Below the pieces are notes generated by a model. It was not told where the DNA came from and searched no databases. It worked only from the letters and a program-made list of their open reading frames with translations. Positions 1 to 64,000 of a stretch of 64,000 bases of DNA are shown in pieces. Source of the stretch: Mesorhizobium sp. Pch-S (lineage in GTDB: Bacteria; Pseudomonadota; Alphaproteobacteria; Rhizobiales; Rhizobiaceae); assembly GCF_004136315.1 (NCBI RefSeq), contig NZ_CP029562.1, forward strand, positions 6,099,501 to 6,163,500, given 5' to 3'. Position numbers and translations under genes: made by a program. Position 1 is the first letter of the stretch. Every line of letters begins with the position of its first letter.

Positions 1-111
1 GGGCAAACCGTTGCGGCGGCCGATCTCCTGGACGATGTGGTCGACGAATGCCAGGGTTTTGGACGGCCGGGTGATGTTGCCGGAAAAGCCGACAATGCGC
101 GCGCGGGTCAT
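1..111 (-). CDS. ssuE: NADPH-dependent FMN reductase, N-terminal fragment
   Basis: The first 37 residues of a protein that continues past the left edge. They read MTRARIVGFSGNITRPSKT, the beta-strand and phosphate-binding loop (GFSGNxxRPSKT) that opens the SsuE/MsuE flavodoxin-like FMN reductases. Such enzymes supply FMNH2 to two-component sulfonate monooxygenases. It lies 27 bases downstream of ssuD on the same strand, so it is probably the last or next gene of the ssu operon. Only the N-terminus is visible, so SsuE versus another FMN reductase rests mainly on context. Confidence 0.75.
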   Translation of the reverse strand, partial: MTRARIVGFSGNITRPSKTLAFVDHIVQEIGRRNGLP

Positions 112-138
112 GGGTAGTCTCCTTTATTCCAATACGTA

Positions 139-1290
139 TCAGGATGCCGAGGCGGCAACGCTTGGGCGCACACCGCGGCCGAATTCGACATCCCAGCCGC
201 GCAATGCCGGCGCGGCCGCGCCATGCAGGTCGAGCTTCGGGAAGAGCAGTTCGGCAACATTGTAGGCCTCTTCCAGGTGCGGATAGGCAGAGGCGATGAT
301 GGTCTCGATGCCGATCGCCTGATATTCGCGAATACGGGCAACGACGTTGTCTGGGCTGCCGACCAACGCCGTCCCCGCCCCGCCCCGCACCAGTCCGAGC
401 CCGGCCCATAGATTAGGGCCAACGACAAGCTTGTCGCGACGGCCCTGGTGCAGCGCCGACATGCGTTTCTGGCCGACCGATTCCGAAACGTTGACGAAGT
501 TGTTCTGCGCCTCGGCAATCACCTCGTCGGTGACATGGCTGATCAGCCGGTCCGCCGCGGCCCAGGCCTCCTCCTCGGTTTCGCGCACGATGAGATGGAT
601 GCGCAAGCCGAAGCGGATGCTGCGCCCTTCCCGTGCCGCTGCCGCGCGCACGCGCTCCAGCTTCTCGGCCAGTTGGTCGACCGGCTCACCCCAGCTGAGA
701 TAAACATCGACATGCTTGGCGGCGATGGCAATGCCGGCATCCGATGAGCCGCCGAACCAGAGCGGTGGGTACGGCTTCTGCACTGGAGGGAAGGAAAGGT
801 CGGAGCCTTTCGCCGAAAGATACTGGCCCTCGAAATTCACCTCTTCACCGGAGAGGATATCGCGCCAGATCGTCAGGAATTCGTCGGTCTGGGCGTAACG
901 CTCGGCGTGGCTGAGCTTGTTGCCGTCGCCAGCGAGATCGGCCGGGTCGGCACCGGTGACGACATTGAGCAGGACACGTCCGTTGGAGATACGATCGAGC
1001 GTGGCGGCATGGCGCGCAAACAGCGCCGGCGTACCACTGCCCGGCCGCAGCGCCACCAGGAAACGCAACTGTTCGGTCTGCGGGATCAATGCAGCCGCCG
1101 TGATCCAGGCATCTTCGCAGCGCGTGCCGGTCGGCAGGAGAACGCCCTTGAAACCGAGCCGGTCCGCAGCCTGGGCAATCTCCCGCAGATAACCAAAAGT
1201 TGCCGGCCGATGGCGCTCATCGGTACCGAGATAGGGCCCGTCGCCATGGGTCGGCAGATACCAGTAGACGTCGAGGGGCGCGTTGGACAT
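139..1290 (-). CDS. ssuD: FMNH2-dependent alkanesulfonate monooxygenase
   Basis: A 383-residue luciferase-like monooxygenase. It opens aliphatic sulfonates with FMNH2 and O2, releasing sulfite and an aldehyde. SsuD hallmarks are clear: FLPTHGDGxYLG-like N-terminus (residues 9-22), TGTRCEDAW with the conserved Cys near residue 58, LVTG-like [15 protein letters not shown], and [20 protein letters not shown] near the C-terminus. Length matches the family (about 380). The start at 1290 was chosen over a longer reading because an AAGGAA ribosome site precedes it and family N-termini begin there. It follows the ABC genes ssuA-B-C, 34 bases after ssuC. Confidence 0.95.
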
Positions 1291-1324
1291 GGGATGTTCC
1301 TTCTGCGGTCTTTGTATCGATGGT

Positions 1325-2185
1325 TCAGATCTTGCCCTTCCAGGGCACCAGCCGGCGCTCCAGCCAGCGCATGCCGCTGGCAAAGAGGAAGGCCAGCACT
1401 GCGATGAGGATGAGGCCGACGAAGACGACATCGGTGGACAGGAAGTTGGCCGCCGACATGATCATGTAGCCAAGGCCGGAACGGGCAGCGATGAGCTCGG
1501 CTGCAACCAGACAGGAGAGGCCGGCGGCGACCGCGATGCGCAGGCCGGTCAGTATCTCCGGCAATGCCGAAGGCAGGATGATGTTGGTGAAGAGCTGCAA
1601 TCGTGTGGCGCCGAGCGATAGCGCCGCATTGATGCGCTCGACCGGTACCGATCGCACGCCTGCCTGGGCCGAGAAGCAGATCGGCGCGAAGGTCGACAGC
1701 GACAGCAGGACGATCTTGGAGGATTCGCCGATGCCCAGCCAGATGATCAGCAGTGGCAGATAGGCGAGCGGCGGCAACCCCCAATACAGTCCGATCGGCA
1801 CCGATAGCGTGCCCCGAACCCAGGGGTTAAGTCCCATCAGAAGGCCGATCGGCACCCCCAAAACGACACCGATGCCGAGCGCCGCGAGAATCCTTCCAAG
1901 GCTAGACAATGTGTGTTGCAGAAGCGTGCCGTCGGCATAGCCGTCAATCGCCACGGCATGGAACTGCGTCAACACCTCCGCAGGCGACGGCAGGAACAGC
2001 GGCGAAGCCCAACCGAGCTGGGTGGCGGCAAACCACAAGGACAGCAACGCCAACAGGGTTATCGTGCTGATCAGAAGCGTTCCGGACGAAGCACTCCTGC
2101 CTGTCCGGGTCGCGGGCTGGCGACGCTGCTTCGGCGCCGGCTGGACGTGCGTGAAGACTGCGCGAGGATCTGCGGCAAGCGTCAT
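1325..2185 (-). CDS. ssuC: Sulfonate ABC transporter permease
   Basis: A 286-residue inner-membrane permease with about six hydrophobic segments. It has the EAA-type cytoplasmic loop of the nitrate/sulfonate/taurine family (AAxxLGA then later [16 protein letters not shown]). It forms the channel for the SsuA-bound substrate. Its ATG overlaps the ssuB stop by four bases (ATGA), so translation is probably coupled, and an AAGGAA ribosome site lies inside the end of ssuB. The first ~35 residues are a non-membrane extension. TauC and SsuC cannot be separated by eye; the downstream ssuD favours SsuC. Confidence 0.88.
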
Positions 2186-2970
2186 TGCAAGGTTCCTTTG
2201 CCTGCTGGCCGATGGATGAGCGCACGGATCTCCTCGCGCAGCTCGATAAAACGCGGATCGGAAAGGATCGGGCCGATGTCGCCCGTCTCGGCGAATTCGC
2301 GCACGAAGCCAGCCTCGAAGCGCGCGACGATGCGGCCAGGCCGTGGCGACATCACCACCACGGTGGTTCCCAGTGTCAGCGCTTCCTCGATGGAGTGGGT
2401 GATGAACAGGATCTGCTTGCCGGTGCGAGCCCAGACAGAAGCCAGCAACTGTTGCATCGTCTCTCTGGTCAGGCTGTCGAGCGCGCCGAACGGCTCGTCC
2501 ATCAGCAGGATCTTCGGGTCCGTTGCCAGGGCACGCGCCAGGCCGACACGCTGGCGCATGCCGCCCGACAATTCGTATGGCGGCTTGTCGGCGAAATCGG
2601 CAAGGCCGACCAGATCGAGCAGTTCGCGGGCACGCTGGCGCCGCGCGCTCTTCGAGACGCCGGCGAATTTCAACCCCAGCGCGACGTTGTCCACGACGCT
2701 TGCCCAGGGCAGCAGCGTATCCTTCTGGAAGACGACGCCACGATCGCCACCGGGACGATCGATCTCCTCACCGTCCAGCGTGATCGAACCAGCGGTCAAG
2801 GGCAGGAACCCGGCAATGGCATTGAGCAAGGTCGACTTGCCGCAACCCGATGCACCAACCGCAACGACGATGGAATCGGGCGCGATATCCAGCGATACAT
2901 GGTCGAGTGCATGCACAGCGCTGCCGTCAGAGGCTGGAAAGGTGACGCTGGCGTCGCGGATCTGAAGCAT
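2182..2970 (-). CDS. ssuB: Sulfonate ABC transporter ATP-binding protein
   Basis: A 262-residue ATPase of the nitrate/sulfonate/taurine ABC class. Walker [10 protein letters not shown] is at residues 39-47, the Q-loop is [11 protein letters not shown], the signature LSGGMRQR and Walker [13 protein letters not shown] are present, followed by the switch histidine in FITHSIEEA. Start at 2970 is preferred because a GAGGG ribosome site lies just upstream and family members begin with this segment; an in-frame upstream ATG would add 17 non-conserved residues. It overlaps ssuC by four bases and follows ssuA by 55 bases. Confidence 0.9.
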
Positions 2971-3025
2971 GGTGAACCCTCGAGAGCAGGCGCGAACCGT
3001 GTCCGGCTTGCGCCTGCTCAAATCG

Positions 3026-4036
3026 TCAATTGGAGACCTTGGCTGCAGCCGCGTATTGCGGATCGACGAAGGCGCCGTAGTTGTCCTTCACTGCGGTGAT
3101 CTTGCGCTGTTCCTTCAGGAAGCCAGCGGTATCCTTGAGTATCTTGGCGACACCGCTGTTTTCGCCACCACCAAGCCATTTGTCGGAGAGCTGCTCGGCG
3201 AGCGGCGGTACCACCGTCGTCTTGATGCGCTCGGCATGGTCGGCCGGTGTGCCGCCCTGCAGGCCGGCGATCAGCTTGATGTTTTCCGAATCCGGACCCC
3301 AGGCCGCCTTGTCGTTGGCGAAGGATGTGAAATAGCCGTCCACCTGCTGTACATACTGCGTCAGGAAATCGGGATGTTCCTTGGCGAATTCACCGGTCGC
3401 GACCAGCGCGCTGAAGGTCGGGGCGCCGCGGTCGGCCACTTCGCCGGCGGTCAGCAGCACCTTGCCGTTTTTCTTCAGCTCGGAGAGCGCCGGATCCCAG
3501 ACGAAGGCGCCGTCGATATCGCCACGCTTCCAGGCAGCGACGATCTCGGGCTGTGGGATGGCGATGACCTGGGCATCCTTCTCGGAAATACCTTCCTGCT
3601 TCAGCACGGCAAGCAGCTGATAGTGATCAGTGGAAACCGGTGCCGCAGCCAGTTTCTTGCCCTTCAAATCTTTTGGAGAGGCAATCTCGGGCCGAACCAC
3701 CAGTGCCTCGCCGTCGCGTGAGACTGAGGAGATATAGAAGCCTTTGACATCCAGCCCCTTGGAGACCGCGGCAGCATACGGGCTGGAGCCGACATCACCG
3801 ATCTGCACGGCGCCCGAGGCAATGGCAGCGAAGATGTCGGCGCCGGAGTTGAAGCGCCGGAACTCGATATTCCAGCCCGTCTTCCTGGCGATCTCGCCAT
3901 TGGCAATGCCAACAAAATAAGGGGTCGAGCCGGTCTGATAGGCAATGACCACCTTCTTGTCGTCCGCGGAGAAAGCCAGCGAGACGGAAGCGCCGAGCGA
4001 AAGACCCGCGAGGGCGGCGGTGAAGAGTTTGCGCAT
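3026..4036 (-). CDS. ssuA: Sulfonate/taurine ABC transporter substrate-binding protein
   Basis: A 336-residue periplasmic binding protein with a cleavable signal peptide ([24 protein letters not shown]). The segment [30 protein letters not shown] is closer in pattern to taurine-binding TauA (FNSG...GNLGSSPLAAA) than to classical SsuA, so the imported substrate may be taurine or a short sulfonate. It is the first gene of the operon and is followed by ssuB, ssuC, ssuD. The start at 4036 has an AAAGGGG ribosome site. The family is sure; SsuA versus TauA is not. Confidence 0.85.
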
Positions 4037-4109
4037 GCGTTTACCCCTTTCCATGATCGAGGTTGCCCCTCGAAACATCAGCGCACGTCGCTGATCGGGT
4101 TAAACGCTA

Positions 4110-4132
4110 CTGAATTTGTAGAATTAGTTCAG
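4110..4132 (-). promoter_or_regulatory. Interrupted palindrome upstream of the ssu operon
   Basis: CTGAA (4110-4114) and TTCAG (4128-4132) are separated by 13 AT-rich bases, 74 bases upstream of the ssuA start. An AT-rich dyad with a long spacer is the shape of LysR-family sites, and ssu/tau operons are commonly controlled by the LysR proteins CysB and Cbl. No LysR gene is in the window, so the binding protein is inferred only. Confidence 0.3.
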
Positions 4133-4259
4133 AAAGCTTTTTGCGAATGTCACCGCACATGTGAACGATCTGTCTAACGACACGCTGAAATGCCGAACCC
4201 GGGGTTCGATCCGGCAGATTTTACCCCCGAGACCGGCAAAAATGTTCCGAAGCGACTCC

Positions 4260-5024
4260 TCAGTAAGTGGTGCGGCCGCCGGAGAGATCAAAGGTGGCAC
4301 CTGTGGTGAAGGAGTTCTCGTCTGAGAGCATGAAGGCGACCATGGCCGCGGCTTCCTCGACCTCGACAAAACGACCGCGCGGCACCTTTCCCAGCATGTA
4401 GGTCACCTGTGCTTCCGTAAGCTGCTCAAGGATACGCGTGCGTGCCGGCGAAGGCGTCAGTGCGTTGACGGCGATGTCATGGCCAGCGAGTTCCTTGCCG
4501 AGTGATTTGGTCAACGCCAGAACGCCCGCCTTGGCCGCCGAATAAGCGGCAGCGTTCGGATTGCCTTCCTTGCCCGCTACCGAAGCAACATTGACGATGC
4601 GGCCATAATTGCGCTCGATCATGCTGGGCACCAATCGCCGGCAGCAGTAGAAGACGCCGTTGAGGTCGATGTCGACGATCTGCCGCCAGGCATCCGGATT
4701 GTAGTCGACCAGCGGTACGGCCGGCCCGGCAATGCCGGCATTGTTGACCAGAAGATCGACAACGCCGAAAGCCCGCTCCGTCTCGGCCGCCGCTTCCTCG
4801 ACGGCCTCGATCCTGGCCTGATCGCACCAGATTGCCTTCACCGCACCCAACGCGGACAGGTCTTCAATGACGGCCTCCATCGCAGCCTTGTCCAAATCCC
4901 AGATGGCTACCTTGGCGCCCGAGGACAAAAGGCGGCGCGCCACGGCAAGGCCGATGCCTTGTGCGCCTCCGGTGACCACGGCAACACGACTGGAAAGATC
5001 GACGGCATTGATACGGCGGTTCAT
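4260..5024 (-). CDS. SDR family NAD(P)-dependent oxidoreductase
   Basis: A 254-residue classical short-chain dehydrogenase. TGGAQGIG (residues 18-25) is the cofactor loop, NNAG follows the fourth strand, and YSAAKAG carries the Tyr and Lys of the active site. Family members reduce or oxidise sugar alcohols, lactones or acyl carriers. It is the last gene of the minus-strand run after the sugar ABC transporter (29 bases after the next SDR), so a carbohydrate substrate is likely. A Pro replaces the usual Gly in the loop after the active site (NALTPSPART rather than NxxxPGxxxT). Substrate unknown. Confidence 0.85.
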   Translation of the reverse strand: MNRRINAVDLSSRVAVVTGGAQGIGLAVARRLLSSGAKVAIWDLDKAAMEAVIEDLSALGAVKAIWCDQARIEAVEEAAAETERAFGVVDLLVNNAGIAGPAVPLVDYNPDAWRQIVDIDLNGVFYCCRRLVPSMIERNYGRIVNVASVAGKEGNPNAAAYSAAKAGVLALTKSLGKELAGHDIAVNALTPSPARTRILEQLTEAQVTYMLGKVPRGRFVEVEEAAAMVAFMLSDENSFTTGATFDLSGGRTTY

Positions 5025-5053
5025 GGGATGGTCCTTTGGGAAAATGGAGAAGC

Positions 5054-5827
5054 TCAGGCGTCGGGCTTGATGCGAAAATCCTTGCCTTCCGGCAGGGTCT
5101 GGCCGCCATCGACAACCACCGTCGTGCCGGTGATGTAGGCGGCATCGTCGGAAGCGAGAAACAGCGCTGCGTTGGCGATGTCGCGTGGCGTGCCCAGCCG
5201 GCCGAGCGGGATCGCTTCCTGCATGGTGCGGATGAATGCCTCCGACCGATGCTGCTTCACCCCTTCGGTCAGGATGTTGCCTGGCTCAAGTCCATTGACG
5301 GTGATGCCGTAGCCGGCGAACTCCAGGGCCGCCGACTTGATGAAGCCATTGATGCCGGCCTTGCTCGCCGAATAATGGCCATGGCCAGGGCTGGTGACGC
5401 GTGGCCCGGTGATCGACGACGTGAAGATCATGCGGCCGTATCCCTTCTCGCGCATGACCGGCAGCGCCGCCCTGGCGGCCAGGAATGTGCCCTTGAGGTT
5501 GACACCCAGCACGGCGTCCCACTCCTCCGGTGAGGTGTTCTCGATCAGTGTCCACGGATAGATGCCGGCGTTCTGCACCAGGATGTCGAGCGTGCCGTAG
5601 GCTGCGACGGCAATGCCGACGGCCTTGCGGGTGTCCGTAAAAGAGGAAACGTCGATCTGCGTGAACTGCCCGCCTAGCCGTTCGGCCGTCGCCTCGCCCG
5701 CTTCCACTTCCCGGTCGGCGATGACGACCTTCGCCCCTTCCTCCACGAACCTCTCGGCGATAGCCGCACCGATGCCGCGCGCGGCGCCGATCACCAGCGC
5801 GACGCGGTTTTCCAGCCTCAATGTCAT
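5054..5827 (-). CDS. SDR family oxidoreductase, probable sugar dehydrogenase
   Basis: A 257-residue classical SDR, a second paralog in tandem. GAARGIG (residues 14-20) binds the cofactor, QNAGIYP replaces the more common NNAG, and YSASKAG holds the catalytic Tyr and Lys. The C-terminus ends with the usual GTTVVVDGGQTLPE. A GAGGAA ribosome site fixes the start at 5827. It lies 46 bases downstream of the second sugar permease gene and is probably co-transcribed, which suggests it oxidises the imported sugar or a hydrolysis product such as galactose. Confidence 0.85.
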   Translation of the reverse strand: MTLRLENRVALVIGAARGIGAAIAERFVEEGAKVVIADREVEAGEATAERLGGQFTQIDVSSFTDTRKAVGIAVAAYGTLDILVQNAGIYPWTLIENTSPEEWDAVLGVNLKGTFLAARAALPVMREKGYGRMIFTSSITGPRVTSPGHGHYSASKAGINGFIKSAALEFAGYGITVNGLEPGNILTEGVKQHRSEAFIRTMQEAIPLGRLGTPRDIANAALFLASDDAAYITGTTVVVDGGQTLPEGKDFRIKPDA

Positions 5828-5873
5828 CGAAGCAATTCCTCTTTTGAGTTGTGTGCAGTGGTGGGGCAGCTTG

Positions 5874-6704
5874 CTATTTGAAGCCCGACATCGAGATGCC
5901 TTCGATGAACTGCTTCTGGGCAATCAGGAAAGCGACAATGATCGGCGCCACGGAAATCAGCACGGCCGCCATCATCAATGTCCATTTGCCGGCATATTGC
6001 TGCTGCAGGAGCGCAAGCCCTACCGGCAAGGTGGTGGTTTGCATGTCGCTCGGCAGATAGATCAGCGCCGTGAACAGGTCGTTCCACGAAAACATGAAGG
6101 CGAAGATGGCAAAGGCGGCGAGCGCAGGCTTGGCCAGCGGCAGGTAGATGCGCCAGTAGATGGTGAGCAGGCTTGCCCCGTCGATACGCGCTGCTTCAGC
6201 CAGTTCGATCGGTATGGTTTTGAAATATTGCCTGAGCAGGAAGGTGCCGAAGGCACCGCCGAGGAAACTCGGCAGGTACATCGGCACCTGAGTGCCATAG
6301 AGGCCAAGCCATTTGAACAGGATGAACTGCGGGATGGTGGTGATCTGCTGCGGCACCATCAGCGTGATCAAGAGCAGGAAGAACAGCGCGTCGCGGCCAC
6401 GGAAACGAGTCACTGCAAAGATGAAGGCGCCCATCGAACAGGTCAGCAACTGTCCGAACGTTGCGATCATGGCGATCTTGAAGGAGTTCCACAGCATGAT
6501 GTGGAACGGCATGATGGTCCAGATGTCGCGGTAGTTGGCGAACGTGAAGATCGGTGGGATCAGCGAGCGCGAATACTGATCGGCCGGCAGTTTCAGCGAT
6601 GTCGAGACCATCCAGATGAATGGCGCGACCATGACGATGCCACCGGTGAGCAGCAGCGCCACGGCAACGACATTGCCACGGATTTCATCGGCGCGGCGGC
6701 TCAT
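5874..6704 (-). CDS. Carbohydrate ABC transporter permease (MalG type)
   Basis: A 276-residue inner-membrane permease of the CUT1 sugar importers. About six membrane segments are visible, with the EAA loop ELAEAARIDGASLLTIYWRIYLPL typical of MalG-like subunits and the short C-terminal FIEGISMSGFK tail also typical of the family. Its start overlaps the stop of the partner permease gene by four bases (ATGA). Part of the transporter operon 8883-5874; no ATPase gene is in this run, and the UgpC-like ATPase at 10198 probably serves it. Confidence 0.9.
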   Translation of the reverse strand: MSRRADEIRGNVVAVALLLTGGIVMVAPFIWMVSTSLKLPADQYSRSLIPPIFTFANYRDIWTIMPFHIMLWNSFKIAMIATFGQLLTCSMGAFIFAVTRFRGRDALFFLLLITLMVPQQITTIPQFILFKWLGLYGTQVPMYLPSFLGGAFGTFLLRQYFKTIPIELAEAARIDGASLLTIYWRIYLPLAKPALAAFAIFAFMFSWNDLFTALIYLPSDMQTTTLPVGLALLQQQYAGKWTLMMAAVLISVAPIIVAFLIAQKQFIEGISMSGFK

Positions 6705-7588
6705 GCTTCTGCTCCGAACTTCTTCTGGATGCGGATGTAGAACAGGGTGAACAGCGCGATGATGGCGGTCAGCACAACAGCCTGAGCCGCGGCATCACCC
6801 ATGCGGAAAAAGCGAAAGCCGGTGCGGTAGACCGAGAAGACCAGTGTCGGGAAGGTCGAATTGCCGTTGGACAGGCGCGTCAGCATGTAGATGTAGTCGA
6901 AAGCCTGGAAGGCGTGGATGGTGGAGAGCACGCCCTGGAAGAACAGGCTGGGCACCATGGCCGGCAGCGTCACGTAGATGAGGCGTTGCCAGGTAGTGGC
7001 TCCGTCGACGCGTGCAGCTTCATACAATTCGCGCGGGATCGCCTGCAGTCCGGCCAGGAACACGATCATGCCCTCGCCTATGGCGCCCCAAACATTCACG
7101 ATGACGACGGAATAGAGAATGACCTTCGGTCCGAGCCAGTTGACCGGATTACCCCCCAGGGCCGTGATGAAGGAGTTCAGCACGCCCTGGTCCTGTGCGA
7201 AGATCCAGCTCCACAGCAAACCGACCGCCGTCGGCGATGATACCACCGGCAGGAAGAACAACGCGCGCAGCAGCGAGATGCCGCGGATGTGGCGGTTCAT
7301 GAGGCAGGCCACGGCAAAGCCGATGGCGAGGGTCAGCGGTACATAGATCAGCGAGAACAGCGTAGTGTTGATCAGCGCCGTGCCGAACATGCGGTCATTG
7401 GGAAGGCTGCTGTAGTTGCTCGTGCCCGCCCATTTGATCGGGGTCAGCATATCCCAGTCGAAAAAGCTCAGCGCCAGCGTGGCGAGCACGGAGCCGAACA
7501 CGCCGATGGTGAGGCCGAGCAATGTCGGCGCGAGCAGCAGGAGCAAACTTGCGCGCTCGCCCCTGAGTGGCTTTAAGGTACTGGACAA
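6701..7588 (-). CDS. Carbohydrate ABC transporter permease (MalF type)
   Basis: A 295-residue CUT1 permease with six or so hydrophobic segments and the EAA loop ELYEAARVDGATTWQRLIYVTLPAM. It pairs with the MalG-type protein encoded downstream, overlapping it by four bases. The start codon at 7588 is TTG with a GGGGA ribosome site; no ATG suits the conserved N-terminus better. It follows the binding-protein gene by 26 bases. Substrate is inferred to be an alpha-galactoside from the nearby GH4 gene and MelR-like regulator. Confidence 0.88.
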   Translation of the reverse strand: MSSTLKPLRGERASLLLLLAPTLLGLTIGVFGSVLATLALSFFDWDMLTPIKWAGTSNYSSLPNDRMFGTALINTTLFSLIYVPLTLAIGFAVACLMNRHIRGISLLRALFFLPVVSSPTAVGLLWSWIFAQDQGVLNSFITALGGNPVNWLGPKVILYSVVIVNVWGAIGEGMIVFLAGLQAIPRELYEAARVDGATTWQRLIYVTLPAMVPSLFFQGVLSTIHAFQAFDYIYMLTRLSNGNSTFPTLVFSVYRTGFRFFRMGDAAAQAVVLTAIIALFTLFYIRIQKKFGAEA

Positions 7589-7614
7589 GGCAATCCCCGG
7601 AAAGGCCGATCGGT

Positions 7615-8883
7615 CTAACGATTGTTGGCGAGGACTTCGTCGCCCGCGGCAACCGCTTCATTGATCGCGTCGGCGATCGGAACTTCCCCGCTCCAGGCAC
7701 GGTGCAATGCATCACCCACCGCGGAAGCCCACTCTTCGTAACCCTTGAACACCGGCTTCAGATGCGCGTAGGCAAGCGCATCGACGAACAGCTTGTGGTC
7801 GATCGGCGCATTCTTCTGAACAAGATAGGCAGGGCTTGACGTGATCGCCTCCTGGATCGGGATTGCAAAGCCCAGTTGCGCCAATTCCTCCTGGGCATGC
7901 GGGCCGATGGCAAATTTCAGCAGCTCCCAGGCCTCCTTGGGATGTTGCGTTGTCGAGGAAATGGTGAAACCGGCACTGTTGATGCTGGTGGCGCGTCCAG
8001 CCGGCCCTTTCGGCATCGGAGCCACACCCCATTTGAAGGCAGCGGGTACATAATCGGGTACCGACCAATGGCCGCTGACGCCCATGGCGGTAACGCCTGC
8101 CTGGAAACCGTCGAGGCCGAATTGCCGGAGTTGCTCGCTCGTCGGGATCGACTTGTCGTCGAGGACCATGCCGGCAATGAAATTCCACGCCTTCATGGCT
8201 TCCGGGCTGCCGATCAGCGTCTTGCCGTTCTTCACATCGACGATCTCGGCACCATAGGACCACAGCACGCTGCTCCAGAACACCTCCATGTCGATCAGTT
8301 CGGCGAACAGGCCCCATTGGTCGATGGTGCCGTCACCATTTTTGTCCCTGGTCAGTTTCTTGGCAGCGACGCGCAGGTCGTCCCATGTCCAGGTGTCGGA
8401 GGGATAGGCAACACCGGCGGCGTCGAACATGTCCTTGTTGTAGAAAAGCGCGATGGTCTGGATATCACGCGGCAGCCCATAATAGCCGTCGGGCGTCCTG
8501 TAGGCTTCGAGCGAGATCGGGAAGACGCCTTTCAGAAGGTCCGGTTCCGCATCGACGAAAGGCTGAAGGTTGAGCAACGCACCACGCGCCTGCCAGTCGG
8601 GATAGTTGGAAGCGTCCATCGCAAAGACGTCGGGAGCGGTGCCGCCGGCGACCAGAACGCGCAGCTTCTCCCAGTAGGAATCCCAGTCGTTGACCTCGAC
8701 CTTCAGCTTGATGCCAGGATGCGTCTTTTCGAAATCGGCGGACAGTTTTTGCCACACGGCGATGTCGACCGGCCCACCGAACAGCGTCATCGTCAATTCG
8801 GTCTCTGCCAGTGCTGTCGAGCACCAGAGGACGCTGCCCGCCAATGCAACACCACGCGAAACACGCCCCAGCCAATCCGCCAT
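7615..8883 (-). CDS. Sugar ABC transporter substrate-binding protein
   Basis: A 422-residue extracellular solute-binding protein (family 1). The signal peptide runs to about residue 26 (GVALAGSVLWCSTALAETE). The mature part has family signatures: FEKTHPGIKLKVE, GTAPDVFAMDASNYPDW, YGLPRDIQTIALFYNKDMFDAAGV and the KEAWELLKF segment. An EF-hand-like stretch DKNGDGTIDQWG lies near residue 180, common in this family. Start at 8883 has a GGGAGGAAC ribosome site. First gene of the transporter operon; the 282 bases to the divergent MelR-like gene should hold both promoters. Confidence 0.9.
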   Translation of the reverse strand: MADWLGRVSRGVALAGSVLWCSTALAETELTMTLFGGPVDIAVWQKLSADFEKTHPGIKLKVEVNDWDSYWEKLRVLVAGGTAPDVFAMDASNYPDWQARGALLNLQPFVDAEPDLLKGVFPISLEAYRTPDGYYGLPRDIQTIALFYNKDMFDAAGVAYPSDTWTWDDLRVAAKKLTRDKNGDGTIDQWGLFAELIDMEVFWSSVLWSYGAEIVDVKNGKTLIGSPEAMKAWNFIAGMVLDDKSIPTSEQLRQFGLDGFQAGVTAMGVSGHWSVPDYVPAAFKWGVAPMPKGPAGRATSINSAGFTISSTTQHPKEAWELLKFAIGPHAQEELAQLGFAIPIQEAITSSPAYLVQKNAPIDHKLFVDALAYAHLKPVFKGYEEWASAVGDALHRAWSGEVPIADAINEAVAAGDEVLANNR

Positions 8884-9165
8884 CTTCGTTCCTCCCTTGC
8901 CCGGCCGAACGCCCGGTCGCTTCTTGTTCACCCCTTGTGGCGGATCAGATCGCCCGCCTTGCGCAACTGCGCTGCGCCAACCCCTCCCGGCCACCAGAGT
9001 TGCAGGATTTTGAGTTGGAACGGCAGTTTTGTTGATAGCCAGATTATTGCAGAAAGCGGATAAAACTACCTATTTGAGGCCAATAAATTCCCGAATCCCA
9101 GCCTTCATCTGGACGATTGCAGTCAGCTTGGCTAGCTTTGAGCCCTATCGCACAACCGCTCACTG

Positions 9166-10143
9166 ATGCGTCGAACAAGGCTCGCCGCAATGGATGTCTC
9201 GTCACCGCCACCCGAACTTGCGTCGTCCAAGCGCCTGAGCGCGCCACGGCGTGGAAAGCTGTCCGCCGCAGTTGAGGATGACAGCGATTTCCTGCCGAGG
9301 GATAGCTTCTTCGCCGATCTGCAGGTGGCGGAAGCAATGCCACTGGCGCACTGGCACGACCATGTCGAATTCAACTTCATGGTATCTGGCTCGATGACCT
9401 ACCTGTTCAACGGCAACCGCATCGTCCTGCAGCCGGAGATGCCTTATTGTTTCTGGGCAGGCGTGCCCCATCAGGTGGTCAAGGTGACGGAACCGGCGCG
9501 GCTGATCTGCGCCTACGTGCCCTTCGCGGCGTTCCTCGCACTCACCCTGCCCGACGCGTTCAAGACATCGGTCCTCAACGGCCGCATGATGACCTTGGCC
9601 GAACCCGACCCGATGGACAACCTGCTGTTCCAGCGCTGGGCTCGGGAGTGGACGCCGACACCCAGCGAGGCCCTGGCTCAGATTCTGCGTGAAGAGATGC
9701 GGCTACGCGTCCGACGGCTTGCATTGCGCAGTGTCGCCGCTGAAATCGACGATCGCTCCGGCCTGAAGGTCGACGAGATCCGAGGGCTTGCTACCGCCAA
9801 GACCAAGGCCGATGACCGGCTGATCGATCGCGTGCAGAAAATGACGAACTTCATCAACAAGGAGTTCGCGAACGACATCCAGCTGGCGGACATCGCCAGA
9901 GTATGCGGCCTGCATCCAACCAACGCCATGGCAGCTTTCAAAAGTGTGCTCGGCGTCACCATCGCCCACTACATTCGCCGTCAGCGCCTCAGCCATGCCA
10001 TGATGATGCTGGCCGACACCGATCGCTCGATCATCGAGATCGCTTTTGCCTGTGGTTATGGCTCATTGAGCCGGCTCTACCATGCATTCCAGAGTCAGCT
10101 GGAAATGACACCGCGGGACTATCGCAAGCAGTTCAGATCATAG
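9166..10143 (+). CDS. melR: AraC family regulator, MelR-like
   Basis: A 325-residue transcription factor. The N-terminal cupin has HWHDHVEFNFMVSGSMTYLFN and PYCFWAGVPHQV, matching the pattern of E. coli MelR (HWHGQVEVN, LFWACTPHQL). The C-terminal double HTH occupies residues ~220-322 (IQLADIARVCGLHPTNAMAAFKSVLG, then RSIIEIAFACGYGSLSRLYHAF). MelR responds to melibiose and activates alpha-galactosidase genes. Here it sits between the transporter operon and the ATPase/alpha-galactosidase pair, so it probably controls both. The first ~45 residues are an unconserved extension; ATG at 9190 is an alternative start. Confidence 0.82.
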   Translation: MRRTRLAAMDVSSPPPELASSKRLSAPRRGKLSAAVEDDSDFLPRDSFFADLQVAEAMPLAHWHDHVEFNFMVSGSMTYLFNGNRIVLQPEMPYCFWAGVPHQVVKVTEPARLICAYVPFAAFLALTLPDAFKTSVLNGRMMTLAEPDPMDNLLFQRWAREWTPTPSEALAQILREEMRLRVRRLALRSVAAEIDDRSGLKVDEIRGLATAKTKADDRLIDRVQKMTNFINKEFANDIQLADIARVCGLHPTNAMAAFKSVLGVTIAHYIRRQRLSHAMMMLADTDRSIIEIAFACGYGSLSRLYHAFQSQLEMTPRDYRKQFRS

Positions 10144-10185
10144 CCAATTGTCATTATAATATTGAAATCAACATACTATAGTAAA

Positions 10186-10197
10186 AACCTCGACAAA

Positions 10198-10208
<11 letters not shown>
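10186..10208 (-). terminator. Rho-independent terminator overlapping the ATPase stop codon
   Basis: AACCTCGA and TCGAGGTT form a perfect 8-bp stem around a 7-base loop that contains the stop codon of the UgpC-like gene (10198-10200). Read on the minus strand the stem is followed by TTTTTAC. It would end the alpha-galactosidase/ATPase transcript and could also stop read-through from the MelR-like gene. Confidence 0.75.
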
Positions 10209-11280
<1,072 letters not shown>

Positions 11281-11293
11281 GAAAACCGCTCCT

Positions 11294-11396
11294 AGAGCAA
11301 CCCCAGCAAAAACATACAGAGATTTTTGCGTCCGGAATTGCGTGAAAACAGACAGTTAGAACATTTCCGCGCTTTCGCAAAAGCGCAAACACCCTA
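11294..11396. repeat. Rhizobial intergenic palindromic repeat, copy 1
   Basis: About 100 bases starting TAGAGCAACCCCAGC, with GATTTTTGCGTCCGGAATTGCGTGAAAACA in the middle as shorter recognisable parts and ending TTTCCGCGCTTTCGCAAAAGCGC...CACCCTA. It shares order and spacing with the copies at 13968, 14344, 35460, 49550 and 53873. Its last bases contain the TAG stop codon of the alpha-galactosidase gene. Confidence 0.7.
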
Positions 11397-12713
11397 TTGA
11401 TAGCTGGGCAGAAGGTTGCCGTGGGCGACGATCAGGTCGTCGACAAGCGAAACGATCTCGTCCAGCGAAAGCTGCGCGGCGGTGTGCGGATCGAGCATGG
11501 CAGCTTGATAGATGGCCTCACGCCTGGAGGTCAACGCTGCCTCTACCGTCATTTCCTGCACATTGACATTGGTGCGCATGATGCCGGCGAGCTGTGGTGG
11601 CAGCTTGCCCATGCGCACCGGCTGGATGCCGTTGCGATCGACATGGCAAGGCACCTCGACGCCACAGCCTTCGACCAGATTGTCGATCAGGCGGTCGTTG
11701 CGGACATTGCCGTAGATCAGTGACGGCTTGCCGGTCACCATCGAATGGATGATGGCCGCTGCGTATTCGTTGCTCTTGCAGACCTCCAGCGGCTTGTCCG
11801 GATCGGCCAGTTCCTCACGCAGACGGTTCCAGTCGGCGATCTGCTCTTCACACCACACCGGATACTGGTCGAGAATGACCTTGTAGCGTTCGATGATGTC
11901 TTCGCGGCCCGGCTTGATGAACCAGGAATTGTATTCGGAGAAATGGGTACTGGATTCGGTCACGAAGTGCCCGAAGCGGCGCAGGACCGCGAAACGGACG
12001 GAATCATCCTGCGGGAAGCTTCCCTCCGCCGCCATCCGCCGAAGCCTCGGATAGAGATCTTCACGCGAGCCGTCGGCAAGGCGCTTCTCGAACTTCAGGA
12101 AGAAGGAAACGTGGTTCAGGCCGGCGCAGGTGTAGTCGATATCGGCGATATCTTCGCCGAGGCAGCGGGCGAGATGGCCGGACGTCTCCTGGACGCTGTG
12201 GCACAAGCCGACATAGCGGATATCGGATGCAGCACGGGTCGTTGCCCAGGTGTTCATGGCCATCGGGTTGACGTAGTTCATCATCATCGCATTCGGGCAG
12301 AGCTCGCGCATGTCCCTGGCGATGTCCAGGATCACCGGAATGGTGCGCAGTGCGCGGAAGATGCCGCCGATGCCCAGCGTGTCGCCAATGGTTTGACGCA
12401 GGCCATATCTCTTCGGCACCTCGAAGTCGGTGACGGTGGCCGGACGATAACCGCCCACCTGCATCATCAGGATGACGAAATCGGCATCCTTCAACGCCTT
12501 GCGACGATCCAGTGTCGCCTCGACCTTCAGTCTGGTCAGGCCAAGCGTTTCGCCGATGCGGCGCGCCACCGTCTCGGAGGTCGAAAGTCGTTCCGGATCG
12601 ATGTCGAACAGACTGATTTCCGAATCCTGCAATTCGACATTGCTCAAGACGTCGCTGAGAATGTTCTGGGCGAAGACGGTGGAGCCCGCGCCTACGAGGC
12701 AAATCTTGGCCAT
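11394..12713 (-). CDS. melA: Alpha-galactosidase, glycoside hydrolase family 4
   Basis: A 439-residue GH4 enzyme, which cleaves alpha-galactosides such as melibiose by an NAD+- and metal-dependent oxidation/elimination route. Seen directly: the Rossmann loop LVGAGSTVFAQN (residues 6-17), NYVNPMAMNTWA (146-157), the metal-binding GLCHSVQ with Cys 171 and GLNH with His 201. Length suits the family (about 450). The MelR-like regulator and sugar importer nearby support the substrate. Its TAG stop is formed by the edge of a palindromic repeat. Start at 12713 has no strong ribosome site but matches the family N-terminus. Confidence 0.9.
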   Translation of the reverse strand: MAKICLVGAGSTVFAQNILSDVLSNVELQDSEISLFDIDPERLSTSETVARRIGETLGLTRLKVEATLDRRKALKDADFVILMMQVGGYRPATVTDFEVPKRYGLRQTIGDTLGIGGIFRALRTIPVILDIARDMRELCPNAMMMNYVNPMAMNTWATTRAASDIRYVGLCHSVQETSGHLARCLGEDIADIDYTCAGLNHVSFFLKFEKRLADGSREDLYPRLRRMAAEGSFPQDDSVRFAVLRRFGHFVTESSTHFSEYNSWFIKPGREDIIERYKVILDQYPVWCEEQIADWNRLREELADPDKPLEVCKSNEYAAAIIHSMVTGKPSLIYGNVRNDRLIDNLVEGCGVEVPCHVDRNGIQPVRMGKLPPQLAGIMRTNVNVQEMTVEAALTSRREAIYQAAMLDPHTAAQLSLDEIVSLVDDLIVAHGNLLPSYQ

Positions 12714-12868
12714 GAAGAGTTCCTTTTGGTCCGTGAAGTCGATGCCCGGACGGGCGTTCCAAAAGGGAAAATCTACTGTTCAGGCGCAAATTTCTTGCCG
12801 GCGAGCCCCTGAAAATTCCCGAAAGACAGTGACCGCCGGGCAGACCAACGGACCGCCCGGCTCAGGCG

Positions 12869-14104
12869 TCAATGGAATTCGTGGCTCCCCTCGAATTCAG
12901 CGGAAAGCCGAATGCCGAATGTGTGCTTGTTGTCGTCGCCATGCTTGTCGAAGGCATAACCTGCGGCGATCTGCCAACTCTCATTGCTGAGGCCCAGATC
13001 CTGGCCGAACTTGTAGGCGACAGTCGCATCGAACAGATGTTCGACCAGGTCCGGCTCGTCGGTGATCTGCTCGCGTTGCTGGGTATAGGCGATCGAATAG
13101 GTCATCGCCTCGCGCTGCAGTGCTGCCGACACGGTCAGGAACAGGGCATCGTCGGGACCGCCGCCGAAGTTATCGAACCAGGCGGCTTCCGTGAACAGTT
13201 TCAGCGTCAGCTCGCTGCCCAGGGCCACATTGCCGTTCAGTCCCCCAAGCAGCCCGGTTTCGTTGCCGAAACTGTGCTCGCCGCCCTTCTGATAGCGTGC
13301 CCCCAGGCGATATCCGAATGTGCCCTCGTCATAACAGCCTGCAGCGCCAGCCCCGAGGCATCCGGCGAAATCAAGTGCTACCGAGGAAATACCGTCGCTG
13401 TTGCCCGCGCCGCCATCTTCCAGGGTGTGGCGGCCACGATTGGTGAACAGCGATTCCGACAGGGAGCTGCGATCCACCCCGAAGGCTGCAACCTCGATTT
13501 CGTTGTGGAAGCTGCCCGTCTCAAAGCCATAGGCGACCGAAGCGCCCACGCGTTCCTTCAGCTCATAGTTACCTGCGAGGTCAGTGCCGTGGATACCGGG
13601 CGTGATGTCCCAGGCCTTGCCGAAAGCCGGATGGAACTTGCCGACGCGCAGTCCAATCCCACCGATATGGAACTGTGCATTGAGTTCCGAGACATAGGTA
13701 CCGACGTGGTGAAAATACTGATTCACGCCCAGTTCCTCGTCCTTCACCTCCTCAGTGATGAGATGGCCGAAAAACGCAACGCCTTCGACCGGACGATAAG
13801 AAGCGGTGAATTCGACCGTCGGCGCGGCGACGAAATAGTCGTCGTCGGCATGGTGTGGAAACCGGTTCCAGTTCCCAACCGTTTCCATGTAGGCATAGTA
13901 GTCGATGCAAGGTGCGCTGCATTCGCCAGCCGACGCCCGCTCGATACCGGTGAAAGCTGTTGTAGCCAGAGCAATTCCAGCAAAAGTGCGCAGCGATTTT
14001 GCGTTCGGAAGTGCGTAAAAACGAAGAATTGGAGCGTTTCCGCGTTTCCGCGAAAAGCGCAAACGCTCCAATATAGCGGGCGCAAAAAGCCAGTATCGGT
14101 TCAT
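12869..14104 (-). CDS. Putative outer-membrane beta-barrel protein with a repeat-encoded N-terminus
   Basis: A 411-residue protein, probably an outer-membrane barrel: after a signal-like stretch (LRTFAGIALATTAFTGIERASA, residues ~38-59) come many short alternating aromatic/glycine strands such as VEFTASYRPVEGVAFFGHLI and FGIRLSAEF near the end. No specific family was recognised. Residues ~11-46 are encoded by copy 2 of the rhizobial palindromic repeat (13968-14073), read in frame with no stop codon. The start at 14104 is supported by a GGAAGGACGGAG ribosome site and no other ATG is available before the signal peptide. Location next to the alpha-galactoside genes suggests, but does not show, a role in sugar entry. 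Confidence 0.65.
   Translation of the reverse strand: MNRYWLFAPAILERLRFSRKRGNAPILRFYALPNAKSLRTFAGIALATTAFTGIERASAGECSAPCIDYYAYMETVGNWNRFPHHADDDYFVAAPTVEFTASYRPVEGVAFFGHLITEEVKDEELGVNQYFHHVGTYVSELNAQFHIGGIGLRVGKFHPAFGKAWDITPGIHGTDLAGNYELKERVGASVAYGFETGSFHNEIEVAAFGVDRSSLSESLFTNRGRHTLEDGGAGNSDGISSVALDFAGCLGAGAAGCYDEGTFGYRLGARYQKGGEHSFGNETGLLGGLNGNVALGSELTLKLFTEAAWFDNFGGGPDDALFLTVSAALQREAMTYSIAYTQQREQITDEPDLVEHLFDATVAYKFGQDLGLSNESWQIAAGYAFDKHGDDNKHTFGIRLSAEFEGSHEFH
13968..14073. repeat. Rhizobial palindromic repeat, copy 2, inside a coding sequence
   Basis: The block AGAGCAATTCCAGCAAAAG ... GAGCGTTTCCGCG ... AAACGCTCCAAT matches the other copies over its full length. It lies inside the 5' part of the outer-membrane protein gene, adding about 35 codons between the start codon and the hydrophobic part of the signal peptide. 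Confidence 0.8.
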
Positions 14105-14482
14105 GAGATGCTCCGTCCTTCCCCTCTGAAAGAGCTTCGGACGGTTTTATTTGCCGGCTCCCATGCCGCTCTCCGTCCGGTGCAAAAGCTGCGCCGGACA
14201 GCCGAGATCGTCTTGTCGAAGTTCGAGCGATCACTCCTGGAAACAAGCGATTTGGGTAACTTTGGCTCAGGCGGCCGCCTGTCCCGGCGCGCTGGCCGTG
14301 CGATTTGCCAGCTCTGCCTGCTTCCGCCTTGCAGCACGCGATGCTAAAGCAATTCCAGCAAAAAAAGCGTAGCGGTTTTGCGTGCGGAATTGTGCAATAA
14401 CAAAGAGTTAGAGCGGTTCCGCGGTTCCGCAAGGCGGAAACGCTCTAATCATCGCCAGCCTCTAACCGAATTGGAACGACCC
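14105..14482. other. Gene-free divergent interval with one palindromic repeat
   Basis: This 378-base stretch lies between the outer-membrane protein gene (minus) and cutC (plus). Bases 14105-14343 hold the ribosome site of the former and probably its promoter, but no convincing reading frame. Bases 14344-14447 are repeat copy 3. No promoter for cutC was recognised between the repeat and the proposed start. Confidence 0.5.
14344..14447. repeat. Rhizobial palindromic repeat, copy 3
   Basis: Starts TAAAGCAATTCCAGCAAAA and ends GCGGAAACGCTCTAA; the GAGCGGTTCCGCGG / CGGAAACGCTC arms can pair. It is the copy closest to the family's usual form (AAAGAGTTAGAGCG in the middle). It ends 35 bases before the proposed cutC start, so annotation from the first upstream ATG would wrongly include repeat-derived residues. 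Confidence 0.8.
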
Positions 14483-15250
14483 TTGGCCAGCCCCGATGTG
14501 ACGAAGAAACTCCCCGTGATCGAAATCTGCGTCGAAGGCATCGATGGCCTGCTTGCCGCCGAGCGTGCCGGCGCCGACCGCGTCGAGCTCTGCGCCAGCC
14601 TTGTCGAGGGCGGCATCACCCCGAGCCTCGGCACCGTTCGCCTGGCGCTGGAACTGGCCAGGATTCCGTTCCATGTCATCGTGCGTCCACGCGGCGGCGA
14701 CTTCCTCTATAGCGAGACGGAATATCGCTCCATGCTGGCCGATGTCGCTGCGCTTCGCGAACTCGGCGTCGCCGGTGTCGTGGTCGGCTGCCTGACTGCC
14801 GATGGTAAAATCGACGAAGAGCGCATGACTGGCCTCGTTGATGTTGCCGGCCCACTCGCGGTCACCTGTCACCGCGCCTTCGACATGACACGCGACCCGG
14901 CCGAGGCGCTCGAAGCGTTGATCCGCTGCAAGGTCGGACGTGTGCTCACCTCTGGCCAGCGCGACACTGCCGTTGAAGGCGCAGATCTTTTGGCGGCGCT
15001 CGTCAAACAGGCCGCCGGCCGCATCATCATCATGGGTTGCGGCGCACTCGATCCTCAGAACATCGGCGCAGTAAGGGCAAAGACCGGACTGACCGAAATG
15101 CATTTCGCTTCGCTCAGGGACGAGGCCAGCGGCATGCTATACCGCAACCCGCATGTCGGCATGGGCGGTGACGACCTCGACCGTGAATACCGCAACACCC
15201 TGACCGACGAGGTGCTTGTCGCGACGACCATCAAGGCTGCGCGCACGTGA
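14483..15250 (+). CDS. cutC: Copper homeostasis protein CutC family
   Basis: A ~255-residue TIM-barrel protein. Conserved CutC segments are IEICVEGIDGLLAAERAGADRVELCASLVEGGITPS, VRPRGGDFLYSE, GVVVGCLTADGKID, TCHRAFDMTRDP and LTSGQ. The family is linked to copper handling, although its biochemical role is unsettled. The start is uncertain: no ATG fits, and TTG at 14483 with GGAACGA upstream, or GTG at 14498, are the best options; the ATG at 14378 lies in repeat copy 3. The stop overlaps the GTG of the next gene (GTGA), so the two are probably translated together. Confidence 0.85.
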   Translation: MASPDVTKKLPVIEICVEGIDGLLAAERAGADRVELCASLVEGGITPSLGTVRLALELARIPFHVIVRPRGGDFLYSETEYRSMLADVAALRELGVAGVVVGCLTADGKIDEERMTGLVDVAGPLAVTCHRAFDMTRDPAEALEALIRCKVGRVLTSGQRDTAVEGADLLAALVKQAAGRIIIMGCGALDPQNIGAVRAKTGLTEMHFASLRDEASGMLYRNPHVGMGGDDLDREYRNTLTDEVLVATTIKAART

Positions 15251-15735
15251 CGAACACCATCGAAGCCGTCCAAGCCGCAGACGAAGCGGCCGTGCTCGCA
15301 CTCAACAACGAGAACGCCGCCGAACTGTCCTGGCTGGAACCGGAAGAGCTTTCTGCACTGGTCGGCACGTCATTTTCGGCAAGCCGTATCGGTGATCTTG
15401 AGGCTTTCCTGCTGACTTTCGACCAGACAGCAACCTACAGCAGCCCGAATTTTCTTTGGTTCAGGGAGCGCTATCCACGTTTTGTATATGTCGACCGCAT
15501 CGTGGTTGCAGCCGACGCTCGCGGACGCGGTCATGCGCGACGGCTCTATGAAGACCTGTTCGCGCGCGCGGAGGCGGCCGGGCATGAGGTCGTCACATGC
15601 GAAGTGAACCTGGACCCACCCAACCCGACCTCGGATGCCTTCCATGCCGCCCTCGGTTTCCGGCAAGTCGGCGAGGCGGTCATCCACGGCGGCAAGAAGG
15701 CCGTCCGCTACTATGCAAAGCAATTGAAGGCTTAG
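15247..15735 (+). CDS. GNAT family N-acetyltransferase
   Basis: A 162-residue acetyltransferase. The acetyl-CoA loop is RIVVAADARGRGHARRLYEDLFARA (residues ~80-104), and the C-terminal FHAALGFRQVGEAVIHGGKKAVRYYAK is typical of the fold. It begins with GTG overlapping the cutC stop, so it is the second gene of a two-gene unit that ends at the strong palindrome at 15742. Substrate unknown. Confidence 0.82.
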   Translation: MTNTIEAVQAADEAAVLALNNENAAELSWLEPEELSALVGTSFSASRIGDLEAFLLTFDQTATYSSPNFLWFRERYPRFVYVDRIVVAADARGRGHARRLYEDLFARAEAAGHEVVTCEVNLDPPNPTSDAFHAALGFRQVGEAVIHGGKKAVRYYAKQLKA

Positions 15736-15741
15736 GTTCGC

Positions 15742-15773
15742 AAAGGACGCGGTTCGATCGAACCGCGTCCTTT
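15742..15773. terminator. Perfect 32-base palindromic bidirectional terminator
   Basis: Each arm is AAAGGACGCGGTTCGA and its exact complement, with no loop needed beyond the centre. It lies between the convergent GNAT gene (ends 15735) and the 39-residue MFS partner gene (ends 15780). The A/T ends of the arms give short T-runs in both directions, so it can end both transcripts. Confidence 0.75.
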
Positions 15774-15779
15774 CAAACA

Positions 15780-15899
15780 TTACTGGAACAGCGGCAAGGC
15801 GCTGGCCAGTGTCATCAGGAAACCCCACGCCAGCGGGATGCCGACCAGCAGCCAGGCGAGCAGCAGCTTGACTGAACTGCCTTGTGTTACGTTGGCCAT
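15780..15899 (-). CDS. MFS transporter small subunit, 39 residues
   Basis: A tiny membrane protein, too short for most gene finders: MANVTQGSSVKLLLAWLLVG then IPLAWGFLMTLASALPLFQ, a single hydrophobic helix. It begins 11 bases after the stop of the OFA-family MFS carrier on the same strand. Small proteins of this type are annotated as MFS transporter small subunits next to such carriers in Hyphomicrobiales, and probably stabilise or modulate the carrier. No experimental role is known to me. Confidence 0.75.
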   Translation of the reverse strand: MANVTQGSSVKLLLAWLLVGIPLAWGFLMTLASALPLFQ

Positions 15900-15910
15900 A
15901 TTGTCCTCCC

Positions 15911-17287
15911 TCAGGCTGGCTGTTCGACTCTCATGTGAAAGCGCTCGTTCACCGGCCGCATCATAAGATTGAGCACAAACCCGACAACCAGCAGACCGGC
16001 CATGATGTACATCGTGACCGTATAGGCGTCTGCCTTCGCCACACCGCTGTCGATCTGATACTGCCGAATGTAGTTGACCAGCACAGGTCCGAGCACGCCA
16101 GCGACCGACCACGCGGTCAGCAGGCGTCCATGGATCGCGCCGACATAACGCACGCCGAACACGTCGCGCAGATAGGCGGGTATGGTGGCGAAACCACCGC
16201 CATACATCGACAGGATGACGCCGTAGAACAGCACAAAGAAGAAGATACTGCCTGTCTGGCCGGTCCACGGCACCGCAGCGTAGAGAATGACGCCAAGCAG
16301 GAAGAAGATGGCGTAAGTGGTTTTACGGCCAATGAAATCGCTTGTCGATGCCCAGAAGAAACGGCCCAGCATGTTGAAGATCGACAGCAGGCCGACGAAG
16401 CCTGCGGCAGCAGCCGGCGAAATACGCCCCGGGAACATTTCCTGGCTCATCGCCGATGCCTGACCAAGCACCCCGATGCCTGCGGTCACGTTGAGGCAGA
16501 GCACACCCCACAGCAGCCAGAATTGCGGCGTCTTCAACGCATCATCCAGATGAACGTTGGCGCTCGTCACCATTGCGCTCTGTTTCACCGGCGGCGTCCA
16601 GCCGGCCGGCCGCCAGCCATCCGGGGGCACGCGCACCAGCGTGGCGCCGATCATCATGAAGATGAAATAGACGACGCCCAGCACCAGGAAGGTTTCGGCA
16701 ACGCCCACGTGACTGTCGGTCGAAAACAGCTTCATCAAGTAGACCGAGAGCGGCGAAGCGATGAAGGCGCCGCCGCCGAACCCCATGATTGCCATGCCGG
16801 TCGCCATACCGGGCCGGTCCGGGAACCAGGTGATCAAAGTCTTGACGGGGGAGATGTAGCCGAGGCCCAGACCGATACCGCCGATGACGCCGTAACCCAG
16901 ATAGATGATCCAGAGTTGGTGCAGATAAACACCCAGCGCAGAGACGAGAAAGCCACCCCCGAAACAGCAGGCGGCCAAAGCCATCGCCTTGCGTGGACCG
17001 ACCCGGTCCAGCCAGCCGCCGCCAAAGGCAGCCGCGATGCCGAGAAAGGCGATCGCGATCGAGAAAATCCAACCGAGACTGGTCAGCTTCCAGTCGTCAG
17101 GCGCGGATTCCGTGATGCCGATCAGCTTCGACATGGGCAGGTTGAACACGCTGAAGGCGTAGGCCTGCCCGATACACAGATGGATGCAAAGTGCTGCCGG
17201 CGGCACCAGCCATCGGTTGAAACCGGGTTCGGCGACTGTGTGCGTTCGGTCGAGCCAACTGCCCGGCGCTTCTGTCCTAGCCTGCAT
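15911..17287 (-). CDS. OFA family MFS transporter (oxalate/formate antiporter type)
   Basis: A 458-residue carrier with about 12 membrane helices. OFA traits: NRWLVPPAALCIHLCIGQAYAFSVFNLPM at the first helix, the GGGWLDRVGPRKAMALAA loop after helix 2, YISPVKTLITWFPDRPGMATGMAIMGFGGGA, and LGRFFWASTSDFIGRKTTY in the second half. OFA members exchange small carboxylates; the actual substrate here is unknown. Start at 17287 has a GAGGAG ribosome site. It forms a unit with the 39-residue partner downstream. Confidence 0.88.
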   Translation of the reverse strand: MQARTEAPGSWLDRTHTVAEPGFNRWLVPPAALCIHLCIGQAYAFSVFNLPMSKLIGITESAPDDWKLTSLGWIFSIAIAFLGIAAAFGGGWLDRVGPRKAMALAACCFGGGFLVSALGVYLHQLWIIYLGYGVIGGIGLGLGYISPVKTLITWFPDRPGMATGMAIMGFGGGAFIASPLSVYLMKLFSTDSHVGVAETFLVLGVVYFIFMMIGATLVRVPPDGWRPAGWTPPVKQSAMVTSANVHLDDALKTPQFWLLWGVLCLNVTAGIGVLGQASAMSQEMFPGRISPAAAAGFVGLLSIFNMLGRFFWASTSDFIGRKTTYAIFFLLGVILYAAVPWTGQTGSIFFFVLFYGVILSMYGGGFATIPAYLRDVFGVRYVGAIHGRLLTAWSVAGVLGPVLVNYIRQYQIDSGVAKADAYTVTMYIMAGLLVVGFVLNLMMRPVNERFHMRVEQPA

Positions 17288-17413
17288 CTTACTCCTCCCT
17301 CGTCTCGTGCGGGGAGGATAGAACTGCGGCGGAAGCAAGCAACGGCGAATGGCCTCTCCACTACCAATGTCTAATTTCGATCCCGCTAATATGAGAATCC
17401 GAAATCCCGGGGG

Positions 17414-17842
17414 CTAGCGCAAATCCTTGACCAGGAATACTTCCGCGACAGGCTGCAAATGCCCAAACGACACGCTTCCGGCGTCGCGAAAACCATTTCT
17501 GCGGTGCCAGGCCTGCGGCTCGGCCTCGTCGGCTTGCGAGGATGTCATCAGGAGCGTTGCGCCCGCGTCCCGCATCGCGGCCTCCCAATGCCGGAACAAC
17601 GCTGTGCCGATACCGGAACGCCGACGATCGGGAAGCACCATGATCAGATCCATGAAAGGGATCGTTCCCCAGAACCAGCTGAAGCGCAGCAAACCGGCGG
17701 GTTCACCCTCCAGCTCCGCGATGATGTATTCGCCGAGCGACAGGCAGCGCCTTATCCATTGTTCGGGCGCATGGCGATCGTGCGCCAACAGCCAGTCGAG
17801 ATGGCAGTTTTCCGCGTGAATGGTTCTTGCATGCATGCTCAC
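17414..17842 (-). CDS. GNAT family N-acetyltransferase
   Basis: A 142-residue acetyltransferase with MVLPDRRRSGIGTALFRHWEAAMRDAGAT (acetyl-CoA loop, residues ~67-95) and AWHRRNGFRDAGSV toward the C-terminus. It stands alone between the MFS carrier (127 bases) and the methyltransferase (131 bases), all on the minus strand. Substrate unknown. Confidence 0.8.
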   Translation of the reverse strand: MSMHARTIHAENCHLDWLLAHDRHAPEQWIRRCLSLGEYIIAELEGEPAGLLRFSWFWGTIPFMDLIMVLPDRRRSGIGTALFRHWEAAMRDAGATLLMTSSQADEAEPQAWHRRNGFRDAGSVSFGHLQPVAEVFLVKDLR

Positions 17843-17973
17843 ATTCCAGTCGCCGGAAGCCTAGCTCGAGTTCAAAACCGATCAGGCAGGCCGGCTGGAT
17901 CCAACCGGCCGCAATCCGTCAGCAAAAGGGGCATTGCCGAATGCTTCGTCACTGCACAACGGAATATAGGTTC

Positions 17974-18624
17974 TTATCGTCCAATACTTGCCTTGCGCGC
18001 AACGATATAGGGTCGCTTGTCGTCGCCCTTGGCAGCATGGTTCTCAACGGCGAGAATCTCGAAACCGGCGAGTGCAATGCAAAGGCTGAGCTCCTTCGTG
18101 CTGAAGGTGCCGGCATAAGGCGCCTTGCCGATCATGCGAAGCGCCGGCAAAAGCGCCAGGCGGATCAGCGGGTTCATGTCACCGAGACAAGGCGTCTTGG
18201 AAACGAACAGTCCGTTTGCAGCGAGCAGGTCGTGAATGCCGCGCAGCGTACCCGGCAGGTCGCGTACGAGATGGAGATAGTTGAAACCGAGAACCGCGTT
18301 GAAGAGCCCGACGTCGGTGTGCAGGGCTTCAACGGTTGCCGTGCGGAATTCGAGCCCCGGGATCGGCGCAGCCGCATGTTTTTCCGCGGCGATCGCGATC
18401 ATGGCTGGAGAAAAATCGGTCGCCAGGTAACCCCTCACCGCATCTGCCAGCCGCAATGCGGTCGTTCCCGTGCCGCAGCCAAGTTCGAGCACATGATCGT
18501 CGGAGTTGAGCTGCGACCGCGTTCGATCGAGCGTTCGTTGATATCCGTCCTCGTCTGCGATCGCGGATTTGGCGTAGTTCCGCGAACTTCGGTCCCAGAA
18601 ACGGGCGTCGCTCGCAACGCTCAT
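17974..18624 (-). CDS. Class I SAM-dependent methyltransferase
   Basis: A 216-residue methyltransferase of the UbiE/Methyltransf_11-like group. Motif I is DHVLELGCGTGTTALRLAD (residues ~43-61), the acidic end of strand 2 is YLATDFSPAMI, and FNAVLGFNYLHLVRDLPGTLRGIHDLLAANGLFVSKTPCLGD holds the later strands. The C-terminal ~50 residues resemble ones that in relatives shape the substrate pocket. Substrate not predictable from neighbours. Confidence 0.83.
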   Translation of the reverse strand: MSVASDARFWDRSSRNYAKSAIADEDGYQRTLDRTRSQLNSDDHVLELGCGTGTTALRLADAVRGYLATDFSPAMIAIAAEKHAAAPIPGLEFRTATVEALHTDVGLFNAVLGFNYLHLVRDLPGTLRGIHDLLAANGLFVSKTPCLGDMNPLIRLALLPALRMIGKAPYAGTFSTKELSLCIALAGFEILAVENHAAKGDDKRPYIVARKASIGR

Positions 18625-18760
18625 TCAGAGTGCTCCCCATGCAGCTATCGGATTTCGTGCATAGAAGGCACGCATTACCTGAGCATTGCGTCAGCAATGA
18701 TACTTCACGAAACAACGAGACCCCGCAGAATGTCTAAGCGAACGCTGCCGACAGGCCGAG

Positions 18761-18784
18761 AAAAAGGAGCCGCAAGGCTCCTTT
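18761..18784 (-). terminator. Rho-independent terminator of the cox operon
   Basis: AAAGGAGCC and GGCTCCTTT form a 9-bp stem with a 4-base loop, 20 bases past the coxM stop on the minus strand, followed there by TTTTTC. Confidence 0.8.
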
Positions 18785-18803
18785 CTCTTGAATGCGCTCG
18801 CCG

Positions 18804-19613
18804 TCAGCCGTTGGCGGCGGCGACCGCACGCTTTGCCATGACGCTGATCAGGTTTGCCCGGTAGTCGGCCGACGCATGCATATCCGTCATCAGGTTGTCC
18901 GCCGATATCCTGGCACCCGCGACCGCCGATGGATCAAACGACCCGGCCAATGCGGCCTCGATCGTCTTCGCGCGGAAGACGCCATTGTCGCCGGCTCCGG
19001 TGACGGCGACGCGCACGTCATCCTTGCCGGTCGCCTTGCCCTTGGTCACGAACACACCAACAATGGCATAGCGCGAGGCAGGGTTGCGGAACTTCTGGTA
19101 TGCCGCCTTGGCGGGCGCGGTGAAGGTCACCGCCGTAACGATTTCGCCGTCCTTCAGGATCGTCTCGAACAGCCCCTTGAAGAACTTTTCGGCGGCTATC
19201 TCGCGCTTGTTGGTGACGATCGTTGCCCCCAATGCCACCATGGCGGCCGGATAGTCGGCGGCCGGATCATTGTTGGCGATCGAGCCGCCGATCGTGCCGC
19301 GGTGACGCACTGCCGGATCGCCGATCATCGAAGCCAGTTCGGCCAATGCCGGACAAGCCTTCTGCAGCTTGGCATCGGTGGAAACCTCGTAATGCGTTGT
19401 GGCCGCGCCGATGGTGACGGTCTTGCCGCTGACCTTGATGCCCTTCAGCGCGGCTATTCTGGACACGTCCACAAGATCCGACGGCGCCGCAAGGCGTGTT
19501 TTCATGGCCGGGATCAACGTCATGCCACCCGAAAGCAGCTTGGCATCATCGGTTTTCAGCAGTTTCACCGCATCGGCGACGGAATTGGCGCGATGGTAGT
19601 TGACGGAGTACAT
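18804..19613 (-). CDS. coxM: Molybdenum hydroxylase FAD-binding (medium) subunit
   Basis: A 269-residue FAD subunit of the xanthine dehydrogenase/CO dehydrogenase family. The two flavin-binding loops are SGGMTLIPAMK (residues ~28-38) and HRGTIGGSIANNDPAADYPA (~103-122). The C-terminal CO_deh_flav domain is complete. It passes electrons from the Fe-S subunit to a quinone or other acceptor. Third gene of the S-L-M cluster, 104 bases after coxL, a gap containing a stem-loop repeat. A GGGAG ribosome site precedes the start. Confidence 0.88.
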   Translation of the reverse strand: MYSVNYHRANSVADAVKLLKTDDAKLLSGGMTLIPAMKTRLAAPSDLVDVSRIAALKGIKVSGKTVTIGAATTHYEVSTDAKLQKACPALAELASMIGDPAVRHRGTIGGSIANNDPAADYPAAMVALGATIVTNKREIAAEKFFKGLFETILKDGEIVTAVTFTAPAKAAYQKFRNPASRYAIVGVFVTKGKATGKDDVRVAVTGAGDNGVFRAKTIEAALAGSFDPSAVAGARISADNLMTDMHASADYRANLISVMAKRAVAAANG

Positions 19614-19638
19614 GGTTTCTTTCTCCCTTCGGGAGAGA

Positions 19639-19714
19639 GTGAGTAGCGAATAGTGAGTAGGGAATTCTTTCCCACACCGCCGCTCTGCTCACCACTCCCT
19701 ATTCGCTATTCACT
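19639..19714. repeat. Long stem-loop between coxL and coxM
   Basis: AGTGAGTAGCGAATAG plus GGGA on the left (19639-19664) pairs with TCCCTATTCGCTATTCACT on the right (19695-19713), with one G/T-type mismatch and a six-base bulge, around a GC-rich loop. It fills the gap between the two cox genes and may act as an attenuating or mRNA-protecting hairpin; the TAGCGAATAG core looks like a dispersed repeat. Confidence 0.55.
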
Positions 19715-19717
19715 TCC

Positions 19718-22060
19718 TCAGTGTTTCTGCGCCGCCGCCCACACCCTTGAAGGCGAGGCCGGCATGGTGAAATCGGCGATGCCCAAGGCATCGGTAAGGG
19801 CATTTATGACCGCGGGAGGCGAGCCTATGGCACCTGCCTCGCCGCAGCCCTTGATGCCGAGAGGATTGCCGGGGCACGGCGTGTTCGAGGTCGAAACCTT
19901 GAAGGACGGCAGGTCGCCGGCACGCGGCATGGTGTAATCCATGTAGCTTGCCGTCAGCAGCTGGCCGCTGGCATCGTAGAAAGCGCCTTCCAGCAAAGCC
20001 TGGCCCACGCCTTGCGCAATGCCGCCATGCACCTGCCCCTCGACGATCATCGGATTGATGATGTTGCCGAAATCGTCAGCCGCCACGAACTGGATGATCT
20101 CGGTCAGGCCGGTTTCCGGATCGACCTCGAGCTCGCAGATGTAGCAACCTGCCGGGAAGGTGAAATTGGTCGGATCGTAGAAGGCCGTCTCCTTGAGGCC
20201 GGCCTCCATGCCACCCGGCAGATTGTGCGCGGTGTAGGCGGCGAGCGCCATCTGGAACCACGGCACGTTCTTGTCGGTTCCGGCCACTTTCAGCGCGCCG
20301 TTCTCGATGACGATGTCACCTTCGTCGGCTTCCATAAGATGCGCCGCGATCTTCTTGGCCTTGGCCTCGACCTTGTCGAGAGCCTTGACGATGGCACTCA
20401 TGCCGACAGCTCCCGAACGCGAGCCATAGGTGCCCATGCCCATCTGCACCTTGTCCGTGTCGCCGTGGACGATGCTGATGGAGTCGATCGGCAGGCCGAA
20501 GCGTCCGGCGACCAGCTGTGCGAAGGTGGTCTCATGGCCCTGGCCGTGACTGTGCGAACCGGTCAGCACCTCAATGGTACCAACCGCATTGACGCGCACT
20601 TCAGCCGATTCCCACAAGCCGACGCCGGCGCCCAGGGAGCCGACCGCCGCCGACGGCGCGATGCCGCAGGCTTCGATGTAACAGCTCATGCCGATGCCAC
20701 GCAGCTTGCCAGCCTTCCTGGCCTTGTCGCGCCGCTTGGTGAAACCGGCATAGTCGGCGGCTTTCATGGCGGCTTCGAGCGAAGCGCCATAGTCGCCGGC
20801 GTCGTAACACATGATCACCGGTGTCTGATGCGGGAACTGGGTAATGAAATTGATACGTCTCAGTTCCGCGGGAGACACGCCGAGTTCTCGCGCAGCCGTT
20901 TCGATCGTGCGCTCGAGCAGATAGGTCGCTTCCGGTCGTCCGGCCCCGCGATAGGCGTCAACGGGCGCGGTGTTGGTATAAACGGTGCGCACATTGGCGT
21001 GGATGGCAGGGATGTTGTACTGGCCCGACAACAGCGTGGCGTAGAGATAGGTCGGCACCGAAGACGAAAAGAGCGACATGTAGGCGCCGAGATTGGCGAC
21101 GGTATCGACCTTCAGGCCGGTGATGCGGTTGTTCTTGTCGAAGGCCATCTCCACCGTCGAGTGATGGTCGCGGCCATGCGCGTCGGTCAGGAAGCTCTCG
21201 GTACGGTCGGCGACCCATTTCACCGGCACGCCCGCCTTCTTGGAAGCCCACAGGCAGACGACTTCTTCCGGATAGATGAAGATCTTGGAGCCGAAACCGC
21301 CACCGACATCGGGGGCGATCACACGCAGTTTGTTTTCCGGCGCAACGTTGTAGAAGGCGCTCATCACCAAGCGTGCGACATGCGGGTTCTGTGATGTCGT
21401 CCAGCAGGTGTAATGATCCTCCCCCTTGTCGTAATGCCCGAGCGCCGCGCGCGGCTCCATGGCGTTGGGAACCAGGCGGTTGTTGACGATCTTCATGCGG
21501 GTGACATGATGCGCCGCCTTGATGGCAGCATCCGTCGCCTTGGCGTCGCCGATCTCCCAGTCGAAGATCAGGTTGTTCTCGGCTTCGGGATGCAGCTGTG
21601 GCGCACCCTTCTCCAGCGCCCTCACCGCATCGACGACGGCTTTCAGTTCCTTGTAAGTGACCTCGACAGCCTCTGCAGCATCGCGCGCCTCGCCCTTGGT
21701 GTCGGCGATCACAATCGCTACCGCATCACCAACATAACGAACGCGGTCGAAGGCGAGTGGCGACCAGGCCCCCATCTTCATCGGCGAACCATCCTTTGAG
21801 TGGATCATCCAGCCACAGATGAGATTGCCGATACCGTCCGCCTTCAATTCCTTGCCGGTCAGGACGGCGACGACGCCAGGCATGGCCTGCGCCTGTTTGA
21901 CATCGATCTTCTTGATCTGCGCATGCGCATGTGGGCTGCGCACGAAGACCGCATGTTTCATGCCGGGAACCACCATGTCGTCGACATAACGGCCGGCGCC
22001 GGTGATGAAGCGCTTGTCTTCCTTGCGAGTGACGCGAGCGCCAATTCCTTCCATACCCAT
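19718..22060 (-). CDS. coxL: Molybdenum hydroxylase large subunit, form II CoxL-like
   Basis: A 780-residue molybdopterin cytosine dinucleotide subunit. The active-site loop is AYRGAGRPE (residues 369-377), the signature of form II (BMS) CoxL proteins, not AYRCSFR of true aerobic CO dehydrogenase. DVGGGFGSK near 252 and the catalytic Glu in [11 protein letters not shown] (Glu ~741) are present, so it should be active. Form II enzymes include other aldehyde or purine oxidising hydroxylases, so CO oxidation is doubtful. The start is taken as ATG 22060 with GGAGGAG upstream. It lies between coxS and coxM. Confidence 0.9.
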
Positions 22061-22184
22061 CAAAATTCTCCTCCGGAACCTTGAAGTGAATTCGTTCTGG
22101 CCGGTTCAGCCGCGCTTTGCGACCAGTCCCTGATCGATTTGCAGCAATGGGCAGACGCCGGCCGGTTGTTCGCCTTGGTGCTGC

Positions 22185-22685
22185 TCAGGCAGCCTTCTTC
22201 GCCTTTGGCTTCGATGCCTTCGACATCGCTTGAGAAGCAGCCAGTATCGCCTTGACGATGTTATGGTATCCGGTGCAGCGGCAGATGTTGCCTTCAAGCT
22301 CTGCGCGCACCGTTGCCTCGTCGAGTCCCTCGGGATGACGCGCAATCATGTCCGTCGCAGTCATGATCATGCCCGGGGTGCAAAAGCCGCACTGCAGGCC
22401 ATGATGTTCCTTGAAGGCTGCCTGCACGGGATGCAGGTCCGCACCGTTGGCGATGCCTTCGATGGTCACGACTGTCGAACCGGATGCCTGGGCGGCCAGC
22501 ATCGAGCAGGATTTCACCGCCTTGCCATCGACATGGACGACACAAGCGCCGCACTGCGAGGTATCACAACCGACATGCGTGCCGGTCAGTCCTTGATGTT
22601 CGCGTAGAAAATGAACCAGAAGCGTGCGGTCCTCGACGGTGGCGCGCACCTGTCTGCCGTTCACGGTCAACGAAATGTCCGACAT
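22185..22685 (-). CDS. coxS: Molybdenum hydroxylase 2Fe-2S (small) subunit
   Basis: A 166-residue protein with two [2Fe-2S] domains. The plant-type cluster is bound by CDTSQCGAC plus the later Cys in VKSC (residues ~40-60); the second cluster by CGFCTPG and CRCTGY (~98-140). The last ~20 residues are Lys/Ala rich ([12 protein letters not shown]), unusual for the family. First gene of the cluster, with GGGAGG upstream of the start at 22685. The stop is 124 bases before coxL. Confidence 0.9.
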
Positions 22686-22716
22686 GAAGCCTCCCTGGGT
22701 GTTCAACCTCGGTAGA

Positions 22717-22745
22717 CTGCCGGTTTCCTCCGGACGGACCGGCAG
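22717..22745. promoter_or_regulatory. Inverted repeat in the cox/FIST divergent region
   Basis: CTGCCGGT (22717-22724) and ACCGGCAG (22738-22745) are perfect complements with a 13-base spacer, 32 bases upstream of coxS and 150 bases from the FIST gene. It could be a regulator site for the divergent genes or a leader hairpin. The NarL-type regulator at 25512 is a candidate binder by proximity only. Confidence 0.35.
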
Positions 22746-22897
22746 ACCGCTATTCTTGTGTTCTGGAATCGCTTGGAAATTCGCTCCCAACATCTCCGTT
22801 TTGCGAGAATGCAATCCGGCCAATACGCCGTATATTGTACTTTCGGTCACGGGCTCAGGACAGCCCCCATTGCCATTCGGGGAGGCCTATTGCAACA

Positions 22898-24112
22898 ATG
22901 CGGGCGGCGTTGAGGAGCGCCGACAAAATTGGGGAGGAGAAGCTGGTCGCTTCGCGGACGCGCTATGCGTGCGGCCTGTCGGCGCTCACTTCAAGCGAGC
23001 CCGATGCGGAACATTTTGCGGCCGAAATCGCTCGGGAAGCCGATGCGATCGGTGCCGGCTACATGTTGCTGTTTTTCTCGCAAAGCCTGATCGATGCGCA
23101 GACGCTCGCGGATGCGCTGAAACGACATGTCCCTGCCCTGGCCTACGCCGCCTGCTCCACCGCCGGCGAGATCACGCCGGATGGGTTGGAAGAAGGCCAT
23201 ATGCTGGCGATGCTGCTGCCTTCGGCCACCTTCACCGTTGCCAGCGCCATGGTGCAGGACCTGTCGTCATCGGCGATGGACGGCATCACCGGCGAGGTGG
23301 AGGTGCTGCGACGCACGCTGCGCGCCACCAGCAAATATGCGCGTGCCGGCAATGTCTTCGCGCTCTGTTTCATCGACGGCCTGTCCTACGCGGAAGAAGC
23401 CGTCACGTCGGCGATCCACTGGGGCCTGGACGACATCCCGTTGCTCGGCGGGTCGGCCGGCGACGATCTCAAATTCGAGACCACCACGCTGATCAGCAAT
23501 GGCCTTGTCGCTTCCGACTGCGCCATTGTCGTGCTCATCGCCACGACCATCCCGTTCCACGTCTTCAAAACCGACAATTTCGTACCGACTGACGAAAAAC
23601 TGGTGGTGACGGCGTCCGATCCCGATCACCGCATCGTGCGCGAATTCAACGCCGATGTCGCAGCCACCGAATATGCCGCCGCCGTCGGTGTCGTGCAGCA
23701 GACGCTGACGCCATTCTCCTTCGCCTCGCACCCGGTCGTGGTGAAGGTGGGTGGCGAGTACTACTGCCGTTCCATCCAGAAGATGAATTCGGATGGCTCG
23801 CTGTCCTTCTTCTGCGCCATCGACGACGGTGTGGTCCTGTCCGTCGCCCAGCCCCTGGGAATGGTCGAGACCACCAAGGCCACGCTCAAGGATGTCGAGG
23901 CCAAGCTGGGTCCCATCGACATGATCCTCGGCTTCGATTGCGTCCTGCGCCGGCTGGATGCCCGCAACCGCCAGGTATTCCGCGACATTTCCGAACTCTA
24001 TCGCGCGAACAAGGTGATCGGCTTCGGCACCTATGGCGAACAATACCGCTCCATGCACCTCAACCAGACATTCACCGGCATCGCCTTCGGGCACCCACAG
24101 GCCGCAGAGTAA
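22898..24112 (+). CDS. FIST domain sensory protein
   Basis: A ~404-residue protein with an N-terminal FIST domain (YACGLSALTSSEPDAEHFAAEIA ... ACSTAGEITPDG ... PLLGGSAGDD) and a FIST C-terminal domain (VVVKVGGEYYCRSIQKMN ... ILGFDCVLRRLDA ... GFGTYGEQYRSMHLNQTFTGIAFG). FIST domains are proposed to bind small ligands such as amino acids. The hybrid histidine kinase gene starts five bases after its stop, so it probably supplies the input for that kinase. Start is uncertain; ATG 22898 with GGGGAGG twelve bases upstream is preferred over an earlier ATG. Confidence 0.85.
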   Translation: MRAALRSADKIGEEKLVASRTRYACGLSALTSSEPDAEHFAAEIAREADAIGAGYMLLFFSQSLIDAQTLADALKRHVPALAYAACSTAGEITPDGLEEGHMLAMLLPSATFTVASAMVQDLSSSAMDGITGEVEVLRRTLRATSKYARAGNVFALCFIDGLSYAEEAVTSAIHWGLDDIPLLGGSAGDDLKFETTTLISNGLVASDCAIVVLIATTIPFHVFKTDNFVPTDEKLVVTASDPDHRIVREFNADVAATEYAAAVGVVQQTLTPFSFASHPVVVKVGGEYYCRSIQKMNSDGSLSFFCAIDDGVVLSVAQPLGMVETTKATLKDVEAKLGPIDMILGFDCVLRRLDARNRQVFRDISELYRANKVIGFGTYGEQYRSMHLNQTFTGIAFGHPQAAE

Positions 24113-24117
24113 GCCCG

Positions 24118-25452
24118 ATGCCGCTCAACGACATCCGGGACATAGAACGACTGAAGAAGATCAACGCGGCACTGGTCAGCCGCGTCGAACGTTCGATGGA
24201 TCAGCAAGGCAACGCGTTCTCATTGTTCCAGACCGCGATTTCGCTGGAAAATCGTGTGCGCATGCGCACGGAGGAACTGCACTCCACCTTGCGCCGGCTG
24301 GAACAGTCGAACATGGCGCTTTCGGTCGCCAAGGAAAGCGCCGAACACGCCAATCTTTCCAAGACCCGGTTCCTGGCAGCCGCCAGCCATGACGTGCTGC
24401 AACCGTTGAACGCCGCCCATCTGTCGGTATCGGCGTTGGCCGAACTGCAGACGTCAGAGGAAGGCCGCAAGCTGGTTCGTCAGGTCGAGCGTTCACTGCA
24501 GACCATGGAAGACCTGCTGCATACATTGCTCGACATCTCCAAGCTGGATGCCGGCGTGGTCGAACCCGAGACGACCGACGTCAATCTGGAGACGCTGTTT
24601 TCAGCCTTGCGCTCGGACTTCCAGCCTATTGCCGAAACCAAGGGGCTTTCACTGCGGTTCCGCCCGGCGGCAATCGCGGTCCGGTCCGACCGCACGCTTC
24701 TGCGCCGCATCTTGCAGAACATCCTTTCCAACGCGCTCCGCTATACACGGCAGGGCGGCGTGCTTGTCGGCACACGCCAGCGCGGAAACATCATACGCAT
24801 CGATGTTGCGGACACTGGCTGCGGCATTCCCGAGGATCAACGCGAAGCGGTATTCGAGGAATTTCATCGCGGCACACGAATGCCGGATGCCGAACTGGCC
24901 AGTGGTGGCCTTGGACTCGGACTGGCCATCGTCAGGCGCATGGCTGGCGCACTCGGCCATCCCGTAACCTTTTCCTCCACCGTCGGGCGCGGCACGATCT
25001 TTCACATCGATGTGCCCGTTTCCGCGCACTCGGTCCCGGAACCGGGGACAGTCGAGATCGAGCGGCAGCCAGGGTATGGCCTCTTCGGCACCAAGGTCCT
25101 GCTCGTGGAGAACGATGCAGACGTGCTGGCTGCCATGACCTCGTTGCTGGAGCGCTGGCAATGCACGGTACGCGCGGCGACGTCGACCGACGAGGCACTG
25201 GACGCACTGGGCGATACAGACTGGGTGCCCGACATCATCATCGCTGACCAGCACCTTGAGGGCGGCGACCTCGGCACCATGACGGTGTCGCAGGTGCGCG
25301 ATTATCTCGGCCGTGCCGTTCCCGCCCTGCTCGTCACGGCCGATCCCTCGGAAAGCGTCGTGAATGCCGCCCGTGCCGCTGGCATCGAATTCATGCGCAA
25401 ACCGTTGAAACCGGCACAACTTCGAGCGCTGCTGGCGCATCTGCTGGCGTAG
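24118..25452 (+). CDS. Hybrid sensor histidine kinase
   Basis: A 444-residue soluble kinase. An N-terminal coiled-coil-like region (residues ~10-80) leads to the phosphoacceptor SHDVLQPLNAA (His 91). The ATPase domain has NILSNALRYTRQGG (N box), DVADTGCGIPEDQ (G1) and GGLGLGLAIVRRM (G2). A C-terminal receiver (~325-444) starts VLLVENDADV, with the likely phospho-Asp in IIIADQHLEGG and Lys in FMRKPL. No membrane segment or PAS domain is seen, so signal input probably comes from the FIST protein. The layout resembles FIST/NahK-ErcS'-type pairs of pseudomonads. Confidence 0.9.
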   Translation: MPLNDIRDIERLKKINAALVSRVERSMDQQGNAFSLFQTAISLENRVRMRTEELHSTLRRLEQSNMALSVAKESAEHANLSKTRFLAAASHDVLQPLNAAHLSVSALAELQTSEEGRKLVRQVERSLQTMEDLLHTLLDISKLDAGVVEPETTDVNLETLFSALRSDFQPIAETKGLSLRFRPAAIAVRSDRTLLRRILQNILSNALRYTRQGGVLVGTRQRGNIIRIDVADTGCGIPEDQREAVFEEFHRGTRMPDAELASGGLGLGLAIVRRMAGALGHPVTFSSTVGRGTIFHIDVPVSAHSVPEPGTVEIERQPGYGLFGTKVLLVENDADVLAAMTSLLERWQCTVRAATSTDEALDALGDTDWVPDIIIADQHLEGGDLGTMTVSQVRDYLGRAVPALLVTADPSESVVNAARAAGIEFMRKPLKPAQLRALLAHLLA

Positions 25453-25511
25453 GAGGGCAGCCAGGGAAATAGGGCAACAAAGATGATGCTTTGCCCTGCT
25501 GCCTTACTCCG

Positions 25512-26195
25512 CTAGAACCCCTGCTGATCCCGGAACAATTCAGCGTTGTCGAGTTTCGACACCTCGATCACCGCCTGCGTGCGGCTGTACACGTTGAGCT
25601 TGCGCAGGATTTCCGAGACATGCGCCTTCACCGTCGTCTCGCCAACCTGCAGTTCATAGGCGATCTGCTTGTTCAGCATGCCCTGGCGCAGCATCTGCAG
25701 CACCCGCAACTGCTGCGGGGTCAGGCGTGACAGCCGCTGCACCATGTCAGCGCGATCGCTGCTTTCCGTGTCAGGCTGTTCGGCCGTGTAGGTGTCAGGC
25801 ACATAGATCGCGCCTTCCATAACGGAGCGGATGGCTGCCGCGAGATCGTCCTTGCGCACCGATTTTGGAATGAAGCCCGCAGCTCCATAGGACAGGGCCT
25901 CGGAAATGATCTTGGGATCCTCATAGCCGGAGACGATCACGACCGGCAGGTGGGGATAGCGCGTACGCAATTGCAGCAGCCCTTCGAAACCATGGACGTC
26001 GGGCATGGAAAGGTCGAGCAGCGCGAGGTCGAATGGCCGCGCGTCGGTCAGCAATTCGACCGCCTCACCGATCGAACGGGCCTCGACGGTGTCAACCTCG
26101 GGATAGGCCATGCGCACGGCACTGTGCAGCGCCTCCCGAAACAGCGGGTGATCGTCGATAATCAGAAATCTTGCGACTTCGCTCGCTGCACTCAT
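25512..26195 (-). CDS. NarL/LuxR family response regulator
   Basis: A 227-residue regulator. The receiver begins FLIIDDHPLFREAL, phospho-Asp is in LALLDLSMPDVHG, and Thr/Lys equivalents are in VVIVSGYEDP and FIPKSV. The C-terminal LuxR HTH is LTPQQLRVLQMLRQGMLNKQIAYELQVGETTVKAHVSEILRKL. It is convergent with the FIST/kinase pair (60 bases apart) and is the probable phosphate acceptor of the hybrid kinase. The start is ambiguous: ATG 26195 fits the receiver edge; ATG 26225 would add ten residues. Confidence 0.86.
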   Translation of the reverse strand: MSAASEVARFLIIDDHPLFREALHSAVRMAYPEVDTVEARSIGEAVELLTDARPFDLALLDLSMPDVHGFEGLLQLRTRYPHLPVVIVSGYEDPKIISEALSYGAAGFIPKSVRKDDLAAAIRSVMEGAIYVPDTYTAEQPDTESSDRADMVQRLSRLTPQQLRVLQMLRQGMLNKQIAYELQVGETTVKAHVSEILRKLNVYSRTQAVIEVSKLDNAELFRDQQGF

Positions 26196-26260
26196 GGCCG
26201 CACTTGCCCCGATCTCGGTCGTCATGAGGCAACATACGCCTGCACCGACAATCCGTTCAT

Positions 26261-26282
26261 TAGCCAATAGTACATTGGCAAG
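26261..26282. promoter_or_regulatory. Inverted repeat between the NarL regulator and the gentisate-pathway genes
   Basis: TTAGCCAAT and ATTGGCAA arms surround AGTAC (GCCAAT 26263-26268, ATTGGC 26274-26279). It lies in the 225-base divergent gap, 66 bases above the regulator start and 140 above the next gene, and may be an operator for either side. Confidence 0.35.
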
Positions 26283-26420
26283 GCGATCGTGCCAGTCTGC
26301 CACGAACAATCAACTGTTGATCGCAGGAGGCATCCGGTTTGCGGAATGTGATGCCTTGCCCCTCGATCCAAAACAACCGAATGTGCGCGCGATCGAGATG
26401 CCGGGATCGGCAGGGAAAGG

Positions 26421-27122
26421 ATGAGACATGAGCCATTTGCCTTGGCGACACCACCAACACCGTCTGTCGCCATCGCCGGCTCATCCGCGCGGTTCCCGGT
26501 GCGGCGTATCTTCTGCGTAGGTCGCAACTATGCCGCCCATGCGCGCGAGCTTGGCAATGACGAGCGCGATCCACCCTTCTTCTTCACCAAACCCGCCGAT
26601 GCCGTGGTCGATTCCGGACAGACGATTCCCTATCCCGCCCTGACGAAGAACCTGCATCACGAGATCGAGCTGGTGGCCGCCATCGGCAAGGGTGGTTTCC
26701 GGATCCCCGTTGCTGAGGCCCTGGATCATGTCTGGGGCTATGGCGTCGGCATCGACCTGACACGCCGGGACCTGCAGGACGAAGCGAAGAAGGCCGCGAG
26801 GCCATGGGATTGGGCCAAAGCTTTCGACCTCTCGGCACCCTGCGGGCCACTGGTGCCGTCCGCGCAATCCGGTCATCCCCAGAAGGGCCGGATCTGGCTT
26901 TCGGTGAACGGCGCGGTCAAGCAGGAAGGCGATCTCGAGGAGCTCATCTGGCCAATCGCCGACATAGTGGCCATCTGCAGCGAGGCGATGGAGCTTGCCC
27001 CCGGCGATCTCATTTTCACCGGCACGCCGGCCGGCGTCGGTCCGCTCGTCGCCGGCGACCGGATCAGCGGTGGGGTCGACGGCATCGGCTCGATCGAACT
27101 CGCCATAGGGCAACCTCGATGA
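26421..27122 (+). CDS. nagK: Fumarylacetoacetate hydrolase family, probable fumarylpyruvate hydrolase
   Basis: A 233-residue FAH-family hydrolase that would split fumarylpyruvate to fumarate and pyruvate. The segments IFCVGRNYAAHARELGND, PPFFFTKPADAVV, NLHHEIELVAAIGKGG, DHVWGYGVGIDLTRRDLQ and IFTGTPAGVGP match the NagK subgroup of the gentisate pathway in order and spacing. HEIEL holds the metal-binding acids. Its stop overlaps the start of the maleylpyruvate isomerase gene (ATGA), which strongly supports the pathway. A GGCAGGGA ribosome site precedes the start. Gentisate dioxygenase is not in the window. Confidence 0.82.
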   Translation: MRHEPFALATPPTPSVAIAGSSARFPVRRIFCVGRNYAAHARELGNDERDPPFFFTKPADAVVDSGQTIPYPALTKNLHHEIELVAAIGKGGFRIPVAEALDHVWGYGVGIDLTRRDLQDEAKKAARPWDWAKAFDLSAPCGPLVPSAQSGHPQKGRIWLSVNGAVKQEGDLEELIWPIADIVAICSEAMELAPGDLIFTGTPAGVGPLVAGDRISGGVDGIGSIELAIGQPR

Positions 27123-27772
27123 GTGAAATCGTCCTGCACAACTACTACCGCTCGTCGACTTCCTACCGCGTCCGCATCGCGCTCGATATGAAGGGCATCG
27201 CCTATACCTATGTGCCGCACCACCTGCGTCACGGCGAGCATCTCGAGCCCGCCTATCTCTCGGTCAACCCGCAGGGGCTGGTTCCGGCGCTGATCTGGGA
27301 TGACGGCACCTTGCTCACCCAGTCGCTCGCCATCATCGAGTTTCTGGACGAGACCAGACCGGAGCCGGCACTGCTTCCCAAGGATGTCGCCGGCCGCGCC
27401 CGCGTGCGCATGCTCTCCCAGATGATCGCCTGCGATATCCATCCGGTGAACAATCTGCGCGTGTTGACCAGCCTCCGCACGGTGTTCGGCGCTGGCGACG
27501 AGGACGTCGTCAACTGGTTCCGTCACTGGGTCAACGAAGGCTTCCAACCTCTTGAGAAGATGTTGTCTTCGTCACCACAAACGGGAACGTTCTGCCACGA
27601 AGAGACGCCGGGGCTGGCCGACATATGCCTGGTCGCTCAGGTCGCCAACAACGCGCGTTTCGGCGTCGACATGTCTCCTTATCCCGTCATCTCGCGCATC
27701 AATGCCGCCTGCATGGAGCTGCCCGCTTTCCAGAAGGCAGCACCGCAGAACCAGCCCGACGCGGAGAGCTAG
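27119..27772 (+). CDS. nagL: Maleylpyruvate (or maleylacetoacetate) isomerase, zeta-class GST
   Basis: A 217-residue zeta-class glutathione transferase. The GSH site [18 protein letters not shown] (residues ~10-27) is the isomerase signature, followed by [22 protein letters not shown] and [12 protein letters not shown]. The reaction is cis-trans isomerisation of maleylpyruvate (gentisate route) or maleylacetoacetate (homogentisate route). The four-base overlap with a NagK-like hydrolase favours the former. MaiA is the alternative name. Confidence 0.85.
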
Positions 27773-27815
27773 CCCCTGCATTGCCCAAGAAAAAGACTTT
27801 GAACGGAGACTACCG

Positions 27816-28856
27816 ATGAAGGCCGTCGTGTTCGAAAAATTCGGGGAAACACCGGTGATCCGCACTGTGCCGGATCCTGTTCCCTCGCCCGACGGCGTGG
27901 TGATCAAGGTCGCCGCGACCGGGCTGTGCCGAAGCGACTGGCACGGCTGGATGGGGCACGATCCAGATATCCGCCTGCCGCATGTGCCAGGGCATGAACT
28001 TGCCGGCATCGTCGTGGCCGCGGGCCGCCAGGTGCACAACTGGAAAGCCGGCGCGCGTGTGACCGTGCCGTTCGTGGCAGCCTGCGGCCATTGCTTCGAG
28101 TGCGCCTCCGGCAATCACCAGGTCTGTGAGCACCAGTTCCAGCCCGGTTTTTCGGCATGGGGTTCCTATGCCGAATATGTCGCGATCGATCACGCCGACA
28201 CCAATCTGGTTGCCATTCCCGAAGAAATGGACTTCGCCACGGCTGCCAGCCTCGGTTGCCGGTTCGTGACGTCCTTTCGTGCCGTGGTCGACCAGGGCCG
28301 TGTCACGCCCGGCGAATGGGTGGCCGTGCATGGCTGCGGTGGAGTTGGCCTGTCGGCGATCATGATCGCCAATGCCATGGGCGCAAACGTCGTGGCGATC
28401 GACCTCACCAGCGAGAAGCTCGAGCTGGCAAGGAAACTGGGAGCCGTCGCCACGATCAACGCATCGGAAACGTCCAATGTGGTGAAGGCGGTGAAGCAGA
28501 TCACCAATGGTGGGGCCCATATGTCGATGGATGCACTCGGCCATCCGACGACATCCTACAACTCGATCTCCAATTTGCGCCGCCGTGGCCGGCATGTGCA
28601 AGTTGGCTTGATGCTTGGCGATCACGCCAAGGCGGCGGTTCCGATGGCCAAGATCATCGCCCACGAACTCGAAATCCGCGGCAGCCACGGCATGCAGGCA
28701 TTCCGCTACGGTGCGATGATGGAAATGATCAAGACCGGCAAGCTGCGGCCCGACCTGTTGATCGGCAGGACCTACAGCCTAGACGAGGCCCCGGCAGCGC
28801 TGATGGCGATGGGCAATTTCGAGGGCACGGGCATCGGCGTGGTGACGCAGTTCTGA
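27816..28856 (+). CDS. Zinc-dependent alcohol dehydrogenase family protein
   Basis: A 346-residue medium-chain dehydrogenase. Catalytic zinc ligands are in [11 protein letters not shown] and PGHELAGIV; the structural zinc site is [16 protein letters not shown]. The cofactor loop [26 protein letters not shown] ends in Asp, which points to NAD. It follows the isomerase gene by 43 bases with a weak GGAG site and may be co-transcribed. The substrate is unknown; an aromatic alcohol or sugar alcohol are both possible. Confidence 0.85.
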
Positions 28857-28874
28857 TACCGCCGATCGCGTTGG

Positions 28875-29705
28875 TCATTCCCGCAGGAAAGCCTCGATCA
28901 TCTCGGCCGACTGCTTCGGCTTGGTCACCAGGAACAAATGGCCATCGTCAAGCAGTTCCAGCCGCGACCGGGCGATCATGGTGTTGAGCATCCTGGCGTT
29001 GATCACCGGCACCAGCGGATCGTCGGTACCGGCCATGATCAAGGTCGGCTGACGCAGCATCCATAGCCAGGGCAAGCTGGTCCAGCCGCTCATCGCGAAG
29101 AGCTGCAGGAAATAACCGTATTGCGAAGCGCCCTTCATGGCGGATGCATGGCGGTTGATCAGTGTCGGATCCTTGCGGAAGTCGCCGCCATAAATCTCCG
29201 CTGCGATCGAACGCATGTAGCCGGGATCGGTATAGCGGCGCGGGCTCGCCATCTTCGAAAGCACGGCGGGAGTGCCCGGCACCATGGTGATCCCGGGTGC
29301 GGTGGCTGCCAGGATCAGTTTGCGGCATACCGAAGGGTACTGGAAGGCGAATTGCTGGGCGAGCCCACCGCCCCACGACACGCCGGAAATGTCCAGCCTG
29401 TCATGGCCGAGGATTTCGCCGAGGCGTTTTCCGAGCCGCGCCAGCGTCGAAGGCCGATAGGGAAAGATGGGGTTGGGCGAGCCACCAACGCCCGGCACGT
29501 CGAAAATGATGCCGGTCGTATCCTCCAATGCTGCCATGAAGGGGGCGGCCAGCTCCAGATTGGCGCCGATGCCGTTGAACATCATCAACGGCGGACGATT
29601 GGAACTGCCATGACGAATCCCGACCCGCAGCAGCTGTCCGTCGACATCGAACATCTTGATGTCCATCGCGCCGTCCGCCTTGGCCTTGCCTGCAGCCATC
29701 GCCAT
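28875..29705 (-). CDS. phaZ: Intracellular poly(3-hydroxyalkanoate) depolymerase
   Basis: A 276-residue alpha/beta hydrolase. The nucleophile elbow is SGVSWGGGLAQQFA (Ser 110), the oxyanion segment MMFNGIGANLELAAPFM, the acid in AGTDDPLVPV and the His in LLDDGHLFLV. This pattern and length match the medium-chain-PHA depolymerase PhaZ of pseudomonads. It is 41 bases downstream of the PHA synthase gene on the same strand, so the operon can both make and mobilise polymer. Polymer chain-length preference cannot be read from sequence. Confidence 0.85.
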   Translation of the reverse strand: MAMAAGKAKADGAMDIKMFDVDGQLLRVGIRHGSSNRPPLMMFNGIGANLELAAPFMAALEDTTGIIFDVPGVGGSPNPIFPYRPSTLARLGKRLGEILGHDRLDISGVSWGGGLAQQFAFQYPSVCRKLILAATAPGITMVPGTPAVLSKMASPRRYTDPGYMRSIAAEIYGGDFRKDPTLINRHASAMKGASQYGYFLQLFAMSGWTSLPWLWMLRQPTLIMAGTDDPLVPVINARMLNTMIARSRLELLDDGHLFLVTKPKQSAEMIEAFLRE

Positions 29706-29745
29706 TCAGTCCATCCCCGTTCGTTTCAGTATTTCTTGCGATGGG

Positions 29746-31497
29746 TCACGGTTCGAACACGTAGGTACCCGGAGCCGACCCCACCGGTTTGTGCCGGGTA
29801 CTGCCCGGTGCCTTCGGTGCCGCAACCTCTTCGCCTGAACGCTCCTTGAGATAGGCGGCCCAGTCGAGCCACCAGCTTCCCTCATGCTTTTCAGCCTTCG
29901 CAGTCCAGGCGTCGGCATCCTTCTCCTTGGTCTTGCCCTTCACATACCAGGCCTTTGGATTTCCGGGCGGGTTGAGCAGGCTCTGCAGATGGCCGGAGTT
30001 GGAGAGGATAAAGGTGGTGTTGTCGCCATAGAGACGTGCGGTCTGGTAGACCGCCTTCCATGGCGTGATGTGGTCGGTGGTACCGCCGATGACATAGGTG
30101 TCGTGTTTCACCTTGCCCATGTCGATCGGCACGCCGTGGATCGACATCTTGCCCGGGTTCATGAACGGATTGGTGAAAATGAGGTCCAGGAAGTCGCCGT
30201 GCAGCCGGGCCGGCAGGCGGGTGGTGTCGGCGTTCCAGTAGAGCACGTCGAAGGCCGGCGGCGCGTTGCCGAGCAGATAATTGTTGACCCAGTAGTTCCA
30301 GATCAGGTCGTTCGGCCGCATCCAGGCAAACATCTTCGCCATTTCGTGGCCGTCGAGGATGCCCCTCGCCTTCGACATCTGCTTGGCAGCCATGATCGTC
30401 TCTGGCGTCACCAGGGCCGCGAAATCCGAATCCGTGTCGGCCTGGGTGTTGAGCACACAGACCGCCAGGATGACGGCGTTGATCTTCTGCTTCTGCTGCG
30501 CGGCAAGCCAGGCGACATAGGTCGACAGCGTGATGCCACCCGAGCAGGAGCCCATAATGTTGACGGTGTCGGAGCCGGTGATCTCGCGCGCGGCATCGCA
30601 TGCCTCGTCGAGCGCAGCGATATAGGTGTCGAGCCCCCAGTCGCGCTGTTCCGGCGTCGGGTTGCGCCAGGAGACGCAATAGGGCTGGATGCCGTGGCTG
30701 AGCAGGAACTTGATCATGCTCTTGTCCGGCGAAAGATCGACCGAATAGTACTTGTTGATCTGCGGTGGAACGACCAGCAACGGCCGCTGATAGACCTTTT
30801 CGGTCGTTGCCGTGTAGTGAACGAGCTCCAGCACCTCGTTCCTGAAAACGACGGTGCCTGGACTGTTGGCGAGGTTCTCGCCGACCTTGAACTTGGAAGC
30901 GTCGACTGATGACGGCAGGCCGCCATTGCGTGTCATGTCGTCGAGGAAATTCTTCAGCCCGCTCACAGCACTCTTACCGCCGGTATCCACCAGCGTCTTG
31001 ATGGCGGTCGGGTTCAAAGCAGGGTTGTTGGAAGGTGCCATCGTGTCGACGAAGATGGAGGTGATCAGCCGCGCGCGCGCTGCATCCTTCTCGGGCAGGT
31101 CGGTCTTGGCGACCAGCTCGGTCACCGACTTGCTCCAGGCGACATAGGACTGCATCACTGCCTTGTGCAGGCTGCTCGATTTCCAGGCCGGATCGGCGAA
31201 GCGACGGTCCTTGGGGTCGGCGGCAATCTCGGACTGGCCGGTGACGATCTTGCCGAACTCGCTGGCGAAGGCGAGCCATTGTTCGGCCAGGGCCTGCGGG
31301 TGGCTGGCCAGCGCTTTCAGTACGGAGCCGGTTGCGGCGGCGATATCCTGCGTGCGAAGGCCGACAAGAGGATTGAGCGCCAGCGTGTTTTCAGCCGCCT
31401 CATCGGCGATCTGCTCGGAAAGCGGGCGCGTGTCCCTCGCCCTCTCCTCACCGTGCTTTTCGCCGTCCTTGCTGTCCTTCGCCGGCGCCTTCGCCAT
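29746..31497 (-). CDS. phaC: Class I poly(3-hydroxyalkanoate) synthase
   Basis: A 583-residue PHA synthase that polymerises hydroxyacyl-CoA on the granule surface. The lipase-like box is GSCSGG (residues 316-321, Cys 318 the nucleophile), with the Asp in GGTTDHITPW and the His in SNSGHLQSLLNPPGNPKAW. Length is that of class I enzymes. The first ~35 residues are charged and probably disordered. Its GGGAGG ribosome site lies inside the last codons of the MaoC gene, with a three-base gap, so the two are tightly coupled. Confidence 0.95.
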   Translation of the reverse strand: MAKAPAKDSKDGEKHGEERARDTRPLSEQIADEAAENTLALNPLVGLRTQDIAAATGSVLKALASHPQALAEQWLAFASEFGKIVTGQSEIAADPKDRRFADPAWKSSSLHKAVMQSYVAWSKSVTELVAKTDLPEKDAARARLITSIFVDTMAPSNNPALNPTAIKTLVDTGGKSAVSGLKNFLDDMTRNGGLPSSVDASKFKVGENLANSPGTVVFRNEVLELVHYTATTEKVYQRPLLVVPPQINKYYSVDLSPDKSMIKFLLSHGIQPYCVSWRNPTPEQRDWGLDTYIAALDEACDAAREITGSDTVNIMGSCSGGITLSTYVAWLAAQQKQKINAVILAVCVLNTQADTDSDFAALVTPETIMAAKQMSKARGILDGHEMAKMFAWMRPNDLIWNYWVNNYLLGNAPPAFDVLYWNADTTRLPARLHGDFLDLIFTNPFMNPGKMSIHGVPIDMGKVKHDTYVIGGTTDHITPWKAVYQTARLYGDNTTFILSNSGHLQSLLNPPGNPKAWYVKGKTKEKDADAWTAKAEKHEGSWWLDWAAYLKERSGEEVAAPKAPGSTRHKPVGSAPGTYVFEP

Positions 31498-31500
31498 GAA

Positions 31501-31986
31501 CTATCCTCCCGTTTTTCTCCGCCGCTCGTAGAACATGGCCAGCGTTTCGGCCATCAGCGCCGGTTTCTCCTCGCCCTCGATCTCGATCGTGTTGGCGAAC
31601 TTCATCAGATACTGACCAGGGGCCTTATCCTCCACCGAGATCAACGAAGCACGTAGCCTGACCCGCGTACCCACCCTGACCGGCGCCAGAAAGCGCACCT
31701 TATCCAGGCCATAGTTGAAGACGGCCTGGGTGTTCTCAGGCACGACATTCATCTGCTGGCTGAGACCGCCGATAAGCGACAGGCTGAGATAGCCATGGGC
31801 GATCGTGGTGCGGAACGGACTCTCCTTCTTCGCCCGCTCGGGACTGGTATGGATCCACTGCCGGTCTTCGGTGCACTCGGCAAATTGATCAATGCGCGTC
31901 TGATCGACCTCTACCCAGTCGGAAAAACCGAGCTCCTGCCCGGTCATGCCCCGGAGCTGTTCGTAGGTCGGAGGTGTCTTGCTCAT
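31501..31986 (-). CDS. MaoC family dehydratase (NodN-like hydratase)
   Basis: A 161-residue hot-dog fold hydratase. The catalytic segment is FAECTEDRQWIHTSPERAKKESPFRTTIAHGYLSLSLIGGL, with Asp and His kept; the usual Asn-Pro of PhaJ (DxNPxH) is replaced by Gln-Trp, as in the NodN-like subgroup. It may hydrate enoyl-CoA to (R)-3-hydroxyacyl-CoA for the PHA synthase encoded three bases downstream. That function is inferred from position. Confidence 0.85.
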   Translation of the reverse strand: MSKTPPTYEQLRGMTGQELGFSDWVEVDQTRIDQFAECTEDRQWIHTSPERAKKESPFRTTIAHGYLSLSLIGGLSQQMNVVPENTQAVFNYGLDKVRFLAPVRVGTRVRLRASLISVEDKAPGQYLMKFANTIEIEGEEKPALMAETLAMFYERRRKTGG

Positions 31987-32053
31987 TCCCTCATTCCTGA
32001 TTGTTTCAGCTGCCCCGTCCGACCATGAACGCGCAGCCCTGTCAATTCAGGAC

Positions 32054-33751
32054 TCATCGTGGCGCTGCCATCTCCCTGATCACCTCGTCGCGCAACTCGC
32101 GGCGCAGTATCTTGCCGACATTGGTTCGCGGCAGATCGTTCCTGAACTCGATATATTTCGGCTTCTTGTAGCCGGTGAGATGTTTGACGCAGAATTCCGC
32201 CAGCACTTCCTTGCTGAGTGTCGGATCCTTCCGCACGACGAACATCATCACCGCTTCGCCGGAATTCTTGTCCGGCACGCCGACAACGGCAGCCTCCAGA
32301 ACGCCTGGATGCAGAACAGCAACCGCCTCGACCTCGTTCGGATAGACGTTGAAGCCGGAAACCAGGATCATGTCCTTCTTACGGTCGACGATCTTCACGT
32401 AGCCGTTCTCATCCATGATGCCGATGTCGCCGGATTTGAAGAAACCGTCCGGCGTCATCACCTTCTCGGTCTCGTCAGGCCGGTTCCAATAGCCGGCCAT
32501 GACCTGCGGCCCACGAATGGCGATCTCACCGGGCTGGCCGTGTGGCACATCATTGCCGTCGTCGTCGAGCAGCCTGATTTCGACATTCGGCAAAGGCAGG
32601 CCGATCGTGCCGGTGTAGGCATCGTTGTCAGTTGGATTGCAGGCGATGCCGGAGGAGGTTTCAGACAGTCCGTAACCCTCGACGATCGGGCAGCCGGTAA
32701 CCTCCAGCCACTTCCTGGCCACCGCCTCCTGCACGGCCATGCCGCCGCCATTGGCGATGCGGAACTGCGAAAAATCCAGCTTGGCGAATTCCGGATTGTT
32801 GGCGAGCGCATTGAACAGTGTGTTGACGCCCGGCATCACATGAAACCTGTACTTCGCGACTTCCTTTATCATCGCCGGAATGTCGCGCGGATTGGGGATC
32901 AGCACGTTTACGCCGCCGGTGCGCATGGCGAGCAGGCCGCAGGTGATGAAAGCGTAGACATGATAGAGCGGCAGCGCGGTTATGAAAGTGAGCTGTCCGC
33001 TGATCGGCCTGCGCTTGAGGCCCGGTTGCGTCCACGCTTCCGAGGCAAGCAGATTGGCGATGATGGTGCTGTGGAGCAGCGTCGCGCCTTTGGAAACACC
33101 GGTTGTGCCACCGGTGTACTGCAGCACCGCGGGATCATTCGGTCCGATGTCCGGCCGATCGAGCTTCTTGCCCCTGCCTGCGGCCAGCGCCGCATTGAAG
33201 CGCACGGCACCTGGCAAGGAAAAGGCCGGTATCGCCTTCCTGACCTTGCGCAGCACCAGATTGGCGACAATGCCTTTCGGAAAGCCCAGCAGATCGCCGA
33301 CACTGGCCAGCACGACATGTTTGACCGGGGTGCCGCGGATGACCTCCTGCAGCGTCGCCGCGAAATTCTCCAGGATGATGATCGCCTGCGCGCCGGAATC
33401 GTTGAGCTGATGCTCCAGCTCCCGCGGCGTGTAGAGCGGATTGACATTCACGACGATGAAACCGGCACGCATGACCGCGGCGACGGCAATCGGATATTGC
33501 AGTACGTTCGGCATCATGATGGCGACGCGGTCGCCCCGCTTCAGGCCAAGCCCCTGCAGATAGGCTGCGAAGTCACGCGAAAGGCTGTCGACCTCGCCGA
33601 AGGTCAGGGCCTTGTCCATGAAGACATAGGCCTTTTCGTTCCTGTATTTCGCGAAGCTCTCCTCGAACAGCGCAACGACAGACGAATACTGGTTGATGTC
33701 GACCTCAGCCGGCACGCCGGCCGGGTAATTCCTTACCCAGATACGCTCCAT
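32054..33751 (-). CDS. fadD: Long-chain fatty acid-CoA ligase
   Basis: A 565-residue AMP-forming ligase. The P-loop is LQYTGGTTGVSKGATLLHS, followed by the A5 motif EGYGLSETSSGIACNP, the A7 Asp in GFFKSGDIGIMDENGYVKIVDRKKDMILVSGFNVYPNEVE, and the A10 Lys in LPRTNVGKILRRELRD. It activates fatty acids to CoA esters. First gene of the fadD-maoC-phaC-phaZ run (67 bases to maoC), so it may feed PHA synthesis. Start at 33751 has GAGGAG upstream. Confidence 0.92.
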   Translation of the reverse strand: MERIWVRNYPAGVPAEVDINQYSSVVALFEESFAKYRNEKAYVFMDKALTFGEVDSLSRDFAAYLQGLGLKRGDRVAIMMPNVLQYPIAVAAVMRAGFIVVNVNPLYTPRELEHQLNDSGAQAIIILENFAATLQEVIRGTPVKHVVLASVGDLLGFPKGIVANLVLRKVRKAIPAFSLPGAVRFNAALAAGRGKKLDRPDIGPNDPAVLQYTGGTTGVSKGATLLHSTIIANLLASEAWTQPGLKRRPISGQLTFITALPLYHVYAFITCGLLAMRTGGVNVLIPNPRDIPAMIKEVAKYRFHVMPGVNTLFNALANNPEFAKLDFSQFRIANGGGMAVQEAVARKWLEVTGCPIVEGYGLSETSSGIACNPTDNDAYTGTIGLPLPNVEIRLLDDDGNDVPHGQPGEIAIRGPQVMAGYWNRPDETEKVMTPDGFFKSGDIGIMDENGYVKIVDRKKDMILVSGFNVYPNEVEAVAVLHPGVLEAAVVGVPDKNSGEAVMMFVVRKDPTLSKEVLAEFCVKHLTGYKKPKYIEFRNDLPRTNVGKILRRELRDEVIREMAAPR

Positions 33752-34000
33752 GCGCTCCTCCCCTGGACCGCGTTTCCAGCAATCTAGACGCGCAGAAAAG
33801 GCTTGGGAAGCCGCAGCCTGCGTCTTAGGCGGCTCACAGTGATTACCCAGCGGCAATGGATGCGGGCGGTACAGGACACGTCTCGCAAGCTCCCGTTACG
33901 GTGCGGCAGCTTGCCTTTGGCCACGATCCGGCAAATGATCGGAGAAAGAGGCCGCATGGCCGGGCGGCTCTCCACCGTAACAATTGGCCAGGAGGGACGC

Positions 34001-35455
34001 ATGAAGCAGCTCGGCGGCATCGACGCCACATTTCTATACATGGAGACGCCGGAAACGCCGATGCATGTCGCCGGTCTGACGCTCTATGAGCCGCCGGCCG
34101 ATCTTTCGGGCTCCTTCTACGATCATTTCAAGGACTTCTTCCTCACCCGGATGCATCTGGCGCCGATCTTCGAAAAGAAGCTCGCCCGAACCGTGCTGGA
34201 GCTCGACCACCCGGCCTGGGTCGACGCCGGCGAGATCGATATCTCCTATCATCTGCGTCGATCGACACTGGCGGCGCCGGGCAGCTGGAAGCAGCTGGAG
34301 GACATGGTCGGCGAATTGCATTCGACCCTGCTCGACCGCTCACGACCGCTCTGGCAATTCACGGTGATCGATGGCCTCGATGACGGCAATGTCGCCATCT
34401 ACTCCAAGATGCACCATGCCGCGATCGATGGCGGTGCCGGCATGGCGATTGCGGCAGCCCTCTACGACATGTCGCCCCAGCCACGAAAGGTGAAGCCGCC
34501 GGAGCCAAAGCCGGCCGTCCGCAAGCCGACGATCGAGGAGCGCGCCATCCTGGGCATCAATGACGTGGTGCAGAATGTGATGCGCCAGCAATTGAAGGCG
34601 ATGGAAGCCGTGCCGCAGGTGCTCGGTACATTGACCGACCTGCTCATCGCCAAGAGCGGAAATGGCGAAAACAAGGGCGTTGGCTTGCCTGGCATTCCCG
34701 ATATCCTGGCTCCCAAGACGCCATTCAACGTCACCATCACCGCGCAGCGATCCTTCGCCGCCCGCGCCTTGTCGCTCGGCGACGCCAAGATGATTGCCAA
34801 GGCAACCGGCACCAAGATCAACGATGTGGTGATGGCGGTGAGTGCCGGCGCATTGCGGGCCTATCTCGAAGATCACGAAGCCCTGCCGAAGAAACCGCTG
34901 GTGGCCTTCGTGCCGATCTCGTTGCGCCAGCCGGGTGACATGGATGCTTCCAACCAGGTCTTCGGCATGTTCTGCCCGATCGCAACGGAGCTTGCCGATC
35001 CGCTGGAACGATTGATGGCAATCCGAAAAAACAGCGGCGATTCCAAAACTTTGGCCGGAACGGTGAAAGATGTTTCACCGAAAGACTACACGCTGCTTGG
35101 CGCGCCGATCCTGTTTCCGGGCCTTGCCCAGCTCTATGGCCGCACGGGCCTTGCCGACGTGATGCCGTCGACCACGAATCTCACCATCTCCAACGTTCCC
35201 GGGCCACCGATCCCGGTTTTCTGTGCCGGGGCCAAGGTGCTGGCGATGTTCCCCGTTTCGATCCCGATCCACGGCATTGCCCTCAACATCACCGTGCAGA
35301 GCTATCAGGACCGGCTCGACTTCGGGATCACCGCCGACCGCCGTGCGGTACCGGATATCGACCATCTCGGCGACCTGCTGGTGACGGCCATGGCAGAGCT
35401 CAAGGCCGCGGCCGAAAAACTGCCTGCGCCTCCGCCGAAGCCTACAAAGCAATGA
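34001..35455 (+). CDS. Wax ester synthase/diacylglycerol acyltransferase (WS/DGAT)
   Basis: A 484-residue acyltransferase. The active-site motif HHAAIDG is at residues 138-144; the PLW motif (RPLWQF, ~115) and the INDVVMAVSAGALR segment of the second half are also present, and the C-terminal DUF1298 region ends with ITADRRAVPDIDHLGD. Such enzymes make wax esters or triacylglycerol from acyl-CoA. It is divergent from the fadD-phaC operon across 249 bases. A GGAGGG ribosome site fixes the start. Neutral-lipid storage in rhizobia is unusual, so the product is uncertain. Confidence 0.9.
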   Translation: MKQLGGIDATFLYMETPETPMHVAGLTLYEPPADLSGSFYDHFKDFFLTRMHLAPIFEKKLARTVLELDHPAWVDAGEIDISYHLRRSTLAAPGSWKQLEDMVGELHSTLLDRSRPLWQFTVIDGLDDGNVAIYSKMHHAAIDGGAGMAIAAALYDMSPQPRKVKPPEPKPAVRKPTIEERAILGINDVVQNVMRQQLKAMEAVPQVLGTLTDLLIAKSGNGENKGVGLPGIPDILAPKTPFNVTITAQRSFAARALSLGDAKMIAKATGTKINDVVMAVSAGALRAYLEDHEALPKKPLVAFVPISLRQPGDMDASNQVFGMFCPIATELADPLERLMAIRKNSGDSKTLAGTVKDVSPKDYTLLGAPILFPGLAQLYGRTGLADVMPSTTNLTISNVPGPPIPVFCAGAKVLAMFPVSIPIHGIALNITVQSYQDRLDFGITADRRAVPDIDHLGDLLVTAMAELKAAAEKLPAPPPKPTKQ

Positions 35456-35459
35456 ATCC

Positions 35460-35555
35460 GGTGCAATTCCAGGAAAAGTACGCAGCGTTTTCCGCCAGGA
35501 ATTGCGGAAGGGCAAAGAGCCGGAGCGTTTCCGCTGAAAGCCGAAAAGCTCCGCT
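35460..35555. repeat. Rhizobial palindromic repeat, copy 4
   Basis: GGTGCAATTCCAGGAAAAG ... CGCAGCGTTTTCCG ... GGAATTGCGG ... AAAGAGCCGGAGCGTTTCCGCTG ... AAAGCTCCG; same order of blocks as the other copies but more diverged. It begins five bases after the WS/DGAT stop. Confidence 0.65.
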
Positions 35556-35647
35556 GCCGCTGCGGAAACCGCACGCAATATTGCAGTTTTGTGAACAAAA
35601 GCGGCATAGTCTGCGTTGAGTGCAGCCGGAATCGACCGACAGGAGCC

Positions 35648-36424
35648 ATGATGGCCCACGCTGATACGCTGAAACCGCCTTCGCGACTGCTGTTCGCGCT
35701 GGAACTCAGGGCGTTGCCCGAACTCGGCGGTTTCGTCGCTTCGCTGCCGCTGCTGACGGCGCTGGCACCGCGTGGCGACGGCCATCCCGTTCTGGTGCTG
35801 CCGGGCCTCGTCACCAGCGATCGATCGACGGTGGCGCTGCGCGGCTTCCTGAAATCCAAAGGTTATGCCAGCTATGGCTGGGACCTCGGCCGCAACTACG
35901 GCCCCTTGCCCGGCGTCGAAAGCAAGATGATCGACCGCCTCAAGGAGCTGGCCGACAAACATGAGCGCAAGGTGAGCCTTGTCGGCTGGAGCCTCGGCGG
36001 CATCTATGCGCGGCAGCTCGCCAAGATGCTGCCCGACGACGTGCGCCTGGTGATCACGCTGGGCAGCCCGTTCAACGGCGATCCACGCGCGACGAACGCG
36101 TGGAAGCTTTACGAGTTCACCTCGGGCCATAAGGTCGATGATCGCGAAGGCCATATGGGTGGCGCGATTTCGGAATCGCCCCCGGTCCCGACAACGGCGA
36201 TCTACAGCCGCACAGACGGCATCTGCGCCTGGCAGGCCTGCATGGAAAACGAGTTGCCGCACACCGAGAGCATCGAGGTGGAAGCGAGCCATTGCGGCCT
36301 CGGCCACCATCCGGCTGCTGTCTATGCGATTGCCGACCGTCTGGCGCAACGCGAAGGCGAGTGGACGCCGTTTGACCGCGGCGGCTTCAAGAGCCTGTTT
36401 TTTCCCGATCCGAAACGGAACTAA
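35648..36424 (+). CDS. Alpha/beta hydrolase
   Basis: A 258-residue hydrolase. VLVLPGLVTSDRSTVALRGFLKSKGY holds the oxyanion region, VGWSLGG (around residue 120) the nucleophile, TAIYSRTDGICAW the acid, and SHCGLGHHPAAVYAIADRLAQ the His. It follows the WS/DGAT gene and could be a lipase or esterase acting on its product, but the repeat in between and a ribosome site of its own (CAGGAG) leave co-transcription open. Confidence 0.8.
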   Translation: MMAHADTLKPPSRLLFALELRALPELGGFVASLPLLTALAPRGDGHPVLVLPGLVTSDRSTVALRGFLKSKGYASYGWDLGRNYGPLPGVESKMIDRLKELADKHERKVSLVGWSLGGIYARQLAKMLPDDVRLVITLGSPFNGDPRATNAWKLYEFTSGHKVDDREGHMGGAISESPPVPTTAIYSRTDGICAWQACMENELPHTESIEVEASHCGLGHHPAAVYAIADRLAQREGEWTPFDRGGFKSLFFPDPKRN

Positions 36425-36459
36425 TTCAACAGCCTGAGAAAACCCGGCACAGGCGTCGG

Positions 36460-37965
36460 CTACTCGGCCGCCTGCTGTTCCGGTACGTCGTCCAGCCGGT
36501 TGGGATCGCCCGGCGCGGTCTCGCAACCGAGATCGGGGAAGGCCACCACACGACGTCCATGAAAATCGGTCCGCAGCACAGCCAGGCCACGTTCCTCGAA
36601 AAAAGACAGCAGGCGCCGCGCACGGCGCGCGGATTGCGTGCCGTAGGCCCGCGCCAGCGCAGCGTCGGATGGGCACGACGAGCCGGTCACAGCCGCCTGC
36701 GCCACAATCAGGAACACCGCCTGCAGATCTTCAGGAACATCGGCGGACAGCGCCAGAGCCTGTTGCCAGACATCGCTTGCCGCCGTCGTCTCGTCGATAC
36801 CGGTCTTGGCGATGGCCAGCCGCCGGCGGAATACGGAAAGGCCAAGCGGTTCACCCGGCACACGGCGGATGCGGCAACGCACCAGAAAGTCCTGGTAAAG
36901 CAATGAATCTGCTCGGAAAGCAGCATCAGGGTCTTCCACGATTTCCGATAGTACCGCCTTGATCAGCGCCTCACGCTCGACCTCGTCGAACAGGGTCGGT
37001 GCAGGCTCCGACGCGGCAGCCTGTTCGGGCAATGCACGCGCCAACTGTTCCAGAATGTCAGCGGTCGGGGTCGGTGCAGGCGGACGCGGGCGACGCACCA
37101 CCGGTTGGCGCAACTCCTCCGGGCTCGGCGTCAGGATCAGGCTTTCGACATCCTCGATTGCCTCCGGCAGCGGCGTCAGCTTGGGGCTGACCGAGCGCGC
37201 CGACGTTTCGACCGTGCCAATGGCGACCGGCAACGGCCGCCGCGACATGGCAGGCCCGAGCGCCACGAAATTACCGCGCGCCAGATCGCGGAACATCTCT
37301 GCCTGGCGGCGTTCCATGCCAAGCAGATCGGCAGCACGCGCCATGTCGATGTCGAGGAAGGTGCGGCCCATCAGGAAGTTGGAGGCTTCCGCCGCCACGT
37401 TCTTGGCGAGCTTGGCCAGCCGCTGCGTGGCGATGACGCCGGCAAGGCCACGCTTGCGGCCCCGGCACATCAGGTTGGTCATGGCACCGAGCGAAACCTT
37501 GCGGGCTTCGTCGGAAACCTCCCCGGCCACCGCAGGCGCAAACAGCTGAGCCTCGTCCACCACCACCAGCACGGGATACCAGTAATCGCGCTCCGCATCG
37601 AACATGCCGTTCAGGAAGGCCGCGGCACCACGCATCTGCTGTTCGACGTCGAGACCTTCGAGATTAAGCACGACGGAGGCGCGGTGCTGGCGAATGCGGC
37701 CGGCAATGCCGGTGAGTTCGGCCTCCGTGCGCTGCGCATCGACCACGATGTGTCCGAAACGGTCGGCGAGCGTGACGAAATCGCCCTCTGGGTCGATCAC
37801 CACCTGCTGCACCCAGGGTGCGCTCTGTTCGAGAAGACGGCGCAGGAGATGCGACTTGCCGGAGCCGGAATTGCCCTGCACCAGCAGACGTGTCGCCAGC
37901 AACTCCTCAAGATCGAGCGTGGCGGCTGCGCCAGACGCCGTCCCCATCTCGATGGCTACCTTCAT
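36460..37965 (-). CDS. HerA-like ATP-binding protein
   Basis: A 501-residue FtsK/HerA-superfamily ATPase. Walker A GNSGSGKS is at residues 31-38; VLVVVDEAQLFAPAV is Walker B, followed by LMCRGRKRGLAGVIATQRLAKLAKNVAAEASNFLMGRTFLDIDMARAADLLG (arginine-finger region). Residues ~250-330 are Pro/Ala rich and probably flexible; the last ~130 form a helical, winged-helix-like region. HerA acts with NurA nuclease in archaea, but no NurA lies beside this gene. The role in alphaproteobacteria is unknown to me; a DNA translocation or repair role is inferred from the fold. Confidence 0.75.
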   Translation of the reverse strand: MKVAIEMGTASGAAATLDLEELLATRLLVQGNSGSGKSHLLRRLLEQSAPWVQQVVIDPEGDFVTLADRFGHIVVDAQRTEAELTGIAGRIRQHRASVVLNLEGLDVEQQMRGAAAFLNGMFDAERDYWYPVLVVVDEAQLFAPAVAGEVSDEARKVSLGAMTNLMCRGRKRGLAGVIATQRLAKLAKNVAAEASNFLMGRTFLDIDMARAADLLGMERRQAEMFRDLARGNFVALGPAMSRRPLPVAIGTVETSARSVSPKLTPLPEAIEDVESLILTPSPEELRQPVVRRPRPPAPTPTADILEQLARALPEQAAASEPAPTLFDEVEREALIKAVLSEIVEDPDAAFRADSLLYQDFLVRCRIRRVPGEPLGLSVFRRRLAIAKTGIDETTAASDVWQQALALSADVPEDLQAVFLIVAQAAVTGSSCPSDAALARAYGTQSARRARRLLSFFEERGLAVLRTDFHGRRVVAFPDLGCETAPGDPNRLDDVPEQQAAE

Positions 37966-37986
37966 TCAAAACCCCGGCCGAATTCC

Positions 37987-38080
37987 AGAGCAGAGCCCGA
38001 TCACGATGAACCGGCAACCCGCTCTATCTCTTGTTGCGCGTATGATTCTTGTCCGAAAAGTCTGCAACTTTTCGGCGCCA
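37987..38080. repeat. Rhizobial repeat of a second family
   Basis: AGAGCCCGATCACGATGAACC ... GCTCTATCTCTTGTTG ... ATGATTCTTGTCCGAAAAGT then CTGCAACTTTTCGG; the CCGAAAAGT/ACTTTTCGG arms can pair. It resembles the dispersed element with GCATGATTTTTGTCCGAAAA seen in rhizobial genomes and occupies the gap between the HerA-like gene and the alpha-hydroxy-acid oxidase. Confidence 0.6.
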
Positions 38081-38164
38081 CGCTCCAGACATTTGGAGGG
38101 GACGTCTAGCATCTCGCCAGCCGGGATGCAGCGGCCGACCGGCGAAACCCACAGAAGAGGTGCC

Positions 38165-39427
38165 CTATCCCGTCAGCACCGAACCGTCGAGATCACTTGC
38201 CTTGGTCAGCCCGGCCAGAGCGAGTGTCAGGTCGAATTCGGCAACAATGTTGCGGATCACTTCGCGCACGCCGGTTTCGCCGGCGAGCGCCAATGCGTAG
38301 ACATAGGGCCGACCGATCAGCGTGGCCGTGGCGCCGAGCGCCAGCGCCTTGGCAACATCGCTGCCCGAACGGATGCCGGAATCGAGCAGGACGGGCAAGC
38401 CACCGGCCGCGGAAACGATACCTGGCAAGGCATCCAGCGTGGCGATTTCCCCATCGACCTGGCGACCACCATGATTGGAAACGATGATGCCGTCGACCCC
38501 GTGCTCATGCGCCAGCCGTGCGTCATCGGCGTGGCGGATACCCTTGAGCAGGATCGGCAGCTTCGTCATGCCGCGCAGTCGCTTGATGTCACCCCAGTTC
38601 AGGTCCGGCCGCGAATAAGTGGCGGTGAAATGGGCAACTGCGGCACGCATCTGCTGCATCGACAGGCCAAATTGCTTACCCTTGCGGCGCAGGCTGAGCG
38701 CGGTCGAGATCAGATCGAAGCCACGTGGCCGGACGCCGGTCTCTGGCGGACTGGGCGGAATTTTGGACCTGAAAACGGGATCACTGAGATATTGCCCGAG
38801 CCCCAGCCCACGCAGGAACGGCAGGTAGGCGGCGTCGAGGTCGCGCGGGCGCCAGCCCAGCAACGTGGTGTCGAGCGTGACGGCGATCGCTTCGCAGCCG
38901 CATTTCTCGGCACGCCCGACCACAGAGCGGACAAAATCGTCGTCGCTGGACCAGTAAAGTTGAAACCAGCGCGGCGCATCGCCCATGGCTGCAGCGCATT
39001 GTTCCATCGGCACGGATGCCTGGTTGGAGAAGACATAGGCGATGTTTTCCGCGGCTGCCGCGCGGGCAACAGCAAGATCGGCCTCGGGATGCACCATCTC
39101 CAGCACACCGACCGGATCGAGCAGGATCGGCACCGTGTGGCGGCGGCCGAACAACGCCACGGAAAGATCGCGCCGGGAAACATCCCGCAACACGCGCGGC
39201 ACGATCTGATGGCGTTCGAAAGCGCTGCGGTTGGCGCGCATCGTCGCCTCACTGCCAGCTCCTCCGGCAATGTAGGCGGCGGCCTCCTGTGTCATCTTGC
39301 GGATCGCCGCCTGTTCCAGCAGATCCGGCGCGACCGGAACGGTCGGACGCCTGCCGCCTGCGCCGGTTACATAGATCTGCATCTGGCGCAGGCGACCAGG
39401 CGCATTGCCGGCCTGTGTTTGGCTCAT
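38165..39427 (-). CDS. FMN-dependent alpha-hydroxy-acid oxidase family protein
   Basis: A 420-residue TIM-barrel flavoenzyme. [21 protein letters not shown] near residue 55, [35 protein letters not shown] (catalytic His in SNHGGRQ) and [20 protein letters not shown] are clear. The N-terminal extension and the pattern [23 protein letters not shown] match lactate 2-monooxygenase-like members more than LldD. It would oxidise lactate or a related 2-hydroxy acid. The start at 39427 has GGAGAGAGGA just upstream. Confidence 0.85.
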
Positions 39428-39481
39428 TCCTCTCTCCGACCAACTCTCTCGCGGGCTTGGGCGTCAACAACGCCCCGCAGA

Positions 39482-39853
39482 TCAGTTTCCTGCCGCTTCG
39501 AACAATTCGATCACATTGCCTGAAGGGTCCATGCACAGGATCTGTCGGCCGCCCGGACCCTCGACCATAGTATTGCGAAACGACACGCCGCCATCCTGCA
39601 AGGCTTTTACAAAGGCAGGCAGATTCGTCACCTCGAGGACGAACCTGTTCCAGCCACCTGGCTCGGGTACGCTGCCATCCGGCATCGGTCGAGAAGCGGA
39701 AGCTTGGCGTCCCGCCAGCCATAGCGTGAGGTCACCCCGATCAAGGATCGCCATGTTGGGACCGAACTGCTGTCGCAAGGCGAAGCCCAGATGCGTTGTA
39801 TAAAAGGAGACTGAGGCACCGACGTCGCCGACAAAGTATCGGACGGTAGCCAC
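39482..39853 (-). CDS. VOC family (glyoxalase-like) protein
   Basis: A 123-residue vicinal-oxygen-chelate protein with the two-repeat beta-alpha-beta fold: FVGDVGASVSFYTTHLGFALRQQFG and the C-terminal ILCMDPSGNVIELFEAAGN with a metal-binding Glu. It begins with GTG immediately after the phasin stop codon, so it is translationally coupled to the phasin. Substrate unknown; a role in storage granules is not implied by the fold. Confidence 0.82.
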   Translation of the reverse strand: MATVRYFVGDVGASVSFYTTHLGFALRQQFGPNMAILDRGDLTLWLAGRQASASRPMPDGSVPEPGGWNRFVLEVTNLPAFVKALQDGGVSFRNTMVEGPGGRQILCMDPSGNVIELFEAAGN

Positions 39854-40282
39854 CTACTTCTTCTCGTAGCTCTGCCGGATCTCGTCCATAGCGTCCTTGA
39901 TACGAGCCCGGAGGATATCGACGGATTCCGTACCCGACTTCTTGACGATTTCGGCAACTTCGCCGGCGTTCTTCACCGCCGCTTCAAAGGACTTGCGTGC
40001 GAAGTCAGCCTGCTTGGCGATCAGCTCCTGCGGATTGCCGGGCGCACGGTAATTCTGGCCGAATTCGGTGATCTCACGCAGGGACTCCTGCAGAACTTCG
40101 CGCTGCCTGGCCATGATCGAGGATGCACCTGTTGCGGTCGCCCGAGCCGATTTCTCCAGCGCTTCGAGGTTCTTGCGGTGATGACTGAGGATCGCATCGA
40201 CATCCACCTGCGGCATCTTCAGGTCGCGGCCGAGCTTGCTGAACATGTCCATGAAGGATTCGGGTTCGGGCTGTTTTGCCAT
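39854..40282 (-). CDS. phaP: Phasin family protein
   Basis: A 142-residue helical protein of the TIGR01841-like phasins: DMFSKLGRDLKMPQVDVDAILSHHRKNLEALEKSARAT, then long amphipathic helices with few hydrophobic breaks. Phasins coat PHA granules. The ATG at 40282 is preferred over 40291 because the AAGGAGG site is nine bases upstream of it but only touching the earlier ATG. Another phasin is at 42052. The upstream gap carries a dispersed repeat. Confidence 0.85.
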   Translation of the reverse strand: MAKQPEPESFMDMFSKLGRDLKMPQVDVDAILSHHRKNLEALEKSARATATGASSIMARQREVLQESLREITEFGQNYRAPGNPQELIAKQADFARKSFEAAVKNAGEVAEIVKKSGTESVDILRARIKDAMDEIRQSYEKK

Positions 40283-40301
40283 GGTCGTCATCTCCTCCTT
40301 T

Positions 40302-40404
40302 AGAGCGCCGCGCGTCCGTTTGGACGCGCAAAGGACGCTCCAACACTTTGATTTGGCGCATGATCCTTTCCGAAAATCGAACCCGATTTTCGGGGTCATG
40401 CGCT
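40302..40404. repeat. Rhizobial repeat of a third family (GCGCGTCCGTTTGGACGCGC)
   Basis: Two hairpins in series: GCGCGTCC/GGACGCGC (40311-40332) inside GAGCGCC...GGACGCTC, then CCGAAAATCG/CGATTTTCGG-like arms (CCGAAAATCGAACCCGATTTTCGG) flanked by GCGCATGATC/GGTCATGCGC. This is a common rhizobial intergenic element by my recollection. It sits 20 bases above the phasin start and may carry or disrupt its promoter. Confidence 0.7.
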
Positions 40405-40453
40405 TGCTGGCGCCATTGCCGCGAGGGTGAGAATAGACCAGGGAACACAACCG

Positions 40454-41752
40454 TCAATTGACGAGAAACAGCCGTTCCACCGTGTAGAGCGCCAGACCGG
40501 CGAGGCCGCCGATGATCATGCCGTTGAAGCGGATGTATTGCAGGTCGCGGCCAATGTTCATCTCGATCAGGCGGGTAAGCTGCGCGAGATCCCAGCGCTT
40601 AACCTGATCGGCGATGAATTTGGAAACCCCGCTCTTCTGGCTTTCCACGAAAGAGGCCAAGGCAACGACAAAGCCCTGGTTCATGTCCGCCCTGATCTGC
40701 GGATCACCCGCGAGGTGCCGTCCGACCTCGATGAACATGCCGGTCAGGTGTTGCCGGATCATCGAGTTTTCGGCGACCGCATCCTGCTCGATGAAACGAC
40801 GCAGGCTGTCCCACATGTCATGCGCCAGATCGCGGATTTCCGGCCGAGCCAGGAAACCCCGTTTCAACCGCTCAGCGCGACGGGCATATTCCTTCGACTG
40901 GCGCAGCCGATCGATGAACTTGGCGACGAAACGGTCGAATTCCTCGCGCATGGGGTGATCGGGATCGGCCCTCACCTCCTCCAGCAGCGATCCGGCGGAA
41001 GCCACGATCTTCTTCAGAAGATAGGCATCGGCGCGAAACAGATTGAAAAGCGAAGGCAACTCCTCGCGGATCTTCTCGCGCATGGTGGCCAGCGCCTGTT
41101 CGTCGTTGAGAAATCGGCCGATGACCCGGGTGAACTCATCGAACAGCTTCTGGTGACGACGATCCTCGGTGAAAGCCTCCAGCAGTTCCGCCGCCAGCGG
41201 TGCAACCTGGACCTTTTCCATCTGTTCCAGCATGCGCTGGGTGACGAAGCCGCGCAGGCCGGATTGCTCGATGGCGCCGAGCGTCTGCGGCACCAGCCGC
41301 ACGACGAAACGCGACAGACCCGCGGCGCGTTCTTCATCGGCCAGCCAGTCAGCGACCAGGGAGGCAAAGTCGACCTCGTTCAGTTTTTCCCGAACCGGGC
41401 CAGGTGCCAGGAAATTGACCTCGATGAAGCGGCCGAGATTGTCTGCAATGCGGGTCTGGTTCTCTGGAATGATCGCTGTGTGCGGAATCGGCAGGCCAAG
41501 CGGTCGCTTGAACAGCGCCACCACTGCGTACCAGTCGGCCAGACCACCGATGGTCGCGGCCTCGGCAAAGGCGGCAATGAAGGCCAGCCACGGATAGCTT
41601 CCCTCCAGGGACTTCGAGACAGCAAATACCACCACGCAGAGCGCCAGTGCCGCGGCGGCCACGAACTTCGTGCGCCGCAGTGCGGCAAGTTTTGCCTCGG
41701 CATCCTTGTCAGAACTCAAGAACCCTGCGGCGGTAGCATCCTGCTGCGACAT
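40454..41752 (-). CDS. DUF445 family membrane protein
   Basis: A 432-residue protein. Two N-terminal hydrophobic segments (VAAAALALCVVVFAVS and WLAFIAAFAEAATIGGLADWYAVVALF) lead into the DUF445 body with RPLGLPIPHTAIIPENQTRIADNLGRFI, a long helical middle, and a C-terminal hydrophobic segment (MIIGGLAGLALYTVERLF). GGLADWYAV and IPHTAIIP are family landmarks. Function unknown; probably an inner-membrane protein with a large helical cytoplasmic or periplasmic domain. Confidence 0.85.
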   Translation of the reverse strand: MSQQDATAAGFLSSDKDAEAKLAALRRTKFVAAAALALCVVVFAVSKSLEGSYPWLAFIAAFAEAATIGGLADWYAVVALFKRPLGLPIPHTAIIPENQTRIADNLGRFIEVNFLAPGPVREKLNEVDFASLVADWLADEERAAGLSRFVVRLVPQTLGAIEQSGLRGFVTQRMLEQMEKVQVAPLAAELLEAFTEDRRHQKLFDEFTRVIGRFLNDEQALATMREKIREELPSLFNLFRADAYLLKKIVASAGSLLEEVRADPDHPMREEFDRFVAKFIDRLRQSKEYARRAERLKRGFLARPEIRDLAHDMWDSLRRFIEQDAVAENSMIRQHLTGMFIEVGRHLAGDPQIRADMNQGFVVALASFVESQKSGVSKFIADQVKRWDLAQLTRLIEMNIGRDLQYIRFNGMIIGGLAGLALYTVERLFLVN

Positions 41753-41929
41753 TTACGGTCCGCTCCTGCTGCTGCTCGAACAAAGCTTAGCATCGGAAAG
41801 TAAGGTTTGCGCATGCCGATTGCATGAGCTTTTCGGTCGCGCCCCGAACCAGTCAACGACGACCTCGGCCTCACATCGCTTAGCCAGCGACTTTTTAAAT
41901 GCTTTGGTGACAAAGGGTTAGATGAAATA

Positions 41930-41961
41930 TTGCATCGCAACAAAAATCCATGTTGCAATGC
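41930..41961 (+). promoter_or_regulatory. PhaR-like operator upstream of the phasin gene
   Basis: GCATCGCAAC (41932-41941) and GTTGCAATGC (41952-41961) are complementary at 9 of 10 positions; the left arm also holds an exact small palindrome, TTGC-ATC-GCAA (41930-41940). PhaR repressors of phasin genes bind TGC...GCA-rich dyads, and TGCATCGCAACA differs at one position from a consensus I recall for rhizobial PhaR (TGCRNYGCASMA). The right arm overlaps the -35 box, as expected for a repressor. Confidence 0.55.
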
Positions 41962-41981
41962 ACAATAATCAACTCTATATG
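41953..41981 (+). promoter_or_regulatory. Sigma-70-like promoter of the phasin gene
   Basis: TTGCAA (41953-41958), a 17-base spacer and TATATG (41976-41981), giving a transcript start near 41988 and a leader of about 64 bases. It overlaps the PhaR-like dyad. Confidence 0.5.
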
Positions 41982-42051
41982 CTTGCCATGCTCCGGGTCG
42001 ATCCTGAACGGAGCGCAACCCATAGCTCCTTTATGAGGATGGAGAATCGCC

Positions 42052-42537
42052 ATGACCAAGACCGCCAAGGCCACCACGCCTGCTTCCAACTATTTTTCCT
42101 CGATCAAGAACGTTTTTGATGGCGTTCAGTCGAAGCTTGAAGTTCCCGCTGCCGCCCGCGATTTCGTGAAGCGTGGCGCCTCGACCGCCAAGGAGCGCGC
42201 CGAGACCGTTCACGGTGGCGCTGCCAAGCTGACCGACGGTGTCGAGAAGTTCGCCGCTTCCTTCGTTGCCGGCTATGCCAATTTCTCCCGCGGTCTGCTC
42301 GATGCGACGCTGGCCAATGTCCAGCACACCCTGAGCACGGTCGAGAAGATTGCCGGCGCGCAGTCGTTCAATGAAGCTGTCCAGATCCAGGCCGACTTCG
42401 TGCGTGAAAACGCTTCGGCCAACATCGAACGTGTCCGTGGTGCTGCCGAGACCGCCAAGACCACCGTCGTCGAAGGCGCCAAGACCGTTCAGGCCGAAAT
42501 AACCATCCGCGCGGAATCTCCGCATAAACGGTTCTGA
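42052..42537 (+). CDS. Phasin family protein
   Basis: A 161-residue, Ala-rich, almost wholly helical protein (FDGVQSKLEVPAAARDFVKRGASTAKERAETVHGGAAKLTDGVEKFAASFVAGYANFSRGLLDATLANVQHTL), typical of Phasin_2 proteins. It coats storage granules in the cytoplasm. A GGAG ribosome site precedes the start, a strong hairpin terminator follows, and a PhaR-like operator overlaps the promoter, so it is a single-gene unit likely induced when PHA accumulates. Confidence 0.88.
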   Translation: MTKTAKATTPASNYFSSIKNVFDGVQSKLEVPAAARDFVKRGASTAKERAETVHGGAAKLTDGVEKFAASFVAGYANFSRGLLDATLANVQHTLSTVEKIAGAQSFNEAVQIQADFVRENASANIERVRGAAETAKTTVVEGAKTVQAEITIRAESPHKRF

Positions 42538-42578
42538 TTTTCTGTACGAGTGCACGTCGCGCAAGATGTTGGCGTAAC

Positions 42579-42607
42579 AAGGCCCGCTTTTCGGCGGGCC
42601 TTTTTTG
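42579..42607 (+). terminator. Rho-independent terminator of the phasin gene
   Basis: GGCCCGC and GCGGGCC pair around TTTTCG and are followed by TTTTTTG, 42 bases after the phasin stop. Confidence 0.88.
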
Positions 42608-42627
42608 TTTTCGGACCTCTGGCCAGC

Positions 42628-42653
42628 AAAAAGGCCGGGTCATCGACCCGGCC
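42628..42653 (-). terminator. Rho-independent terminator of the DUF1344 gene
   Basis: GGCCGGGT and ACCCGGCC pair around five bases (42633-42653); on the minus strand they are followed by TTTTTG. It ends the convergent DUF1344 transcript. Confidence 0.85.
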
Positions 42654-42715
42654 AATTCGCGGCAATTACCAAGACAATTTCAGCCTGAGGCGCCGAAAAT
42701 GGACGCCCGTGCTGC

Positions 42716-42973
42716 TTATTTCGACGGCTTGATGCTCTGCACCGTGGTCTTGCCCGCGGCGTCCGTCGAGTAGGTGACCAGCACCTTGTCGCCGGCCTTG
42801 AGGCTGGCGGCCTTGACACCGGCCGGCAGCTTGACCGTCTGGCCGCTGTCGAGCGTCACCGAGCTCGTCAGCGCGTCGACCTTCTTCACGGTGGCCTTGA
42901 GGTCCTTGGCGAACGCGCCATTGACGCTGGCAAGTGCGAGCACGATGGCGGTGGCGGCGATGTACTTCCTCAT
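42716..42973 (-). CDS. DUF1344 domain-containing exported protein
   Basis: An 85-residue protein with a signal peptide (MRKYIAATAIVLALASVNGAFA) and a small beta-rich mature domain (ATVKKVDALTSSVTLDSGQTVKLPAGVKAASLKAGDKVLVTYSTDAAGKTTVQSIKP as the general pattern). The family is common in rhizobia and of unknown function. AAGGAGTT precedes the start at 42973. Single-gene unit with its own terminator. Confidence 0.82.
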   Translation of the reverse strand: MRKYIAATAIVLALASVNGAFAKDLKATVKKVDALTSSVTLDSGQTVKLPAGVKAASLKAGDKVLVTYSTDAAGKTTVQSIKPSK

Positions 42974-43067
42974 GGGGGCAACTCCTTTTGTTGAGGCACC
43001 ACCACATTGAAGGCCCGATCTCACCGGCACATTGCCGCTACCATACGGATCGGTAAAGTTGCGAAGC

Positions 43068-43517
43068 CTATTTCACCACCAGAACCGGAATGGTGGAGTG
43101 GGCCAGCACTTCGGCTGTCTGGCTGCCCAGCAGCACGCGCTCGACACCACGCCGGCCGTGCGAAGCAATCACGATAAGGTCGGCTTTATGCACCTTGGCG
43201 GCCTCAAGGATCGCATCGGCGGCGCGCTGGTCAGGCACATGGACGAGATCGGCATCGACGCCGGCCTTCGCTGCTTCCGCCTTGACGGCAGCCAGGATTT
43301 TCTCCGCATCCTCTTTCTGCGCGGCACTGAACTCCTGCATGTCCGCTCCGGACGGAACCCAGCCCGCACCGAGCGCAAAGCCGGACACCGGGAAAGGTTC
43401 GGTTGCAGTCACCACCGTTACCTTGGCGCCCAATGCCTTGGCGAGTGCCAGGCCTTGCTGGACTCCCTTGCCGGCGAGATCGGAACCGTCGGTCGGAACA
43501 AGAATATGTTTGTACAT
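43068..43517 (-). CDS. Universal stress protein (UspA family)
   Basis: A 149-residue single-domain Usp. MYKHILVPTDGSDLAGKGVQQGLALAKALGAKVTVV and the nucleotide-binding end ADLIVIASHGRRGVERVLLGSQTAEVLAHSTIPVLVV fit the ATP-binding type (GxxG...G[ST]-like loop). The ATG at 43517 is chosen over 43529 because GGAG lies six bases upstream. An FNR/FixK-type box 51-64 bases above the start suggests induction under low oxygen. Confidence 0.88.
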   Translation of the reverse strand: MYKHILVPTDGSDLAGKGVQQGLALAKALGAKVTVVTATEPFPVSGFALGAGWVPSGADMQEFSAAQKEDAEKILAAVKAEAAKAGVDADLVHVPDQRAADAILEAAKVHKADLIVIASHGRRGVERVLLGSQTAEVLAHSTIPVLVVK

Positions 43518-43860
43518 CGCAATCTCCATTGGTCCGTAAAACCTCCCACAAAGAAAGTGGGCATGCGTTGACCAAGATCAACCGGACAGCGGCGGAGCGA
43601 GGATGGGCCAGGAACGTCGGACAGGTGCCACGCCATTGGGCGTAGTTACCGCCTGTCGCGTTCGTGCAATGAAACCGTGATCGAAGCGTCCGACAGGCTC
43701 GCAAGTCCCTTGGCCGAATCGAGACATGGGACCTGCTCGGGCTCGGGCAGTGTCCTGGAGCGCCGGCACCGCAAGTGCAGCAAGCGTTCCCGTCTCGTGA
43801 CTGGCAAAGCTCTTGGCGGTCCGTTATGTGTCGCTGCCCGAACAACCGTAGGAACATGTG
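43518..43860. other. Divergent gene-free interval between uspA and speB
   Basis: 343 bases. It holds the uspA ribosome site, the FNR/FixK-type box at 43568 and, at 43852, the AGGA ribosome site of the agmatinase gene. Reading frames crossing the interval have no family-like content or ribosome sites. No hairpin or promoter for speB was recognised. Confidence 0.5.
43568..43581 (-). promoter_or_regulatory. FNR/FixK-type anaerobox upstream of uspA
   Basis: TTGACCAAGATCAA matches the FNR/FixK/Anr consensus TTGAT-N4-ATCAA at nine of ten defined positions. Its centre lies 57 bases above the uspA start codon, a distance compatible with class II activation (centre 41.5 bases before a transcript start near 43533). 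Confidence 0.65.
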
Positions 43861-44850
43861 ATGGCGAACAAGAACATCGACCACGCTTTTACCGCCCGCG
43901 GCAAAACCGGCCACTCTTACGAGCCGACCTATGCCGGTGCCCTGTCCTTCATGCGGCGCAAATACACCAAGGATGTGAAGGGGGTGGACGCCGTGGTGTG
44001 GGGTATCCCGTTCGATGCGGCCGTCACCAATCGGCCTGGGGCGCGTTTCGGACCGCAGGCAATGCGGCGCGCCTCGGCCATCTTCGACAACGATCCACAA
44101 TATCCGTTCTCGCGGGAGTTCTTCGACCACCTCGCCGTGGTCGACTACGGCGACTGCCTGCTGGACAGCGGAAACCACCAGAAGACCCCCGGCATCATCG
44201 AACGCGAAGCCGCCAAGATACTGAAGAGCGGGGCATTCCTGCTTTCGCTCGGCGGCGATCATTTCGTGACCTACCCGCTGCTGAAGGCTCATGCCGCCGT
44301 GCACGGCCCGCTGGCGTTCGTGCAGTTCGATGCACATCAGGACACCTGGCCGGATGACGGCAAACGCATCGACCACGGCTCGTTTGTCGGCCGAGCCGTC
44401 AAGGAAGGCCTCATCGACCCCGATCGTTCGATCCAGATCGGCATCCGCACGCATGCACCCGACACCTTCGGCATCAAGATCCTGCACGGCTACGAAGTCG
44501 AGGAGATGCGCGCCGCCGATATCGCCTACGCCATTGTCGAGCGTACCGGCGGTCGCAAGACCTACCTCACGTTCGACATCGATTGCCTCGATCCCGCCTT
44601 TGCGCCCGGCACCGGCACGCCTGTTTCGGGTGGCCCGAGCTCGTCCAAGATCCTGTCGACACTTCGGCTGCTCGGCCAGATCGACCTGGTCGGTGCCGAC
44701 GTCGTGGAGGTTGCGCCGGCCTATGATCATGCCGATATAACGGCCATCGCCGGCTCGACCATCGCCATGCACTATCTCGGCCTGCTGGCGGAACGAAAGG
44801 CGAGAGCCGAAGAGAACACCAACCAGACCCATACCGGTCAGGACATCTGA
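43861..44850 (+). CDS. speB: Agmatinase (ureohydrolase family)
   Basis: A 329-residue binuclear-manganese ureohydrolase. Metal sites are GGDHF (131-135), DAHQD (157-161) and DIDCLDPAFAPG (239-250). GTGTP is followed by VSGG rather than the common EPGG. Agmatinase makes putrescine and urea from agmatine; guanidinobutyrase or another ureohydrolase is possible, as the substrate loop is not decisive. ATG 43861 is preferred to the adjacent GTG because AGGA lies seven bases upstream. argC follows 34 bases later and may be co-transcribed. Confidence 0.82.
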   Translation: MANKNIDHAFTARGKTGHSYEPTYAGALSFMRRKYTKDVKGVDAVVWGIPFDAAVTNRPGARFGPQAMRRASAIFDNDPQYPFSREFFDHLAVVDYGDCLLDSGNHQKTPGIIEREAAKILKSGAFLLSLGGDHFVTYPLLKAHAAVHGPLAFVQFDAHQDTWPDDGKRIDHGSFVGRAVKEGLIDPDRSIQIGIRTHAPDTFGIKILHGYEVEEMRAADIAYAIVERTGGRKTYLTFDIDCLDPAFAPGTGTPVSGGPSSSKILSTLRLLGQIDLVGADVVEVAPAYDHADITAIAGSTIAMHYLGLLAERKARAEENTNQTHTGQDI

Positions 44851-44884
44851 CGTCCCGGCCAGAAAGATCGGACCAGACAAGGCA

Positions 44885-45817
44885 ATGAAACCGAAAATCT
44901 TCATCGACGGCGAACACGGCACCACCGGCCTGCAGATCAGGGCCAGGCTGGCGGACCGCGGCGATCTCGAAATCATCTCCGTGCCGGCAGAGCGCCGCAA
45001 GGAGACCGCTGCCCGCGCCGAGTTCCTCAACGCCGCCGATGTCGCCATCCTGTGCCTGCCGGACGATGCGGCAAGGGAGAGTGTGTCGCTGATCAAGAAC
45101 GACACCACCCGTGTCATCGATGCCTCCACGGCCTATCGCGTCGCCGCCGGCTGGGAGTACGGTTTTCCGGAAATGGACAAGGAGCAGACGAAGCGCATCG
45201 CGGCTGCGAAGCGCGTCGCCAATCCCGGCTGCTGGCCGCAAGGCCCGATCGCGACACTGCGCCCGCTGGTCGAAGCTGGTCTGCTGCCGGCTGATTATCC
45301 CGTCACGTTCAACGGCATCTCCGGGTACTCCGGCGGTGGCCGCACCATGATCGAGGACTATGAGGCCAAAGGCGAGAACGCTTCGGAATTCACACCCTAC
45401 GCACTCTCGCTGAAGCACAAGCACCTGCCCGAACTGAAGGCTTATGCGAAGCTGAAGCACGACGCGTTGATGCAGCCGGCGGTCGGTAATTTCGCACAGG
45501 GCATGATCACGGTGGTACCGCTGCAACTGGCCCAGCTCGACCATATTCCGACGGGTGCCGAGCTGCATGCGGCGATCGCGGACCATTTCGCCGGCATTCA
45601 AGGCGGCGTGGTGGAGGTGGCACCCTACGAAGCCGTCGACCGCGTGCCGGAGCTCAATCCGGAGCAGTACAACGACACCAACCGCATGAAGGTCTATGTC
45701 TTCGCCAACGATGCGCGGGCACAGGCGCTGCTGGTTGCCGTCTACGACAATCTCGGCAAGGGCGCATCGGGAGCGGCCGTGCAGAACCTCGACCTGATGC
45801 TCGGCCTCAACAGCTGA
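44885..45817 (+). CDS. argC: N-acetyl-gamma-glutamyl-phosphate reductase (short type)
   Basis: A 310-residue arginine-biosynthesis enzyme that reduces N-acetylglutamyl phosphate to the semialdehyde. It is the shorter ArgC type: IFIDGEHGTTGLQIRARL binds NADP, AILCLPDDAARES follows, and the catalytic Cys is in VANPGCWPQGPIA (Cys 116). The His partner is in LSLKHKHLPEL. Pairing with a ureohydrolase links it to arginine/polyamine metabolism. A GC-rich hairpin follows its stop. Confidence 0.92.
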   Translation: MKPKIFIDGEHGTTGLQIRARLADRGDLEIISVPAERRKETAARAEFLNAADVAILCLPDDAARESVSLIKNDTTRVIDASTAYRVAAGWEYGFPEMDKEQTKRIAAAKRVANPGCWPQGPIATLRPLVEAGLLPADYPVTFNGISGYSGGGRTMIEDYEAKGENASEFTPYALSLKHKHLPELKAYAKLKHDALMQPAVGNFAQGMITVVPLQLAQLDHIPTGAELHAAIADHFAGIQGGVVEVAPYEAVDRVPELNPEQYNDTNRMKVYVFANDARAQALLVAVYDNLGKGASGAAVQNLDLMLGLNS

Positions 45818-45835
45818 TCATCGGATACCAGAGCT

Positions 45836-45857
45836 GGGCCGCGCCGTGGCGCGGCCC
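45836..45857 (+). terminator. GC-rich hairpin after argC
   Basis: GGGCCGCGCC and GGCGCGGCCC form a perfect 10-bp stem with a two-base spacer, 18 bases past the argC stop. No T-run follows (TGATTCC), so it may be a weak terminator or a processing hairpin before the kinase gene. Confidence 0.5.
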
Positions 45858-45883
45858 TGATTCCAACAAACCGGAAACATGTC

Positions 45884-46720
45884 ATGCACCCGCCTGCCCT
45901 GCCGGCGCGCTGGAACGTCAGCGAGCCTGTTCTTGTCACCGAAACCTTCTCCAGTCGCATCTGGAAAGTGCGTCAGGCTGACGGCACGCCGGCCATCGTC
46001 AAGGCGTTGAAAGATTTCGACGACGTGGAAGACGAACTGCGCGGCATTCACCTGCTGTCCTGGCGGCGTGGTGAAGGTCTCGTCCGCCTGTTCGACGGCG
46101 AAGACAAGATGATGCTGATCGAATATGCCGGCGAACGTCACCTGCGTGCCGTCCTGGATGATGCGAGCGATACCGCCGCCACCGAGATCTCCGCCGAGGT
46201 GATGGCGCGGCTGCACTCGCCATCGCGACACCCCGCGCCTGGCGATCTGCAGCCGCTTCGCGATCGTTTCGTCAGCCTCTTCGACAAGGCCAAGGCGGAC
46301 AGGAATGCCGGTGTCGAAAGCCTCTATGTCGACGCTGCCGAAATCGCCGAGCGCCTGCTCTCCGATCCCGTGGATGTGCGCCCTTTGCATGGCGACATCC
46401 ACCACGACAACATCATCCAGTCGCCGCGCGGCTGGCTGGCGATCGATCCCAAGGGCATATTGGGCGATCCGGGCTTCGACGCCGCCAACATGTTCTTCAA
46501 CCCGCTGGACCGGCTGTGCACCGAGCCAGAGCGTATCGCGACGATGGCCACGATCTTCTCACGCTCGATGGGCCAGGATCCGCGCCGCCTGCTCGATCAT
46601 GCCATGGCTTATGGCTGCCTGTCGGCCTCGTGGCACAGCCAGGACAAGAACGACGTCGACGAAGAACGCGAATTGTCGATCGTCGAGGTCGTGCGATCCG
46701 TACGGGACAACAGCTTCTGA
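45884..46720 (+). CDS. Aminoglycoside/hydroxyurea phosphotransferase-like kinase
   Basis: A 278-residue protein-kinase-like fold of the APH(6)/streptomycin-kinase group. The catalytic loop is LHGDIHHDNIIQ (residues ~167-178), the metal Asp in WLAIDPKGILGDPGFDAANMF, and the ATP-binding Lys in AIVKALKDF. It probably phosphorylates a small molecule; antibiotic resistance cannot be assumed because many housekeeping homologs exist. Gene is 66 bases after argC, convergent with ctaA. Confidence 0.8.
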   Translation: MHPPALPARWNVSEPVLVTETFSSRIWKVRQADGTPAIVKALKDFDDVEDELRGIHLLSWRRGEGLVRLFDGEDKMMLIEYAGERHLRAVLDDASDTAATEISAEVMARLHSPSRHPAPGDLQPLRDRFVSLFDKAKADRNAGVESLYVDAAEIAERLLSDPVDVRPLHGDIHHDNIIQSPRGWLAIDPKGILGDPGFDAANMFFNPLDRLCTEPERIATMATIFSRSMGQDPRRLLDHAMAYGCLSASWHSQDKNDVDEERELSIVEVVRSVRDNSF

Positions 46721-46736
46721 GGATCGACGCTGGTCG

Positions 46737-47831
46737 CTAGTTCCTGACGACCACTTCTGTCTCAAGTGGATACGCACCTTTGGTGCCGCGCCAGTGCGCT
46801 GTCGCGAAAACCAGCACGATCATCGCAAAAGCCTGGTGGGTCAACGCCACGTCGATCGGCGCCTGCAGCAGCAGCGTGGCGACACCGATGGCAGCCTGGC
46901 CGACGACAAGCCAGAACAGAACCCAGGCCCGGCGTGAATGCGTGCTGCCCGGCTTGGCACGTGCTGTGGAGAGTGCATGCCAGAAGGCAATGATCAGCAC
47001 CGTGTAGGCAAACATACGGTGTACGAACTGCACCGTCTTCGGGTTCTCGAACAGGTTGATCCAGGCCGGATCGAGTATGAACAGGTCGCCGGGAATGATC
47101 GCGCCGTCCATCAGCGGCCACGTGTTGTAGGTAAGGCCTGCATGCAGGCCGGCAACCAGGGCGCCTAGATAGATCTGGATCAGGACCAGCAGCACCATGA
47201 TGCCGGCGAATCGCTGGGTGCCACGTCCGGCTGGCGGCTCGCTATAGGTGGCCAGCCCGCGCGCTATGTAGGCGACTGCCGTGATGATGATGCAGGCAAG
47301 CGTCAGATGCGTGGCCAGCCGATACTGACTGACCGAAACACGCTCGCTGAGACCGGAAGCAACCATCCACCATCCGATGGCCCCCTGCAGTCCACCGAGC
47401 GCGAGAAGGCCGACCAGACGCGGCTTCAGGCGGCTTTCGAGCCGACGCGTCGCCCAGAAAAAAACGAGCGGAATGGCAACCAGGAAGCCGACACCGCGTG
47501 CCAGCAAGCGATGCGCCCATTCCCACCAGAAGATACCCTTGAACTCCTCCAGCGTCATGTCCTTGTTGATCTGCTGGTATTGCGGGATCTGCTGATATTT
47601 CTCGAACTCCTCCTGCCATTCGGCCTGGTTGAGTGGCGGAACGACACCGTGGATCGGCTTCCATTCGGTGATCGAAAGGCCAGAGCCGGTCATGCGGGTG
47701 GCGCCACCCACCATGACGATGGCAAACAACACCAGCAGCACGACATACAACCAGCCGCGAACCAGTGCACGATTGCGCAATTCGCGATTCTGTTCGGCAA
47801 CGGGTGCGGCAATTTCGGTCGTGGCTGCCAT
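46737..47831 (-). CDS. ctaA: Heme A synthase
   Basis: A 364-residue polytopic membrane protein that oxidises heme O to heme A for cytochrome oxidase. Eight hydrophobic segments are visible. Conserved pieces: [58 protein letters not shown] and [10 protein letters not shown], carrying the heme-ligand histidines. This is the alphaproteobacterial type without the Cys pair of Bacillus CtaA. The start at 47831 is supported by family N-termini; its ribosome site (GGAT) is weak. Confidence 0.92.
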
Positions 47832-47982
47832 GGCTGATCCGAGTATTGGTCTTGCGGTCTCAAGTGAACCATAGCACCAAAACTGGCAAGGTGACGCGGC
47901 GCGGCACGCCGTCGCGCCAGCGTTGGCCGGTTGCACGCGGCTGCCATTCGGCTTAATCCGAACGTCACAAAGGATTGCGGCC

Positions 47983-48198
47983 ATGCCCATGCGTCTGAAG
48001 AAACTGATCGGAACCGTTCTCCTGGTGGCGCTCGTCGTCGTCTACGCGATTGTCGCGACCATTGTCGCAGTCGCGCAGCTGTCGCAATCCGGTCCGCTCG
48101 CCCACCTCGTCTTCTTCGCACTCAGTGGCCTGCTCTGGATTCTGCCGGCCATGGCCATCATCAAGTGGCTGATCCTCGAGCCCCGCCCGAAGAACTAG
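47983..48198 (+). CDS. DUF2842 domain-containing small membrane protein
   Basis: A 71-residue protein with two hydrophobic segments ([26 protein letters not shown] and [24 protein letters not shown]), ending EPRPKN. It matches the alphaproteobacterial DUF2842 pattern. Function unknown. AGGATT precedes the start. It is divergent from ctaA across 151 bases, an adjacency that suggests a link with respiration but no more. Confidence 0.8.
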
Positions 48199-48302
48199 CA
48201 AGCAAGACCAAGATTCATTTATCTTTTTAGTCTAATATGTTGCACCATGACGTGTCCGTCTGATGCAGGCTCACTGCATGGTACCAACAGGACGATGCAG
48301 GC

Positions 48303-49529
48303 ATGGTGGACGCGACGGCGTCGGGGGATAACAGGGCTTTCGCGTCAACGGCAGTGCCTTACGGGGCACCGCCAAGCACGCAATTTTTGCCTTCCGTGCA
48401 GGCAGCCACCGATGAAGTGCTCGCTTCTTATGCCGAATTCGCCCGAACCGCCGTTCATGCTCCGCCGCAGGACCCGCTCTGGGTACGCCACTGGATAGAA
48501 CATCTGCGCCCCGACGCCATCATCGCCTCAGTGGCGGTTGACGGTCATACGGTGTTTGCCCTTGCACTCGAAATCGAACGCTCCGGTCCATTCCGCATAG
48601 CCCGCTTCCTTGGCGGACGTCATGCCAACGGAAATTTCCCTGCAACCTCAATTGCTTCCGGAAGTGACTTCGCATCACTGCACCTGCCAGCGCTGTTTGC
48701 AGCCATCCGGACGGCACGTCCAGATATCGATCTCATCGCACTGCAGCGACTTCAGCCCGACCTCAACGGCACGAACAATCCATTGGCGGGGCTTCCGTCC
48801 TTTCCCAGCCCCAACCTGGCCCTGGCGGTCGACCTCGATGGTGGTTTCGACAGTGTTCTCGAACGCGCCAGCGGCAAACGCAAACGCAAGAAGCACCGCT
48901 CGCAGGCGCGCAAATTCGAGGCCGCTGGCGGATTCGCCAGGATCGAAGCCGGCACCCGAGACGAGACAGGACGCCTGCTCGAAGCCTTCTTTGCCATGAA
49001 GGAACAGCGCTTCCGCAAGATGGGCATCATCAATGTCTTTGGCGACGAACGGGTGCGCGGCTTTTTCCAGGCCCTGTTTGCAAGCGCCCTCGAAAGCGAC
49101 AACCCCACCTTCGTCCTGCATGGGCTGGAAGTTGGCGGCAAGCTGCGCGCCGTGACGGGTTCCAGCCGCTCGCCAAAGCGACTGGTCTGCGAATTCGGCG
49201 CGATCCTGGAGGACGAGCTCTCTTTTGCCAGCCCCGGCGATTTCCTGTTTTTCGACAACATCCAGGAAGCATGCCAGCAGGGCAATCTTCTGTACGATTT
49301 TTCCGTTGGAGATGAGCCGTACAAGCGTCAGTGGTGCGACGTCGAGATCAGGCAGAGCGACGCGCTTCTCCCGCTCACGACAAAGGGCCGCGCACTGGCC
49401 AGTGCCCTGCACCAGGGGGCGCGTGCCAAGGCCTTCGTCAAGAACAGTCCAATGATATGGAAGATCACAAAAGCCCTGCGACGCAGGACACAGGGCCAGG
49501 AACAATCGTCGCGCACCAACGAAGACTGA
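48303..49529 (+). CDS. GNAT/FemAB-like acyltransferase, CelD/BcsL type
   Basis: A 408-residue protein with two GNAT-like halves. FDSVLERASGKRKRKKHRSQARKFEAAGG is typical of the CelD/FemAB-related acyltransferases of polysaccharide loci, and FYxFSVGDEPYKRQWCD is represented by LLYDFSVGDEPYKRQWCDVE near the C-terminus. It probably acylates a sugar or lipid intermediate. It precedes, in convergent orientation, the Wzz-like gene and is near the Wza and glycosyltransferase genes, so exopolysaccharide modification is the likely role. Confidence 0.8.
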   Translation: MVDATASGDNRAFASTAVPYGAPPSTQFLPSVQAATDEVLASYAEFARTAVHAPPQDPLWVRHWIEHLRPDAIIASVAVDGHTVFALALEIERSGPFRIARFLGGRHANGNFPATSIASGSDFASLHLPALFAAIRTARPDIDLIALQRLQPDLNGTNNPLAGLPSFPSPNLALAVDLDGGFDSVLERASGKRKRKKHRSQARKFEAAGGFARIEAGTRDETGRLLEAFFAMKEQRFRKMGIINVFGDERVRGFFQALFASALESDNPTFVLHGLEVGGKLRAVTGSSRSPKRLVCEFGAILEDELSFASPGDFLFFDNIQEACQQGNLLYDFSVGDEPYKRQWCDVEIRQSDALLPLTTKGRALASALHQGARAKAFVKNSPMIWKITKALRRRTQGQEQSSRTNED

Positions 49530-49549
49530 CAAACCATCCACCTGGTGCA

Positions 49550-49633
49550 TCCCCGCTTTTCGCGGAAATACTCCAACTTTGGCGCAGTTAAGGACGTAAA
49601 ACCGCTGCGCACGTTAGCTGGAGTTGCTCCTAG
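49550..49633. repeat. Rhizobial palindromic repeat, copy 5 (inverted, diverged)
   Basis: Read on the minus strand: AGGAGCAACTCCAGC ... GCGCAGCGGTTTTACGTCC ... TTGGAGTATTTCCGCG, the same block order as copies 1-4. It fills the gap between the convergent acyltransferase and Wzz-like genes and reaches the stop codon of the latter. Confidence 0.6.
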
Positions 49634-51894
49634 GCCGCAGACCGACCAAGCGGAGCGCCAGGCCTGCCATGGCTTGCCGGCGTCACAAGAACCAGATCCG
49701 GATACCCCCCCTCGATCAGCTTTACGGCTGCATCGGCGACGGCATCGCTTGGCTCCAGCGCGCTGACGAAGACTTCCGTCGCTTCACCGACAAGCCGACG
49801 GATGCCATCGGCATCTGCCGGTCCACACTCCACCACCACGAGGTCATAGGCGGTGGTCAGCGACTGCATGATGATCGGCAGACGGTCTGCCGCCCGCATG
49901 GCACGTACCGGATCCGCCGTGCCTGCCGGGATCACGTGGCAGTCCGAATAGTGATCGGCATGGATGACATCGCTGAACTGAGCCTCGGAGGCCAGCAGAT
50001 TGGTGATGCCAGCCTGGCTGGTTCCATCAAGCATCGGGCGAGAAGCGGCTCCAGATGCGGTGAGATCCAGAAGCAATACACGCAAGCCGGCGTCCGCGAC
50101 CTCACGAGCGACCAGAATGGAGCTGGCGGCGGCCTCATCGCCTTCCGGCGAGATGAAGATAGCGCGCGCAGCCCCGCTGGTGATCAGCCTTTCGGCGGCT
50201 TTTTCGATATCGATCTCGCCAAGTCCCAGTACGGATTGTTCCAGCGCGGGCTCGTCCGCCGGCAAGGGCTCCTCCACCGGCACGTGTGCGTGTCCGGCGG
50301 AAACATTCTCGATCAGCGCCGCAGCCTTGCGTACCGCCTCGGCGCGCTCGTCGTCCTGCTGCCGCGTCGTTGCCGCAGGAATTTCTGCCGCAGGACGACG
50401 ATTCTCTTCAGACGCATCAGCTTCTACTGCGGGCATTGGCACCGGTACTACCGGCATAGGTACCTGCCTCACAGGTTCGGGCCGCGGTCCCGGTGCCGGG
50501 CGCATGGCGCGACCCGAGAATAGCTCGCTTAGCAGGGTGAAAATCGACATCACCAGCAACGAGGCGACGAATGCCGCAGTGACGATAGGGATGACTTTGG
50601 GGAAATATGGCTCCGTGGGAATCGTCGCCCTCGAAACGATGCTTGCGACGACCGGCAGATAGTTGCGATCCTGACGTGAGTTCGCCTCCTGGAAGCGGGC
50701 CAGATTATCTTGAAGCGCCTGGCGTTTCGTTGCGGCGTCAAGCTCCAGGGAGCTGAGTTCGACCCGTGCTTCCTCGGCGCGTGCTGCCTCAGCCTTCAAT
50801 TGGTTCAGATCGGTCAAAAGCTGACTCTCGCGCTCCCGCGCGGTTTGCGCTTGAGTGACGAGACCAGCCAAGACGTTCTGGGCTTCCCCGCGAAGCTGCC
50901 GATCTATGTCGGCAAGCTGAGACCGAAGCGAGCGGATGCGCGGGTGATTCTCAAGCAGGGTGGTCGAGAGATCCGCGATGTCGCTTTTGATCTGCCCTTC
51001 CCGGTCGCGAAGGCGCTGGATCGCCGGTGATGCCTGCACCTCCGGGAAGGAGTCCAGTGATCCTCCTCCCTGGAGCGCCTTCCGCACAGCTTGGGACGTT
51101 GCCTCGGCAGAGGCCCGGTTGGCCTGCACACGCGAGTATTCGCTCTGCATCTCGGAAACCCGCTGCGACACGAGCGCGGTGTTGTTCTGACCAGTGAGAA
51201 GATCAGACTGCGCCCGATAGGTCGCAACCTTGGCCTCGGCCTCCTTCACTTGCTGGGAAAGCCTGTTGATTTCCGGTTCCAGATAGCCGGTCGCTTCGGC
51301 ACCCGACTCTCTCTTTGACCCCCGCAACATTGCAACATAGGCGTCAGCGATCTCACCGGGCACCGCGACTGCCAACTTGGGATCACGAGACGAAAACTCG
51401 ATGCCGATGATGCGCGTCCCTTCAACGCGATAGACGTTGAGTTTCTCGCGCATTCTCTTGAGCACGCGCTCTTCAGGGGGAATCTCGCTCGGATCGCTCT
51501 TCAAACCAACCAGGATGAGAAAATGGCTGACCGCAGACATGTCCACGGTCTCATCAAACTCCGCCCGTTTCGCCAGATCGAGCTTTTTCGCAACCTGACT
51601 GAGAACGTCAGTCGACGAGATCAGCACCACCTGGCTGGCGACCGCTCCATCATCCAGATTTTCACGATTCGCATCGGCACCTGCATTTGGGCGCGTGAAT
51701 GGAGATTCGCGGTCCGCGATTTCCAGTCGCGTCTCGGCTTTGTAAAGCGGCGTAACAAACGAGGTGATGGCGAATGCCAGGCCCGCCACGAGCAGGGAAC
51801 CCACAAGTATACGCAGCCAGTTTCGGCCAAGACTCGCGAAGAGCTGCCTCAGGTCAACATCAACATCCGCCGCGCTAGATTGTACGCTCGACAT
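49630..51894 (-). CDS. Wzz-like exopolysaccharide chain-length protein with degenerate kinase domain
   Basis: A 754-residue inner-membrane protein. Residues ~14-110 are a Wzz domain with a first membrane helix (ILVGSLLVAGLAFAITSFV); a long coiled coil spans ~190-410; the second helix is VIPIVTAAFVASLLVMSIF (~430). After a Pro-rich linker comes a tyrosine-kinase-like domain (~560-754) in which Walker A is lost (FISPEGDEAAASSILVA, no GK[ST]) and Walker A' reads LLLDLT. No C-terminal Tyr cluster is seen. So it looks like an ExoP/BY-kinase relative that keeps the copolymerase part only. Start 51894 has GGGAG upstream. Confidence 0.85.
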   Translation of the reverse strand: MSSVQSSAADVDVDLRQLFASLGRNWLRILVGSLLVAGLAFAITSFVTPLYKAETRLEIADRESPFTRPNAGADANRENLDDGAVASQVVLISSTDVLSQVAKKLDLAKRAEFDETVDMSAVSHFLILVGLKSDPSEIPPEERVLKRMREKLNVYRVEGTRIIGIEFSSRDPKLAVAVPGEIADAYVAMLRGSKRESGAEATGYLEPEINRLSQQVKEAEAKVATYRAQSDLLTGQNNTALVSQRVSEMQSEYSRVQANRASAEATSQAVRKALQGGGSLDSFPEVQASPAIQRLRDREGQIKSDIADLSTTLLENHPRIRSLRSQLADIDRQLRGEAQNVLAGLVTQAQTARERESQLLTDLNQLKAEAARAEEARVELSSLELDAATKRQALQDNLARFQEANSRQDRNYLPVVASIVSRATIPTEPYFPKVIPIVTAAFVASLLVMSIFTLLSELFSGRAMRPAPGPRPEPVRQVPMPVVPVPMPAVEADASEENRRPAAEIPAATTRQQDDERAEAVRKAAALIENVSAGHAHVPVEEPLPADEPALEQSVLGLGEIDIEKAAERLITSGAARAIFISPEGDEAAASSILVAREVADAGLRVLLLDLTASGAASRPMLDGTSQAGITNLLASEAQFSDVIHADHYSDCHVIPAGTADPVRAMRAADRLPIIMQSLTTAYDLVVVECGPADADGIRRLVGEATEVFVSALEPSDAVADAAVKLIEGGYPDLVLVTPASHGRPGAPLGRSAA

Positions 51895-52166
51895 GCATCC
51901 TGCTCCCACTTTGGGTTGCGGGCATGGTAAACAAGCATGGTAACTTAGCCGTTAAAAAAGCCACCCCTCAAATAAGCTGGCGGCAGAATCCCTTACCGCC
52001 AGTCGCTACGGATGCAATTGACAGCGCCCAAACCATAAAATCAGCATCTGCTCATATTTCGCGACGCCGAATTTTACCGGCCATTAACCCTAACAGACCG
52101 ATAACGAGACTCGATCCTGAACGTCTGCCGATCATCCGGCGACCAGTCGAAGGCATGTACCTGGTG
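51895..52166. other. Divergent promoter region of the exopolysaccharide genes
   Basis: 272 bases, noticeably more AT-rich than the flanking genes, between the Wzz-like (minus) and Wza-like (plus) genes. It should contain both promoters, but no confident -35/-10 pair or dyad was identified. TTGACA occurs at 52017 without a suitable -10. Confidence 0.4.
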
Positions 52167-52730
52167 ATGAGAAAATCTGCCCCGCTCCTTCGCGCATTGC
52201 TTGCAGTATCGCTGCTGGCGGGCTGCACCAGCTACCGGCCGACACCGCCGGCTTTCCATGACGCGCTCACGCAGCCCTACCGGCTCGGCGCCGGTGACCG
52301 CGTACGGGTAACCGTCTTCGAGCAGGACGGCCTGACCAACACCTACAATGTCGACCAGTCAGGCTTTATCTCCTTCCCGCTCGTTGGCCCGGTTCCGGCA
52401 CGCGGCAGCACGGCCCAGCAGCTCGAAAAGGCCCTCGCCGTCAAGCTGCGGCAGGGCTATCTGCGCGATCCCGATGTCTCTGTCGAAATCGACCGTTACC
52501 GTCCGATCTTCGTCATGGGCGAGGTCGGCGCTCCCGGCCAATATTCCTATGTGCCCGGCTTGACCGTGCAGAAAGCTGTTGCCATCGCAGGTGGCTTCTC
52601 GGCTCGCGCCAACCAGTCGGATGTCGATGTTACACGCGACATCAATGGCAAGGTGATGACCGGGCAGGTCGTGACATCCGACCCGCTGCTGCCAGGTGAT
52701 ACCGTCTACGTTCGCGAACGCCTGTTCTGA
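52167..52730 (+). CDS. Polysaccharide export lipoprotein (Wza-like)
   Basis: A 187-residue outer-membrane lipoprotein. The signal ends in a lipobox, LLAVSLLAGCTSY (lipidated Cys ~20). The polysaccharide-export domain follows: YRLGAGDRVRVTVFEQDGLTNTYNVDQSGFISFPLVG, then a SLBB-type domain FVMGEVGAPGQYSYVPGLTVQKAVAIAGGFS, ending LLPGDTVYVRERLF. It is the short Wza type that lacks the C-terminal helix ring. Start could also be ATG 52155 or GTG 52164; AAGG is at 52150-52153. The glycosyltransferase gene begins five bases after its stop. Confidence 0.88.
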   Translation: MRKSAPLLRALLAVSLLAGCTSYRPTPPAFHDALTQPYRLGAGDRVRVTVFEQDGLTNTYNVDQSGFISFPLVGPVPARGSTAQQLEKALAVKLRQGYLRDPDVSVEIDRYRPIFVMGEVGAPGQYSYVPGLTVQKAVAIAGGFSARANQSDVDVTRDINGKVMTGQVVTSDPLLPGDTVYVRERLF

Positions 52731-52734
52731 TCAC

Positions 52735-53871
52735 GTGGCATCCCCTTCTTCGCTCCGCATCGTTCATTGCTTCCGCTCACCGGTCGGCGGTATTTTCCGC
52801 CACGTGCGCGATCTTGCCGATGCGCAGGCCGCTGCCGGCCACCAGGTGGGCATCGTCTGCGATTCGACAACCGGGGGTGCGTTCGAGGAAGCACTGTTTG
52901 ACGACATGAAAGATACGCTGGCGCTTGGCGTGCATCGCACTCCCATGCAACGGCACATCGGTCCAGGGGACGCCGCTTCGGCCTGGCGAACCTTCAAGAT
53001 CATCAAGGAATTGCAGCCGGACGTGCTCCATGGCCATGGCGCCAAGGGCGGTGCCTATGCGCGCCTGTTCGGCTCACTGTTGCGGGTTTCAAGGTCTCGC
53101 GTGGCCCGCCTCTATTCGCCGCATGGCGGCAGCCTGCACTATGACGAGCGCACGGCGACAGGAAAGCTGTTCTTCGCAATCGAGCGGACGATGGCTTTCT
53201 TCACCGACTACCTGCTGTTCGTTTCCGACTACGAGAGGCAGGCTTACCGGCGCAAGGTTGGGGAACCGCGTGTGCCGAACGTGCTGGTCTACAACGGGTT
53301 GCGCGATGGTGAATTCGAACCCGTCGCCGCAGAAACGGATGCCGCCGATCTTCTCTACATCGGCATGATGCGTGACCTGAAGGGTCCGGACATCTTCATC
53401 GATGCCCTCGCCCAGGCAGAGATTCGCTCCGAACGCACCATCAGCGCCGTCATGGTCGGCGATGGCGACGACCTGCCGCGCTATCATGCCCAGGTGAAGC
53501 GGCTTGGGCTGGACAACCGCATTCGTTTTTTCCCGCCGATGCCAGCCCGCAGGGCTTTTGCGCTGGCTCATGTTGTCGTGGTGCCTTCGCGCGCCGAAGC
53601 GATGCCCTACATCGTGCTCGAGACACTCGCGGCGGGAAAACCGATGATCGCCAGCGCGGTCGGTGGCATACCGGAAATCTTCGGCCCTGATTCCCCTGCC
53701 CTCGTGCAGCCGGACGCCATCGAAATCGGTGAGAAAATGGACCAGGCGCTGACCGATCTGGATGCCTATCGCCAGGCGATGCCGCAAACCAGCGTCCTGA
53801 AGTCACGATTCGGCGCTGATGTCATGGCAGCCGAAATCGAAAAAGCGTATTTCGCGGCCCTGGCTGGGTAG
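52735..53871 (+). CDS. Glycosyltransferase family 4 protein
   Basis: A 378-residue GT-B transferase. The N-terminal half starts LRIVHCFRSPVGGIFRHVRDLADAQAAAGHQVGIV; the nucleotide-sugar site is in PSRAEAMPYIVLETLAAGKPMIASAVGGIPEIF (E-x7-E type). It transfers a sugar to a growing glycan or lipid carrier on the cytoplasmic side. The start is GTG 52735, five bases after the Wza-like stop, so the two are one operon. Ribosome site weak. Confidence 0.88.
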   Translation: MASPSSLRIVHCFRSPVGGIFRHVRDLADAQAAAGHQVGIVCDSTTGGAFEEALFDDMKDTLALGVHRTPMQRHIGPGDAASAWRTFKIIKELQPDVLHGHGAKGGAYARLFGSLLRVSRSRVARLYSPHGGSLHYDERTATGKLFFAIERTMAFFTDYLLFVSDYERQAYRRKVGEPRVPNVLVYNGLRDGEFEPVAAETDAADLLYIGMMRDLKGPDIFIDALAQAEIRSERTISAVMVGDGDDLPRYHAQVKRLGLDNRIRFFPPMPARRAFALAHVVVVPSRAEAMPYIVLETLAAGKPMIASAVGGIPEIFGPDSPALVQPDAIEIGEKMDQALTDLDAYRQAMPQTSVLKSRFGADVMAAEIEKAYFAALAG

Positions 53872-53872
53872 C

Positions 53873-53955
53873 GCTCCAAGGAACAATTCCGGCAAAACGC
53901 GTTGCAGCCTTTGCATCTGCAACTGCGTAAAACAAAAGAGTCGCAGACGCTCTGG
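53873..53955. repeat. Rhizobial palindromic repeat, copy 6 (shortened)
   Basis: GCTCCAAGGAACAATTCCGGC ... CTGCGTAAAACAAAAGAGTCGCAGACGCTC keeps the start and middle blocks but lacks the GTTTCCGCG arm. It lies directly after the glycosyltransferase stop and before the convergent IscU-like gene. Confidence 0.5.
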
Positions 53956-53956
53956 A

Positions 53957-54403
53957 TCAGGCGGCGGCCTCGGCGCTCTTCTCTTCGATCTGGCCAATCG
54001 CATCCACGACGGCGTCGAAGGTCAGCATCGTGGAAGCGTGACGTGCCTTGTAGTCGCGCACCGGCTCCAGATACTTCAGGTCAGCGAAACGACCTTCAGG
54101 CGGCGGCCCATTTTCCTTCAGCATCTTCCACATCGCCTCGCGCACCGCGCGCAGCTCCTGTGCAGTCGCGCCAACGACGTTGGCAGCCATGATCGAGGAC
54201 GACGCCTGACCGAGGGCACACGCCTTCACGTCATGCGCGAAATCGGTAACGACACCGTCCCGCATGGCGATATCGACGACCACGGTCGAACCACACAGCT
54301 TGGAATGAGCCTTGGCTGTCGCGTCGGGATGCTCCAACCGGCCGATACGGCCGATATTTCCGGCAAAGCCAAGAATTTTCGTGTTGTAGACGTCGTCGAT
54401 CAT
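53957..54403 (-). CDS. Iron-sulfur cluster assembly scaffold protein (IscU/SufU-like)
   Basis: A 148-residue scaffold-type protein. The first two Cys sites are present (HSKLCGSTVVVDIAM, Cys ~37, and DVKACALGQASSSIMA, Cys ~62). The third usual Cys is replaced: the segment reads YKARHASTMLTFDAVVDAIGQ, with Ala-Ser where a Cys is expected. The same form occurs in alphaproteobacterial relatives by my recollection, so the protein may carry or modulate clusters differently from IscU. It is divergent from folE. Confidence 0.82.
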   Translation of the reverse strand: MIDDVYNTKILGFAGNIGRIGRLEHPDATAKAHSKLCGSTVVVDIAMRDGVVTDFAHDVKACALGQASSSIMAANVVGATAQELRAVREAMWKMLKENGPPPEGRFADLKYLEPVRDYKARHASTMLTFDAVVDAIGQIEEKSAEAAA

Positions 54404-54478
54404 AATGTTTCAGCCCGCCGTGCTGGCACGATCATCGAATACTGCTGGCGTATCTTTCATTCGCTCGGCACGACCATA

Positions 54479-54484
54479 TATAAT
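54479..54484 (+). promoter_or_regulatory. folE: -10 element of the folE promoter
   Basis: A perfect TATAAT, 161 bases above the folE start codon, implying transcription from about 54491 and a leader of roughly 150 bases. The -35 (TTCATT around 54456) is weak, which would suit regulation. Confidence 0.5.
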
Positions 54485-54490
54485 GCTGGA

Positions 54491-54644
54491 GGTCCGGTGA
54501 CGACAAGGCGACGGGCAGTCGCTTCAGCCGGCCTTTTTTCACGCCGCTTTCGGGCGGGAAACCGGGTGGGTTTCCGCTACCGCAAAAGGCAGTGGTCCGT
54601 TCAACTCGTTCCCTCTATGAAGGGAACTACGGGAGATGCCTTTC
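54491..54644 (+). ncRNA. Structured folE leader, candidate folE RNA motif
   Basis: The region between the probable transcript start and folE can fold into consecutive hairpins: CCGGT(54494-54498)/GCCGG enclosing GCGAC-GGGCA-GTCGC; GGAAACC...GGTTTCC near 54558-54575; and CCCT...AGGG just before the ribosome site GGGAG (54631-54635). A conserved RNA called the folE motif is known upstream of folE in Alphaproteobacteria. Whether this sequence fits that covariance model was not tested; the match is by position, clade and structure. Confidence 0.5.
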
Positions 54645-55283
54645 ATGGATGCCGCCATCAAGAAGATCATGCCGCAGTCGGCCTATATGGACAAGCCGGT
54701 CACCGACCGGCCGAGCCAGGAGGAAGTCGAGGCGGCAGTCCGTACGCTTTTGCGCTGGACCGGCGACAATCCGGACCGCGAAGGACTGGTCGACACGCCG
54801 AAACGCGTCGCCAAGGCTTACCGCGAGATGTTCGGCGGCTATGATATGTGCCCGGCCGAAGAACTCGGGCGCACCTTCGAGGAAGTCGCAGGCTATGACG
54901 ACCTCGTCATCGTGCGCGACATCAAGTTCCATTCGCATTGCGAGCACCATATGGTGCCGATCATCGGCAAGGCACATGTCGGCTATCTGCCGGATGGGAA
55001 GGTCGTCGGGCTTTCGAAAATCGCCCGCGTCGTCGACATCTTCGCACATCGCCTGCAGACCCAGGAGGCGCTGACTGCGCAGATTGCCGGTGTCATCCAG
55101 GACGTGCTAAATCCGCGTGGCGTTGCGGTGATGGTCGAGGCCGAACACATGTGCATGGCCATGCGCGGCATCCGCAAACAGGGATCGACAACCCTGACTT
55201 CCACTTTCACCGGCACTTTCCGGGACAATCCCGAGGAGCAGATCCGGTTCGTTACCATGGTGCGTGCCGGCAGCGGAATCTGA
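54645..55283 (+). CDS. folE: GTP cyclohydrolase I (type IA)
   Basis: A 212-residue enzyme that converts GTP to 7,8-dihydroneopterin triphosphate, first step of folate synthesis. Zinc ligands are in [11 protein letters not shown] and MCMAMRG (Cys, His, Cys); [20 protein letters not shown] and [12 protein letters not shown] are family landmarks. ATG 54645 is preferred over 54636 because GGGAG lies nine bases upstream. hisI follows after 36 bases. Expression is probably controlled through the structured leader. Confidence 0.95.
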
Positions 55284-55319
55284 TCCGCCTCGCCGGTTCC
55301 AGATTTCCAGGACCCGGCG

Positions 55320-55778
55320 ATGACCGCTTTGCAATTTCCCGCCCCTTCCAGCGACAAGCTGCAGCTGGAGGAAGGCGAAGACTTCACGCCGCGTTTCGAC
55401 GCCAGTGGCCTTGTCACCGCGGTCGTCACCGACGCCAGTGACGGCATGCTTCTGATGGTTGCGCACATGAATGCGCAGGCGCTCGCCCTGACGCTGGAAA
55501 CCGGAATCGCCCACTACTGGTCGCGTTCGCGCAACGCGCTTTGGAAGAAAGGCGAAACGTCGGGCAATTTTCAGCATGTCGCTGAAATCCGGACCGATTG
55601 CGACCAGGACGCGGTGTGGCTTCGCGTAAATGTGACAGGTCATGATGCAACCTGTCACACTGGCCGGCGTTCCTGCTTTTATCGAACGGTGGAACTTGTC
55701 GACGGCAAGGGGATGCTCGCCGGGGACGGCAGCGCGCCGCTGTTCGATGCGCATGAGACCTATCGGAAGCCTCGTTGA
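55320..55778 (+). CDS. hisI: Phosphoribosyl-AMP cyclohydrolase
   Basis: A 152-residue histidine-biosynthesis enzyme that opens the purine ring of PR-AMP. Metal sites are [13 protein letters not shown] (DxDxD-like) and [13 protein letters not shown] (two Cys); [23 protein letters not shown] is the substrate-binding segment. It is the stand-alone form without the HisE domain. The folE-hisI adjacency pairs two ring-opening cyclohydrolases acting on purine nucleotides and is common in rhizobia. Confidence 0.93.
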
Positions 55779-55863
55779 TTATCCCCCTGGGACGCAACTT
55801 TGCCCGATTCACGATTTCGATACGGCCGTTGTATAAGATGGTCGTGGGTTAAGGGAGACTGTG

Positions 55864-56835
55864 ATGCTCGAATGGGCGTCATTGCGTGGCAGGGGGATCG
55901 CTCGCGAAGCGAATGACCCGTCGGCGTCCGACGGAGCACCGACGCTCAAGCATCCCAGCAAATGCGGCATAGCACTCGCCCTCGGCGGGGGTGTAGCACG
56001 CGGCTGGGCCCATATCGGCGTATTGCGTGCACTCGACGAGGTTGGCCTCGAGATCTCGATGATCGCCGGAACTTCGATCGGAGCGCTGGTTGGCGGTTGC
56101 TATCTTGCAGGCAAGCTGGATGAACTGGAAGAGTTCGCACGTGGTCTGACCCGGCGGCGTATCTTCGGCCTGCTCGATATCAATCTGCGCGGCAATGGTC
56201 TGTTCGGCGGCATGAAGCTGGACGCGCGACTGCGCGAACATCTCGATGGCATTCGTATCGAAGGGCTGCCGAAACCATTCGTTGCCGTCGCAACGGAAGT
56301 CCGTACGGGCCATGAAATCTGGATCAACCAGGGTTCGATGGTCACGGCGATGCGCGCATCCTATGCCCTGCCCGGGGTCTTCGAACCGGTCAATTGCAAC
56401 GGCCGTGTCCTGGCCGACGGGGCACTGGTCAATCCGGTTCCCGTGTCGGTGTGCCGCGCCTACGAGCAGCCGATGGTGGTGGCGGTGAACCTGCATTACG
56501 ATCTTTTCGGTCGCGCTGCCGTGATCAAGCACAATGCCGGTGAACTCGTCATACAGAAGGACGCGAAACGGCCAACCCGCTTCGACCCCAATACCACGGA
56601 GCAGGGAACACGGCTCGGCATCACCGGCATGATGGTGGAAGCCTTCAACATCATCCAGGATCGAATTTCGCGTGCCCGCATGGCCGGCGATCCGCCTGAT
56701 CTGTCGCTGCAGCCGAAGCTCGGCCATATCGGGCTTGCCGAATTCCATCGTGCCGACGAGGCGATCCGCCTTGGCTACGAGGCCACCATGGCACACATCG
56801 ACGAGTTGAAACGGCTGCAGGCAGTCCTCGCCTAG
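55864..56835 (+). CDS. Patatin-like phospholipase (RssA type)
   Basis: A 323-residue patatin-family hydrolase. The oxyanion loop is LGGGVARGWAHIGVL (residues ~40-54), the nucleophile elbow GTSIG (~68-72, Ser ~70), and the catalytic Asp in LADGALVNPVPVS. The N-terminal ~35 residues are an extension. It probably deacylates membrane lipids in the cytoplasm or at the inner membrane. ATG 55864 is preferred to the adjacent GTG since AGGGAG lies six bases upstream. Confidence 0.88.
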   Translation: MLEWASLRGRGIAREANDPSASDGAPTLKHPSKCGIALALGGGVARGWAHIGVLRALDEVGLEISMIAGTSIGALVGGCYLAGKLDELEEFARGLTRRRIFGLLDINLRGNGLFGGMKLDARLREHLDGIRIEGLPKPFVAVATEVRTGHEIWINQGSMVTAMRASYALPGVFEPVNCNGRVLADGALVNPVPVSVCRAYEQPMVVAVNLHYDLFGRAAVIKHNAGELVIQKDAKRPTRFDPNTTEQGTRLGITGMMVEAFNIIQDRISRARMAGDPPDLSLQPKLGHIGLAEFHRADEAIRLGYEATMAHIDELKRLQAVLA

Positions 56836-56848
56836 TCAGCTCTTCGGA

Positions 56849-58633
56849 TCAGGCTATTGCCGCATCGGTGATGCGGAACTGCACGCTGCGATTGCCATTC
56901 CAGTAATTGCCGGAAACGGACCCCGCAACATGCAGGGTCTTGCCCCTGTTCTTGAACAGGAATTCCCCCAGCGTCGTGTCGACGGCACGGAAAGCCATCG
57001 CCTGGATGCGTCCTCCGCTTTCGGAGGTCAGGTCGACACGGATGTGATTGGTGCCGACCGCCCGCGCATCGGCCAGCCGATGGCGCGGCAGCACGAACAG
57101 CGGCGGCACATGGCCTGTACCATACGGTCCCGCCTTCTCCAGTGTGTCTAGCAACGTCAGCGTGGCCCCTTCCGCCGCCAGGGCACCATCCACCAGGAGG
57201 GTTTCCTCGTCACGCAGCCGGAACACGTCGGCCGCCGCCCGATCCTCGAAGAAGGCGCGCAAGGCACCGAGCTTCTCGCGCTCGACTGTGATGCCTGCTG
57301 CCATGGCATGACCTCCGCCCTTGACGATCAGACCTGCCTCCGCGGCCTCACGCACCAGCCTGCCGAGATCGAAACCGATAACCGAGCGCCCCGAGCCCGT
57401 GCCGGTACCGTTGGCATTGAAGGCGATGGCAAAGGATGGTCGCCGTGCATGCTCCTTCAAACGCGAGGCGATCAGCCCGACAATACCGGGATGCCAGCTG
57501 TCGGAAGCCGTGACGATCACCGCAGGTCCCTCCCCGCCGACCAGTTCAGCGTCGGCCTCGGCGCGCGCCTGGGCAAGCATCTCCTGCTCCATGGTCTGCC
57601 GTTCCTGATTCAACCGGTCGAGCGTTTCGGCGATGGTACGAGCCTCGACGGGGTCATCCGTCGCCAGAAGACGACTGCCCAGGGCGGCATCGCCAATGCG
57701 GCCGCCGGCATTGATACGCGGGCCGATCAGGAAGGCGAGATGGAAGGTGTTGACGGGTTCGCCGATGCGCGAGACACGCGCCAGCTCGGCCAGACCGACA
57801 TTTCTTTGCTGGCGTATGACCTGCAGACCCTTGACGACGAAGGCGCGGTTGACGCCGACGAGGGGCACGACATCGCAGACTGTTGCCAGCGCGACGAGAT
57901 CGAGCATGGCGAGCAGATCTGGCTTCGCTGCATCCGGCACCCGTTCGCGCAGCAGCCTGGCAGTCTGCACCAATGTCAGAAAAACCACGCCGGCCGCACA
58001 CAGATGCCCCTGGCCGGAAAGATCATCCTCGCGGTTGGGATTGACGATTGCCGTCGCAGCTGGCAGCGCTCCGCCGACCTGATGGTGATCCAGCACCACG
58101 ACATCAGCGCCGGCCTCCTTGGCGGCATCGATGGAAGCCGCACTGTTGGTGCCGCAATCGACGGTGACGATGAGGCTCGCTCCTCGTCCGACCAGCTCGC
58201 GCATCGCATCGGGATTGGGACCGTAGCCCTCGAAGATGCGATCCGGAATGTAGATTTCCGACGGCACCGAGAAATGCGCCAGGAAGCGCTTGAGCAATGC
58301 CGAGGAAGCCGCGCCGTCGACGTCGTAGTCGCCGAAGATGGCCACCCTTTCGCCGCGGATGACCGCTTCGGCAAGGCGCACGGCTGCCTTGTCCATGTCG
58401 GTCAGCGATGCCGGATCCGGCAGGAGATCGCGGATGGTGGGATCGAGGAAACGTTCGGTACCGACGGCAGTCACGCCGCGCCCTGCCAGAACACGCGCAA
58501 CGATGTCCGGCACGCCGTGGCCCTGGGCGATGGCCAGAGCAGTCATATCCTGCCGTTCGGACAGCCGATGCACCCAGGCAAGTCCGGTCGCCGATCGCCG
58601 GACATCGAGGAAGAACCGCTTCTCACCGGTCAT
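56849..58633 (-). CDS. recJ: Single-stranded-DNA-specific exonuclease RecJ
   Basis: A 594-residue 5'-3' exonuclease of the DHH superfamily used in recombination and mismatch repair. Motif I is AIFGDYDVDGAASSALL (~98-114), motif III VVLDHHQVGG (~180), with DCGTNS between; DHHA1 has GPRINAGGRIG and VKGGGHAMAAGITVE. The C-terminal OB fold is complete. It follows the glpX locus by 62 bases on the same strand, the usual rhizobial order. Confidence 0.95.
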   Translation of the reverse strand: MTGEKRFFLDVRRSATGLAWVHRLSERQDMTALAIAQGHGVPDIVARVLAGRGVTAVGTERFLDPTIRDLLPDPASLTDMDKAAVRLAEAVIRGERVAIFGDYDVDGAASSALLKRFLAHFSVPSEIYIPDRIFEGYGPNPDAMRELVGRGASLIVTVDCGTNSAASIDAAKEAGADVVVLDHHQVGGALPAATAIVNPNREDDLSGQGHLCAAGVVFLTLVQTARLLRERVPDAAKPDLLAMLDLVALATVCDVVPLVGVNRAFVVKGLQVIRQQRNVGLAELARVSRIGEPVNTFHLAFLIGPRINAGGRIGDAALGSRLLATDDPVEARTIAETLDRLNQERQTMEQEMLAQARAEADAELVGGEGPAVIVTASDSWHPGIVGLIASRLKEHARRPSFAIAFNANGTGTGSGRSVIGFDLGRLVREAAEAGLIVKGGGHAMAAGITVEREKLGALRAFFEDRAAADVFRLRDEETLLVDGALAAEGATLTLLDTLEKAGPYGTGHVPPLFVLPRHRLADARAVGTNHIRVDLTSESGGRIQAMAFRAVDTTLGEFLFKNRGKTLHVAGSVSGNYWNGNRSVQFRITDAAIA

Positions 58634-58695
58634 GCGGGGCTACCATTCACAGTATTGAGCCACATGACGGCTCAATACGGTGAAACCGGCAAAAA

Positions 58696-59678
58696 TCAAA
58701 ACTTATCGAGGTCCTGATGGCGCGCCTTGATCTCTCGCACCGTACGCGACGAGGAACGCAGCACGATTGTGTCGGTGGTGATGTAGTTGCGGCCGAACTT
58801 CACGCCTGCGAGCATGTTGCCGTCGGTGACGCCCGTAGCCGCGAACAGCACGTCACCGCGCGCCATCTCGTCGACGCGATAGACCTTGTTCGGGTCGGAG
58901 ATGCCCATCTTGGCGGCGCGAGCGACCTTCTCGGGCGTATCGAGGATGAGACGGCCCTGCATCTGGCCGCCGGTGCAGCGCAAGGCCGCAGCGGCAAGAA
59001 CGCCTTCAGGCGCGCCACCCGAGCCGATATAGATGTCGATACCAGTCTCTTCCGGATCGGTGGTGTGAATGACGCCGGCAACATCACCATCGCCGATCAG
59101 GCGGATGGCCGCACCGGTTGCACGCACCGCCTCGATCAGCTTGGCGTGACGGGGCCGGTCGAGAATGCAGGCCGTGACCTCGTTCACCGGCAACCTTTCG
59201 CCTTGGCAAGGCTGGCAATATTGTCGGCCGGGGAAGCGTCGATGTCGATGGTACCTTCCGGATAGCCGGGTCCAATGGCGATCTTGTCCATGTAGACGTC
59301 CGGCGCGAACAGCAGGCTGCCCTTTTCGGCGATCGCAATGACGGCCAGCGCATTCGGCAGGTTCTTGGCGCAGATCGTTGTACCTTCCAACGGGTCCAGC
59401 GCGATGTCGACCGCCGGTCCCTTTCCGGTACCCACCTCTTCGCCGATGTAGAGCATCGGCGCTTCGTCGCGTTCGCCCTCGCCTATCACCACGGTGCCCT
59501 TGATGTTGAGGCGGTTCAACTCAGACCGCATGGCATCGACCGCGACCTGATCGGCCGCCTTCTCATCGCCGCGCCCGCGCAGCCTGGCTGCAGCAACGGC
59601 GGCACGCTCGGTGACGCGCACCAGCTCCATGGTGAGAATCCGGTCAAGGCCGGCGATCGTGTTCGAAACAGCATTCAT
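58696..59678 (-). pseudogene. glpX: Class II fructose-1,6-bisphosphatase with a frameshift
   Basis: Two overlapping frames together make a full-length GlpX. The N-terminal part (59678 down to 59184) has [18 protein letters not shown] and DPLEGTT and ends ...ASLAKAKGC then Arg-stop. The C-terminal part resumes one base away as [23 protein letters not shown] and runs to the natural stop with IYIGSGGAPEGVLAAAALRC. One extra C in GTTGCCGGTG (near 59188) would restore the frame as Gly-Cys-Pro-Val-Asn. Both halves look otherwise intact, so this is either a recent mutation or a one-base sequence error. GlpX serves gluconeogenesis and the Calvin cycle. Confidence 0.85.
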
Positions 59679-59978
59679 GAAGTGGAGATCCTCATTTGCA
59701 ACGCGCCAAGGGCGCAGGCGCGCTTCTTGTGTCAAAGCCTCATGACAACAGCAAGACCCGGAGAGAAGCTTTCCTGGCCAAGAAACAATATCAATCGATT
59801 GAAAGAGATAACGGCATTTTCTGCCGCGAACGGCGGCATCGTTTGTCCTGGGCAGCACGTCCGCAGCGGCAGCGCAATGACGTTGCCCGGGATGCGGCGA
59901 ATATTTGATCTTCTGAAAACTCCCGTTCGATGGCCGCAACGTTGACAACACCCTCATTGAGCAATATTGGATACAATC
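59679..59978. other. Divergent interval between glpX and the GntR gene
   Basis: 300 bases with no convincing gene. It includes the ribosome site region of glpX on one side and the promoter/operator of the GntR gene at 59942-59977 on the other. In related genomes I would expect homoserine dehydrogenase upstream of glpX; it is not here, which suggests a rearrangement point. Confidence 0.4.
59942..59977 (+). promoter_or_regulatory. Promoter and probable operator of the GntR gene
   Basis: TTGACA (59942-59947), 17-base spacer and TATTGG (59965-59970). The palindrome ATTG-GATA-CAAT (59966-59977) overlaps the -10 and stops one base before the ATG at 59979; TTGGATACAA resembles the TNGTNNNACNA shape of FadR/FCD-type operators at all but one position. 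Transcription would begin about at the start codon, and no ribosome site is visible, so the mRNA may be leaderless and autorepressed. Confidence 0.5.
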
Positions 59979-60617
59979 ATGACTTCGGATACAAATAAGA
60001 CGCAGTCGGATTCGGCTGCAGCAAAAATCAGGACGTTGATCCTGAACGGGACGTTTCAGCCCGGTCAGCCGCTACGGCAGGAGGCATTGTCGGAACAGCT
60101 GAGCATCAGCCGCACGCCGTTACGACATGCCCTGCAGTCGCTTGCCGAAGACGGGTTGGTCGAGGCAACCGACTACAAGGGAGCAAGGGTTGCGGCGCTT
60201 GACCCGGGCATGGTCGACGACCTGTTCGAGATGCGGTTGCTGTTGGAACCACTGGCACTCAGGTCCGCCTTCGGGAGCCAAACCAAGCTTGATTTTGCGA
60301 AGGCCGAGATGGCGCTCGATGCTGCCGAGATGGAAAGAGAACCATCGAGACTATCGGCGTTGAACTGGGACTTCCATCAAACCCTGTACAAACCATCAGA
60401 CCGGCAGACCCTGCTGAAAACCATCGAACAGCTCAACCGAGCGTCGGCGCTCGCAGAGGTTATCGCGAGTTCCATTGTCGCCCGCCCCGAGAAATCGGCT
60501 GCCGAACATCGAAAACTGCTTCAAGCCTGTCGCAATGGCGACGAAACAGGTGCGATCTCGATTCTGGTCGAACACTTGCGGCTGGCCCATCACGACATAA
60601 AAAATCGGAGGGAGTGA
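59979..60617 (+). CDS. GntR family regulator (FadR/FCD subfamily)
   Basis: A 212-residue repressor-type protein. The winged HTH is in [50 protein letters not shown] (residues ~14-65); the all-helical FCD domain follows with metal-binding-type residues in [25 protein letters not shown] and [14 protein letters not shown]. It overlaps by a few bases the ribosome site of the M20 gene, so they are co-transcribed, and it probably responds to that enzyme's substrate. Confidence 0.87.
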
Positions 60618-60619
60618 CC

Positions 60620-61789
60620 ATGCCCATCATAAACAGGATCGCCGAGTTTCATGACGACATGGCGCAGTGGCGGCGTCACCTTCACGCCAATCCGGAACTT
60701 TCTTTCCAGGAACAGGAGACCGCAGGTTTCGTCGCCGAAAAACTTCGTTCCTACGGAATCGAAGTCACCGAAGGCGTCGGAGGAACAGGCGTAGTCGGTA
60801 TCCTGCACGGCAATCGGAGGGGCTCACGCTCCATCGGATTGAGGGCGGACATGGACGCGCTTGCCATAGAGGAACGCAACGATTTTTCGCATCGCTCGAC
60901 GAACAAGGGCGTCATGCATGCATGCGGGCATGATGGGCATACCGCAATGCTCCTGGGTGCTGCCCGCTACCTCGCCGAGACCAGAAATTTCGAGGGCCGC
61001 GTTGTTTTCATCTTCCAGCCGGCCGAAGAGATGGGGGGTGAAGACGGAGGTGCCGCGCGCATGATCCGGGAGGGTCTGTTCGAGACTTTTCGCTGCGATG
61101 AGATCTATGGCCTGCACAATTGGCCGGGAATGGAAATCGGTACCTTCGCCGTCAAGGCGGGACCAATGATGGCGTCGGGTGATGCGTTCGAAATCGAGGT
61201 CACGTCCACTGGGATGCACGCCGCCCAGCCTCAGAAAGGCGTCGACGTCGTTATGACTGCCGGGCATATCCTCATCGCACTCCAGCAGATATCGGCGCGC
61301 AACACCGACCCTCTGGATGCAATCGTCGTGAGTGCGACACAGGTTCACGGCGGCGACGCCTACAATGTCTTGCCGAACAACGTCACCATTCGCGGCACCG
61401 TACGGGCATTTTCTCCCAACGCGCGAGCGACTGCAGAGCCAGCGGTACGGCGGATCGTCGAGGGCATCGGCCTGTCGACAGGCGCGCAGTGCAAGGTTTC
61501 GTATTCCCAGCAGTATCCAACGCTCATCAATTCGCAGTCCGCCGTCCGATCGGCTGAGGCTGCGGGATCATCGGTGTTCAACAAGATCGACACGAACCCG
61601 CCGCAGACGATGATCGTCGAAGACTTTGCCTTCATGCTCCAGGACCGACCTGGGTGCTACGGCTGGATCGGCAACGGACCGGACGACAATGGCCGCATCC
61701 TTCACAGCGCATGGTTTGATTTCAACGACGAAGCGCTGCCTTTCGGGGCTTCCTATTTTGCGTCGCTCGTCGAAGCGAGGCAGAACTAG
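60620..61789 (+). CDS. M20 family amidohydrolase (hippurate hydrolase-like)
   Basis: A 389-residue metallohydrolase that removes acyl groups from amino acids or similar amides. MRRHLHANPELSFQEQET-type N-terminus, metal ligands in HACGHDGHTAMLLGAA and FQPAEEMGGEDGGA, ITSTGMHAAQPQKGVD in the dimer domain, and LPNNVTIRGTVRAF and EDFAFMLQDRPGCYGWIGNG near the end are typical. ATG 60620 with GGAGG upstream is preferred to the GTG at 60614. Downstream genes suggest an amino-acid derivative as substrate. Confidence 0.88.
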   Translation: MPIINRIAEFHDDMAQWRRHLHANPELSFQEQETAGFVAEKLRSYGIEVTEGVGGTGVVGILHGNRRGSRSIGLRADMDALAIEERNDFSHRSTNKGVMHACGHDGHTAMLLGAARYLAETRNFEGRVVFIFQPAEEMGGEDGGAARMIREGLFETFRCDEIYGLHNWPGMEIGTFAVKAGPMMASGDAFEIEVTSTGMHAAQPQKGVDVVMTAGHILIALQQISARNTDPLDAIVVSATQVHGGDAYNVLPNNVTIRGTVRAFSPNARATAEPAVRRIVEGIGLSTGAQCKVSYSQQYPTLINSQSAVRSAEAAGSSVFNKIDTNPPQTMIVEDFAFMLQDRPGCYGWIGNGPDDNGRILHSAWFDFNDEALPFGASYFASLVEARQN

Positions 61790-61798
61790 CTTCTGCAA

Positions 61799-62125
61799 AT
61801 GACAGTACGCAGTTCAATTGGGCGTGACGACAAGGCGCGATGGATGCGCCCTTCCGTCGCGACGAAAATTCCGATCTGGATCGAATTGGAAGCGCTCACC
61901 GCAGGGGCTGTGGAGTTGTTCGAACGCTCTCTCCAGCAACATCCCGAAATCGAGGAATGCTACACCGTAGCCGGCAATCCAGACTACCTGTTGTTCGTCT
62001 CTGTCACGGCAATGCAGGAGTTCGAAAGCCTGCATCGCAATGTCCTTTCGAAGCTCCCCGGCGTCAGGAAGATCAGGACTGAATTCCTGTTGCGTCGTGT
62101 TCTTTTACGGGCGTTTCCGGACTAG
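61799..62125 (+). CDS. Lrp/AsnC ligand-binding domain protein without HTH
   Basis: A 108-residue protein equal to only the C-terminal RAM domain of Lrp/AsnC regulators: IPIWIELEALTAGAVELFERSLQQHPEIEECYTVAGNPDYLLFVSV then SKLPGVRKIRTEFLLRRVL. The ~60-residue HTH of normal members is absent, and only ten bases separate it from the M20 stop, so it cannot be hidden upstream. It may be a remnant or a stand-alone amino-acid-sensing protein. Its TAG stop shares the CTAG at 62122-62125 with the stop of the convergent DyP gene. Confidence 0.78.
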   Translation: MTVRSSIGRDDKARWMRPSVATKIPIWIELEALTAGAVELFERSLQQHPEIEECYTVAGNPDYLLFVSVTAMQEFESLHRNVLSKLPGVRKIRTEFLLRRVLLRAFPD

Positions 62126-63072
62126 GAAGCGACATCGTCCAGGAAGTCGACAGTCGGCACGAAGAACAGGCATCCTGTAACCGCGCGGCTGAAATCGAGC
62201 AGATGGTCATAGGTTCCCGGCGGATTGCCGACGAACATGTTCTCGAGCATTTTCTCGATACGGTGCGGGGAACGGGCGTAGCCGATGAAATAGGTCCCGA
62301 ACTCACCCTTGCCAATCTCGCCAAACGGCATGTTGTCCCGCAGGATCTGCAACTGCTTGCCGTCTTCCTCGATCGAGGTCAGGACATTGTGGGCGTAGGG
62401 CTTCTTTTCTGAATCGCGCTGTTCGATGTCGGAGAGTTTGTGGCGCCCGATGATGTTCTCCTGCTCCTCGACCGGTACCTTGTTCCACCGCTCGACGTCA
62501 TGCAGGTACTTCTGGACGATCACGTAGCTGCCGCCAGCGAAGGAAGCATCTTCCTCACCGACGATGGTGGCATCCACCGCTGCCTGGTCGACTGGATTCT
62601 CGGTGCCGTCAACGAAACCGATCAGGTCACGATCGTCGAAAAACTTGAAACCGTGCACTTCGTCGACAGTGGCGACAGCAGCGCCTAACCGCGACATGAT
62701 GTGCGTGGCCAGTTCGAAGCACAGATCCATGCTCGCAGCACGCAGATGAAAGAGTATGTCACCGGGGGTTGAAACCGCGTGATGGACACCGTGAATTTCA
62801 CGGAACGGATGCAGATCCCTTGGCCTTGGCGCACCAAACAGCCTGTCCCAGGCCTGCGAACCAAATCCCATGACGCAGGAGAGCTGACCTTCGAGATCAC
62901 GGAACCCGACACCCCGCAGCAAGCTCGACAGGTCAGCGCAAAGGTCGCGCACCGTTTCCTCAGCCTCCGGTCCAGGATTGATCGTCACCACCAGGAAAAT
63001 GGCTGCACGTGTAAGCCTGCTGGCAACCGATTGTGATACGGGGGAAGGAAGGCTTGAGACCATTTTGTCCAT
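62122..63072 (-). CDS. DyP-type heme peroxidase
   Basis: A 316-residue dye-decolourising peroxidase of the YfeX-like (class B) group. LIGFVDGTENP carries the distal Asp, KKPYAHNVLTS the likely proximal heme His, and DNMPFGEIGKGEFGTYFIGYARSP the Arg-containing C-terminal domain. No signal peptide is seen, so it is cytoplasmic or encapsulated. The first ~15 residues are poorly conserved; ATG 63060 is a possible later start. No encapsulin gene is nearby. Confidence 0.9.
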   Translation of the reverse strand: MDKMVSSLPSPVSQSVASRLTRAAIFLVVTINPGPEAEETVRDLCADLSSLLRGVGFRDLEGQLSCVMGFGSQAWDRLFGAPRPRDLHPFREIHGVHHAVSTPGDILFHLRAASMDLCFELATHIMSRLGAAVATVDEVHGFKFFDDRDLIGFVDGTENPVDQAAVDATIVGEEDASFAGGSYVIVQKYLHDVERWNKVPVEEQENIIGRHKLSDIEQRDSEKKPYAHNVLTSIEEDGKQLQILRDNMPFGEIGKGEFGTYFIGYARSPHRIEKMLENMFVGNPPGTYDHLLDFSRAVTGCLFFVPTVDFLDDVAS

Positions 63073-63273
63073 CAACCATCGTCGAGCGTCAACGATCCAT
63101 ACGATGCAACGGCCAAGATCGATCTACAAGTTTCGAGATCCACAAAACGACGTTCCCTTGAGACACAGCCAATGTGGTCGAATCTGGCACAGCCGAAGCT
63201 CCCACCGAGGCCTTGACCACACTGGAGCAACGGCAGCACTTCGTATCTCCCGGATATTTTTGGGGATGCTCCG

Positions 63274-64000
63274 ATGACGGTCGTCATTACCACCAGACAC
63301 GATATCAATCTCGAGACGCTGTTGCGTGTCGCCTGGCAGAAGGAACCTGTCATGCTCAGCGACGCCGCCCTGTCGGAAATCGCGCGTTGCCGGACCGCCT
63401 TCCTCAACCTCATCAACAAAGACCCGTCGGTCGTCATCTATGGCGTGACGACGGCAATGGGTGAACTTGCCCACACGCGTCTTTCAACCGACGAGCGCGA
63501 GCGCCATGCCCGCATAAAAGCCTTCGCCGCTGCGACCTCCTTTGGCGACCCCTTCCCTGAGCGTGTGGTGCGCGCCATGGTGTTTGCACGGCTGGCCAAT
63601 TTCGTGGAGGGCCATGCGGCAACCACCACCCGGATAGCGCTTGCTGTGGCGGACATGCTCGACGGTCGGCCAATGCCAGCTGTTGCTTCCTCCGGCCAAG
63701 GCGGGGCCGGAGAAATCCTCGCCCTCTACCCTCTGTTCGCCGAACTGACTTCCAGCCTTGATCTCGAAGTCAAGGAACGTGGCTCGCTGATCAACGGGTC
63801 GCCATGCGCGGCAGCGCTCGTTGCCGACAGCGCCATTGCCGCGAGACGAAGATTGCGACGCGCCGAGCAGGTCTTCGCCCTTTCGATCGAAGCGTTCCGT
63901 GCGCCGCTCGAGCATTACGACGCAGCGCTCGAGACCCTCTGGGGCGACGAACATGAAGCCACGGCCCTGAGCGGCCTGCGCACTCTGCTTGAAGGCGGAA
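63274..64000 (+). CDS. Histidine/aromatic ammonia-lyase family protein, C-terminus cut by window edge
   Basis: The first 242 residues of a HAL-superfamily protein, open to the right edge. Tyr 56 in VIYGVTTAMGEL matches the catalytic YGVxTGFG loop, and GSLINGSPCAAALVADSAIAARR matches the helix after the active site. The segment that should read GSVGASGDLAPL instead reads SSGQGGAGEILAL (139-151), so the Ala-Ser-Gly triad that makes the MIO cofactor is missing. Function is therefore uncertain; neighbours suggest amino-acid or amide catabolism. A GGGGAT site lies upstream of the start. Confidence 0.8.
   Translation, partial: MTVVITTRHDINLETLLRVAWQKEPVMLSDAALSEIARCRTAFLNLINKDPSVVIYGVTTAMGELAHTRLSTDERERHARIKAFAAATSFGDPFPERVVRAMVFARLANFVEGHAATTTRIALAVADMLDGRPMPAVASSGQGGAGEILALYPLFAELTSSLDLEVKERGSLINGSPCAAALVADSAIAARRRLRRAEQVFALSIEAFRAPLEHYDAALETLWGDEHEATALSGLRTLLEGG

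Follow-up and report, generated by a model that had tools for sequence, protein, structure and literature searches.

The window, a stretch of 64,000 nucleotides from the soil bacterium Mesorhizobium sp. Pch-S, carries the gene of a porin-like outer-membrane protein with a palindromic repeat in frame near its 5' end, along with other copies of the same repeat. The features are as follows.

12869..14104, minus strand: porin-like gene of 411 aa with the repeat in frame (ORF, AlphaFold2 and Foldseek)
14111..14122, minus strand: Shine-Dalgarno-type site GGAAGGACGGAG, with the same letters in the insert-free M. loti LU ortholog (L061)
14069..14104, minus strand: codons 1-12 (MNRYWLFAPAIL), comprising the ancestral start, the n-region and the front half of the former hydrophobic core (MIRYWLFAPAIL of L061 aligns here)
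13966..14071, minus strand: copy 2 of the 106-bp two-hairpin element, in the porin-like gene (R1 model, 117.1 bits, E 1.7e-23; fold)
13967..14068, minus strand: net insertion of 102 bp, codons 13-46, missing in M. loti LU (DNA alignment with L061, codon comparison)
13943..13987, minus strand: present hydrophobic core, residues 40-54 (TFAGIALATTAFTGI), with 40-46 from the element and 47-54 ancestral (hydropathy, alignment)
13928..13966, minus strand: residues 47-59, ancestral, which complete the signal peptide up to ASA|GE, its likely cleavage site (ASAGEC is shared by L061 and P0001-P0003)
11292..11397, minus strand: copy 1, which abuts the GH4 gene, its edge TAG being the GH4 stop codon (covariance model)
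14344..14448, minus strand: copy 3, in the spacer that lies 5' of porin and cutC (covariance model, 96.6 bits)
35458..35554, minus strand: copy 4, more decayed (covariance model, 63.6 bits)

The AlphaFold2 model of the 411-aa protein has a mean pLDDT of 82.7 (54 aligned sequences), with values below 50 at residues 1-33 and 45-60, and its beta-strands start at residue 66. The top Foldseek matches for this model are porins, such as V. cholerae OmpT (E 2.1e-11, TM 0.50/0.65) and Neisseria PorB, and the predicted beta-barrel fold resembles that of solved porins. A Pfam/NCBIfam profile search of the protein gave no family at E<=0.001, and hence no porin profile. In the mature part, pS is 0.472 and pN 0.032 between the window and M. 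loti LU, and the resulting pN/pS of 0.07 points to strong constraint.

The repeat and its landing sites

The element is 106 bp long and forms two hairpins, with the consensus CTAGAGCG...GCTCTAG. Its covariance model (R1) was built from 30 copies, and one stem pair is G-C in 16 of these and C-G in 12. The genome holds at least 150 copies, every one with E<=7.3e-9, which agrees with the dispersed palindromic repeat proposed in the earlier note; this number is a lower bound, as 150 of 3716 first-look candidates were scored. Copy 2 folds as RNA with -39.4 kcal/mol (z -3.93), a value equalled by one of 200 shuffles, and its identity as a copy of the repeat is far beyond chance. An Rfam search of window positions 11000-15000 gave no match. 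The consensus has three stop-free frames, and the ten copies found within genes (see below) all use these three; such openness is not unusual, since 14% of shuffles have as many open frames (P 0.14). Copy 1 has an ortholog in M. loti LU at L272:14486-14589. Directly adjacent tandem copies occur at L105 (G000 4809398-4809602) and at L266:17912-18117 (G084).

The element appears to behave like a non-autonomous, RIME-like mobile element, and it may still be mobile at present. As is expected of MITE-type elements, empty sites are found in relatives for nine genes, eight at the DNA level and one, a CubicO hydrolase gene, at the protein level. In 20 of 149 copies a neighbouring coding ORF has its stop codon exactly at the edge TAG (offset +1), compared with 50 stops spread across the 40 positions before the edge. 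The GH4 stop at 11394-11396, at the edge of copy 1, is one example. Four plasmid loci were inspected, and in all four the gene only touches the element edge with its stop codon (three TAG, one TAA). Because TAG stops lie at the edges of the genome copies and plasmid genes end there, the element seems to favour CTAG-like sites. Where the insert is missing, the porin site is CTGG, which nearly matches the usual CTAG edges, and the site in a lytic transglycosylase is TTAA. Landing at a TAG stop leaves the protein intact, and seems to be a second landing niche. The net gain of 102 bp against an element of 106 bp fits four shared bp as a target-site duplication. In 30 copies examined for target-site duplication and terminal pairing, the 4-bp edges pair or match no better than shuffles (92 vs 91.8 and 68 vs 68.3), which lends support to neither. 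Eight of the 149 copies (L110, L112, L127, L143, L159, L170, L172 and L237) appear to supply 8-28 C-terminal tail codons and a stop to a coding ORF.

Insertion into the porin signal peptide

The M. loti LU ortholog has the same ATG, the same Shine-Dalgarno-type site and closely similar upstream DNA, and is shorter by exactly 34 codons. It reads MIRYWLFAPAIL and then directly ATTAFAGVEQASA|GEC, and the window protein reads MNRYWLFAPAIL, 34 further residues and then ATTAFTGIERASA|GEC. Over the 364 aa after the insert the two are 93.1% identical. The earlier note had placed copy 2 in frame at the 5' end of the gene at 13968-14073, two bases off the model, and had called for an ortholog without residues 11-46 or so; L061 is such a protein, lacking exactly residues 13-46. 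It had also described the start as well placed, and GGAAGGACGGAG does lie six bases before ATG 14104, as it does in M. loti LU. Orthologs starting 3' of the repeat, which that note had set against its own reading, did not appear, since L061 uses the ancestral ATG and its ribosome-binding site. The suggested 35 or so codons between start and signal need adjustment. The addition is in frame and stop-free, but it amounts to 34 codons (residues 13-46) and lies inside the ancestral signal peptide. Likewise, the last codons of the repeat do merge into the signal, where TFAGIAL makes up about half of the core, but the first 12 residues and the end of the signal are ancestral.

Two other accounts of the locus were discarded. 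A chance ORF running across an intergenic repeat is ruled out by the empty-site ortholog and the conserved start. A porin start after the repeat is ruled out as well, as the first ATG, GTG or TTG 3' of the element falls at residue 73.

Among 146 genomes of the genus, nine match the porin-like protein at 1e-20, namely its own, M. loti LU and seven at 37-43% identity. Three database relatives, P0001, P0002 and P0003 (95, 86 and 83% identical), retain the insert and are 411 aa each. Their alignment scores to the insert are 142, 106 and 82, and the next score among the 101 database relatives is 34; nine of the other 98 are shorter than 345 aa, and seven of those nine start within the mature part, where insert status is unreadable.

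The stretch ahead of the hydrophobic core has 39 residues and a charge of +9 in the window protein, vs five residues and +2 in M. loti LU. The best 12-residue hydropathy mean is 1.55 in the window protein, 1.82 in M. loti LU and 1.93-2.44 in P0001-P0003. By hydropathy and charge only, the protein has the layout of a Sec signal peptide, with a basic n-region, a hydrophobic core and small residues at the cleavage site. The cleavage region is conserved, and ASA|GE is the cleavage site predicted from it.

The events at this gene can be reconstructed as follows. The two-hairpin repeat inserted 102 net bp at codon 12/13 and split a 25-residue signal peptide after residue 12. The gene stayed open because the net length is divisible by three and translation runs through a frame in which the consensus has no stop, one of three such frames. 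The 3' end of the element encodes TFAGIAL, which joins ATTAFTGI, so that a hydrophobic core again precedes the conserved cleavage region, and the remainder becomes a long basic n-region that would be cleaved off with the signal peptide. Since TFAGIAL and ATTAFTGI rebuild the core, Sec export of the protein very probably survives. The hairpin of -39 kcal/mol just 3' of the start could reduce translation of the gene. A comparable insertion event is proposed for six other exported proteins of the same genome. Signal peptides may be a tolerant landing site, where the insert is removed at maturation and has to provide no more than basic residues ahead of a hydrophobic stretch.

Recurrence and fate of the in-frame copies

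Screening covered 149 of the 150 model matches, one falling beyond the fetched stretches. Coding calls relied on a home-made hexamer score trained on 165 long ORFs and on inspection by eye. Most of the 28 rows flagged had the wrong frame or a usable start 3' of the element, and some were ambiguous. Ten of the 149 copies were taken as in frame within genes. The hosts are:

Window gene: porin-like protein
L037: CubicO hydrolase (PF00144)
L115: lytic transglycosylase (PF13406)
L145: RND adaptor (TIGR01730)
L173: MauG-like lipoprotein (PF03150)
L111: DsbD_N protein (PF11412)
L243: 7TM-GGDEF-EAL protein
L039: branched-chain amino-acid permease (PF02653), in the N-tail
L033: a product that we take to be a CocE-like hydrolase, in an interdomain linker
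L054:745-1986, minus strand: citrate-synthase-like protein (PF00285), a possible internal copy

Nine of the ten have insert-free relatives, and in these nine the insert lies in a signal peptide in seven (assigned by layout), in the N-tail of the permease and in the interdomain linker of the CocE-like hydrolase. For the citrate-synthase-like protein, the plasmid collection gives only relatives below 60% identity and no close insert-free relative.

The lytic transglycosylase carries the insert in G000 and G084; of 61 genomes, the remaining 59 have a best match that begins at residue 23-47, and L183, L184 and L186 were inspected and lack it. The MauG-like insert is present in G000, G084 and G095; 58 genomes match, and in the remaining 55 the match does not begin before residue 25 (L196 and L197, both inspected, are insert-free). 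The RND adaptor has it in G000 and G095 and lacks it in G084 (five of 61 genomes match). G000 and G084 share the DsbD_N insert, and the other 58 of 60 matching genomes match from residue 32-49, L246, L247 and L250 being insert-free on inspection. The GGDEF-EAL insert occurs in G000, G084 and G095, and the other six of eight genomes match from residue 30-36, with L256, L259 and L261 inspected and insert-free; the start of this gene, TTG or GTG, was picked by the analyst. The permease has the insert in G000 and G095 and lacks it in G084 (four of 10 genomes match). The CocE-like insert is absent in G084, where residues 1-414 and 449-644 match contiguously (two of 61 genomes match).

The CubicO hydrolase is a weaker signal-peptide case. 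P0102 has the insert (497 aa) and P0104 and P0156 lack it (463 and 461 aa), a comparison at the protein level only, and the 60 genus genomes hold no ortholog. Its start is unsure: 3' of the element there is a GTG with GGAGG, and it is at this point that the annotation of three relatives (P0103, P0105 and P0106) begins.

Judged by overall protein length, seven of the nine genes gained 34 codons net, and the RND adaptor and the MauG-like lipoprotein 33. In the seven signal-peptide pairs, the best 12-residue hydrophobic window shifts by no more than 0.4 Kyte-Doolittle units. The stretch ahead of it has 0-13 residues and a charge of +1 to +4 without the insert, and 34-47 residues and a charge of +5 to +12 with it. 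The in-frame signal-peptide insertion in the porin-like gene is real and well supported, as one of seven such cases in the genome, one of them weaker.

Pooled over the six genes with shared inserts (one pair each), the inserts have pS 0.133, pN 0.061 and pN/pS 0.46, vs pS 0.369, pN 0.034 and pN/pS 0.09 in the rest of the same genes. Because of this difference in pN/pS, the insert amino acids appear to be weakly constrained. Synonymous sites in the inserts have diverged about one third as much as those elsewhere in these genes, which a story of pure tolerance does not favour; DNA-level constraint or conversion between copies are candidate causes. Gaps between orthologous in-frame copies are zero or multiples of three at all six loci (0 or 6 nt at five; in the RND adaptor the gap is 12 codons). 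The three shared copies that do not belong to the in-frame set all have single-base or other frame-shifting gaps. This comparison is partly circular, as a protein search was what located the in-frame copies of relatives.

The porin insert is missing from the more distant homologs whose N-terminus can be read, so the insertion is the derived state overall. The insert-free form of M. loti LU may itself be derived, with one insertion before the lineage split and a later clean removal in LU. In the best tree LU falls among the insert carriers, which requires two changes, and the other copies have conflicting distributions among G000, G084 and G095. However, a tree that groups the four carriers has a p-AU of 0.07 and so is not rejected, and G000, G084 and G095 form an unresolved trichotomy, for which lineage sorting or recombination suffices. 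With the distant homologs also pointing to insertion, the loss in LU is possible but doubtful, and it can be compatible with the best explanation. The conflicts in copy distribution are that the transglycosylase and DsbD_N copies are shared by G000 and G084, and the RND adaptor and permease copies by G000 and G095.

The reading as a whole, in which a RIME-like repeat inserted in frame, the porin signal peptide was split and rebuilt, and the insert is tolerated, is likely. The insertion with its exact empty site, the frame, the retained start, the retention in relatives and the recurrence are shown directly; working export, the cleavage site, present mobility and tolerance as opposed to benefit are inferred. 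A tolerated passenger appears likelier than an insert retained as useful, whose long basic n-region would change the targeting, timing or amount of export, as the extended signal peptide region does in some autotransporters. Such a benefit would be in keeping with the layout of the seven signal-peptide cases compared, each of which has a long basic stretch ahead of its main hydrophobic core, with the retention of the porin insert in four sequences of 411 aa that are as little as 83% identical, and with the low nucleotide change in the inserts. The low pS also fits DNA-level constraint or conversion, however, and with weakly constrained insert amino acids and close relatives that lack the insert, usefulness is quite unlikely. 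The broader proposal, that signal peptides are recurrently turned by the mobile palindrome into long basic leaders kept for tuning export, is also unlikely. If it is true, there would be two landing niches, TAG stops and signal peptides, and a natural source of new export leaders.

The slightly lower core hydropathy of the window copy (1.82 to 1.55) and the stable hairpin just 3' of the start could also mean that the insertion damaged the gene, with the protein made but no longer exported in the insert-bearing lineage. This is very improbable given the mature-part pN/pS of 0.07, although that value mixes insert-bearing and insert-free lineages, and given that P0001-P0003 keep the frame and have core hydropathy of 1.93-2.44. 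Translation might instead begin inside the element, at an in-frame TTG at residue 12 or 15 of the window gene, the second preceded by an element-supplied GGAG; the n-region would then be shorter and the element partly translated. The first ATG and its Shine-Dalgarno-type site are ancestral and identical in LU, though, and the internal starts are not conserved (residue 12 is Pro in P0003, and residue 15 is Phe in all three of P0001-P0003), which makes an internal start most improbable. A tolerated insertion, translated from the ancestral ATG, is the preferred reading of this locus.

Relation to known repeats

Rickettsia is the best-known source of palindromes that lie in frame in conserved genes. 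The present genome alone has nine in-frame cases with insert-free relatives, seven of them at a type of site that is removed during maturation, which suggests a simple and testable rule for where such elements survive. These genes also form a natural experiment on the limits of length and basicity in the n-region of a signal peptide, and they are a warning where gene callers cut back long N-termini. The layout resembles that of the extended signal peptide region of autotransporters, where a long basic n-region lies before a normal hydrophobic core; the protein class is different and the likeness is one of layout only.

The RIME elements of rhizobia were reportedly described by Osteras in 1995. 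The element consensus occurs in 517 of 72,556 plasmid records, at 2639 places, and the best places are mostly 80-95% identical. Of these records, 451 are from Rhizobium (305) or Sinorhizobium (146). With its rhizobial host range and many copies in such plasmids, the 106-bp two-hairpin element fits RIME as far as the description of that element goes. RIMEs are described as intergenic in the consulted part of one account (PMC2573895), whereas ten copies here are in frame within genes. By the intergenic test, 10 of 149 copies are in frame and 8 are possible C-terminal tails, and the rest are not so judged without full annotation.

Bru-RS of Brucella are structured repeats of about 103-118 bp listed as intergenic (PMC2267715), and CIR of Caulobacter has two independent stem-loops and TA at its ends, without a reading frame (PMC2229807). 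By their descriptions in the portions consulted, both resemble the element as structured alphaproteobacterial repeats.

Rickettsia RPE are palindromes of 105-146 bp that lie in frame in conserved protein genes, as described in the consulted parts of two accounts (PMC2229807, PMC10969869). The element is like RPE in its in-frame insertion into conserved genes with insert-free orthologs, nine genes here. It differs in genus and in its sites, since RPE are described in metabolic genes, and seven of the nine sites here are at signal peptides; the likeness is again by description.

The earlier note knew of no described case of a secretion-signal extension by this rhizobial element. That stands for the element itself: the consulted portions of the openly licensed literature searched mention neither rhizobial copies that lie in frame nor recurrent insertion into signal peptides. 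The porin case is not alone in its genome, however, and Yersinia RU-2 (YPAL) in YPO1552 came earlier (Delihas 2007, PMC2759123). There, a small mobile repeat was proposed to contribute to a predicted signal peptide, and the consulted portion of that account presents YPO1552 as a fusion that creates a new exported protein, with other-genus relatives that have unrelated signal sequences (PMC2759123). Here, by contrast, the signal peptides existed before the insertion, the insert-free relatives are close and several genes are affected. An exact empty site is found here, and the consulted portion of the RU-2/YPO1552 account has none (PMC2759123). RPE and RU-2 are thus precedents, the one for in-frame and the other for signal-peptide insertion of a repeat.
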